From: Bacteroidota bacterium
Lineage (GTDB): Bacteria; Bacteroidota; Bacteroidia; Bacteroidales; GCA-2748055
Direction: 5' to 3'
Length of the DNA: 38,277 nucleotides
NCBI GenBank assembly: GCA_024244665.1
Contig: JAAEOI010000317.1
Location: 1-38,277, forward strand
Of this stretch, positions 1 to 38,277 are shown one piece after another. The position numbers were made by a program, and so were the translations under genes. The notes below the pieces were generated by a model. It searched no databases. It had not been told where the DNA came from and saw nothing but the letters and a program-made list of their open reading frames with translations. Numbering within the stretch: position 1 is the stretch's first letter; each line of letters starts with the position of its first letter.

Positions 1-264
1 AATATTCAGAATACCAAAGGTTTTAATGTCCAGCTGTTTGCTGAAATAGCTGTAGATAGTGGTTATCAGTATCCCGACTCCACCCGAAATCATGATAGCC
101 AGGGGGACTCTCTCCACATCAAAGGACTCCAAAAACATGACATTCCCGACAAGTTCCAGTACTCCTGTAAAGAGTCCGGTACATCCGGCCTGAACCATCA
201 GGGCAATGATCATCGGCCGGTTGCCGGTATCAATCTGTAACAATTTGCCGAGTCCTGTCTTCAT
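1..264 (-). CDS. Integral membrane protein, N-terminal part only (transporter-like)
   Basis: An open frame begins at an ATG at 264 and runs off the left edge, giving 88 residues without a stop. The visible part starts MKTGLGKLLQID, followed by hydrophobic stretches at about residues 18-35 (PMIIALMVQAGCTGLF) and 54-72 (VPLAIMISGGVGILITTIY), which look like the first two membrane helices of a polytopic inner-membrane protein. The spacing suggests an MFS or nucleotide-translocase-like carrier, but this is a guess from topology and no substrate motif is visible. It is divergent from the gene at 309, with about 45 bp between the starts. A real gene is likely; the family is uncertain. Confidence 0.55.
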   Translation of the reverse strand, partial: MKTGLGKLLQIDTGNRPMIIALMVQAGCTGLFTGVLELVGNVMFLESFDVERVPLAIMISGGVGILITTIYSYFSKQLDIKTFGILNI

Positions 265-308
265 GGTACACAATTACGCGAATAATTCAACACCTTTTAC
301 AAGAATTA

Positions 309-953
309 ATGAACAGGAACCGAAGCTCCGGGCTAGCTTATAGAAGGGAAATCCGTAAATTCGCAGAAGTGTCTGTATCTTCAAGTATAATCCTAGTGGG
401 AGAGTATGGTGTGATGGCAGGGGGCGATGCCCTGGCCATTCCCGGCCACCACATTGATGCAAGTGTAAGGGAGCTTGTCCTGGAACAGCAGAAAGAGCAG
501 CTGGCCTGTACACAGGACTCAATCCGTGTTGTTGATTTCAGCCCATCCATGATCCCGGGAGATTATTGGCTTTTTCTCCTGGACTCGGGGGAACGCTTTG
601 AAACGGGATCTGTACTAAAACATTTCCAGGAGGAGATGAGCATAAGTGGATTTTCCTTCTCGATCCGGAACGAATACCTGGTGATCAATCAAAAACTAAT
701 TGAAGTGCTTCTGAAAGAGAGGGAAGCTGATCCCGCCATGCTGTTCCGGGCCATCTCTGATTTTCAGTTCACCCACTTCAGGAGAATGATCCCCGGCAAC
801 ATGACCGATTCCTGGCTGGAAGGCCAGATCTCCAATGAGTACTACCTGAAATTAAGCGGATCGGGAGGCCCCATTATGATTGGAATCACACATGAGACCT
901 CAAAGGAGACTCTGGAGCAGAGATGGGGTGAGAAGCTCACCTGGATTGAATAA
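309..953 (+). CDS. GHMP-kinase-like protein, short form without the ATP loop
   Basis: The 214-residue product resembles the mevalonate-kinase-like GHMP kinases of Bacteroidota. The N-terminal segment (about residues 27-45, ILVGEYGVMAGGDALAIPG) matches the family's opening strand. The segment WLFLLDSGERFETG (about 87-100) resembles the central GHMP strand, and KLSGSGGPIMIGIT (about 180-193) resembles the C-terminal glycine-rich strand. The phosphate-binding loop (P-x3-GLGSS type) expected between the first two segments is absent, and the protein is about 90 residues shorter than the usual roughly 300. Reading continues in one frame across the gap, so this looks like an in-frame deletion rather than a frameshift. 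It may be a non-catalytic relic or a remodelled protein. The start at 309 is the only upstream ATG; the first 20 residues are unlike the family. Similarity is judged by eye. Confidence 0.5.
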   Translation: MNRNRSSGLAYRREIRKFAEVSVSSSIILVGEYGVMAGGDALAIPGHHIDASVRELVLEQQKEQLACTQDSIRVVDFSPSMIPGDYWLFLLDSGERFETGSVLKHFQEEMSISGFSFSIRNEYLVINQKLIEVLLKEREADPAMLFRAISDFQFTHFRRMIPGNMTDSWLEGQISNEYYLKLSGSGGPIMIGITHETSKETLEQRWGEKLTWIE

Positions 954-974
954 GGTATACCCATAAGATTCTAA

Positions 975-1002
975 AACCCCATCCGCAACTGCGAATGGGG
1001 TT
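975..1002. terminator. Hairpin between convergent genes
   Basis: The sequence forms an inverted repeat: AACCCCAT and CCGC pair with GCGA and ATGGGGTT around a short AACT loop, with one mismatch. It lies between the stop of the gene at 309-953 (plus) and the stop of the gene at 1040-2155 (minus), where a bidirectional terminator is expected. There is no strong T-run on either side, so termination strength is uncertain. Confidence 0.55.
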
Positions 1003-1039
1003 ATGATCTCATTAGGGATAACCCTTTTATCCTGAAATC

Positions 1040-2155
1040 CTATTGAAACAGGATCTCCAGGCTGGCAATGTCTGCCGGGTTATAGGGGGTAAGCAGGGCA
1101 ATCCTCTCCACCAGCGGGATGAACTCATCACCTGGAGCTTCTCCACCCTGGATAAATCCATGATTGTTAAAATACCCGGGAGCACCGGCGTTGGCCAGCC
1201 AGGCGTTCAGTATCTCATCACTGGCATGGGGCCAGATAGTCTTCACCTCATTATAGAGCACTTTGTAGATGCTGTTCTCCTCCAGCAGCACCTCCCTGCT
1301 ATCAGAATCAATACTACTCAGGGGCAGTCCCAGCTCAACCACTGCAATATCCTCAGTTTTTGATCCCGAGGCCACAAACGCCCAGTTATAACCCACCTTC
1401 TCGGTAAGGAACTTGGCATTGGGATGACTGGAGTTTCCTAATACATCCACCTGGTCGCCCTTCTGGCCTACAAACATCTTCATGCCGTCCATGGAGAAGG
1501 GTGCCAACAGCGGATCAATGTCAGGCAGACCGGCAATGGAGATGATCATATGGCGGTCATATCCCCGGTCACTGGCTCCGCTGTAATCGATCCGGTACAT
1601 GGCTGAGGCCCAGCGTCTATCATTGCTGTGATCCAGGTTGTAAGGTTTAATCAGGGTAATTCCCTCTGCCGGGAACCTGTGGTTCCAGAAGATCTGCATC
1701 CCCTTGCCACCATCTTCATTCCCCTCCGATTCGGCATCGGTGATTGTCAGGCCGTACTCCCATGTACGCCCCTCAAACTCAGGAGACTCCACCACCACCA
1801 GGTTTTTAATACGTCCGTCATCTTCACTCTCATAAATGACGGTTTTAACCATATCGATGTTGTATACCTTGATGGCTCTGATCACATGCCTGGTGATCCG
1901 GCCGGCATGGTCACCCGTATGAATAAAAAATCTGAGGTGACGGTAAATTTCACGGCCCTTCAGGGTATCGACTGCCACGGCGCTTTTGAACAAGGAAACA
2001 TCTTCAGAGAGAGCTGCCGGGATCTCCACGGTAAGCTCATCGGGAAGAATGGAATCCTCAACTTCGGGTCCCTTCTCAAACGTGTTTTCACAGGCAGTGA
2101 AAAACAGAACACCTATCAGTAGTGTAACGAAACTGTAAAATGATAACTTTTTCAT
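1040..2155 (-). CDS. Exported lipoprotein of unknown function
   Basis: The 371-residue product begins MKKLSFYSFVTLL and has a hydrophobic signal segment ending in a lipobox (LFFTAC, Cys22), so it should be lipid-anchored in the envelope. I do not recognise the mature domain. It is rich in Asp and Glu, has few Cys, and ends with a segment containing ILNAWLANAGAPGYFNNHG. The start at 2155 is supported by the signal peptide directly after the ATG. The nearest gene upstream in the same direction is another lipoprotein (2376-2990), but a gap of about 220 bp argues for separate transcription. The gap carries the TACCCCTATGC motif (2215-2225) that also precedes the FecR gene. It ends convergently with the GHMP-like gene. 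Confidence 0.75.
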   Translation of the reverse strand: MKKLSFYSFVTLLIGVLFFTACENTFEKGPEVEDSILPDELTVEIPAALSEDVSLFKSAVAVDTLKGREIYRHLRFFIHTGDHAGRITRHVIRAIKVYNIDMVKTVIYESEDDGRIKNLVVVESPEFEGRTWEYGLTITDAESEGNEDGGKGMQIFWNHRFPAEGITLIKPYNLDHSNDRRWASAMYRIDYSGASDRGYDRHMIISIAGLPDIDPLLAPFSMDGMKMFVGQKGDQVDVLGNSSHPNAKFLTEKVGYNWAFVASGSKTEDIAVVELGLPLSSIDSDSREVLLEENSIYKVLYNEVKTIWPHASDEILNAWLANAGAPGYFNNHGFIQGGEAPGDEFIPLVERIALLTPYNPADIASLEILFQ

Positions 2156-2214
2156 GATTTCTGATTTTTAGTGAATATGATTCATTCACTGGTATCACAC
2201 AGAAACCCCCACTC

Positions 2215-2225
2215 TACCCCTATGC
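2215..2225 (-). promoter_or_regulatory. GCATAGGGGTA motif upstream of lipoprotein gene
   Basis: On the minus strand this reads GCATAGGGGTA, preceded by TACTT and followed by GAG. The same 11 bases, in the context TACAA-motif-AAG, occur at 10073-10083 just ahead of the FecR gene. Here the motif lies 60-70 bp upstream of the ATG at 2155. Its presence in two 5' leaders on the same strand suggests a leader or promoter element, possibly recognised in an ECF-sigma-dependent way. That role is inference. Confidence 0.35.
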
Positions 2226-2375
2226 AAGTATGAAAATTTATTACGGAAGCCTCTATTCGGCTGGTACACTGTACCTTTAAGAAACAGAGAATGATCAGAC
2301 TATCGAAGAGAACCGTACAATTTATTAAGGAAGTAGCTCAATCCAACCCTGACTCCCTCCACCCATTTAATGATC

Positions 2376-2990
2376 TTACGTATGTGATCCCAATGTAATA
2401 AAATCCTCTATTGTGGTAACCTGGAGCATGCTCAAAGGGCTGAAAAGGTCAAACCAGAACACTTCCCCGATCTCCTTCAGCCAGTCCACTAGGATCTCCG
2501 CCTCACGGGAGTCGTTCAATTGCTCCCAGTCGCCCGAGCTGGCAAGGAAGACATACTGGTACATATCCCTGTCAGAATCATAGAGGTAACATGATAGCAC
2601 AGAGCTGCCTGCATCGGCCATCACATTCTGTGATTTTAATATCTCGCCATCGGCTGCTCCCGGAATAAGGCCAACATAATGATCCAGATCATTGGCTTCA
2701 ATGCTCCCGATGAGTAATTCGGTTTGCGAAAGATTATGGATAAGATCCTCAGCGCTGATATACCCTGTGGAGTCGGGCAGCCTGAAATCGTCCGGGAGGT
2801 CATACCTTCGCACATCACCATCTGCATTAATAAGCCAGCCATGCTCCGAATACGACCATGCATAATTCACATAACGGTACTCAAAAAACACAGGTTGATC
2901 TTCGGGAGCCTCGTACTCCTTCTCACACCCCGCCAGCAGAAGCACTCCTGCCATTAACACAACTACCAATAATCTATATACCATTTCCAT
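2376..2990 (-). CDS. Small exported lipoprotein of unknown function
   Basis: The product is 204 residues and starts MEMVYRLLVVVLMAGVLLLAG, with a lipobox ending at Cys22 (LAGC) followed by EKEYEAPED. I do not recognise the mature domain; it is acidic and rich in Tyr and Trp, with the segment YRYVNYAWSYSEHGWLINADG near the N-terminus. The frame stays open upstream to 3305, but that extension would translate the heptanucleotide repeat and the antisense of the DUF5916 gene. The start at 2990 is preferred because it puts the signal peptide at the N-terminus and has an AGGA a few bases upstream. The repeat tract at 3001-3076 lies directly upstream, in the promoter or leader. Confidence 0.7.
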   Translation of the reverse strand: MEMVYRLLVVVLMAGVLLLAGCEKEYEAPEDQPVFFEYRYVNYAWSYSEHGWLINADGDVRRYDLPDDFRLPDSTGYISAEDLIHNLSQTELLIGSIEANDLDHYVGLIPGAADGEILKSQNVMADAGSSVLSCYLYDSDRDMYQYVFLASSGDWEQLNDSREAEILVDWLKEIGEVFWFDLFSPLSMLQVTTIEDFITLGSHT

Positions 2991-3000
2991 TTTTTTCCTA

Positions 3001-3076
3001 GGTACTGAGTACTGAGTACTGTCTACTGAGTACTGTGTACTGTCTACTGAGTACTGTCTACTGAGTACTGTGTACT
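3001..3076. repeat. Heptanucleotide tandem repeat, locus 1
   Basis: Read on the minus strand the tract is a run of 7-bp units: AGTACTC, AGTAGAC and AGTACAC, about eleven in a row. It sits between the divergent starts of the lipoprotein gene (2990) and the DUF5916 gene (3158). The same heptamer family recurs at 5388-5480 and, as 21-bp super-units, inside lysS at 28024-28138. There are no unique spacers, so it is not a CRISPR array. Confidence 0.9.
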
Positions 3077-3157
3077 GCAAAGATGCCTCTGGCATCGCCA
3101 TGGTTGCTTGGCTGGAGAACAAATTTACCGTAAATTGATGTCTTTCAATTAAACAGT

Positions 3158-5398
3158 TTGTCTTTGAATTACTTAACCCCAAGGTTCGTATTCTGTTCTC
3201 TCGGTTGTTTTCTCCTTCATACTGGGCTGTTCTCCCAGGAAAGGTGGGTGGTCCCCAGACTGGAATCAGATCTTGTATTTGACGGTGTTCCCGATGAGGC
3301 CGCATGGGAAAAGATCCAGGCCTTTCCCATGAGCACCTTTATTCCCACCTTCGGCCTGGAGCCTGAAGAGGAGTCTGTCATCAAACTTTCCTATGATGAT
3401 CAGTACCTCTATCTGGGAGGGATGATGTATGTTTCAGATCCGGATATGGTCAGGGCTTTTGGGAAAAAACGGGATCTGATCTCGGAGTCATGCGACTGGC
3501 TGGGAATCAGTATCGACTCCTATAACGACAAGGAGAATTCCCTGCTTTTCTTTACCAATCCCAATGGTATCAGAATGGATGGCACCATCATGAATGATGG
3601 TACCCCGGCGGGGGATATCGAACCCATAAACCTGAACTGGAACACCTTCTGGGATGTTAAATCATCCTACAACACCAGGGGCTGGTATACCGAGATAAGG
3701 ATCCCCCTCTCCAGTCTCAGGTTCCAGGAATCTGACAATAAGATCATCATGGGGATCAATGTGTTTCGATGGCTGCCGGCCAAAAACGAAGGATCCATTT
3801 ATCCCCGGACGCCCTATGACTGGGGACCCTATAGCAACATGAAACCTTCTGTTTATGCGGAAGTGGAGTTTGAGAACCTCCATCCAAAAAAACCCCTCTA
3901 CATCAACCCCTACCTGTTGGCCGGTTTTGACCAGTTCAATAAACTGAACAGCACTGAAACTTCATACGATTACTCGGAGGATATTATTTTTGAGCCCGGG
4001 CTCGATATCAAATACGGGATCAATCCGAATACAACGCTCGATCTGACATTCAATACCGACTTTGCGCAGGTGGAGGCTGATGATCAGCAATTCAACCTGA
4101 CCCGTTTCAGCTTGGTTTTCCCCGAGAAAAGACAGTTTTTCCTGGAACGGAGCAGTATTTTTGATTTTGGCCTGGGGGGCCCCAACAACCTCTTCTACAG
4201 CCGGCGGATAGGTTTGCATGAGGGTGAGCCGGTAAGAATATGGGGTGGAGCCAGGCTCAACAGCCGGGTAAAAGATTGGGACATTGGCCTCCTGAATTTA
4301 CAAACTGCATCACTGGATGAGCTCCCATCGGAAAATTTCGGAGCCTTCCGGGTAAAAAAGAGGATATTGAACGACTACTCCTATACCGGGGGTATGCTCA
4401 CCTCAAGGATCGGGGTGGACGGATCCTACAACATTGCCTATGGTCTTGATGCGGTACTCCGCCTGTTCGGGGACGATTACCTGACGGTGAGGTGGGCCCA
4501 GACCTTCAGCGACAGCACCAGAAACAACCCCCTGTCACTGGACCCCACCCGCTTCCTGGTCTCCTGGGAGAAAAGGAAGCAGGAGGGCTTTACCTATAAT
4601 CTCCTCTTCACCCGGTCGGGAACTGACTTTGAACCCGGGATCGGACTTGAAATCTTCCAGAACTATTATGCCAGTGCCGAAATCCTGAGTTACATGTGGA
4701 TCTCACCGGGAGAGTCGCCGCTGCAGGACCACAATATTTCACTCACCAATTATCATCTCAATGATGTAAGCAGCGGCAATCTGCTTACCTGGCGTTCAAG
4801 CCCGGGATGGACATTCACATCCAAGGGGGCCTGGACGGGATCCCTTACCCTGATCTACAATTATGAAAACCTGGTGGAGGATTTTGAGATCCTGGATCCG
4901 GTGGTGGTCCCCATCGGCAAATACCACTTTGTGAACACCAGCCTGATGCTTAAGACGCCCGGGAAGAATCAGGTGAGTGCACTTTTTTTATTCGAAGGGG
5001 GCGGGTTTTACGACGGACTTAAATTCTCTCCTTCGGTGGAGCCCTCCCTGAAATTTGGTGCTTCCCTTGAGTTGGGTGGAATATATCGCTTCGACCATGT
5101 GAGGTTCCCTGACCGAAACCAGTCTCTCAATAACCACATTGCCGGAGTCAGAGCCCTCTTTATGCTCTCAACAAAAATCTCCTTTTCTGCCTTCCTGCAG
5201 TACAATACTGCCATTGAGAAGGTGATAGCCAATTTTCGTTTCCGCTACAATCCGCGTGAAGGAACCGACCTCTACCTTGTCTATAACGAGGGACGCAACA
5301 CATACCTGCAACGGGAAACCCCCAATCTTCCACCCTACGATCAGCGAAACATCACACTTAAATTCAGCTACACCTTCAGACTCTCCCCTGAGTACTGA
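3158..5398 (+). CDS. DUF5916 outer-membrane protein with CBM9-like N-terminal domain
   Basis: The 746-residue product has a signal-peptide-like N-terminus (FCSLGCFLLHTGLFSQ). A CBM9/DOMON-like beta-sandwich follows (about residues 35-235, with FDGVPDEAAWEKI and WYTEIRIPLSSLRF), then the DUF5916 beta-barrel region. The diagnostic DUF5916 stretch is at about 300-333 (TDFAQVEADDQQFNLTRFS, then FPEKRQFFLE). The family is common in Bacteroidota and its function is unknown; an outer-membrane location is inferred from the C-terminal barrel pattern. No ATG is suitably placed: TTG at 3158 (or 3164) is the only start that keeps the signal peptide. The next in-frame ATG is about 60 residues in, inside the sandwich. 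The stop codon lies in the heptamer tract at the 3' end, so the last residues (PEY) are encoded by repeat DNA. Confidence 0.9.
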   Translation: MSLNYLTPRFVFCSLGCFLLHTGLFSQERWVVPRLESDLVFDGVPDEAAWEKIQAFPMSTFIPTFGLEPEEESVIKLSYDDQYLYLGGMMYVSDPDMVRAFGKKRDLISESCDWLGISIDSYNDKENSLLFFTNPNGIRMDGTIMNDGTPAGDIEPINLNWNTFWDVKSSYNTRGWYTEIRIPLSSLRFQESDNKIIMGINVFRWLPAKNEGSIYPRTPYDWGPYSNMKPSVYAEVEFENLHPKKPLYINPYLLAGFDQFNKLNSTETSYDYSEDIIFEPGLDIKYGINPNTTLDLTFNTDFAQVEADDQQFNLTRFSLVFPEKRQFFLERSSIFDFGLGGPNNLFYSRRIGLHEGEPVRIWGGARLNSRVKDWDIGLLNLQTASLDELPSENFGAFRVKKRILNDYSYTGGMLTSRIGVDGSYNIAYGLDAVLRLFGDDYLTVRWAQTFSDSTRNNPLSLDPTRFLVSWEKRKQEGFTYNLLFTRSGTDFEPGIGLEIFQNYYASAEILSYMWISPGESPLQDHNISLTNYHLNDVSSGNLLTWRSSPGWTFTSKGAWTGSLTLIYNYENLVEDFEILDPVVVPIGKYHFVNTSLMLKTPGKNQVSALFLFEGGGFYDGLKFSPSVEPSLKFGASLELGGIYRFDHVRFPDRNQSLNNHIAGVRALFMLSTKISFSAFLQYNTAIEKVIANFRFRYNPREGTDLYLVYNEGRNTYLQRETPNLPPYDQRNITLKFSYTFRLSPEY

Positions 5399-5480
5399 GT
5401 ACTGTCCACTGAGTACTGAGTACTGAGTACTGTCCACTGAGTACTGTCCACTGAGTACTGAGTTCTGAGTTCTGAGTTCT
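5388..5480. repeat. Heptanucleotide tandem repeat, locus 2
   Basis: On the minus strand the tract reads as thirteen consecutive 7-bp units: three AGAACTC, then AGTACTC alternating irregularly with AGTGGAC. It begins inside the last codons of the DUF5916 gene, supplies that gene's TGA stop, and runs up to the stop of the DUF4249 gene at 5479. With locus 1 it brackets the DUF5916 gene. The array differs in unit order from locus 1, so the two are not a simple recent duplication. Confidence 0.9.
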
Positions 5481-6318
5481 ATTTTAACACCACCGTATCA
5501 CGGATCACTTCGGCAGCGGTAAAGTATCCTATGGAACTCCCTGTCAGGTTGTTGCGTGCATTGCCCGGAAGAACGTCATAGACCCCGCCCCGCCAGTCGG
5601 TTTCGGAGAGCATACCCCGCAGAAACTCTTCATATTCCCGGGAGACCGACTCTTTTTCCCTGTAAACAATGGTTCCCGGGGGGAAACGGACGTGTTCCCG
5701 GTCGGGGGCAAAGATGTGATTTACATCCACAGATCCCAGAGTGTAATGATAGATCAGGGCGTGGGTATCTTCCGGGGGAAGGGTATCGTAGCCCGGCACA
5801 TGGCTCCAGTCCAGCTCCAAACGGATAACAGCCGGTCCGTTCTGATCGGTGATATGGACTTCATACAGGGGTGGATTCTCCTGCACCCGGAAGGGACGCA
5901 TGTTGGGAAAGGGCAACACCTCTCTCATAAATGCAATTGCAGTAATCCGCATCTCCCTGTACCGGATACGAAGCTGGTAACCCCTGTTTACCTCCCCGGC
6001 AAAACCGGGATCGGTCAGGTAGACCCCCGGCCGGGATGGATCCTCGGTGAGTGAATGGATCTCTCTTCCGTCATTGATGACAACCACTGCCCCCCTTACC
6101 GCTTCGGGCTGGGTATTGATTTCATAAACCGGCCATGTGAGGATCACCTCATGGGACTTCACTTCGTTTGTGATTTTCCCCTCCACCACCATTACATCCA
6201 CCTCCTGGTACTCAAGCTCCCAGCCGATCTTCTCGGTACAGGATCCTGCCAGGAGGAAAAGCAGCAGGGAAATTCCGGCTCGGCGAATCTTGAGAATATG
6301 TGGATCGGGCAGTTTCAT
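5479..6318 (-). CDS. DUF4249 family lipoprotein
   Basis: The 279-residue product has a lipobox signal peptide (hydrophobic LLLFLLAGS, Cys27) after a basic N-terminus. The mature part begins with VVEGKITNEVKSHEVILT and continues VRGAVVVINDG, the pattern of DUF4249, a Bacteroidota family usually encoded next to a TonB-dependent receptor. It starts 2 bp after the stop of the receptor gene (TGA-AC-ATG), so the two are surely cotranscribed. By analogy with neighbours of other receptors it may be a surface-exposed partner of the transporter, but the ligand is unknown. The family may extend somewhat further at the C-terminus; this copy ends near the repeat tract (RDTVVLK then stop), so a slight truncation is possible. 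Confidence 0.8.
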   Translation of the reverse strand: MKLPDPHILKIRRAGISLLLFLLAGSCTEKIGWELEYQEVDVMVVEGKITNEVKSHEVILTWPVYEINTQPEAVRGAVVVINDGREIHSLTEDPSRPGVYLTDPGFAGEVNRGYQLRIRYREMRITAIAFMREVLPFPNMRPFRVQENPPLYEVHITDQNGPAVIRLELDWSHVPGYDTLPPEDTHALIYHYTLGSVDVNHIFAPDREHVRFPPGTIVYREKESVSREYEEFLRGMLSETDWRGGVYDVLPGNARNNLTGSSIGYFTAAEVIRDTVVLK

Positions 6319-6320
6319 GT

Positions 6321-9017
6321 TCAGAATGAAAAGTGGTAAGAGATGGAGGGTACAATCCCGTACATGTAAAAGTGCGTGGACTCCAGCTGTGGATTTTCGT
6401 AAAAGTCGTAGGGAACTACGTAAGATCCGTTCTCATCTTCGGTCTTGTTAAAATGAAGGGCCACGGGATTCTTGCGGTTATAGAGGTTGAACGCAGAGAA
6501 GATCAGTTCGTGCTGAAATTTCCCGCCGGGCCTGCCCAGGTGCCAGTTCAGCGCTACATCGAGCCTGTGGTAGTCCGGAAGACGTTCATTATTCCGCTGG
6601 GCATAGATGGGAACCTGGTGATTGTCATAATAGTAGAACCCGGTGGGCGTGGTAAATGGTGAGCCGGTCATGTAGATGAAATTCCCGGTTAAGGTGATCC
6701 GCGGGTGAAGGGCCCAGGAGAGGAAGAGTGAGAAATCGTGGGGCCTGTCGGAATAGGCGGGGTATGGATTCCCTCCGTTGACCTCCTCCACCTGGTAAAT
6801 GGCCCTCGACAACGTATAGGAGATCCAGCCATTGAGCCTGCCTTCATCCTTGCTGAGCATCATCTCCACACCGTAGCCCTTTCCGGTACCAAAGCGAAGC
6901 TCATACTCAACCAGGGGATTCATCAGCATACGGGCATGATCGCGGTAGTCAATGATGTTGTTCATTATCTTGTAATAGCCTTCAATATCAAAACTCAGCC
7001 CCGGCCTCCCAAACCTGTGTGTATAGCCCAGGGTGAACTGGTGGGCCACCTGGTGCCTTACATTGGGTCCCGATGGAAGCCACACCTCCAGGGAGGTAAA
7101 GGGACTGATGGAGTTGGTGATCAGGTACTGGAACTGACTGGTGCGACTGTAGCTCCCTTTGAGGATATGACGCATGGCAGGCTGCCATACAAGGCTGATC
7201 CTGGGATCAGCAGTGAAAGAGGAGTGATAGACCTTGTCGGCATAATGCTCGCTCACAACCAGGCTGTCTCTTTCAAAATCCCCCTCGTCTGTCTTCACAA
7301 TTTCATATTCGGTGGCCGGACCCACATTCTGCCAGCTGGTGAGGCGGATCCCCGCTCGTATGGAGAGATTCTCGTTGATAATAAACTGGTTGGAAGCATA
7401 GGCAACAAGCTCCCTGGTACGCTTGGTGGACAGGTCCAGTCCGGGATCAAACTCCACCCCGCCCCTGTAGTAGTTGCCAGGATTGTAGAAGTGGGCTGCC
7501 GAAAGCACCCCGAACCTGAGGGTCGACCCGGGATTCATATACCAGGTGAAATCATATTTCAGGCTCACGTTGTCCACATGCGAATTCCAGAAATTCTTCT
7601 CCTCGATATGGGTATTCAGGAAGTAATCGTACCTGGATCCAAGGATGGTCAGGTTGGAAAAGAGCCTTTCGGAGAAGAGGTGGTTCCACCTCAGGGTATA
7701 GGTGCTGTTCTGCCAGTTGATACCTGATGATTGCTCATTGTTGTTCTGCTGTTCATAATTATCAACCCCGTTGTAAATGCTGAAAAAGATTCGGTTGTTC
7801 ATGTTGATCTTGTAATTCAGCTTCATGTGAAGGTCCGAAAAGTGCAGGTCGTTCACCCGATCGTTAAACGACAGTATCGGCCTGGTGATATAGGAGCGCC
7901 TACCCGAGACGAAAAAGGAGATGTGCTCTTTCCAGATAGGGCCCTCCAGGGAGAGGCGCGATGAAAGAAGCCCCACACTTCCGTCGAATCCGAAGTGGTT
8001 CATGTTCCCGTCCTTTGTGCGGATATCTATCAGACTCGAGAGTCTCCCGCCGTAGTTGGCCGGGAAGTCGCCCTTGTAGACCTTAACATCCTTGATGGCA
8101 TCGGGGACTATGGTGCTGAAGAAGCCCAGCAGGTGGGTGGGATTGTATACCGGGGCCTCATCAATGGTAATCAGGTTCTGATCCCTGCCCCCTCCTCTCA
8201 CATAGAAGATGGTGGATCCATCCCCGAAAAACTTTATCCCGGGAATAGCTGCCAGGGATTTGATCACATCCTTCTCCCCGAACAGGGCTGGCATCTTCCT
8301 CACCGCTTCGGGGCGAAGCCGCTCTTCCGAACTCCTGGAGGTCCTGACAATGGTTGTTTCAGCATCCGAATAAACGGTCACTTCGCTCAGCCTTGCCACT
8401 TCTTTCTCTATGGTGAAATGGAGGTTCTGGTTATTGATGCCATTTACCGGGATGGTGATCTGCCTGTATCCCACGAAAGAGCAGATTAATCCTTTTACCC
8501 TCTGTCTCAGGGTCAGGGAATAAAAGCCGTATTCGTTGGTGATTGTCCCGTGCAATCCGCCCGGGATCGTTACGGTGGCCCCGATCAGCACCTCCCCGGT
8601 GAGGGCATCCCTCACATAGCCGCTGAGGGTAAAGCGTACCGGTATCAAATTATCCTCTGTGGTGTTGAGGGTGGCCCCCACTTCCACCTTAATTCGCCTG
8701 GCACGTTTTAAAACAATCTGCTGCTCCACTACCTCGTAGCGTACATTCAGGCCGGAGAACAGAAAATCAAGAATCCCTTTGAGAGAGCCGCTTTCCACAT
8801 GGATCGTCACCGTTTGTTCATCATCAAAAAGGCGGGAGCTGTAGGAGAAACTGAGTCCGCTCTGATTCTCAATCCGGTCGAGGATATCACGAAGTGAGAG
8901 AGAATCGGCGTGAACGGTAACCGGGGTGTCGATCCCTGAGGCCTGACCTCTGGCAGGGCAGATCATTCCCTGTACCACAAACAGGAGCACCGCTATTTTC
9001 AGGACTCTACCCGGCAT
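6321..9017 (-). CDS. TonB-dependent receptor with STN signalling domain (FecA/SusC-like)
   Basis: The 898-residue product has a signal peptide (residues 1-25, ending ARGQA) and an STN/secretin-like domain (about 30-105), which in FecA-type systems contacts the anti-sigma factor. A carboxypeptidase-regulatory-like beta-sandwich follows (about 125-205, FTLSGYVRDALTGEVLIGA). The plug is at about 230-335 (IKSLAAIPGIKFFGDGST, IDEAPVYNP, YGGRLSSLIDIRT) and a 22-strand-type outer-membrane barrel runs to the C-terminal Phe (SISYHFSF). It imports an unknown ligand across the outer membrane using TonB energy and signals its presence. The FecR stop is 8 bp upstream, with AGGAAA ahead of the ATG at 9017. 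Order sigma, FecR, receptor, DUF4249 marks a self-regulated operon. There is no SusD partner, unlike classical glycan systems. Confidence 0.93.
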   Translation of the reverse strand: MPGRVLKIAVLLFVVQGMICPARGQASGIDTPVTVHADSLSLRDILDRIENQSGLSFSYSSRLFDDEQTVTIHVESGSLKGILDFLFSGLNVRYEVVEQQIVLKRARRIKVEVGATLNTTEDNLIPVRFTLSGYVRDALTGEVLIGATVTIPGGLHGTITNEYGFYSLTLRQRVKGLICSFVGYRQITIPVNGINNQNLHFTIEKEVARLSEVTVYSDAETTIVRTSRSSEERLRPEAVRKMPALFGEKDVIKSLAAIPGIKFFGDGSTIFYVRGGGRDQNLITIDEAPVYNPTHLLGFFSTIVPDAIKDVKVYKGDFPANYGGRLSSLIDIRTKDGNMNHFGFDGSVGLLSSRLSLEGPIWKEHISFFVSGRRSYITRPILSFNDRVNDLHFSDLHMKLNYKINMNNRIFFSIYNGVDNYEQQNNNEQSSGINWQNSTYTLRWNHLFSERLFSNLTILGSRYDYFLNTHIEEKNFWNSHVDNVSLKYDFTWYMNPGSTLRFGVLSAAHFYNPGNYYRGGVEFDPGLDLSTKRTRELVAYASNQFIINENLSIRAGIRLTSWQNVGPATEYEIVKTDEGDFERDSLVVSEHYADKVYHSSFTADPRISLVWQPAMRHILKGSYSRTSQFQYLITNSISPFTSLEVWLPSGPNVRHQVAHQFTLGYTHRFGRPGLSFDIEGYYKIMNNIIDYRDHARMLMNPLVEYELRFGTGKGYGVEMMLSKDEGRLNGWISYTLSRAIYQVEEVNGGNPYPAYSDRPHDFSLFLSWALHPRITLTGNFIYMTGSPFTTPTGFYYYDNHQVPIYAQRNNERLPDYHRLDVALNWHLGRPGGKFQHELIFSAFNLYNRKNPVALHFNKTEDENGSYVVPYDFYENPQLESTHFYMYGIVPSISYHFSF

Positions 9018-9025
9018 ATCATTTC

Positions 9026-10048
9026 CTATTCAATACAAACTTCCCCCTCCAGGATAATGGTTTCACCGGAGCGGTATATCTCAAGATCGAGGGTCACTTC
9101 AAGCACATTCAGTACCGACTCCAGGCTCTGGTCTTTGAAGGTCACAGTAATGGGACAGGAGGCCAGCCCGGGATCGTGGATCATCAGAGAGACGTTATAT
9201 ACCTTTTCGATCACTGCGGCAACCTCCCGGAGCGGGGTAGCTTCAAAAAAGAGATCCCTGGTATGCCACGAGAGCTTATTTGGATTGGAAAGAGGTGTAA
9301 GCATCAGTTCACGGCTGCTGCTGTTATATGTACCGCTGTTGCCAGCCTTCAGGACAATCTGTTCTTCCCGGTCATCTTTGGCTGTCACTGCCACCACACC
9401 ACTCTCCACCGTTATTTCTACGGTGGGATTCTCCTTATATGCATTCACATTGAAGCTGGTTCCCAGCACCTCCACCATGGCCGGTCCGGCATCGATAATG
9501 AAGGGCCGTTTGCTATCCCTGGCCACATCGAACCACGCCTCCCCGGATAGGCGGACCTTCCTGCTCTCTCCCCTGAATTGCCTCCGGTAACGGATTTTCG
9601 ACTCCCGGTTCAGCACTACCTGTGTCCCATCCTCCAGCTGAATCTCCACCACTTCATTTCCTGCTATCCTCACTTCTGTCCCGGCCAGTTGTGTGGCGTA
9701 GATCCAGACAAAGGCAAAAAACAGACCGGCCACCAGCACGGCTGCGATCCGATAGGTGTAATAGAGAAGTGAGCGGACCTTCCCAAGGGGGGCTTCAATG
9801 CCATCGAATCCAGGGATCCTTCCCTGCAAGGCGCTCCACTCGGCATCCATGTCAAAGCCCTGTTTAGCGGCCAGACCATCCATGGAGTCCCATACCTTCC
9901 TGAACTCCTCCAGCTGAAGTTCCAGATCAGGGTCCTGCACGAGGGCTTCCCGGAATTGCACCATTTCCCCGGGAGAGAGTTCTCCCGAAAGAAACCTGGT
10001 TACCAGGCTGTTAAAAACCATATGTGGATCGTTCACTGACATACTCAC
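9026..10048 (-). CDS. FecR-type anti-sigma factor
   Basis: The 340-residue product has a cytoplasmic N-terminal region (about 1-85), which binds the sigma factor in this family. One membrane helix follows (about 90-115, IAAVLVAGLFFAFVWIYA), then a periplasmic FecR domain (about 125-225, VEIQLEDGTQVVLNRESKI, AWFDVARDSKRPF, VLGTSFNVNAY). A C-terminal DUF4974 domain (about 260-335, LFFEATPLREVAAVIEKVY) is the part expected to receive the signal from the receptor's STN domain. It lies between the sigma gene (about 50 bp upstream) and the receptor (8 bp downstream). The leader carries the GCATAGGGGTA motif at 10073-10083. Confidence 0.93.
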   Translation of the reverse strand: MSMSVNDPHMVFNSLVTRFLSGELSPGEMVQFREALVQDPDLELQLEEFRKVWDSMDGLAAKQGFDMDAEWSALQGRIPGFDGIEAPLGKVRSLLYYTYRIAAVLVAGLFFAFVWIYATQLAGTEVRIAGNEVVEIQLEDGTQVVLNRESKIRYRRQFRGESRKVRLSGEAWFDVARDSKRPFIIDAGPAMVEVLGTSFNVNAYKENPTVEITVESGVVAVTAKDDREEQIVLKAGNSGTYNSSSRELMLTPLSNPNKLSWHTRDLFFEATPLREVAAVIEKVYNVSLMIHDPGLASCPITVTFKDQSLESVLNVLEVTLDLEIYRSGETIILEGEVCIE

Positions 10049-10072
10049 TTCTTACACACTTTAAATCACCTT

Positions 10073-10083
10073 TACCCCTATGC
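10073..10083 (-). promoter_or_regulatory. GCATAGGGGTA motif in the sigma-FecR spacer
   Basis: The minus strand reads TACAAGCATAGGGGTAAAG in the 49-bp gap between the sigma-factor stop (10098) and the FecR start (10048). It is the second copy of the motif found at 2215-2225. It may be a translational or promoter element that sets the ratio of anti-sigma to sigma. This is inferred from position and recurrence only. Confidence 0.35.
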
Positions 10084-10097
10084 TTGTACTGCTTTTT

Positions 10098-10658
10098 TTA
10101 ATTGAGTGCCTGCATGATCAGCCACAGCAGGATGCCCATATATTTTAAAAGTTTCTCCCGTAAAATTTTCAGTGCCTTGGACATCTGGTTCTCAACCGTC
10201 TTTACCGAGATATCCAGCTTCTCTGCAATCTCGCTGTATTTCAAGCCCTCGAAGCGGTTCAGTTCAAACACCTCCCGGCACTTTTCGGGCAGTGACCCGA
10301 TCACCTCCATAATCTTCTCTTCCAATTCCATGGACTCAATCACACTGCTCACATCCATCTCCCCAGCCACATCCGGCACTTCACCTGAGGCAAATTTCTT
10401 CCTGTCCCTGATCACATTCAGGCTGCGGTTGTGTACCGATGTAAAGAGATAGGATTTCAGGGAGGTGGAAAGATCGACTTCCTGCCGTTTTTCCCATATG
10501 GTGATAAATACCTGCTGGACCACCTCACGTGCATCATCCCCGTTCATAAGGATCTTCTTTGCAAAGGCCATCAGCGGAGGGAAGAACTCCCTGAACAGGT
10601 CCTCGAAGGAACCCCGGTCCAGCTCCCCTCTATTTTCAACGCTCTTTTCGGCAGTCAT
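10098..10658 (-). CDS. ECF-type RNA polymerase sigma factor (FecI-like)
   Basis: The 186-residue product has region 2 (about 18-85, FEDLFREFFPPLMAFAKKIL, EVVQQVFITIWEKR, SLKSYLFTSVHNRSLNVIRD) and region 4 (about 115-170, LPEKCREVFELNRFEGLKYS then EIAEKLDISVKTVENQMSKA). This is the two-domain layout of Bacteroidota ECF sigma factors of the FecI class. It should direct transcription of the downstream FecR, receptor and DUF4249 genes when released by FecR. Length is normal for the class. It ends with a hydrophobic tail (YMGILLWLIMQAL), which many relatives also carry. No clear housekeeping promoter stands out upstream of the ATG at 10658, apart from TATCTTTA on the minus strand, one base off the TAnnTTTG consensus. 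Confidence 0.95.
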   Translation of the reverse strand: MTAEKSVENRGELDRGSFEDLFREFFPPLMAFAKKILMNGDDAREVVQQVFITIWEKRQEVDLSTSLKSYLFTSVHNRSLNVIRDRKKFASGEVPDVAGEMDVSSVIESMELEEKIMEVIGSLPEKCREVFELNRFEGLKYSEIAEKLDISVKTVENQMSKALKILREKLLKYMGILLWLIMQALN

Positions 10659-10706
10659 CCAGAGTTAAAGATAGAGAAAACAACTGTTATGTCAGAAATG
10701 ATCGGC

Positions 10707-11122
10707 TTACTCCACCGTGAAGGCTACCCTCTTTTCAAAATACTTTCCTGAATCGTCGCTCCCCCAGATCACCATTTCGCACTCTCCCTTCACATCAGAG
10801 GTGCGGAAGGTAATCGCCTGACTCATATTGTGTTCCGTACATCGGGAAGCCTCGGATCAATGACCCCGGTTTGAAGCGAATCGGCCAAAGACAGATCAAG
10901 CATCCGGTAATCGACCAGCAAACCCGATGAGGGAAGGTCGATATAGCCCAGGTCGATGTTCCTGGATATTAGGCTGATGATCCCTCCGAAAACCACATTG
11001 CCCCTGATATAGGGGGCCGGTGATATGTCGGAGGAGTTTACTGTCGTAGGTAAAGTCAATATAAAACCTGACTCAATGAATGGAATCACCGGCACTCTTT
11101 GAACTGGCACTCTCCACCTCAT
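10707..11122 (-). pseudogene. Remnant of a macroglobulin/TonB-plug type exported protein
   Basis: Two reading frames carry consecutive fragments of one protein type. The first (11122 to 10823) contains PAPYIRGNVVFGGIISLIS, IDLGYIDLPSSGLLVDYRML and DPRLPDVRNTI, as found near the C-terminus of large Bacteroidota proteins with MG2/macroglobulin and plug domains. The second (10826 to 10707) reads ITFRTSDVKGECEMVIWGSD and GKYFEKRVAFTVE to a stop, like the end of the same proteins. The frames meet at an ATGA overlap and the short linker expected between NTI and the next strand is missing, so a small deletion plus frameshift occurred. Further pieces in other frames (IDSIYYEVESASS) lie upstream to about 11160. 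The intact gene would be over 2 kb, so most of the 5' part is gone. The match is from memory of the family. Confidence 0.6.
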
Positions 11123-11387
11123 AGTAAATGGAGTCGATCTACGGAACCGCTGAAGAATAGAGAAGCGTCACAGACTTTGAAATTTCAATCACCTGGTGCC
11201 CGGGCTGGCCAGTCGATACCGGGAACAGTAACAAAAGGGGCGCTTTTGACATCTATGCTCTAAAAACAACAATGCCTGCAAAAAAAAGGGGATCTCCCCA
11301 TGATTCCTCAGAAAACGCAGGATAAATCAACCAACATGGAAAAATCACCCATGAATTGTTTCATTATTTGTAATTTGCGGTCTCTAA

Positions 11388-12140
11388 ATGGCCGTTATGA
11401 AGCTCATGCCTCAAAAAGCAGTCTCCATTTTTGCCTGGATCACCATGATATGTGCTTCAGTTATCGTCACACCGGTATTTCTCCTGGTCTGGGTGGCCAC
11501 ATTCTGGTGGGACCGTCGCAGGGTGGTAACGCATTTCATGGGAACCTTCTGGGCCTGGCTCTACCAGGCAATTGTTCCCTACTGGAGGCTGGAGCTGAAG
11601 GGCCGGGAGAAGATCCCCTGGAACAGGCCCGTAATAATGGTCTCCAACCACAGGTCGCAGGCGGACATCCTCTCTCTTTACAAAATTCGGAGACCCTTTA
11701 AATGGACGTCCAAATCAGAAAATTTCAGGATGCCTTTCGTGGGAATGGTACTCACCCTGACAAGGTCCATTCCGGTCAACCGGGAGTCGTTGCGCTCAGG
11801 AAGCAAATTCATCGCCCGTGCGGAAGAAGAGATAAAAAGAGGATCCTCCATCATGCTGTTCCCCGAGGGCACCCGCTCGAAAACAGAGAACATGAGGATT
11901 TTCAAGGAGGGAGCCTTCCTGCTTGCAAAAAAAACCGGGAAGCCCATTATCCCCATCGTCCATACAGGATCTGAAAATTCCTTCCCTGGGAGCTCCTGGA
12001 TCATGGGGCCATGTTGGATCCGCATCAGGGTACTTGATGAAATTCCGGCGGAGACAGTAAGGGACCTGAGCATAAAAGAGCTGATGATCCTTACAAGGGA
12101 GAGGATGGAAGATGCACTCTCGCAACTGGAAAAAAAATAA
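11388..12140 (+). CDS. plsC: 1-acyl-sn-glycerol-3-phosphate acyltransferase (PlsC family)
   Basis: The 250-residue product has a hydrophobic N-terminal membrane segment (about 15-40, FAWITMICASVIVTPVFLLV). The acyltransferase motifs follow: the catalytic HxxxxD motif (NHRSQADI, about 87-94), the acceptor-binding region (FPEGTRS, about 157-163) and a downstream proline motif (KPIIPIV). It transfers an acyl chain to lysophosphatidic acid in phospholipid synthesis at the inner membrane. The start is ATG at 11388, with a second in-frame ATG three codons later. It stands alone, divergent from the pseudogene and sigma operon, with about 160 bp to parE. Substrate preference cannot be told from sequence. 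Confidence 0.9.
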   Translation: MAVMKLMPQKAVSIFAWITMICASVIVTPVFLLVWVATFWWDRRRVVTHFMGTFWAWLYQAIVPYWRLELKGREKIPWNRPVIMVSNHRSQADILSLYKIRRPFKWTSKSENFRMPFVGMVLTLTRSIPVNRESLRSGSKFIARAEEEIKRGSSIMLFPEGTRSKTENMRIFKEGAFLLAKKTGKPIIPIVHTGSENSFPGSSWIMGPCWIRIRVLDEIPAETVRDLSIKELMILTRERMEDALSQLEKK

Positions 12141-12228
12141 CATACAGGTCCTGAACCCGCTCCGTTTTTCACCGTTTTTCAAGAGTATTATGTTGAAAAC
12201 TGAGCTTCGCCGGAGAGATACTTTTGGT

Positions 12229-12236
12229 TATATTTG
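12229..12236 (+). promoter_or_regulatory. TATATTTG, -7 box for parE-parC-aroK
   Basis: TATATTTG matches the Bacteroidota -7 consensus TAnnTTTG. It lies 68 bp upstream of the parE ATG in the only sizeable gap before that gene. No convincing TTTG -33 box sits at the usual distance, so the call rests on the -7 match and position. Confidence 0.4.
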
Positions 12237-12303
12237 TCCAATTGCGGGGGAAAGCCCCTCCATGTAGAATCCGAAGGCTTTACTGCCTAACTGAGAGATT
12301 GAT

Positions 12304-14145
12304 ATGACGGCGAATTATTCAGAAGAAACCATCAAGACCCTTGACTGGAAAGAGCACATCCGAAAGCGTCCGGGGATGTATATCGGGAAGCTGGGAGACG
12401 GCTCTTCTCCCGATGACGGGATCTATATCCTGATAAAGGAGGTGATGGACAACTCCATAGATGAATACATGATGGGGTTTGGAAAAATCATTGAGGTGAA
12501 CATAAACGAGCACCGTGTCTCCATCCGGGACTACGGGCGCGGGGTTCCTCTGGGGAAGGTTATTGATGTGGCCTCCAAAATGAACACGGGTGCCAAGTAC
12601 GACTCCAAGGTCTTTAAAAAGTCGGTGGGACTGAACGGGGTGGGGATCAAGGCTGTGAATGCTCTCTCATCCAGTTTTGTCATCACATCGGTTCGTGAAG
12701 GAAAGGCAAAAGAGGTTGATTTCAGCCAAGGGGAGCTGATCAAGGACCACAACCAGCGTAACTCAACGGAAAAAAACGGAACCGAAATCATCTTCGAACC
12801 CGACCATACCCTTTTCGGGAAGTTCAATTTTATCGATGAGTACATCGAAACGATGCTCCGGAACTACACCTACCTCAACACCGGGCTCATCATCTCCTTC
12901 AACGGACAGAAATTCCAGTCCAAGAACGGACTACTCGACCTGCTCCAGGAGAACATGAGTGGTGATGGCCTCTACCCGATCATCCATCTGAAGAACGGGG
13001 ACATTGAGGTTGCCATCACCCACGGCAACCAGTATGGTGAAGAGTATTACGGTTTTGTTAACGGACAGCACACCACCCAGGGCGGAACTCACCAGGTGGC
13101 CTACAAAGAGGCGCTGGTAAAAACCATCCGGGATTTCTACAAAAAAGATTTTGATGCCTCCGACATCCGCACCTCCATCATTGCCGCCATCAGCATCAAG
13201 GTGGAAGAGCCGGTCTTCGAGTCTCAGACCAAGACCAAACTGGGATCAAAGGACATCGGTCCCAAAGGCCCATCGGTAAGGAATTTCATCATGAATTTCC
13301 TAACCTCCAAACTGGATGACTACCTGCACAAGCACGGGGATACAGCCCATTTGCTTCTGAAGAAGATCCAGGAGTCGGAGAAGGAGCGTAAAGCCATCTC
13401 AGGCATCAAAAAACTGGCCAGGGAACGGGCCAAAAAATCGAACCTTCACAACAAGAAACTGCGCGACTGCAGGGTTCATTACAACGGTAAGGATCAGCGG
13501 AAAAATGAATCGACCCTCTTCATTACCGAGGGAGATTCAGCTTCAGGGTCTATCACTAAATCAAGAAACGTGAACACGCAGGCTGTCTTCAGCCTGAGGG
13601 GAAAACCCCTGAACTCTTTCGGGCTCACAAAAAAAGTGGTGTATGAAAACGAGGAGTTCAACCTGCTTCAGGCAGCGCTGAATATTGAGGACGGTCTCGA
13701 CAGCCTGAGGTATAGGAATGTGGTGATCGCCACCGATGCAGATGTGGATGGAATGCACATCCGATTGCTGCTGCTCACCTTTTTCCTGCAATTCTTTCCC
13801 AACCTGGTACGCAACAGGCACCTCTTCATCCTTCAGACTCCCCTGTTCAGGGTCAGGAACAAGAAGGAGACCCACTATTGCTACTCCGATGAAGAGAGAA
13901 TAGAGGCAATGAACAAGCTGGGGAGAAACCCGGAGATCACAAGGTTTAAAGGGCTGGGAGAGATCTCGCCCGACGAATTCAAACATTTTATCGGTCCGGA
14001 TATCAGGCTACAGCCGGTACGTATGAAGAAAGATGATGACCTGAAGGAAATCCTCGGTTTTTACATGGGGAAGAATACTCCGGAAAGGCAGGAGTTTATC
14101 ATTAACAGGCTGAGGGTTGAAGAGGACCCTGTGGAGGTGGCCTAA
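12304..14145 (+). CDS. parE: DNA topoisomerase IV subunit B (type IIA, GyrB/ParE)
   Basis: The 613-residue product has the GHKL ATPase (about 1-210: [50 protein letters not shown]), the transducer domain (about 215-385) and the TOPRIM domain (about 400-520). The TOPRIM domain has the catalytic EGDSASG at about 408-414 and the metal-binding DADVDG at about 477-482. With ParC it decatenates and relaxes DNA using ATP. Pairing with a ParC-type A subunit directly downstream (24 bp) and lack of the GyrB insert favour topoisomerase IV over gyrase, though this is not decisive by eye. The start ATG at 12304 is soon followed by the conserved region ([14 protein letters not shown]). Confidence 0.93.
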
Positions 14146-14169
14146 AACCTCCCTATTGACAAGAGAATA

Positions 14170-17043
14170 ATGACAGATTTGGACAATACTCCATTGGAGG
14201 GAATGCAGGAAGGTGAACAGTCTGTGGATGATGTGAAGATCACCCACCTGACAGGTATGTACGAAGACTATTTCATCGATTACGCCTCCTATGTGATCCT
14301 TGAGCGTGCTGTTCCCCATATTACCGACGGCCTCAAACCTGTACAGAGGCGGATCATGCATGCCATGAAACGTATCGATGACGGCCGTTACAACAAGGTG
14401 GCTAACATCATCGGGAACACCATGCAGTACCACCCCCACGGGGATGCATCCATTGGTGACGCATTGGTGCAGATCGGCCAGAAGGACCTGCTGGTGGATA
14501 TGCAGGGAAACTGGGGAAACATATATACGGGCGATGGTGCCGCAGCATCCAGGTACATTGAAGCAAGACTCTCCGGCTTTGCCAACGAGGTGCTTTTCAA
14601 TCCCAAGACCACCGAATGGAAGTTATCCTATGACGGAAGGAATAAGGAGCCTGTCACTCTTCCTGTAAAATTCCCCCTGCTGCTTGCTCTTGGTGCGGAA
14701 GGGATTGCCGTGGGACTGTCATCCAAGATCCTGCCCCATAATTTCAATGAGCTGATCGATGCCTCCATCAAACACCTCCAGGGAAAAGAGTTCGAGCTCT
14801 ATCCCGATTTTCCCACGGGCGGACTGGCTGAGATAAGCCGGTACAACGATGGCTTGCGGGGCGGCGCGATACGGGTCAGGGCGAAAATTGAAAAAGTCGA
14901 TAACAAAACCCTGGTGATCAAAGATCTTCCCTATGGAAAAACCACAGGCAGTCTTATTGAATCGATCATCAAGGCCACAGAAAAGGGAAAGATCAAGATC
15001 AAGAGGATCGATGACAATACGGCCGCAAACGTGGAGGTCCTGGTGCACCTTGGGGCCAATGTATCGTCCGACAAAACCATCGATGCACTTTATGCCTTCA
15101 CCGATTGCGAGATCTCCATCTCTCCCAATTGCTGCGTGATCGATGACAATAAGCCCCGTTTTGTGGGTGTAAGTGAGGTCCTGAGGGTGAATGCAGACCA
15201 TACCATGGAGCTGCTTAAACTGGAACTTGAGATCAGGCTCAGGGAGTTGCAGGAGGAGTGGCACATGTCGTCGCTGGAGAAGATCTTCATCGAGAAACGG
15301 ATCTACCGCGATATTGAGGAGTGCGAAACCTGGGAGAGTGTAATTGAGGCCATTGACAAAGGCCTGGACCCATATAAAAAACTGTTCCTTCGCGATATAA
15401 CCCGGGAAGATATTGTTAAGCTCACCGAAATCAAAATCAAGCGTATCTCCAAATACGATACGAAGCGTGCCGATGAGCACATCAAATCGCTGGAAGAGGA
15501 GATGACAGAGGTGAAAAACCACCTGGCCAACCTGGTCAACTACACCATCGACTATTTCAAAAGAATAAAGAAGAAGTACGGCAAGGGAATGAACCGGAGA
15601 ACAGAACTTCGGAACTTTGCCAGTATAGAGGCCGTAAAGGTGGTTGTTGCTAACCAGAAGCTCTATATGAATGCCGCTGACGGCTTCATCGGAACGGGGC
15701 TCAGAAAAGACGATTTTGTGTGTGAATGTTCCGATATCGACGACATCATCGTCTTCCTTAAAAACGGGACATATACCATCACACGTGTGGCTGATAAACA
15801 GTTTGCGGGAAAAAATATCATCCATGCAACCGTCTTCAAAAAGAACGACAACCGAACCATCTATAACGTGGTCTATTTTGACGGGAACTCGGGTAATGTG
15901 ATGATGAAAAGGGCCCCGGTTACCGGGATCACCCGCGACAAGCAGTACAACATTGGCAAGGAGCATAAATACACTAAGGTCCTTTATTTCAGTGCCAATC
16001 CGAACGGGGAAGCCGAAGTGGTCAAGGTCTACCTCAGGCCAAGGCCCAGGCTGAAAAACCCGGTTTTCGAATTCGACTTTGCCGAACTTGCCATCAAGGG
16101 AAGGGGTGCCCTGGGGAATATCCTTACAAAGTTCTCGGTCCAGAAAATAGTAATGAAGGAGAAGGGTGTCTCCACCCTGGGAGGCCGGAAAATATGGTTC
16201 GACGAGGATGTGATGCGGATCAACGTGGATGCCCGGGGCAAGTTCCTGGGAGAATTCTCGGGAGAAGACAAGATCCTTGTGGTCACCAAGTCGGGGCACT
16301 TCCGAACCACCAACTTCGATCTGAGCAACCATTTTGAGGATGATGTTCTGATCATCGAAAAGTTCAGAGAAGGGAAGATCTGGTCGGCAGCCTACTACGA
16401 CGCCGAACAGAAATACTACTACCTAAAGAGGTTTCACATAGAAGCCTCAGCAAAATCGATCCGCTTTATCGGGGAGCATCCCGACTCCCGACTCATCCGC
16501 ATCACCGAGGTAGAGTACCCACGCCTGGAGTTGAAGTTCGGGGGAAAGAGCCGCGACCGCAACCCGGAAATCATCGAGGTGGCAGAATTTATCGGAATCA
16601 AAAGCTACAAGGCTCGCGGCAAAAGGCTCTCCAACTACGAGGTAAAAGTGGTAGAGGAGCTGGAACCTATGGAAGTGATCTCCAAAGGAGGCGAACCGGA
16701 CATCATGGAAACTCCGCATGAGGAGGAGGAGATCGTGCTCCTTGAAGAGAAGAAGGCCAAAGAGAAGGTAAAAGATAAGCCGGTGGAGAAAAAAGCTGTG
16801 AAAGCAAGACCGAAACCCAAAGCAAAAGAAGAAAAGGCTGCCAAAGTAAAAAAGGATGCTCCAAAGAAGGAACCCCCAAAGAAAAAGCCGCCAAAGAAAG
16901 AGTCGCCAAAAAAGCCTGATGCCACCCCTAAACAAAACCCCGATGATGTCCCCATGGAGGTGGTGAAACCCAAAGAGGAGAAGAAGGACGACAACCAGGA
17001 CGATCAATCGGAACCTAACGGCCAGTTCTCGCTGGAGTGGTAA
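14170..17043 (+). CDS. parC: DNA topoisomerase IV subunit A (ParC) with Lys/Pro-rich tail
   Basis: The 957-residue product has the type IIA breakage-rejoining core (about 25-480). The catalytic tyrosine is Tyr129 in AASRYIEARLS, and the conserved LKPVQRRIMHAM and HPHGDASIGDALV are present. A coiled-coil stretch follows (about 425-470, DEHIKSLEEEMTEVKNHLAN), then a beta-pinwheel C-terminal domain (about 495-830). Residues about 857-957 form a low-complexity tail rich in Lys, Pro, Glu and Ala, with repeats of the type KKEPPKKKPPKKESPKK, ending QFSLEW. The tail is basic then acidic and likely disordered; it may bind DNA. No gyrase-box QRRGGKG is seen, consistent with topoisomerase IV. aroK follows after a single base. 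Confidence 0.93.
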   Translation: MTDLDNTPLEGMQEGEQSVDDVKITHLTGMYEDYFIDYASYVILERAVPHITDGLKPVQRRIMHAMKRIDDGRYNKVANIIGNTMQYHPHGDASIGDALVQIGQKDLLVDMQGNWGNIYTGDGAAASRYIEARLSGFANEVLFNPKTTEWKLSYDGRNKEPVTLPVKFPLLLALGAEGIAVGLSSKILPHNFNELIDASIKHLQGKEFELYPDFPTGGLAEISRYNDGLRGGAIRVRAKIEKVDNKTLVIKDLPYGKTTGSLIESIIKATEKGKIKIKRIDDNTAANVEVLVHLGANVSSDKTIDALYAFTDCEISISPNCCVIDDNKPRFVGVSEVLRVNADHTMELLKLELEIRLRELQEEWHMSSLEKIFIEKRIYRDIEECETWESVIEAIDKGLDPYKKLFLRDITREDIVKLTEIKIKRISKYDTKRADEHIKSLEEEMTEVKNHLANLVNYTIDYFKRIKKKYGKGMNRRTELRNFASIEAVKVVVANQKLYMNAADGFIGTGLRKDDFVCECSDIDDIIVFLKNGTYTITRVADKQFAGKNIIHATVFKKNDNRTIYNVVYFDGNSGNVMMKRAPVTGITRDKQYNIGKEHKYTKVLYFSANPNGEAEVVKVYLRPRPRLKNPVFEFDFAELAIKGRGALGNILTKFSVQKIVMKEKGVSTLGGRKIWFDEDVMRINVDARGKFLGEFSGEDKILVVTKSGHFRTTNFDLSNHFEDDVLIIEKFREGKIWSAAYYDAEQKYYYLKRFHIEASAKSIRFIGEHPDSRLIRITEVEYPRLELKFGGKSRDRNPEIIEVAEFIGIKSYKARGKRLSNYEVKVVEELEPMEVISKGGEPDIMETPHEEEEIVLLEEKKAKEKVKDKPVEKKAVKARPKPKAKEEKAAKVKKDAPKKEPPKKKPPKKESPKKPDATPKQNPDDVPMEVVKPKEEKKDDNQDDQSEPNGQFSLEW

Positions 17044-17044
17044 A

Positions 17045-17551
17045 ATGCAGCTAAGAATATTTCTCATCGGATTTATGGGTTCGGGCAAAACCACCATGGG
17101 CTCAATACTGGCCAGGAAGATGGGATATGAGTTTGTGGACATGGACCAGCTTATCGAGGATACAGCAAGGATGACTGTCCCTGGTATATTCTCAGAACAT
17201 GGGGAAGAGGTATTCAGGAAATGGGAACGGGACATCCTACAGGAATTATGCCTTCGTGAAAAGGTGGTGATCGCCACAGGAGGCGGGGCACCCTGTCATG
17301 GCGAAATGATGACTGTCATGAATGATAACGGAGCCACCGTATACATCAAACTCACCCCTGCTGTACTGAAAGACCGCCTGATGCAGTCCAAAACAGACCG
17401 TCCCCTGATCAGGGGAAAATCGGAAGAGGAGCTCCTGGAATTCATCAAGACAGTGCTGGAAAAACGTGAAATCTTCTATTTGCGGGCCAACCATATTATT
17501 GATGGGATCAACCTTGGCCCCGATCAACTGGCAGAACTCCTGGAAGACTGA
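17045..17551 (+). CDS. aroK: Shikimate kinase
   Basis: The 168-residue product has the P-loop GFMGSGKTT (about 9-17), the shikimate-binding region DMDQLIE (about 32-38), a Walker-B-like GGGAP (about 79-83) and a LID region (TDRPLIRG). It phosphorylates shikimate at the 3-hydroxyl with ATP, the fifth step of chorismate synthesis. Length is normal. The start follows the parC stop after one base (TAA-A-ATG), so it is translationally coupled. The stop (17549-17551) abuts the stop of lplA on the other strand (TGA|TCA) with no base between, so transcription of either gene must run into the other or end within it. Confidence 0.95.
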   Translation: MQLRIFLIGFMGSGKTTMGSILARKMGYEFVDMDQLIEDTARMTVPGIFSEHGEEVFRKWERDILQELCLREKVVIATGGGAPCHGEMMTVMNDNGATVYIKLTPAVLKDRLMQSKTDRPLIRGKSEEELLEFIKTVLEKREIFYLRANHIIDGINLGPDQLAELLED

Positions 17552-18532
17552 TCAAAACATTCCTGAAAGCAGTACCTCATTCCCCAGGCCGTCGATGTAA
17601 TCCTCCACCTTTATACCGGAGAGTCGCATGCGTATGGTCTGTGGATCATGTATGGTCCCCACAAGGACCTCCTCAAGTGCGTGGATATCCTTAGATCCCG
17701 GAAACTCGCCTTCGAAATGAACCTCCTGGATAATCCCCTTTTCCACATTCATATGCAGGGCAATTTCCCTGTCGCCATAACGAAGGGCTTTGCTGAACTG
17801 GTACCTGGGAGAATATCCGAAGTTCCACTCCCAGGTAGAAAATCTCGTATCCTTTAATTCTGTGATCTCCTTGAGATCCTTTTCACTGTAGATATAATTC
17901 CCGGCACCTTCCAGACTATCTAAAATAAAGTCAAAAAGCTTTTCTTGAAAATCCTCCACCCCCATCTTTTCAACAAGATGCTCATTGATATTGGTTACTT
18001 CGGAACGCACTGATTTAACGGCCCGGTCTTCAAATGTGCCTGGTTTGACTTTAAGTGCCCGGGAGAGATCTTTTATTTCGGATGAGAACAGCAGGGTGCC
18101 GTGGTGCAATACCCTGCGCTTATATACATGACTGGCTGTGCCGGAAATTTTCTTATTTCCAAGCAGCAGTTCGTTGCGTTTGCCCAGGGTCACATCCAGT
18201 CCCATCTGCTTCAAGGCTGCAATAACGGGAATCGTATGCCGTTTGTAGTCCACCAGCTCTCCTTCCCTGCCCGTGGTAATAAAGGCAAAGTTGAGGTTCC
18301 CAAGGTCGTGAAAAACGGTTCCTCCACCCGAAATCCGGCGGACCACGGTAATGTTATTCTCCTCCACATAGGGAAGGTTGATCTCGGCAAGGGTGTTCTG
18401 GTGCTTTCCCACCACGATGGAAGGCTTGTTCCTGTACAGAAGGAAATAATCTTCGGTGCGGGATTTCAGCAATACCTCCTCAGAGGCGAGGTTAAAGCAG
18501 GGTTCTGTGCTTTGGCTGCTGATACACCTCAT
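17552..18532 (-). CDS. lplA: Lipoate-protein ligase A
   Basis: The product is 326 residues from the ATG at 18532. The N-terminal catalytic domain has the family pattern FNLASEEVLLK (about 13-23) and the lipoyl-AMP loop RRISGGGTVFHDLGNLNF (about 66-83), with the conserved Lys of the KISGTASH-like segment (about 128-135). The C-terminal accessory domain is present (about 245-326). It attaches lipoate to the lysine of 2-oxoacid dehydrogenase E2 and GcvH proteins. The ATG at 18532 is chosen over the one at 18550 because relatives begin MxCI and it follows the PAP2 stop after 4 bases. The longer form would overlap that gene by 14 bp. Confidence 0.92.
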   Translation of the reverse strand: MRCISSQSTEPCFNLASEEVLLKSRTEDYFLLYRNKPSIVVGKHQNTLAEINLPYVEENNITVVRRISGGGTVFHDLGNLNFAFITTGREGELVDYKRHTIPVIAALKQMGLDVTLGKRNELLLGNKKISGTASHVYKRRVLHHGTLLFSSEIKDLSRALKVKPGTFEDRAVKSVRSEVTNINEHLVEKMGVEDFQEKLFDFILDSLEGAGNYIYSEKDLKEITELKDTRFSTWEWNFGYSPRYQFSKALRYGDREIALHMNVEKGIIQEVHFEGEFPGSKDIHALEEVLVGTIHDPQTIRMRLSGIKVEDYIDGLGNEVLLSGMF

Positions 18533-18536
18533 AAAT

Positions 18537-19121
18537 TCAGCTTTTCGCAACCCACCAGTTGGGGGGAAGCTTCGATATCAAAAGACTGAATAGCCACCAG
18601 GCCAGCCAGCCGCAGGCAACACCCAGTAGCGAGCCACACAGGACATCACCGGGGTAGTGCACTCCAAGGTAGATCCGGCTGTATCCTACCAGTGCGGCCC
18701 AGACAATCATCATGATTGTGAACCACTTTTTTCTTACCCACAGGAAGAGCAGGGTGGCCACACCGAATGTATTGGCGGCATGGGAGGAGACAAAACCATA
18801 CTGCCCGCCGCATTTGTTATTCACCAGGTGAACCAGTCCGTCCAGGGAGGGTTCATGACACGGCCTCAGCCGCTGGAATACGTTCTTAAAGAGCTGTACG
18901 GAACTCTGGTCGGCCATGGTAATCACAATTACCACGAACAGGACCATCGGGGCCATCTGCCACCCCTTCTTCCAGCTTAAAAACACAAGCAGCGAAAGGT
19001 AGAATGGCCACCAGGTGGTTTTGCCGCTCACCCACCACATAATCACATCCCACGAATCACTGTTCAGCCCGTTCAGAAAAAGGAAAACCCTTGTGTCAAA
19101 TTGAATCAACCAATCAATCAT
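18537..19121 (-). CDS. PAP2-family membrane phosphatase
   Basis: The 194-residue product has several membrane helices and the three phosphatase motifs: KNVFQRLRP (Kx6RP), SSHAANTFG (PSGH-like, with the catalytic His) and SRIYLGVHYPGD (SRx5Hx3D). Enzymes of this kind dephosphorylate lipid phosphates such as undecaprenyl diphosphate or phosphatidic acid at the outer face of the inner membrane; the substrate here is open. The ATG at 19121 is preferred to the upstream start at 19157, since it lies 4 bases after the obgE stop and begins the usual first amphipathic stretch (MIDWLIQFDTRVFLFLN). It is part of the adk-obgE-PAP2-lplA run. Confidence 0.9.
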   Translation of the reverse strand: MIDWLIQFDTRVFLFLNGLNSDSWDVIMWWVSGKTTWWPFYLSLLVFLSWKKGWQMAPMVLFVVIVITMADQSSVQLFKNVFQRLRPCHEPSLDGLVHLVNNKCGGQYGFVSSHAANTFGVATLLFLWVRKKWFTIMMIVWAALVGYSRIYLGVHYPGDVLCGSLLGVACGWLAWWLFSLLISKLPPNWWVAKS

Positions 19122-19125
19122 AGTC

Positions 19126-20115
19126 TCAGGTGTTAAGCAATTTCCATATGATATCATTGAGGGTCACCAGTCCCAGGTTGGCCACCGATGAGATGAAATG
19201 GGATCTGATTTCCGGCAATTCCTTTTCAATCTCCTCCTTCAGCTCTTCATCCAGAAGGTCCGATTTAGTGATAACAAGCAAACGCTGCTTATCCAGCAAC
19301 TCGGGATTGTACTTCTCCAGTTCAGAAAGAAGAATCTGGTACTCCTTACCGATATCGTTACTATCGGCCGGCACCATGAAAATCAGCATGGAGTTCCTTT
19401 CAATATGCCTCAAAAAACGGTGGCCCAGTCCTTTCCCCTCACTGGCTCCCTCAATGATCCCCGGTATATCGGCCATCACGAAGGATCGGTCGTCGCGATA
19501 TTTCACGATCCCCAGGTTAGGAACCAGCGTGGTAAACGGATAATCGGCAATTTTTGGTTTGGCCGCCGACATGGCTGAAAGCAGGGTTGATTTGCCCGCA
19601 TTGGGAAATCCCACAAGCCCCACATCAGCCAGGAGTTTCAATTCGAGTATGAACCAACCCTCATCGCTATCCTCCCCCGGCTGGGCAAACCTTGGGGTCT
19701 GCATGGTAGCAGATTTGAAATGGTCATTCCCCTGTCCGCCCCGTCCGCCGGAAATCAGGATCTTCTCTTCGTCATGCCCGGTGATTTCAAAAAGTACATC
19801 TTTGGTTTCAGGATCCCTTGCCACAGTACCCAGGGGAACTTCAATGAAGGAGTCGTCACCACTGGCGCCGGTTTTCAGGGAAGATCCGCCCGATTCACCA
19901 TTGGTGGCAAAGACATGCCTCTTGTATTTAAGGTGCAAAAGTGTCCAGAGCTGTTTGTTGCCCCTCAGGAGTACATGACCGCCCCTTCCGCCATCACCCC
20001 CGTCGGGGCCACCCTTACTGGTAAGTTTGTCACGGCGCAGGTGTGCCGATCCGCTGCCACCCTTTCCGGACCGGCAAAAGACCTTTACATAATCGACGAA
20101 GTTAGCGTTGGACAT
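19126..20115 (-). CDS. obgE: GTPase ObgE/CgtA
   Basis: The 329-residue product has the glycine-rich Obg fold (about 1-155, [29 protein letters not shown]) and then the G domain. The P-loop is GFPNAGKST, switch regions [12 protein letters not shown] and [10 protein letters not shown], and the base-recognition motif ITKSDLLD. It binds the large ribosomal subunit and couples GTP hydrolysis to assembly and growth control. There is no C-terminal OCT domain, as in other short Bacteroidota forms. The ATG at 20115 ([12 protein letters not shown]) is favoured over the TTG at 20121. adk lies 21 bp upstream and the PAP2 gene 4 bp downstream. Confidence 0.95.
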
Positions 20116-20136
20116 ATCCAATCATGAACTGAATGC

Positions 20137-20709
20137 TCAGTTCACCTTTTCAATCACCTGAACAATGCGCTCGAAAATCTTATCCACGGAACCAGTGCCA
20201 TCAACTGGGACATGCTTATGCATCTTATCGTAATAGTAGGTTACCGGAACTGTCTGCCGTTTATAAACATCAATTCGGTTATTGATGGTCTCCAGATTAT
20301 CGTCTGAACGCCCTGTCTCCTCACCCCTCTTTGTCAGCCGTGTCACCAGCTCTTCCCTGGACACATCAAGGGAAATCATTACACTAACCCGCTCGTCCAA
20401 ATTGGTAAGTGCCTTGCGCAACTCGCGGGCCTGTTCAACTGTGCGCGGGAAGCCGTCAAAAATGAAACCGGCTCCGCCCTGGTTCTCATTAAGCTTGTTA
20501 ACAATCATTCCAATAACGATCTTATCAGAAACAAGTTCTCCTTGGTCCATAATCTCCTTGGCCTTTTTTCCCAATTCCGTCTGGTCAGCCACCTCCTGCC
20601 TGAGCAGGTCACCTGTTGATATGTGTGTAAGATTATACTTCTCTATGATCTTAGAAGCCTGGGTGCCTTTTCCCGATCCCGGAGGGCCGAATAATACAAT
20701 ATTAAGCAT
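20137..20709 (-). CDS. adk: Adenylate kinase
   Basis: The 190-residue product begins MLNIVLFGPPGSGKGTQ (P-loop), then STGDLLRQEV (AMP binding) and DGFPRTVEQA, with a short LID region (KRGEETGRSDD). It catalyses ATP + AMP to 2 ADP in the cytoplasm. The ATG at 20709 is chosen over 20736 because it places the P-loop at the usual position. A TAnnTTTG box (20736-20743) lies just upstream, giving a short leader, so adk and the genes after it can be transcribed independently of hpt (stop at 20757). Confidence 0.95.
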   Translation of the reverse strand: MLNIVLFGPPGSGKGTQASKIIEKYNLTHISTGDLLRQEVADQTELGKKAKEIMDQGELVSDKIVIGMIVNKLNENQGGAGFIFDGFPRTVEQARELRKALTNLDERVSVMISLDVSREELVTRLTKRGEETGRSDDNLETINNRIDVYKRQTVPVTYYYDKMHKHVPVDGTGSVDKIFERIVQVIEKVN

Positions 20710-20735
20710 GTCTTTTTTGTTTTTTATAACGAGCA

Positions 20736-20743
20736 CAAAAGTA
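20736..20743 (-). promoter_or_regulatory. TACTTTTG, -7 box for adk
   Basis: The minus strand reads TACTTTTG, matching TAnnTTTG, 27 bp upstream of the adk ATG and in the gap after hpt. No good -33 box is seen. It would allow transcription of adk-obgE-PAP2-lplA separately from hpt. Confidence 0.4.
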
Positions 20744-20756
20744 ACAAAGATTCTAA

Positions 20757-21302
20757 TTAAGAATCTACTAACTGGTAAATTTCCTTGAAGTTTCTGCCAT
20801 ATCCGTCATAGTCCAGGCCATAGCCGAGGATAAAGTCATTGGGAATCTCCATTCCCACGTAATCCAGTTTTACATCCCGGATGGTGGCATCGGGCTTATG
20901 CAGGAAGGTAGCCACCCTGATCTCTGCCGGCTCGTATCCCGACAGCTGCCTGATAATGGTTTCAAGAGTAATCCCCGTGTCCACTATATCCTCCAGTACA
21001 ATCACCACACGATCTTTAAGGTCGAAATTGATCCCGATCAGTTGTTTGACCGTTCCTGTGGATTTGGTACCGCTGTACGAGGTAAGCTTCAGGAATGTTA
21101 TCTGACAGGGAAAGGTAATCTGTTTATAAAGGTCGCTTGCAAACATAAATGCCCCATTGAGGATGCCGAGAAAGATGGGATCCTTATCTGCCAGGTCTTC
21201 ATTCATCTGTTGGGCAATCCGGGTGACCTCTTTCTGGATCCGTTCCTCCGGGATAAAGGGCTCAAACTTTTTATCCCGCACCTGTACTAATTCTTTGCTC
21301 AT
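20757..21302 (-). CDS. hpt: Hypoxanthine phosphoribosyltransferase
   Basis: The 181-residue product has the type I PRTase fold with the PRPP-binding signature VVIVLEDIVDTGITL (about 99-113), the pyrophosphate loop region LNGAFMFASDL and the C-terminal YVGMEIPNDFILGYGLDY. It makes IMP or GMP from hypoxanthine or guanine and PRPP. The ATG at 21302 (MSKELVQVRDKKF) is preferred; the upstream in-frame extension to 21383 has no family counterpart and crosses the promoter region. It is divergent from purE, so a purine salvage gene and a de novo gene share a 95-bp spacer. Confidence 0.93.
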   Translation of the reverse strand: MSKELVQVRDKKFEPFIPEERIQKEVTRIAQQMNEDLADKDPIFLGILNGAFMFASDLYKQITFPCQITFLKLTSYSGTKSTGTVKQLIGINFDLKDRVVIVLEDIVDTGITLETIIRQLSGYEPAEIRVATFLHKPDATIRDVKLDYVGMEIPNDFILGYGLDYDGYGRNFKEIYQLVDS

Positions 21303-21354
21303 TTGGATATTTTCCCTCAAAGTAATCAATGATCCACAAGAATAAAAAAAATTG

Positions 21355-21362
21355 TAATTTTG
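21355..21362 (+). promoter_or_regulatory. TAATTTTG, -7 box for purE
   Basis: TAATTTTG fits TAnnTTTG and lies 36 bp upstream of the purE ATG. The 95-bp divergent spacer is AT-rich; on the minus strand TATTCTTG (21336-21343), one base off consensus, could serve hpt. No purine riboswitch-like fold was recognised. Confidence 0.4.
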
Positions 21363-21397
21363 TTGGCTGATATTTATCCACAAAGAACATTAATCAA

Positions 21398-21910
21398 ATG
21401 AAACCCAGAGTCAGTATAATCATGGGAAGCACATCCGACCTTCCCATCATGGAGAAAGCAGCAAAATTGCTAGATGAGTTCGAGATCCCGTTTGAGATTA
21501 ATGCTCTTTCAGCACACCGGACACCGGACGAAGCTGCGGAATTTGGCAAGAATGCCGCTGAGAGAGGAATCAGGGTGATCATTGCAGGAGCTGGCGGTGC
21601 TGCACACCTTCCCGGGGTTATAGCAGCCCTTACTCCCCTGCCTGTGATCGGGGTGCCTATTAAAGCATCCATCTCCATCGACGGATGGGATTCAATACTG
21701 AGCATCCTGCAGATGCCCCCGGGAATTCCCGTGGCAACAGTGGGACTGGATGGTGCAATGAATGCAGGGATCCTTGCAGCACAGATCCTGGCAACAGGAG
21801 ATGAGGCTCTGCTTGAGAAGATGAAACAGTATAAAGGCAGTCTGGCTAAAAAAATTGTAAAGGCCAACCAGGAGCTGAAGGAGGTTTCATTTAAATTTAA
21901 AACCAATTGA
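21398..21910 (+). CDS. purE: N5-carboxyaminoimidazole ribonucleotide mutase (PurE)
   Basis: The 170-residue product has the class I PurE signatures: IIMGSTSDLPIMEKA (about 6-20), the catalytic-His region ALSAHRTPDEAAEF (about 37-50) and IAGAGGAAHLPGVIAALTPL (about 61-80). It converts N5-CAIR to CAIR in purine synthesis. Length is normal and the start is unambiguous. The outer-membrane protein gene begins 7 bp after its stop, so they are probably cotranscribed even though their functions differ. Confidence 0.96.
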   Translation: MKPRVSIIMGSTSDLPIMEKAAKLLDEFEIPFEINALSAHRTPDEAAEFGKNAAERGIRVIIAGAGGAAHLPGVIAALTPLPVIGVPIKASISIDGWDSILSILQMPPGIPVATVGLDGAMNAGILAAQILATGDEALLEKMKQYKGSLAKKIVKANQELKEVSFKFKTN

Positions 21911-21917
21911 TCGGAAC

Positions 21918-22751
21918 ATGATACTTCCACTAAAGTGGATCATACGGAGACCGGGATTTTTGATCCCGGTCTTTTTTTTGTCCTGTTTCCAGATAGCCGG
22001 ACAGGTTCACTGGCAGGATGCAGAATCCGCAGCCCTTGGCCGGTGCTATGTCACACGCCTGGGGACATCCTGTGCGGGCCTGAACCAGGCAGCTTTGGGC
22101 CGGATCGATAAAAGTTCATGCTCTCTGCATCATCTCCGCCCATTTATCACCCCCGAACTGGACATCCTTACACTCTCACTACAGCTTTCACTGAAACGGG
22201 GCGGACCAGGACTGAGTCTCTCAACCATGGGAATCACAGGGATGCGGCAGACCTCGGCCTGGATCTCATACGGCCTGATGCTCCATCCCCGCCTGTATGC
22301 AGGTGCAGGGATCCACCTGCTTAATACCGGCATCCGCGAAGATGCCCTCTTCCACACGGAAGCCGGTTTTGCCCTCGGTTTACAATTCATGGTCAGTGAC
22401 GAGCTGATCCTGGGTGCACATGTGAAGCACCCAAAAACTTGGGCCGGCAGTAAGAGTGGGCCCGCCGACGAACATCCGGTGATCAGCACCGGATTCTCCT
22501 ACTCCTTCTATAAAACTGCCCTCCTCCATACAGAACTCAATGTTACAGCCGGATTACCAATTCAATGGTGCAACGGACTTGCAATAAAAATAAGCGACTC
22601 CCTGCAACTGTTACTGGGCATAAACAACCAACCCTGGTCACTTTCAGCCGGTCTCTCTCTTAAACATAAAAGCTGGGGAATAAACCTGGCAGGAACATTC
22701 TGCATGGACTCGGGGGCCACCCCCGCCACCTCTCTAGCCTATGCATGGTAA
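21918..22751 (+). CDS. Predicted exported outer-membrane beta-barrel protein
   Basis: The 277-residue product has a signal peptide (about 1-29, GFLIPVFFLSCFQIAG). Alternating aromatic and glycine-rich strands follow (LSLSTMGITGMRQTSAWISY, LYAGAGIHLLNTG, LILGAHVKHPKTW), typical of a small barrel. It resembles PorV/PorQ-like barrel proteins in style, but I cannot assign it. The N-terminal segment ESAALGRCYVTRLGTSCAGLN is of the kind seen in these barrels (an A-LG start and a solvent loop). The gene overlaps the start of the HhH gene by 11 bp, so translation is coupled and the products may act together. Confidence 0.65.
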   Translation: MILPLKWIIRRPGFLIPVFFLSCFQIAGQVHWQDAESAALGRCYVTRLGTSCAGLNQAALGRIDKSSCSLHHLRPFITPELDILTLSLQLSLKRGGPGLSLSTMGITGMRQTSAWISYGLMLHPRLYAGAGIHLLNTGIREDALFHTEAGFALGLQFMVSDELILGAHVKHPKTWAGSKSGPADEHPVISTGFSYSFYKTALLHTELNVTAGLPIQWCNGLAIKISDSLQLLLGINNQPWSLSAGLSLKHKSWGINLAGTFCMDSGATPATSLAYAW

Positions 22752-24699
22752 AAAGGGATCATACTTGATCATCTGTCTCTGCCTGGCTACCCTCAAAAGC
22801 TTCCCCATCGCGGCCCAGCATAATGAAGGCTGGACAGACAGGGCTGAAGAAGCTATGATCCGGGAGGATGGGTCAGGCCTTCCGGAGGAGCAGTGCGAAG
22901 AGCAACAGGAACTTCTTCTCTATCCGATCAACCTCAACCGGTCGACACGGGATCAACTGGAGTCATGCGGCCTCTTCACCTCTTTCCAAGTGAACTCGAT
23001 CATCCGGTACAGGGAAGAGTACGGCAATTTTTTCTCGGTTTATGAACTTGCATCCCTTAACGGTTTCCGAAAACAGCGCCTTCAGGAACTGTCTGTCTAT
23101 ATGACCGTGAAAGAAGCTGTACGGAGTAATCCGGGGAAACCGGCCGGAAGCAGGATCCTTCTCTATGCGGGCAGGGCCTTTACAAACGAAGAGGATCAAA
23201 CACCCTACCCGGGTTCTCCGTGGAAAACAAGCCTGCGGATAAAAACCGTGGCGGGCAGAAGGGTCTCCATGGGAGTGGCCTATGAAAAGGATCCGGGTGA
23301 AAAGGGCATATGGGGAAAGCATCCTGAACACCTTTCAGCTTACATTGAACTGAAGGGACGCGGAGGAGTGGAACAGGTAATCGTGGGGAGTTACCGGATT
23401 AACAACGGCCTGGGGCTTGTCCAGGGATCCGGGCTCATGCATACCCCGGAAGGAGTTCAATCCCGGCCCCTGATACTCTCCTCACTGAAACCATATGCAG
23501 GAGCCGGGGAATCAATCATCCACCAGGGAGCCGCCTGCAAACTGAACCTGGGGCTTATGAAATTAATGGTATGGGGCTCTCTGCAGAGCATCGACCTCTC
23601 GCTTGGCGACCTGAGCTATGCCACCAGGACCGACTGGTCGGACCATATCCGGGAGACAGGTTTACACCGGACATTAAACGAACAAAAGGGTCGCAACCTG
23701 GCTTACCTGGGCAGTGCAGGTATCCAGCTAACTGCGTGCATTGGGAAACTGAACCTGGGGGTGCAGTACTCACCTGAGATCAACGGCCTCACCGTCAGGG
23801 GAAGCGACAGTCTTCAGTATTTTCATGGTCCCACCCTCTTCCATGGCAGCAGTATCCAGTGGAAGTGGATGCACAGGAGGCTCGAACTATACGGCGAACT
23901 GGCCCCGGGAAGAAACAATTCATCTGCCTTCCAGGGAGGAACCCGGTTCTTTATCAATGATTTTCTTTCAGGGGCCATGCAGGTACACTGGTATGGAGCT
24001 GCCCACCGGGAAACCTTCGCATCTGCTTTCACATCGGGCAGCAGCATCGTTAATGAAAGGGGAGTATTGCTCCTGATCCATGCAGAACCATACAGGGGAA
24101 TACAGGCAGACCTGGCAGTGGAGGTTTATGAATATCCAGCTCCCCGCACCCTGGTCCGGGTACCCTCTTCAGGCTTCAGATACAGGCTCACCCTTCACAA
24201 CGGATCACGGGCAGAGCTGCAATGGCGGTTCATAATGGTGAAATCAACCCGCCAGCAGACGCCTTCAAGCACTCTTACCGGAATCCGCCCCCTCACCAAT
24301 ATTCAAAACAACAGGATTGACGGCCGGCTGGTATACAATCCCGCTGCCAACTTCACCTGGCAATCTAGGCTGGCGATCTCCTATACCCCCGGGGAAGAGT
24401 CGGGCCATGGTCATGCAGCGCTTCAACAGGTAAGCATCAGGCTCAATAAAAGGCTGAGATGCACCGCGCAGCTGATATTGTTCAATGTTCCGTTGTGGGC
24501 CAACAGGATCTACCTTTATGAACCGGGTCTATACCAGCAATTCAGATTTCCTGTATACAACGGCAAGGGCCACAAACTCTCCCTGGTGGCTTCCCTGAAA
24601 GCTGTAAAACGAATCACCCTGGAAGGAAGGGGATCGATACTTCGTGATGATAAAGGGAAAAAGTGTGAGGCAGGCTTCCAGCTGCGCCTGAACTTTTAA
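22741..24699 (+). CDS. Exported helix-hairpin-helix protein with barrel-like C-terminal region
   Basis: The 652-residue product has a signal peptide (about 1-25, LIICLCLATLKSFPIAAQ). A helix-hairpin-helix region follows (about 58-118: LYPINLNRSTRDQLESCG, INS-type SIIRYREEYGNFFSVYELAS, LNGFRKQRLQEL), similar to ComEA/T2SS-K hairpins. Some 500 residues of beta-rich sequence continue to the terminal LRLNF, so the rest may be an outer-membrane barrel. Proteins of this type are widespread in Bacteroidota and of unproven function; a DNA-uptake role is sometimes suggested by the HhH part. The start overlaps the upstream barrel gene, and the stop overlaps the recJ stop by 4 bp on the opposite strand. 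Confidence 0.75.
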   Translation: MHGKKGSYLIICLCLATLKSFPIAAQHNEGWTDRAEEAMIREDGSGLPEEQCEEQQELLLYPINLNRSTRDQLESCGLFTSFQVNSIIRYREEYGNFFSVYELASLNGFRKQRLQELSVYMTVKEAVRSNPGKPAGSRILLYAGRAFTNEEDQTPYPGSPWKTSLRIKTVAGRRVSMGVAYEKDPGEKGIWGKHPEHLSAYIELKGRGGVEQVIVGSYRINNGLGLVQGSGLMHTPEGVQSRPLILSSLKPYAGAGESIIHQGAACKLNLGLMKLMVWGSLQSIDLSLGDLSYATRTDWSDHIRETGLHRTLNEQKGRNLAYLGSAGIQLTACIGKLNLGVQYSPEINGLTVRGSDSLQYFHGPTLFHGSSIQWKWMHRRLELYGELAPGRNNSSAFQGGTRFFINDFLSGAMQVHWYGAAHRETFASAFTSGSSIVNERGVLLLIHAEPYRGIQADLAVEVYEYPAPRTLVRVPSSGFRYRLTLHNGSRAELQWRFIMVKSTRQQTPSSTLTGIRPLTNIQNNRIDGRLVYNPAANFTWQSRLAISYTPGEESGHGHAALQQVSIRLNKRLRCTAQLILFNVPLWANRIYLYEPGLYQQFRFPVYNGKGHKLSLVASLKAVKRITLEGRGSILRDDKGKKCEAGFQLRLNF

Positions 24700-26411
24700 T
24701 CGAACTTAATGTCCAGGATATGGATCTGCAGGTTCACCCTGCCGCGAAATTCATTCTCCATTAAATGGAAACAAATATCAAACGCCTTTCTCTGACTAAT
24801 AGTATCAAGGCATTTGCCCTGATGAAAAGCGATAGCAGGCATGGGAATAAAAGCACTCTCCTCCTGGATAAGCCCAAGTTTCAAGTGCTCATTGTTTGCC
24901 CCCACTCTTCTTCCGTCCCCGCTATCCTCCACATTCTCCATCAGGAAAATTGGTATGTTGTTCTCGGGGCCAAAGGGGCGGAACTGCTTCAGGATCCTGA
25001 AAAATTTCTCATTGATCTGTTTCAGGGGCAGCTCGGTATCGATTTCCAAAACGGGGATCAGTTTTTCCGGATCAATGGTTTCGGTGACGATCTTCTCGAA
25101 GCGCTCGGTAAATTCCTGAACCTTTTCGACCTTCATGGTTAAGCCTGCCGCATATTTATGCCCCCCGAAATTCTCCAGCAAATCGCTGCACGATTCAACA
25201 GCCTGGTAAAGATCAAATCCATTCACAGACCTGGCCGACCCGGTGGCAAATCCATTTGATCTTGTCAGGATGACCGTGGGCTTGTAGAAGTGGTCCATCA
25301 ACCTGGAAGCCACAATGCCAATCACTCCTTTATGCCACACAGGATTATAGAGCACAGTGGAGCTTTTCTCCTGCAACTTTACATTGCTTTGGATCATCTC
25401 AATGGCCTGCTTAGTGATTTCGGTATCAATGCTCCTTCGATCCACATTAAAAGTGTTGATCTTTGCGCTGATAACCTTGGCATCCTTGCGTTTTTCACAT
25501 ACCAGGAGATCCACAGATTTCCTTCCCGACTCCATCCTTCCGGCTGCATTGATCCTGGGGCCAATCTTAAAAACAATGTCCTCAATATCGATCCCATCTG
25601 ATTCCATGCCCGCCACATCACAAATGGCCCTGAGTCCGATGGAGGGTTTCTCGTTCAGCTTTTTCAGGCCATGATGGGCCATAATCCTGTTTTCACCGGT
25701 GATGGGAACAATATCAGAAGCAATACTGACCACCACCAGGTCGAGATAATCATAAACAAGTTCTCCGGGGAGCCCGGCATTAATTCCAAATGCCTGGATC
25801 AGCTTAAATCCCACTCCGCAACCAGAAAGCTCCTTATACGGATAACTGCATCCATCCTGTTTCGGGTCCAGAACAGCCGCTGCGTCGGGAATTGCATCTC
25901 CCGGATTATGGTGATCACAAATGATAAACTCGATTCCTTTTTCGCGGGCATATTCAATCTTATCCACTGCCTTGATTCCGCAATCCAATGCAATGATCAG
26001 TGAAATACCACCCTGAGCTGCCAGGTCGATCCCCTTATGTGAAATTCCATAGCCCTCCTCGTAGCGGTCTGGAATATAGTACTCGATGGTTTTGAAGTAA
26101 TCCTTGAAAAACGAATAGACCAGCGAGACTGCCGTGGTACCATCCACATCGTAATCGCCATAGATCATCACCTTCTCACCCGAATGAATCGCATCATGAA
26201 TCCTCTCAATGGCACGATCCATATCCTTCATCAGAAAGGGATCATGAAGATCCTTCAGATCGGGGCGGAAAAAGGCCTTTGCCTCTTTAAAACTTGTGAC
26301 CCCACGCTGTATAAGCAACTGGGTCAAGGGCTTATCGAGAGTGAGCTCTTTGGATAATGAGGCGATCAATTCTTCCTCGCCCTGTTCTTTAATTACCCAG
26401 TTTTTCTCCAT
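24696..26411 (-). CDS. recJ: Single-stranded-DNA exonuclease RecJ
   Basis: The 571-residue product has the DHH phosphoesterase core: MIYGDYDVDGTTAVSL (motif I), LIALDCGIKAVDKIEYA (motif II), FIICDHHNP (DHH motif) and GCGVGFKL. The DHHA1 domain has GGHKYAAGLTM (about 416-426) and the OB region runs to the C-terminus. It degrades single-stranded DNA 5' to 3' in recombination and mismatch repair. The ATG at 26411 (MEKNWVIKEQ) is favoured over the GTG at 26435 because relatives begin with a similar short stretch. It is divergent from lysS and convergent with the HhH gene. Confidence 0.95.
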   Translation of the reverse strand: MEKNWVIKEQGEEELIASLSKELTLDKPLTQLLIQRGVTSFKEAKAFFRPDLKDLHDPFLMKDMDRAIERIHDAIHSGEKVMIYGDYDVDGTTAVSLVYSFFKDYFKTIEYYIPDRYEEGYGISHKGIDLAAQGGISLIIALDCGIKAVDKIEYAREKGIEFIICDHHNPGDAIPDAAAVLDPKQDGCSYPYKELSGCGVGFKLIQAFGINAGLPGELVYDYLDLVVVSIASDIVPITGENRIMAHHGLKKLNEKPSIGLRAICDVAGMESDGIDIEDIVFKIGPRINAAGRMESGRKSVDLLVCEKRKDAKVISAKINTFNVDRRSIDTEITKQAIEMIQSNVKLQEKSSTVLYNPVWHKGVIGIVASRLMDHFYKPTVILTRSNGFATGSARSVNGFDLYQAVESCSDLLENFGGHKYAAGLTMKVEKVQEFTERFEKIVTETIDPEKLIPVLEIDTELPLKQINEKFFRILKQFRPFGPENNIPIFLMENVEDSGDGRRVGANNEHLKLGLIQEESAFIPMPAIAFHQGKCLDTISQRKAFDICFHLMENEFRGRVNLQIHILDIKFD

Positions 26412-26476
26412 GATGTGTTGCAATTCGGCAGGCACTCCTCACCCTCTAGCCTGCAAAATTAACATAATCTTTTTTA

Positions 26477-26484
26477 TACCTTTG
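26477..26484 (+). promoter_or_regulatory. TACCTTTG, -7 box for lysS
   Basis: TACCTTTG fits TAnnTTTG and lies 25 bp upstream of the lysS ATG in the short divergent gap with recJ. No convincing -33 box was found. Confidence 0.4.
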
Positions 26485-26508
26485 AGACCAGAAAAATAAA
26501 TCCATCAA

Positions 26509-28314
26509 ATGCACCATCCCGAACTCAGCGAACAGGAACAAATCAGGAGAAATTCCCTGGAAGAGATAAGAAAACTGGGTCACGATCCCTACCCCCCTGA
26601 ATTATACGAGGTTAGTCACAAAGCAGCTGAAATAAAGTCTCTCTTCGCAGAGCAGGAGGATCAGTTACAGGAAATCTCCCTGGCAGGAAGAATCATGAGC
26701 CGGCGGATCATGGGGAAAGCCTCATTCGCAGAGATCCAGGACTCCTCGGGAAGGATCCAGATCTACCTGAACAGAGATGAACTCTGTCCGGACGAAGATA
26801 AGACCCTTTACAACACCATCTTCAAGAAGCTGTTGGATATAGGCGATATTATCGGGGTCAAAGGTAAAGCCTTCCGCACCCAGGTCGGTGAGATCTCGGT
26901 GCATGTGAATGAGCTGACCATCCTGAGCAAATCCATCAGGCCCCTCCCCATTGTCAAAGAGGCCGACGGCAAGGTATATGATGCGGTTACCGATGCCGAA
27001 TTCCGTTACCGCCAGCGCTATGTAGACCTGATTGTCAATCCCGAATCGAGAGAGCTGTTCAGGAAGCGCACCCAGGTATACACTACCCTGAGGAACCTTT
27101 TCAATGAAAAAGGCTACCTGGAGGTGGAAACCCCCGTCCTTCAGCCCATCCCGGGAGGTGCAGCTGCCAGGCCCTTCATAACCCACCACAACTCCCTGGA
27201 TATGCCGCTCTACCTGCGAATTGCCAATGAGCTCTATCTCAAAAGGCTGATCGTAGGCGGTTACGATGGGGTATACGAATTCTCGAAGGACTTCAGGAAC
27301 GAGGGGATGGACCGGACCCACAACCCGGAATTCACCGTGATGGAAATCTATGTTGCCTACAAGGACTACAACTGGATGATGGACTTCACAGAGGAGATGA
27401 TCGAAAAGGTTGCCCTCGACCTGCACGGAACCACCAAAGTGATGGTGGGTGACCAGCAGATCGATTTCAAGCGTCCCTTCAAACGGATTTCGATGCTTGA
27501 TGCCATCAAAGAGAGTACCGGGTTTGACATTGCAGGGATGGATGAAGCCGGCCTGAGGAATGTGGCCTCCTGCCTGGAAGTGGCACTGGATGACTCCATG
27601 GGCAAAGGCAAGATCATCGATGAGATCTTCGGCGAAAAGGCGGAGGTCCACATGATCCAGCCCACCTTTATCACCGACTACCCCGTGGAGATGTCGCCCC
27701 TGTGCAAGAAGCACCGCGACAACCCTGAGCTCACCGAAAGGTTCGAACTGATGGTGAACGGCAAAGAACTCTGCAACGCCTACACCGAACTGAACGACCC
27801 TATCGACCAACTGGAACGGTTCCAGGACCAGCTCAAACTCTCCGAAAAAGGAGACGACGAAGCAATGTTCATCGACATGGACTTTGTCCGCGCCCTCGAG
27901 TACGGCATGCCTCCCACATCAGGAATGGGAATGGGCATAGACCGACTGGTGATGCTCATGACCAACCAGACCTCCATCCAGGAAGTCCTCTTCTTCCCGC
28001 AGATGCGACCAGAGGTCGCAGCCAGTACTCAGTCCTCAGAAGACAGTGCACAGTCCTCAGAAGACAGTACTCAGTCCTCAGAAGACAGTACTCAGTCCTC
28101 AGTGGACAGTGCTCAGGAGACAGTGGACAGTACTCAGGAAGAAAAGGTGGTATTGAATCTTTTGAAAGAGAAGTCACCAGTTGACCTGAACTCGCTGAAA
28201 GAACAAACCGGACTAAGTAACAAAAAGTGGGACAAGGCCATAAAAGGCCTTACAAAAAACAAAGTTGCCAGGGTAGAAAAAACGGATGCGGGCCTTCTTG
28301 TTTCGCTGGTATAA
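26509..28314 (+). CDS. lysS: Lysyl-tRNA synthetase (class II) with repeat linker and winged-helix-like tail
   Basis: The 601-residue product has the OB-fold anticodon-binding domain (about 55-160, [20 protein letters not shown]) and the class II catalytic domain (about 180-505). Motif 2 is [20 protein letters not shown] and motif 3 is [18 protein letters not shown]. The usual enzyme ends near FFPQMRPE (about residue 503). Here the frame continues through a linker of seven-residue repeats ([21 protein letters not shown]; about 506-543) encoded by the genome's heptanucleotide repeat, and then through about 55 residues resembling a winged helix ([39 protein letters not shown]). The core is certain; the tail's role is unknown. 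Homopolymeric Ser/Thr/Gln/Asp content and the uniform 21-bp period suggest repeat expansion within the gene. Confidence 0.95.
28024..28138. repeat. Heptanucleotide repeat in 21-bp super-units, inside lysS
   Basis: Five 21-bp units plus a partial sixth begin AGTACTC or AGTGCAC, continue AGTCCTC and end AGAAGAC or AGTGGAC. Each unit is three heptamers and encodes seven residues, so any whole-unit change keeps the lysS frame. The heptamers AGTACTC and AGTGGAC are identical to those of loci 1 and 2 read on the minus strand. Confidence 0.9.
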
Positions 28315-28345
28315 AGTACTTCGAATTTAGAAATAGGATCTAAGT

Positions 28346-28375
28346 GGCCTCAACCATCCGGTTGGGGCCTTTTTT
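28346..28375 (+). terminator. Intrinsic terminator of lysS
   Basis: A 10-bp stem GGCCTCAACC / GGTTGGGGCC (one G-U pair) with loop ATCC is followed by a run of T, 30 bp after the lysS stop. A near copy occurs at 30057-30085, and the match continues past the T-run (GTCGCCTGGTTGTC versus GTCACCTGGTTGTC). Confidence 0.85.
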
Positions 28376-28435
28376 GTCGCCTGGTTGTCACTTCTGATAG
28401 TAAAATATATCAGCTTCCTCCTTTTAGGATAATGG

Positions 28436-28443
28436 TAAATTTG
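28436..28443 (+). promoter_or_regulatory. TAAATTTG, possible -7 box for the fucosidase gene
   Basis: TAAATTTG matches TAnnTTTG about 107 bp upstream of the first possible start of the fucosidase gene (28550), just after the lysS terminator. The sequence turns AT-rich here, so the match could be chance. Confidence 0.3.
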
Positions 28444-28549
28444 TTACTTTCCCTTGTATAAGAAACCTTTAAAACCCTAACAATGGCCAAATTCTTAGAT
28501 ACACAAAGAGTTTCCTTCTTTAGGTCTGAAAGGCATATTAAAAAGACGA

Positions 28550-30020
28550 ATGAAGTACATCAATAAAAAATTCTTTTTAAAGATGAAAAAAACAGTACTT
28601 GTTTTAGCAGTCATTGTCATTGCTGGATTTTACACAACAACGTTGTGTAAATCATTGGAAGATCAAAAAGCCAAACCATTGCACCAGCTACAGCAAGAGT
28701 TTCTGGATTTAAGGTTTGGCATGTTCATTTGTTGTAATATTTCCACATCAACTGGTTATGATTGGAGCGATCCAAATCAGTCTCCTGATATTTTTAATCC
28801 TACAAAAATGGATTGTAACCAATGGGCAGATGCAGCTGTTTCTGCAGGGTATGACATATGGTTGTCTAGTAACAAAACACCATGATGGATTTTGTGTGTG
28901 GCCAACTAAAACAACGGATCATTGTGTTCGGAGTAGTCCTTTTAAACGTGATATGGTTAAAGAATATGTTGAAGCATTCAGAAATAAAGGGTTAAAAACT
29001 TTCCTCTATTATTCCATGCTCGATCAACATCATAATATTCGTCCGGGATGGATAGATAAGAATAGTACGGAATTTGTTAAAGATCAGCTTACCGAATTGC
29101 TGACAAATTATGGTGAAATTGCATGTTTGGTAATTGATGGTTGGGATGCTCGCTGGTCAAGACTAAGCTATGAAGAAATATCATTTGAAGAAATCTATAA
29201 ACATGTTAAATCTCTTCAGCCGAATTGTATTATTTCAGAGCATAACGCAGGCAAATATCCTTCTGAGCAATTATTCTATACCGATGTAAAACACTATGAG
29301 CAGAATGCAGGACAAAAAATTTCAAGAGAAACAAATGATGTTCCCGCACAGGCAGGTATACCAATAAACAAGAATTGGTTCTGGAAAGATTTTTTTCCAA
29401 CATCTCCTGTAAAACCTGCAGAATTCATTGTAAACGAGAATTTGGTCCCCTTGAATAAAGCACATTGTAATTTTATACTGAATGTTGCTCCTAATCCGGA
29501 TGGGTTAATCGATGATAATGCTATTGAAGAATTGAAGAAGATTGGCAAGTTTTGGAAGCACCCTGGAAAAGCTCCTATACTTCCAGTATATAAGACTCCT
29601 ATTATTGCTTCGAATCTTGCAAAAGGACAAAAAATGAATTCACGTTGGTCGCACAATGTAAAAATAAGCGACTATGCTAATGATGATGATTTTCAAAGCA
29701 GGTGGATGCCTTCATCAATCATAAAGGGAGAGACTTACCTTGAGGTTATTTTTGATAAACCAACCAAAATAATCACTGTCGCTTTCGTAGAGTACTTCGA
29801 TGGATGGAAACCCGGTTCATTGTTTAAAACGAAATTAAAGTCATACGCAATACAACTATGGGATGAAAAAAAATGGACTAATTTACCAGTAGGCCAGAAT
29901 GGGGAACATGTGCGCTTACATAGATTTAAGACTTACGAAGCACAGAAAGTACGGGTACTAATTGACGGTTTTGAAGAAGGATTTGGTATTTCCGAGTGTA
30001 TGGTTTATAATCAGGAATAA
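28550..30020 (+). pseudogene. GH29 alpha-L-fucosidase, interrupted by a one-base frameshift
   Basis: The first frame (28550-28885) has a signal peptide (hydrophobic MKKTVLVLAVIVIAG from the ATG at 28583) and the start of a GH29 domain (LDLRFGMFICCNIST, WSDPNQSPDIFNPTKMDCNQ, WADAAVSAGYD). The domain resumes in another frame with CLVTKHHDGFCVWPTKTTDH and runs to 30020 (FLYYSMLDQHHN, CLVIDGWDARW with the presumed catalytic Asp, FILNVAPNPDGLI). A C-terminal galactose-binding-like domain follows (about the last 130 residues). Between GYD and the C of CLVTKHHDG there are 7 bases (28856-28862) where 6 are expected. The enzyme would release L-fucose from glycans. Either the gene is dead or the extra base is a sequencing error; the rest of the frame is intact. 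The AT-rich codons differ from the genes to the left. Confidence 0.85.
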
Positions 30021-30056
30021 TAGAAGAGCGCATAAAAACGCACATTATTGAAGTAA

Positions 30057-30085
30057 GCCTCAACCTTCCGGGTTGGGGCTTTTTT
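30057..30085 (+). terminator. Terminator after the fucosidase gene
   Basis: The stem GCCTCAACC / GGTTGGGGC (one G-U pair) is followed by a T-run, 37 bp after the fucosidase stop. It is nearly identical to the lysS terminator. Confidence 0.8.
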
Positions 30086-30259
30086 GTCACCTGGTTGTCC
30101 TTGAGAAATAGTTAAGAAGATGTGCTATTGGCAAACAGTCATATAGACAATTAGTTCCTATTATATGAAATTTTATCCCATCATAGACCTTTGGAGTTTA
30201 CTTCTCATTCAATAATTGGGTGTGAGAAAGTAAATGATCAAGAAATTACGATCAGATAA

Positions 30260-30493
30260 GATCCGGAGGATCTGGATTACAGACAAAAGTTTTATGGTCA
30301 ATACAATGGTCACAGAATTGTTACATCTACTCGTTCGTTTGCCCCGGGAGATTCAATCATTACTAAAACTAATATTGATACACTATATATTCAATGGGTT
30401 AGTAGGACGGATACCCCACAACAGCTACTCACTCCTTACAATACATCTCTACCATCAACCAACCTATCACCGCATTGTCATCGCCGTTCCTGA
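30260..30493 (+). pseudogene. Possible gene fragment (C-terminal piece, no start)
   Basis: After a TAA at 30257-30259 the frame reads DPEDLDYRQKFYGQYNGHRI, then VTSTRSFAPGDSIITKTNID and TLYIQWVSRTD, a composition plausible for a Bacteroidota lipoprotein; YRxKYxGxY-like openings are common there. There is no start codon, and the last part runs through the 3' end of the opposite-strand gene at 30429. The rest of the 30020-30429 gap holds only the terminator. I do not recognise the family, and it could be chance. Confidence 0.25.
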
Positions 30494-31823
30494 TGGGAAA
30501 ATAGACCTTCTCCAAATCGGTGTTCATTCCATTCCATGAATAGCAGCCTGAATGAAAGACATCTGAATTAGTATTCTCAAGTTGGTCCCAGTTCACACTC
30601 TCTTTCACATTGAGTACTGAAAATGGCTGACTGGCAGCTACCAGGTATCCGCCAAGATCATATAGCGCTCCGCTTACCGCTCCAGCTTTGCTCAGCTTCT
30701 GGGATAGCATAAGTGAGAGATCATTCAAGAGGATATCGAACTCTCCTCTCATAGTACCATAGAGCCATTCTTTGATGATTTCTTCCTCTCCATCTTCGGT
30801 ATACATTGAATAGTATTTCTTCCTCTTCAATAATTCAGCCTGGACAAGAGGATTATTAACCCAAGCTTTTAGCGACTCCTCTGGAGACAAACCAAAGGGA
30901 TTATCCTTGAAACTAAGTTCCAGGTTATTCCACTCTCTGGCCTGGCCAAGGGCCATGGAACGCAGACTATCATGTTTTTCAAGTATTGCATACCAGGCTT
31001 CTAATTCGTCGGTGGTTTGGATCGCTCCCAAAAGTAGATTTTGTGATATATCAAATGTTTTGTAAAGCTCATAATAGTAGTCCTGAGCGAGATTGTCAGA
31101 ACAACTGCCAGCTTCTATTGTGACATCCACTTTGGAGCGTGTAAAGTTTTCGCTGTTTCGCGTTTGGTTGTCCCAGGCATTCCGAAAAGTATCCAGACTG
31201 CTTAATGAGTCGAGCGTCATCATCATTTTTAACATACTTTCATCCATAGTGAAAGGCATTCCCATACCAGCTGTGTCATAAAGCTCTATTAAATCATCAT
31301 AGTCTACACTTTCGAAAGGATCCGGTTCCTTCAAGTCTCCGTTCAGCAACCAGATCCATGCAAAGTGCACCCCATTAAAACGTGGTGTATAACAAAGACC
31401 AACCTTTCCATCACTTCCAATAGCATGGGATTTGGCACTACCAGGGAAGTCCATATCCTCTCCAAATGGATTGATCAAAGCATAGATGTCGTTCTTGTGG
31501 AAATGACGGTCAAACACAGCAATGGCAGGATTTCCTCGTTGACTCTCAACCTGGATGTGAACGGGCTCTCCCTTGATGGCCGGAATCACAAGGAGTGCAG
31601 AATCAGGGAAGCTCTCCTTATTATTGCTCCCTTTATAGCTCATGCGCCAGTGATATTCCTCTCCAGGAACAGCAGGGTAATTCAGCTGGATCTTTGGAAC
31701 ATACCAGTTTGGATAATTAGTGTATTCAGAAGGAACTGATTGGATTGAGTTTGGAATACTGTATTTATTACAGGAAACCATGACAAGTCCGCACAATGTG
31801 ATAATAAATATGAGATTTTTCAT
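30429..31823 (-). CDS. Exported lipoprotein of unknown function, second gene of a pair
   Basis: The 464-residue product has a lipobox signal peptide (MKNLIFIITLCGLVMVSC, Cys18). The N-terminal half looks beta-rich (EEYHWRMSYKGSNNKE, PVHIQVESQRGNPAIAVFD, KVGLCYTPRFNGVHFAWIWL) and could be a jelly-roll type binding domain; the second half is mostly helical (ISQNLLLGAIQTTDELEAWY, LSLMLSQKLSKAG). I do not recognise the family. It starts 3 bases after the stop of the upstream gene (31827-33374), so the two are cotranscribed and probably act together outside the cell or in the periplasm. Confidence 0.7.
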   Translation of the reverse strand: MKNLIFIITLCGLVMVSCNKYSIPNSIQSVPSEYTNYPNWYVPKIQLNYPAVPGEEYHWRMSYKGSNNKESFPDSALLVIPAIKGEPVHIQVESQRGNPAIAVFDRHFHKNDIYALINPFGEDMDFPGSAKSHAIGSDGKVGLCYTPRFNGVHFAWIWLLNGDLKEPDPFESVDYDDLIELYDTAGMGMPFTMDESMLKMMMTLDSLSSLDTFRNAWDNQTRNSENFTRSKVDVTIEAGSCSDNLAQDYYYELYKTFDISQNLLLGAIQTTDELEAWYAILEKHDSLRSMALGQAREWNNLELSFKDNPFGLSPEESLKAWVNNPLVQAELLKRKKYYSMYTEDGEEEIIKEWLYGTMRGEFDILLNDLSLMLSQKLSKAGAVSGALYDLGGYLVAASQPFSVLNVKESVNWDQLENTNSDVFHSGCYSWNGMNTDLEKVYFPIRNGDDNAVIGWLMVEMYCKE

Positions 31824-31826
31824 GGT

Positions 31827-33374
31827 CTATTGGCAACTGGTTGATACAATAAGGTTCGGAACATGTGACTTACAGAGCATTATGGTTGAGTTGTATACTT
31901 GTAGTACCCACCTGTGATATTCTTCAGCAGTAATAATGTCATCCTTCAACTTGTCGCATTCAATTGATTCGGCAGGATAGAAGTAGTCAATAAAGATATC
32001 GTCGTAATAATTCGATCTGGGAAATAACTCAAGGCTATACAAGACCTGTGATGAAACCATAGTTTCTCCTTCATACATAAACTTAATCGCATTTTGGATT
32101 CTCATCAATAACATTGACACCATATGGACGTTCGTCCCTGCAGATGCAATATCATCCAGGATCTTGAGATCTTTTGCATTAAAGGCTAAACCAAACCATG
32201 TATCGAACAAAGACTCTGGCATCTTAAACACCAGCTTTTGCTGGACGTAAATCATTCCCCGGATTCCAATCAGTTGTCCCCATCCGAGTGCATCTCCCAA
32301 ATTATCGAGTGTTCCCTGGGTAATTTCAACCAGCCTGCCAAGGTCGCTTGTAGTACCAAGTTTATCCAGGTTCTCGCTGTGGAGGGAGCTAACATAATAA
32401 CCGAAGAATTTTTCCTTAAGCTCCTGGAAGGGTATCAACTCCAGGTTTGTATCTACATATGCGAGTTTATAATAGAGATAATACTGTACATTATCAACAG
32501 GATTATTACTACTACTTACATGATAGAAGTTTAGTTCTGGATCATATAGGTAACCATCAGTATTTATGGAAGAACCATCTTGTGTAGATGTTACAACAAC
32601 GAACGGACCAGCAAATACAGCAGAGCCCGTGGTAATATTGTTGTTGGTAGTGAACTCACCGTCCAGATACATGAACATTGGTATTTCCCCATGAATTGAA
32701 GACGTTCCGGAAGTAACAAATATTTTCTGCCTGCAATTGTAAACCAGGTCATACAATAAGCCTTTAACTGTATCATTAAACTGGTTATTTCCTTCTGCAT
32801 GTGTATTGATTACCGCAATATCAATACTAAAAGACGTTTCGCCCACTACTGCCCCGGATATTTCACCAGGCAGTTCAATGGTATCGGCAGGGGCAGCTAA
32901 CATCCTACCTGACAAAACCAGGTCTGCATAACCATTGGAATACATTGAGCCATTCATCATGGAATAATTATACAAGACTTCTATGTTCTGATCCCCTTTG
33001 AAATTACTCATGTAAGCCTTTTTCAAGGCCTGGAACAGAATTTCGTATTGAAGGACCAATTCCACAAGAGCCTCGGCATTCCATATCTTCTGATCACCAT
33101 TAGATCCGTGATATTCCGCTTCCATCTCCTCCATAGTCTCCTCAAACTGTTCTTTGAGACTTTGATAAGCCTCCATATATTCAAGGTAATCGGCTCGCTC
33201 CTCTTCCGCCAGGTAGAATAAGCCAGTCGCATTCACAGTAACAGGTATCGGGATCCTATATGTGAGATCAGTCATGTTCATGTAGGGAAGATCCTGTGTC
33301 TGGCAGGGTATTGACCACCCTCCGAAAAAAGACATGATGAGAACAAGTCTTATTGTCAGGTTTCGCATGATCAT
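31827..33374 (-). CDS. Exported protein of unknown function, first gene of a pair
   Basis: The product is 515 residues from the ATG at 33374 (MIMRNLTIRLVLIMSFFGG); an ATG at 33368 is nearly as good. The signal peptide ends near SIPCQTQ, so it may be cleaved or lipid-anchored. A helical, acidic stretch follows (about 50-105, EERADYLEYMEAYQSLKEQF, EETMEEMEAEY) with coiled-coil character. A central beta-rich part comes next (LVLSGRMLAAPADTIELPG, GEIPMFMYLDGEFTTNNN), then a helical C-terminal part. I do not recognise the family. The stretch upstream of its start to 33715 holds no gene I can support; it is AT-rich and probably carries divergent promoters for this pair and the FISUMP gene. Confidence 0.65.
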   Translation of the reverse strand: MIMRNLTIRLVLIMSFFGGWSIPCQTQDLPYMNMTDLTYRIPIPVTVNATGLFYLAEEERADYLEYMEAYQSLKEQFEETMEEMEAEYHGSNGDQKIWNAEALVELVLQYEILFQALKKAYMSNFKGDQNIEVLYNYSMMNGSMYSNGYADLVLSGRMLAAPADTIELPGEISGAVVGETSFSIDIAVINTHAEGNNQFNDTVKGLLYDLVYNCRQKIFVTSGTSSIHGEIPMFMYLDGEFTTNNNITTGSAVFAGPFVVVTSTQDGSSINTDGYLYDPELNFYHVSSSNNPVDNVQYYLYYKLAYVDTNLELIPFQELKEKFFGYYVSSLHSENLDKLGTTSDLGRLVEITQGTLDNLGDALGWGQLIGIRGMIYVQQKLVFKMPESLFDTWFGLAFNAKDLKILDDIASAGTNVHMVSMLLMRIQNAIKFMYEGETMVSSQVLYSLELFPRSNYYDDIFIDYFYPAESIECDKLKDDIITAEEYHRWVLQVYNSTIMLCKSHVPNLIVSTSCQ

Positions 33375-33415
33375 GAATTTTGTTGCTTTCTTGCTATAAG
33401 TTATGCAATTTTTCA

Positions 33416-33715
33416 ATCATTTCCAGATTTTTACGAAAGAATTTGCAAGTGCTACATACCGGGAGAAGAGAGCTCCTTTGCTATTGCTTTTCACTTATAC
33501 GCAGATTTTTTTCCTTTCATTTAATACTAATTACCGCTCATGAACCTACCCCGATAAAGTGGACGGCAAAGTAATTCTACTGAATTATACAATACGAAAA
33601 TGATACTTGGGATACTTTATCAAATATGCTGTATGATCGATTTGTCACTCGGGATTCACTTCGCCACACAATCTTGATTTTCTGTTTAGATTCCCGTAAC
33701 TTGCTGTAAATAAAT
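33416..33715. other. Divergent intergenic region without a recognised element
   Basis: About 300 bp of AT-rich DNA separate the divergent exported pair and the FISUMP gene. Short frames here look random. No TAnnTTTG box with good spacing, hairpin-T-run or riboswitch was found. Confidence 0.5.
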
Positions 33716-34339
33716 ATGAAAATATTTGTCATGAGATTGAATAAAAAATATTTGACTTTAGTATTCGTTTTTTGTGCTGCAGTTTGTACATTCTCATATT
33801 CCCAGGAAACTGGTTCTTTTACCGATAGCAGGGATGGCCATGAATACAAAATCGTAAAAATTGGGGATCAGTGGTGGATGAGTGAAAATATGGCTTATAA
33901 AACCGACAGTGATTGTTGGGTTTATGAGGGTATTGAAGGATATGCAGAGACCTATGGTTATCTCTATTCGTGGGAAGCAGCCAAAGATGTATGTCCTGAT
34001 GGATGGCACCTTCCAACTGATGCTGAATTTGTTATACTTTGGGGATTTCTGGGAGGATCCGAGACAGATGGAGGTAAATTAAAAGAAACCGGAACAGATC
34101 ATTGGAATAGTCCAAATACAGGGGCCACAAATTCCAGTGGATTCACGGCCTTATCCAGCGGAACAAGTGGTGATAATGAACATAAAATGTATTTAGGAAT
34201 AATAACTTATTTCTGGACTTCAGAAGACCTTGATGACGATACAGGGGATTCATGGGCATTATATTCAGCCATAGCAGAATTTACTCGATACGGCCTGCCA
34301 AAGGGAGACGGTGTTTCGGTTCGCTGTCTTAAGGATTAG
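33716..34339 (+). CDS. FISUMP-domain secreted protein
   Basis: The 207-residue product has a signal peptide (about 8-28, KYLTLVFVFCAAVCTFSYS). A single FISUMP (Fibrobacter succinogenes major paralogous) domain follows: DSRDGHEYKIVKIGDQWWMS, ENMAYKTDS, YGYLYSWEAAKDVCPDGWHL, the LPTDAEF segment and a C-terminal VSVRCLKD. The domain is common in secreted Bacteroidota and Fibrobacter proteins and is of unknown function, perhaps surface adhesion or binding. The start may be 33716 or the ATG five codons on. It ends at TAG 34337; the same frame then stays open for 51 more codons (see the next entry). Confidence 0.9.
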   Translation: MKIFVMRLNKKYLTLVFVFCAAVCTFSYSQETGSFTDSRDGHEYKIVKIGDQWWMSENMAYKTDSDCWVYEGIEGYAETYGYLYSWEAAKDVCPDGWHLPTDAEFVILWGFLGGSETDGGKLKETGTDHWNSPNTGATNSSGFTALSSGTSGDNEHKMYLGIITYFWTSEDLDDDTGDSWALYSAIAEFTRYGLPKGDGVSVRCLKD

Positions 34340-34495
34340 AGGTCATCCTCCGATATCTCAATCATAACAAGCGGTGTTCCCGCCGATTGGGTGGAACCAA
34401 TGCAAAAGCATGGATATACCACCATCGAAAAGCTTAAAGCGTTTGAAAAGCCCAGGTTCAAACTCCGGGTTGTTTCGTCTTCCAATTGTCCTTGA
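34340..34495 (+). pseudogene. Fragment downstream of the FISUMP stop
   Basis: In the same frame as the FISUMP gene, directly after its TAG, the sequence reads ISIITSGVPADWVEPMQKHG and YTTIEKLKAF before losing coherence and stopping at 34493. It resembles a helical HhH-like C-terminal segment seen in several Bacteroidota proteins, but the parent cannot be named. It may be a remnant joined to the region, or read-through sequence. Confidence 0.3.
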
Positions 34496-34528
34496 AGCCT
34501 TTCCCTTTTTTGAAGCCTTTCCCTTTTT
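34493..34528. repeat. 18-bp perfect tandem duplication
   Basis: TGAAGCCTTTCCCTTTTT occurs twice head to tail at 34493-34510 and 34511-34528. Both copies are perfect and contain a T-run. Confidence 0.8.
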
Positions 34529-34652
34529 TGGACATACCAATTTCAAACATATTCCCATATTTGACCCCTCCCTTGTTTTCGGTCATCGCAGGATGTCAGG
34601 ATAATCAGAACTGCCAGGGCAATCCATATATTTCATTTCAGGGGACAACATT

Positions 34653-34686
34653 GAAGAACCTCGGAGCAGAGCTCCGAGGAATCTTC
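34653..34686. repeat. REP-like palindrome A
   Basis: The inner stem CCTCGGAGC / GCTCCGAGG is perfect at 9 bp around an AGA loop. It is enclosed by an outer stem GAAGA / TCTTC. The architecture matches palindrome B 24 bp downstream, with a different stem sequence. Confidence 0.75.
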
Positions 34687-34709
34687 GATCCAAATATAAT
34701 TTTAAAGGT

Positions 34710-34750
34710 GCTCGCTTACCCCGAAGTAGAACTTCGGGGAATGCGCGAGC
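34710..34750. repeat. REP-like palindrome B
   Basis: The outer stem GCTCGC / GCGAGC encloses a 9-bp perfect inner stem CCCCGAAGT / ACTTCGGGG with the loop AGA. It shares loop, inner stem length and flanking layout with palindrome A. A spurious open frame of about 100 codons crosses both; it is not a gene. Confidence 0.75.
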
Positions 34751-34896
34751 GGGATTCAAAGATTAGATGTTCACGGTTATTCGATTTGAGAATTCTGCCC
34801 TGAAGATAACATGTTAACAAAAAGAATTTTCGCACTGAGAAAGCTATAAGTGAATCTACTACATTTATTCAGAGGATAATAGTTATATTTTTTATC

Positions 34897-35583
34897 ATGT
34901 CCGCATCGACCAGATATATATACTTGCACTTAACTATTATAGCTCTTTTATCTGCCCAATCAGCCTATTCCCAAAGTTTTCAACCCCAGATTCGCCTCTC
35001 TTTTGGTGGAGGAATGATTATAAGTGATTTTGATATTAGTAAAGGGACACCGGGAGTTTCACTGATGGGAGCTGCAAATTACCAGTGGTCCAAGAACCTG
35101 AGGGCAGGAATCAACCTTGGATATCATAAAGTGGTTGGATCTGACGATGGGACCTCTGATTCAAATGGTGGGTATTCATTCAATAGCCGACTTTTCGAAG
35201 CTATAGGACGTTTTGAATATGTCTTTACCTTTGCTGAGTATCCCATAAGAAAGTGGAGCCAGAAACTTCATCCGTTCATATATTCAGGAGCGGGAATCCT
35301 TCAGGCTCAGTCCGATCTTTACCATAATTCCACAGGCCAGAAGATTGATACAGGTCCGGAATACAAAACGGTTACCCCTGTTCTAAGTGGAGGGGCAGGC
35401 ATATATATTAAAATCAATAGCCTTTGGTTCTTATGTTTTGAGGGGGGGGCTAATCTTTCCTCCTCAGAATCTCTTGAGAGTTATTCCAATGAAGCTTTCT
35501 CTTCGTCAAAGGATATGTACTATTGCCTAATTGTTCGCTTAATATGGAGTGAACCTCTTGGATTTTCCCGATGCTTTTTTTAG
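34897..35583 (+). CDS. Outer-membrane beta-barrel protein (porin-like)
   Basis: The 228-residue product has a signal peptide (about 1-25, LTIIALLSAQSAYSQ). Barrel strands follow (IRLSFGGGMIISDFDIS, LRAGINLGYHKVVG, YSGAGILQAQS, LSGGAGIYIKINSLWFL), in the style of small 8- to 10-strand OmpA/OmpW-like barrels. The function is unknown. It is probably complete. The 557-bp gap upstream contains only the fragment, tandem duplication and palindromes, and no clear promoter was found. Confidence 0.7.
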   Translation: MSASTRYIYLHLTIIALLSAQSAYSQSFQPQIRLSFGGGMIISDFDISKGTPGVSLMGAANYQWSKNLRAGINLGYHKVVGSDDGTSDSNGGYSFNSRLFEAIGRFEYVFTFAEYPIRKWSQKLHPFIYSGAGILQAQSDLYHNSTGQKIDTGPEYKTVTPVLSGGAGIYIKINSLWFLCFEGGANLSSSESLESYSNEAFSSSKDMYYCLIVRLIWSEPLGFSRCFF

Positions 35584-35742
35584 TTACAAACTCAAAAGGA
35601 ACCTCCTTTTAGCTCGACCTCTCCTCCTTCCAGAAAGGAGTCTATTTGATCACAGTCAGATCGAATGGGCAAGTGGAAAAACCAAAAGGGTTGACCATCC
35701 TTCGCCGGAATGATGTGTGCTTTGATAGCTTCAGAATACTAG

Positions 35743-36027
35743 TGTCATGTCCAGCCTCTAATTTCGGGTATAGACGTTTTAGCTTTATATGTCAATGGAA
35801 AAGAGAACATTCCGAAAAAAAAGAGGCTTGAGATCCTGAAAGAGGCCACTGCCCAGTATGGCTACACGGATCCATTACCAACCTGTCCCCCAGGGGTTTT
35901 CCGGGACATGTGGGAGGAAGGCAATATCAATCGTGAGGTGCTGAAAAACAAAAAAGTGAAATTCCGACTGAATATCCCTTATCAGCAACTATCGGCCAAT
36001 ATAAACCTCAGGGAAGTTTCTTGCTGA
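35743..36027 (+). pseudogene. Gene fragment without a start codon
   Basis: After a TAG the frame reads LISGIDVLALYVNGKENIPK, then EATAQYGYTDPLPTCPPGVF, RDMWEEGNINREVLKNKKV and KFRLNIPYQQLSANINL to a stop. It has natural composition, with charged helices and a Cys-Pro-Pro pair, so it is probably the C-terminal part of a lost gene. I do not recognise the family. The stretch from 35584 to 35742 shows nothing I can support. Confidence 0.4.
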
Positions 36028-36122
36028 TACAATATTATGAAGAAAAATGGCTACTATTGAAGTTGAAAATCAAATTGTCCGAATAATAGAGGGCTTAACC
36101 AGTTTATAACAAAAGAGCTATC

Positions 36123-36299
36123 ATGGAAATTAAAGAACTTGTACTGGAGACTATGAAGAAAGCCGGAGAACCAGTGAATGCAGGGAAAATAACTGAAATC
36201 TCGGGCCTGGAACGCAAGGAGGTGGACAAGGCAATGAAGAAACTTAAAGCTGAAGGAGCTATTGTTTCTCCGAAAGTGTGTTTCTGGGAACCCAAGTAA
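36123..36299 (+). CDS. Very small winged-helix-like protein
   Basis: The 58-residue product reads [40 protein letters not shown] and [18 protein letters not shown], the pattern of a minimal winged-helix DNA-binding domain (three helices and a wing). The last helix and wing ([17 protein letters not shown]) resemble the tail of lysS ([17 protein letters not shown]). It could be a stand-alone regulator or nucleoid protein. Start and stop codons are clean. It lies in a zone of gene fragments but is itself intact. Confidence 0.6.
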
Positions 36300-36307
36300 T
36301 TCATATG

Positions 36308-36338
36308 CCTCTTGAGCTCAGCTGGCAGAGCCTCCGCG
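36308..36338 (+). tRNA. tRNA-like 5' half (degenerate, not functional)
   Basis: GCCTCTT-GA is followed by a perfect D-arm: GCTC-AGCTGGCA-GAGC. This is the acceptor strand and D-arm layout of a tRNA, but no anticodon stem, T-arm or matching acceptor strand follows. It is probably a broken tRNA or a scar of recombination; chance cannot be excluded. Confidence 0.3.
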
Positions 36339-36420
36339 ATGGCTGACCGATTGAAACCAGTAGGGGAACCGTATATTTGCAGTATCGTGATAGGGCTCAT
36401 AATTGGGATGTTGGTACCAT

Positions 36421-36575
36421 TCAGGATTTCGAACACCACCTGTATTGTGTGTTGATCGCAATGTCATCACCCAGTCCGTTTTCGGCCATGGACCCAGGAA
36501 GAATAATGGATCCCGGCAGGCTCTTCAGGAACCATTTCCAACTGCTCTAAAGTCTTCCCCCCGGTTTCCTGAATT
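36421..36575 (-). pseudogene. Glycan-related gene fragments in two frames
   Basis: One frame reads IQETGGKTLEQLEMVPEE, resembling the end of an MFS sugar porter (PETKGKTLEEIE). Another reads SLPGSIILPGSMAENGLGDD, resembling the start of the sugar-binding part of GH2-like glycosidases. Both run on the minus strand just after the DUF1080 gene. They look like relics of a glycan-use operon, but the matches are short. Confidence 0.35.
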
Positions 36576-36584
36576 ATAAAAATA

Positions 36585-37283
36585 TTAAACTGGATCAGTC
36601 ATCTTGGTGATCGCTTTCAATTCCACCTTTCTGAACTCAACTTCTGAACCCTCTGCTTGTAATGCGATCTGCCCCTTTCCGGCTGTACAATTAAAGCCAT
36701 AGTTAACTAAAACTCCGTTTACCCACACCTTTATCTCGTTTCCTACAACTTCAATAAGCATGGTATTCCATTCACCTACCGGCTTCTCAGAATCGTCTGT
36801 AAGGTTTTTAATATTCCGGCCTTTCCCTTCGGTTATGCCCCAGTTTTCTTCCGGACCACGTCTTGTTTCCATATCGGGCACCGCAATATCTTCAACAATA
36901 CACCAGAAATCACCGGCATTATTATGTTCCATCTGCACCTCCATGGATTTGGGAAACATCCTGTAAAGTGCACGAGGTGTACTTGCATGAATCAAAACAC
37001 CGCAATTTCCGGGTGTTCCTGCAAAACGGTATTCAACTAACAAGCTGTAATTCTGAAATTCATCGTCGGTAATTAAATGTCCTCCAGGTGTTCCAAGACT
37101 TACCAGCATTCCATCCCGAACGATGAAAGGATTGAGGGTGTCAGAATTTGAATCCATGGCAGGAACATCAACATGCCATCCAGATAAATCTGATCCGTTG
37201 AAAAGGCTTTGCGGTTTTTGTTTTGAGTAATTGCAGGAGTAACAAGATAGTGCAATCAAAAGAATAATTAGTCTGGTCTTCAT
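36585..37283 (-). CDS. DUF1080 family lipoprotein (3-keto-disaccharide hydrolase-like)
   Basis: The 232-residue product has a lipobox signal peptide (MKTRLIILLIALSCYSC, Cys17). A DUF1080 jelly-roll domain follows: LFNGSDLSGWHVDVP, YSLLVEYRFAGTPGNCGVLI, MEVQMEHNNAGDFWCI, WNTMLIEVVGNEIKVWVNGV and IALQAEGSEVEFRKVEL. Related enzymes cleave 3-keto-glycosides in saccharide breakdown; the substrate here is unknown. The ATG at 37283 is chosen because it places the signal peptide at the N-terminus; the frame extends upstream without family similarity. Confidence 0.9.
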   Translation of the reverse strand: MKTRLIILLIALSCYSCNYSKQKPQSLFNGSDLSGWHVDVPAMDSNSDTLNPFIVRDGMLVSLGTPGGHLITDDEFQNYSLLVEYRFAGTPGNCGVLIHASTPRALYRMFPKSMEVQMEHNNAGDFWCIVEDIAVPDMETRRGPEENWGITEGKGRNIKNLTDDSEKPVGEWNTMLIEVVGNEIKVWVNGVLVNYGFNCTAGKGQIALQAEGSEVEFRKVELKAITKMTDPV

Positions 37284-37553
37284 GAAAGTGATTTTAATTG
37301 ATCTGATAATAATTGATACACTATTGCAATTTAAGTATTTCTCCCTTTCATTTATCATGCCTGAATCAGATAAGTTCTTGCTAATCAAAATACCTGACTC
37401 AGTGTACCTGATTTCATAACTTACTCGCTACAGCATTACCAGAGAGAACGGCCTTTCTGTCCGGTGTATAAAATACCGTTGATTGCATTACTGTTCCTTT
37501 TTGTACCTTGTCTGCTTTAGTAAATCAAGGTGCAAGTATAAAGACATTTGGAT

Positions 37554-38177
37554 ATGATGGAAGAGCACTGGAATAAAATATACAAAAGGACTGCATTTGA
37601 CCAACTTGGCTGGCATGAAAACAATCCTGAACCATCCCTTGAACTAATTAAGGACTGTAGTCTGAATAAGGATGCTGTCCTCTTAAATGTTGGTGCCGGT
37701 ACAACGACCCTGATTGATCATTTACTTGACATGGGATATGAAAATATCCTTATCAATGATATCAGCTCCACAGCCATTGATAACCTTCGATCCCGGTTAA
37801 GTAATGAGCAACTCAACAAAACCCGATGGATAATCGACGACCTGATAAATCCTGATAAGCTTCAAGACTTTGGATTTGTTGATCTCTGGCACGATCGTGC
37901 TGTATTGCATTTCTTTAATGATCCCAAAGAGCAAATCAAATATTTCAATTTACTTAAGAAGCTTGTCAGGAAGGGTGGCTTTGTGATCATTGCAGCATTT
38001 AATCTTAACGGAGCTGAGAAATGCAGTGGGCTCCCTGTTTTTAGATATGATAAAGCCATGCTACAGGAAAAAATGGGAGACGAATTTACGCTTTTGAGGA
38101 CCCTCGATTATACATATATCATGCCTTCCGGAAATTCCAGGGAATACATTTATACTTTGTTTAAAAGAAGGATTTAG
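37554..38177 (+). CDS. Class I SAM-dependent methyltransferase
   Basis: The 207-residue product has the SAM-binding motif I LLNVGAGTTTLIDHLL (about 43-58), the acidic end of strand 2 (ILINDISSTAI, about 65-75) and motif IV-like FVDLWHDRAVLHFF. The KGGFVIIAAFN segment is the usual post-motif strand. The acceptor is unknown. Start ATG 37554 or 37557 are equivalent (MM); an upstream TTG at 37548 is less likely. It is probably transcribed alone, as a palindromic terminator follows. Confidence 0.85.
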   Translation: MMEEHWNKIYKRTAFDQLGWHENNPEPSLELIKDCSLNKDAVLLNVGAGTTTLIDHLLDMGYENILINDISSTAIDNLRSRLSNEQLNKTRWIIDDLINPDKLQDFGFVDLWHDRAVLHFFNDPKEQIKYFNLLKKLVRKGGFVIIAAFNLNGAEKCSGLPVFRYDKAMLQEKMGDEFTLLRTLDYTYIMPSGNSREYIYTLFKRRI

Positions 38178-38181
38178 ACAG

Positions 38182-38211
38182 ATTATTCTTGGTGCATGCA
38201 TCAAGAATAAT
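38182..38211 (+). terminator. Long inverted repeat after the methyltransferase gene
   Basis: The outer arms ATTATTCTTG and CAAGAATAAT are a perfect 10-bp match. The inner TGCATGCA continues the symmetry with one mismatch, so 30 bases form a near-perfect palindrome 5 bases after the stop. There is no T-run beyond the stem, so it could also be a protein site. Confidence 0.55.
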
Positions 38212-38277
38212 GCAATCCATACACAAATGGTAAAGTATGCCGAGTGCCATAAAAGAAACCCAAATCCCCAATCGCTG

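Follow-up and report, generated by a model that had tools for sequence, protein, structure and literature searches.

Results

An in-frame heptamer array in lysS

The window, that is, the whole stretch of 38,277 nt from a Bacteroidota bacterium analyzed here, contains a lysS gene with an in-frame heptamer array, two further heptamer arrays, and a fragment of a second type of LysS C-terminal domain (Table 1).

Table 1. Coordinates of the features discussed in the text (positions in the window)
Feature	Position	Strand	Basis
Heptamer array, 11 CAGTNNN units	3001–3077	−	Repeat search
Intergenic heptamer array, 13 units	5384–5474	−	Repeat search
lysS, class II lysyl-tRNA synthetase, 601 aa	26509–28314	+	ORF and Pfam
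In-frame heptamer array in lysS, 17 CAGNNNN units, residues 505–545	28023–28141	+	Repeat search
LysS C-terminal domain, predicted winged helix	28138–28311	+	AlphaFold, Foldseek
DUF4332-like LysS C-terminal domain fragment, 27 aa	34373–34453	+	tblastn, E 2.7e-11, 67% identity to P0144

According to Pfam, LysS comprises an OB fold (residues 57–139) and the catalytic tRNA-synt_2 domain (residues 163–499), and the array is located between the end of this catalytic core and the predicted winged-helix domain. All 17 units are contiguous, lie inside the 601-codon frame, and are free of stop codons. CAGTACT and CAGTCCT occur four times each, CAGAAGA three times, CAGTGGA twice, and CAGTGCA, CAGTGCT, CAGGAGA, and CAGGAAG once each. 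TRF detected a period of 21 bp, equivalent to a super-unit of seven codons (87% matches, 5.5 copies, 28023–28137), as well as a period of 7 bp with 64% matches (28023–28103). The in-frame array, which the original prediction had placed at residues 506–543 (28024–28138), is confirmed, and its bounds were correct within a few bases.

In an AlphaFold model of full-length LysS, based on 50 aligned sequences, the pLDDT was below 50 for residues 495–538, whereas the C-terminal domain scored about 86. Because this alignment is shallow, the model is weak for much of the LysS core, and it was used for the linker and the C-terminal domain only. When modeled alone (52 aligned domains), the C-terminal domain reached a pLDDT of 89.8, with the order helix-helix-helix-strand-strand. 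The top matches of a Foldseek search against the PDB were MarR-type and Z-alpha winged helices, with a best E-value of 1.7e-3 and no match at E ≤ 1e-3; the C-terminal ~58 residues matched no Pfam family above the cut-off. On the basis of these models, the domain is predicted to be a winged helix. The array most likely acts as a passive flexible tether, with no indication of a regulatory or catalytic function.

Heptamer arrays elsewhere in the window

The array at 3001–3077 directly precedes the likely start of a small lipoprotein-like gene (MEMVYRLL...) and lies inside a longer mechanical ORF (2376–3305). The array at 5384–5474 spans the entire interval between two convergent genes and starts 4 nt past the stop codon of the co-oriented gene 5479–6318(−), which has a DUF4249 domain (Pfam). 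It also overlaps the last 15 nt, including the stop codon, of a plus-strand ORF that ends at 5398. A pattern of five CAGNNNN units followed by CAG matched 26 times in the window, always within the three arrays, and was absent from 100 dinucleotide shuffles. Likewise, the 17-mer CAGTGGACAGTACTCAG has one copy in lysS and three in the 5384–5474 array and did not occur in 100 shuffles. Three units had been claimed to be common to lysS and both other tracts; this holds for AGTACTC, whereas AGTGGAC is found in only one of them (5384–5474) and AGTCCTC in neither. Of the three arrays, only that in lysS contains CAGTCCT and CAGAAGA. The higher period detected by TRF was 28 bp (93%) in the 5384–5474 array and 21 bp also in the 3001–3077 array. 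Only the period of 21 preserves a reading frame, an anecdotal observation given the three arrays.

Judging from the sequences, we consider it quite likely that the lysS linker is an in-frame piece of a regionally dispersed CAGTNNN repeat, located in the disordered joint between the core, which ends at FPQM, and the C-terminal domain. Alternatively, it could be a convergent low-complexity linker, in which case local slippage would have generated the 21-bp units under selection for Ser/Thr/Gln/Glu/Asp, without any relation to the genomic repeat. The 21-bp super-unit was clearly duplicated locally, and CAGTCCT and CAGAAGA are missing from the other two arrays, both of which would fit such an origin. 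However, the exact 17-mer common to lysS and an intergenic array argues against it, as do the two results on relatives described below, and we regard convergence as unlikely.

Linker repeats and genomic repeats in the closest family

An order-wide search of 393 genomes reached 28 genomes of the closest family, and lysS was matched at E ≤ 1e-230 in 16 of these. These relatives, and not the window's own genome, are the basis of the genome-wide repeat comparison. The linkers of all 16 matched genes were read from the DNA. CAGT heptamer linkers are present in G539 and G503, GGRGACNN octamer linkers in G361 and G441, and other inserts in G538 and G540; five genomes have plain winged-helix linkers (G529, G530, G536, G537, and G550), and five have short linkers preceding a DUF4332-type domain (G147, G264, G531, G533, and G546). 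Among close relatives, the linker is therefore hypervariable in length and content, and only 4 of the 16 linkers consist of tandem repeats.

The CAGTNNN pattern, counted as overlapping matches with lysS included, was found in 9 of the 28 genomes. Within the set of 16, the two genomes with heptamer linkers had the highest counts (G503, 259; G539, 40), followed by G441 with 7 matches; G547, in which lysS was unmatched, had 30. A reversed control pattern matched in 4 of the 28 genomes, chiefly in G503, and these 49 matches indicate that G503 has a second heptamer family too. The octamer was confined to 2 of the 28 genomes, G441 and G361, exactly those with octamer linkers, and its control had no match; outside lysS it occupies seven places in G441 and one in G361. 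If two of 16 genomes were drawn randomly, each of these coincidences between linker and genome would have a chance of 1 in 120 (calculated by hand), with two genomes per repeat class underlying the match. The octamer linker encodes Gly/Arg/Glu/Asp, unlike the heptamer linker. That the linker class tracks the genome class even for an octamer of such different residues is difficult to reconcile with a convergent linker. The original prediction had named a conserved linker protein, combined with absence of the heptamers elsewhere, as the mark of an ordinary linker; as far as testable, the variable linkers and the dispersed heptamers contradict this.

Two candidate repeats were not retained. A heptamer GGRGACN for the linkers of G361 and G441 was rejected, as only G503 matched, with two matches vs. 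two of the reversed control, and the period is 8. The palindromic linker element of G538 and G441 is rare, with one copy in each of 4 of the 28 genomes, and for this reason it was not counted as a dispersed repeat.

As the window record is possibly metagenomic, a repeat collapse or a chimera might have put heptamers into lysS during assembly. However, the array is short (119 bp), the frame is intact, and in-frame repeats are found at the same joint in the independent assemblies of G539, G503, G361, and G441, so that an artefact of this kind is extremely improbable.

Genomic positions of heptamer arrays

In addition to the three arrays in the 38-kb window, 18 pattern-matched heptamer places are present in the relative G539. 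All 18 were fetched; 17 are intergenic and one is lysS. For the closest family as a whole, 40 of the 41 sampled arrays were intergenic, the exception being lysS. The sample comprised the 18 places of G539, 10 arrays in nine regions of G503, 11 of the 13 places listed for G547, and one array each from G530 and G550; genes were called as ORFs of at least 100 aa, and a few arrays lay in ORFs of 91–119 aa that were deemed spurious. Among the non-lysS arrays with a known 5′ neighbor (n = 38), 32 are located behind a co-oriented gene, and 24 lie within 10 nt of its stop codon or overlap it. An oppositely oriented stop codon within 10 nt was found for only 2 of the 38.

In a neighboring family, that of G001, 40 regions were analyzed. 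Here, the end of a co-oriented gene was again favored within 10 nt (14 vs. 3), with no overall bias toward a co-oriented 5′ neighbor (21 of 39). Seemingly genic arrays (L245 twice, L248, and L255) were judged spurious and excluded from the position counts; in L245, 393 codons stay open across a repeat cluster, and the other frames span 95–134 codons. A lysS match was obtained for 130 of the 140 genomes of this family, and 30 loci were kept. All 30 retrieved loci have plain or short linkers, although the CAGT pattern occurs in 51 of the 140 genomes (e.g., G120, 52 matches), and thus the joint is not targeted universally. The reversed control was found in about 49 of the 140 genomes (hand count), so that heptamer families other than CAGTNNN are equally common in this family. 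Because it matches so many genomes, other heptamer families must exist, and CAGTNNN is not the sole one.

Many genomes contain separate arrays of the reversed motif, TGACNNN. Genomes also favor their own CAGTNNN dialects, such as CAGTCGG/GGG, CAGTAAG/AGG, CAGTGTT, CAGTAAC, CAGTATC, and CAGTTTT (G503, G547, and the family of G001), and the dialect of G547 consists mostly of stop-bearing units (51 of 65 sampled).

The lysS array differs from other arrays in its coding properties. In the frame used, the hydrophobic fraction is 0.05, compared with 0.36 and 0.33 for the two alternative frames and 0.24–0.36 in the other arrays of the window. Units that bear a stop codon in any frame are absent from the lysS array (0 of 17), account for 3 of the 11 units at 3001–3077, and are also absent from the 13 units at 5384–5474. 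In G539, 0 of 7 units in the fetched lysS array vs. 15 of 101 elsewhere are stop-bearing, and in the sampled arrays of G503 only 5 of 109. Because the 5384–5474 array and nearly all units of G503 lack stop codons as well, the stop-free lysS array is weak evidence, and filtering of the array, either once it was established or while this happened, is better indicated by the hydrophilic frame.

Periodicity and phylogeny of LysS linkers

Long linkers, defined as those of 26 aa or more among 152 winged-helix LysS tails, were collected from two protein searches, the window, and 22 loci; as one query contained the linker of the window, the set favors linkers like it. For the 50 unique long linkers, the identity at a lag of seven residues was strongly raised (z = 15.3), as was that at lag 14 (z = 11.0), while lags 3, 5, and 8 were raised less (z 2.6–3.3). 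After removal of the CAGT class, the values of the remaining 36 linkers at lags 7, 8, and 14 were reached by none of 300 shuffles. Selection for composition gives no reason for a 7-residue repeat, and with this widespread periodicity the convergent linker is already largely refuted. Because the linker type follows the genome type, the linkers have a lag-7 periodicity, and all arrays of G539 but that in lysS are intergenic, we conclude that the joint accepts genomic repeats in frame, though not in every family.

A FastTree phylogeny of 182 LysS cores was constructed, in which 62 of the 167 inner branches were starred. It implies at least 16 switches between linkers with and without repeats, based on classes of the P proteins that were hand-assigned from amino acids without DNA, with P0141 and P0148 left out. 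The type of the C-terminal domain switched at least 19 times (152 winged-helix and 25 DUF4332-type proteins, five untyped proteins being left out).

C-terminal domain types and probable displaced tails

The LysS tails belong to two unrelated types, the winged helix and a DUF4332-like domain (a sub-threshold assignment, E 5e-4). Different domains can follow nearly identical cores, as in the pairs P0124/P0153 (100% over 499 aa), P0024/P0145, and P0122/P0138 (both 99.8%). Such pairs, together with the domain-type switches on the core tree, raise the possibility of repeated insertions at the FPQM codons, by integrative elements or illegitimate recombination, that supply a new linker and domain and shift the old tail downstream. 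The linker repeats would be imported or trapped in such events, and this scenario is thus compatible with their origin from a dispersed genomic repeat, to which it would add a cause. It should be noted that the pairs are metagenome proteins and may include chimeric assemblies.

Displaced domains were searched with tblastn at 186 lysS loci, some from one genome and some with a single flank, using 265 domain queries and a database size set to 20 kb. Matches with E-values from 1e-5 to 1e-3, which occurred on both sides and both strands (including 35068 and 36150 in the window), were dropped as chance level. At E < 1e-5, 11 extra domain copies were found at seven lysS loci, all of them downstream on the same strand, as displacement of old tails would predict; however, for two of the seven loci (L274 and L279, four copies) the downstream side only was searched, and for the other five both sides. 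The window contributes one of these fragments, located 6.06 kb downstream of lysS and 33 nt past the stop codon of the ORF 33716–34339. As a DUF4332-like fragment behind a winged-helix-type lysS, it is a probable displaced old tail. In G531, a copy of 58 residues that looks intact is located 2.1 kb behind lysS. A search of the whole family revealed additional copies, located on other contigs or, in one case in G441, upstream of lysS. The notion that displaced copies are always located downstream of lysS was therefore rejected, and displacement is not the only possible history. At the locus L069, three LysS tail-end copies follow behind lysS (4012, 4668, and 5404) with a spacing of about 0.7 kb, and two of them overlap the ends of small lipoprotein-like genes.

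In three displaced tails, the sequence starts at the FPQM codons, TTYCCGCARATGAAACC, without a core ahead, as expected if these codons were the insertion site. Two of them are located on contig C472 of G531 (L330, at 4003 and 6257) and have no mismatch to the degenerate motif, and the third, in G147 (L279, at 6098), has two. The latter, read in the orientation of lysS, retains a decayed heptamer linker, in a genome without any match of the CAGT pattern. Further matches of the FPQM motif, in L313, where lysS is cut by the contig start, and in the unrelated L288, were dropped. The tails at 4003–4324 and 6257–6576 of L330 sit in 323-bp repeats that are 85% identical. However, the other displaced fragments, including that of the window, have no FPQM start. 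In addition, Phage_integrase (PF00589) had no match on the contigs searched in four genomes (G531 C447/C472, G147 C52, G441 C47, and G538 C312), and the genes between lysS and the displaced tails are ordinary-looking, e.g., a glutamine synthetase-like gene in L279. Taking both sides into account, we give repeated insertion at the FPQM codons a nearly even chance.

Discussion

Dispersed heptamer families are familiar from the cyanobacterial STRR, whose unit sequence probably differs from that of the window repeat. In Bacteroidetes they are not new either. A study by MacGregor (2015; PMC4679880) describes dispersed TAACTGA heptamers in Beggiatoaceae, Cyanobacteria, and five Bacteroidetes, mostly intergenic, with some inside ORFs near protein ends; there, two Cyanothece strains differ mostly in 7-nt steps. 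Thus, for the original prediction, linker DNA that derives in frame from a heptamer family dispersed in the window is upheld, while the claim of a novel counterpart in Bacteroidota is not. On the opposite strand, TAACTGA reads TCAGTTA and shares the CAGTNNN frame of the window (PMC4679880). The dialect of the window is CAGTACT/GGA/AGA/ACA, unlike the CAGTTA of MacGregor, and no CAGTTA unit is present among the 41 units of its three arrays; some relatives do have CAGTTAA or CAGTTAT units. In the BOGUAY genome, the TAACTGA repeats are located just upstream of start codons (PMC4679880), whereas most sampled arrays of the closest family are found 3′ of stop codons in sense orientation. A further difference is that the genic array analyzed here belongs to an essential synthetase and is followed by a folded domain (compare PMC4679880).

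Positional preferences of this kind are known as well. According to a report on Xanthomonas and Nostoc (PMC4692102), G-rich heptamers are under-represented in coding sequences; on the sense strand they cluster no more than 50 bp from stop codons, some overlapping the stop, and they also occur upstream of ORFs on the antisense strand. The placement of arrays behind stop codons is therefore not a new rule. Those units (GGGAATC and GGGGAYT) form G-quadruplexes, whereas CAGTNNN is not G-rich (PMC4692102). In the window, the array at 3001–3077 is an exception to the placement behind stops, as it precedes a likely start.

The history of the lysS array may have been as follows. The array would have entered, or been seeded at, the joint, which no fold crosses and which can vary in length provided that the frame is maintained. 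It would then have expanded by duplications of 21 bp (seven codons), while hydrophobic (and stop-bearing) units would have been eliminated by selection. In this lineage, the 3′ end of lysS seems to have been replaced repeatedly, so that the joint may have been rebuilt, and repeats gained and lost, alongside. Two observations go beyond the original prediction: octamers and palindromic elements can occupy the linker as well, and exchange also affects the domain that follows it.

Rhs/CDI proteins have a constant core, an exchangeable C-terminal part, and displaced orphan tips downstream. The likeness to lysS is an analogy only, as lysS encodes a housekeeping enzyme and has neither a toxin nor an immunity gene. 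The 3′ end of lysS in Firmicutes is a known site of integration, which is in line with insertion at the FPQM codons. Enterococcal vanD islands have the direct repeat TTCCCAACAATGA in the lysS 3′ end (PMC8301612), and streptococcal ICEs target the same gene end (PMC4701971). The islands break at the same codons, with TTCCCAACAATGA there and TTYCCGCARATGAA here. In the Firmicutes few codons are involved, since the gene end coincides with the repeat or is 17 bp away from it (PMC8301612, PMC4701971); in the lineage analyzed here, in contrast, a whole 60-residue domain and the linker are replaced, and no integrase was found nearby. Among the titles and abstract beginnings of one open-access library, searches on C-terminal extensions of Bacteroidetes lysS, heptamer-built synthetase linkers, in-frame palindromic repeats, and displaced lysS domains yielded no description of the lysS case. 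A strain pair of one species with an empty and a filled site was not found, and a selfish-type nature of the repeat, as suggested in the original prediction, is at most putative. As a tentative and somewhat doubtful generalization, the lysS 3′ end could be a standing exchange joint that breaks and rejoins at FPQM, swaps its domain between two folds, sheds tails downstream, and takes up the genome's own repeat, whether heptamer, octamer, or palindrome, as an in-frame splice.

Within one family, in-frame short tandem repeats in the LysS joint are recurrent and follow the repeat type of the genome. Genomic micro-repeats thereby become part of an essential and strongly conserved enzyme, and an origin of disordered linkers from non-coding repeats can thus be tested directly by comparing sequences. 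The exchange of domains behind the joint, if true, would represent an unusual modular evolution in an aminoacyl-tRNA synthetase.
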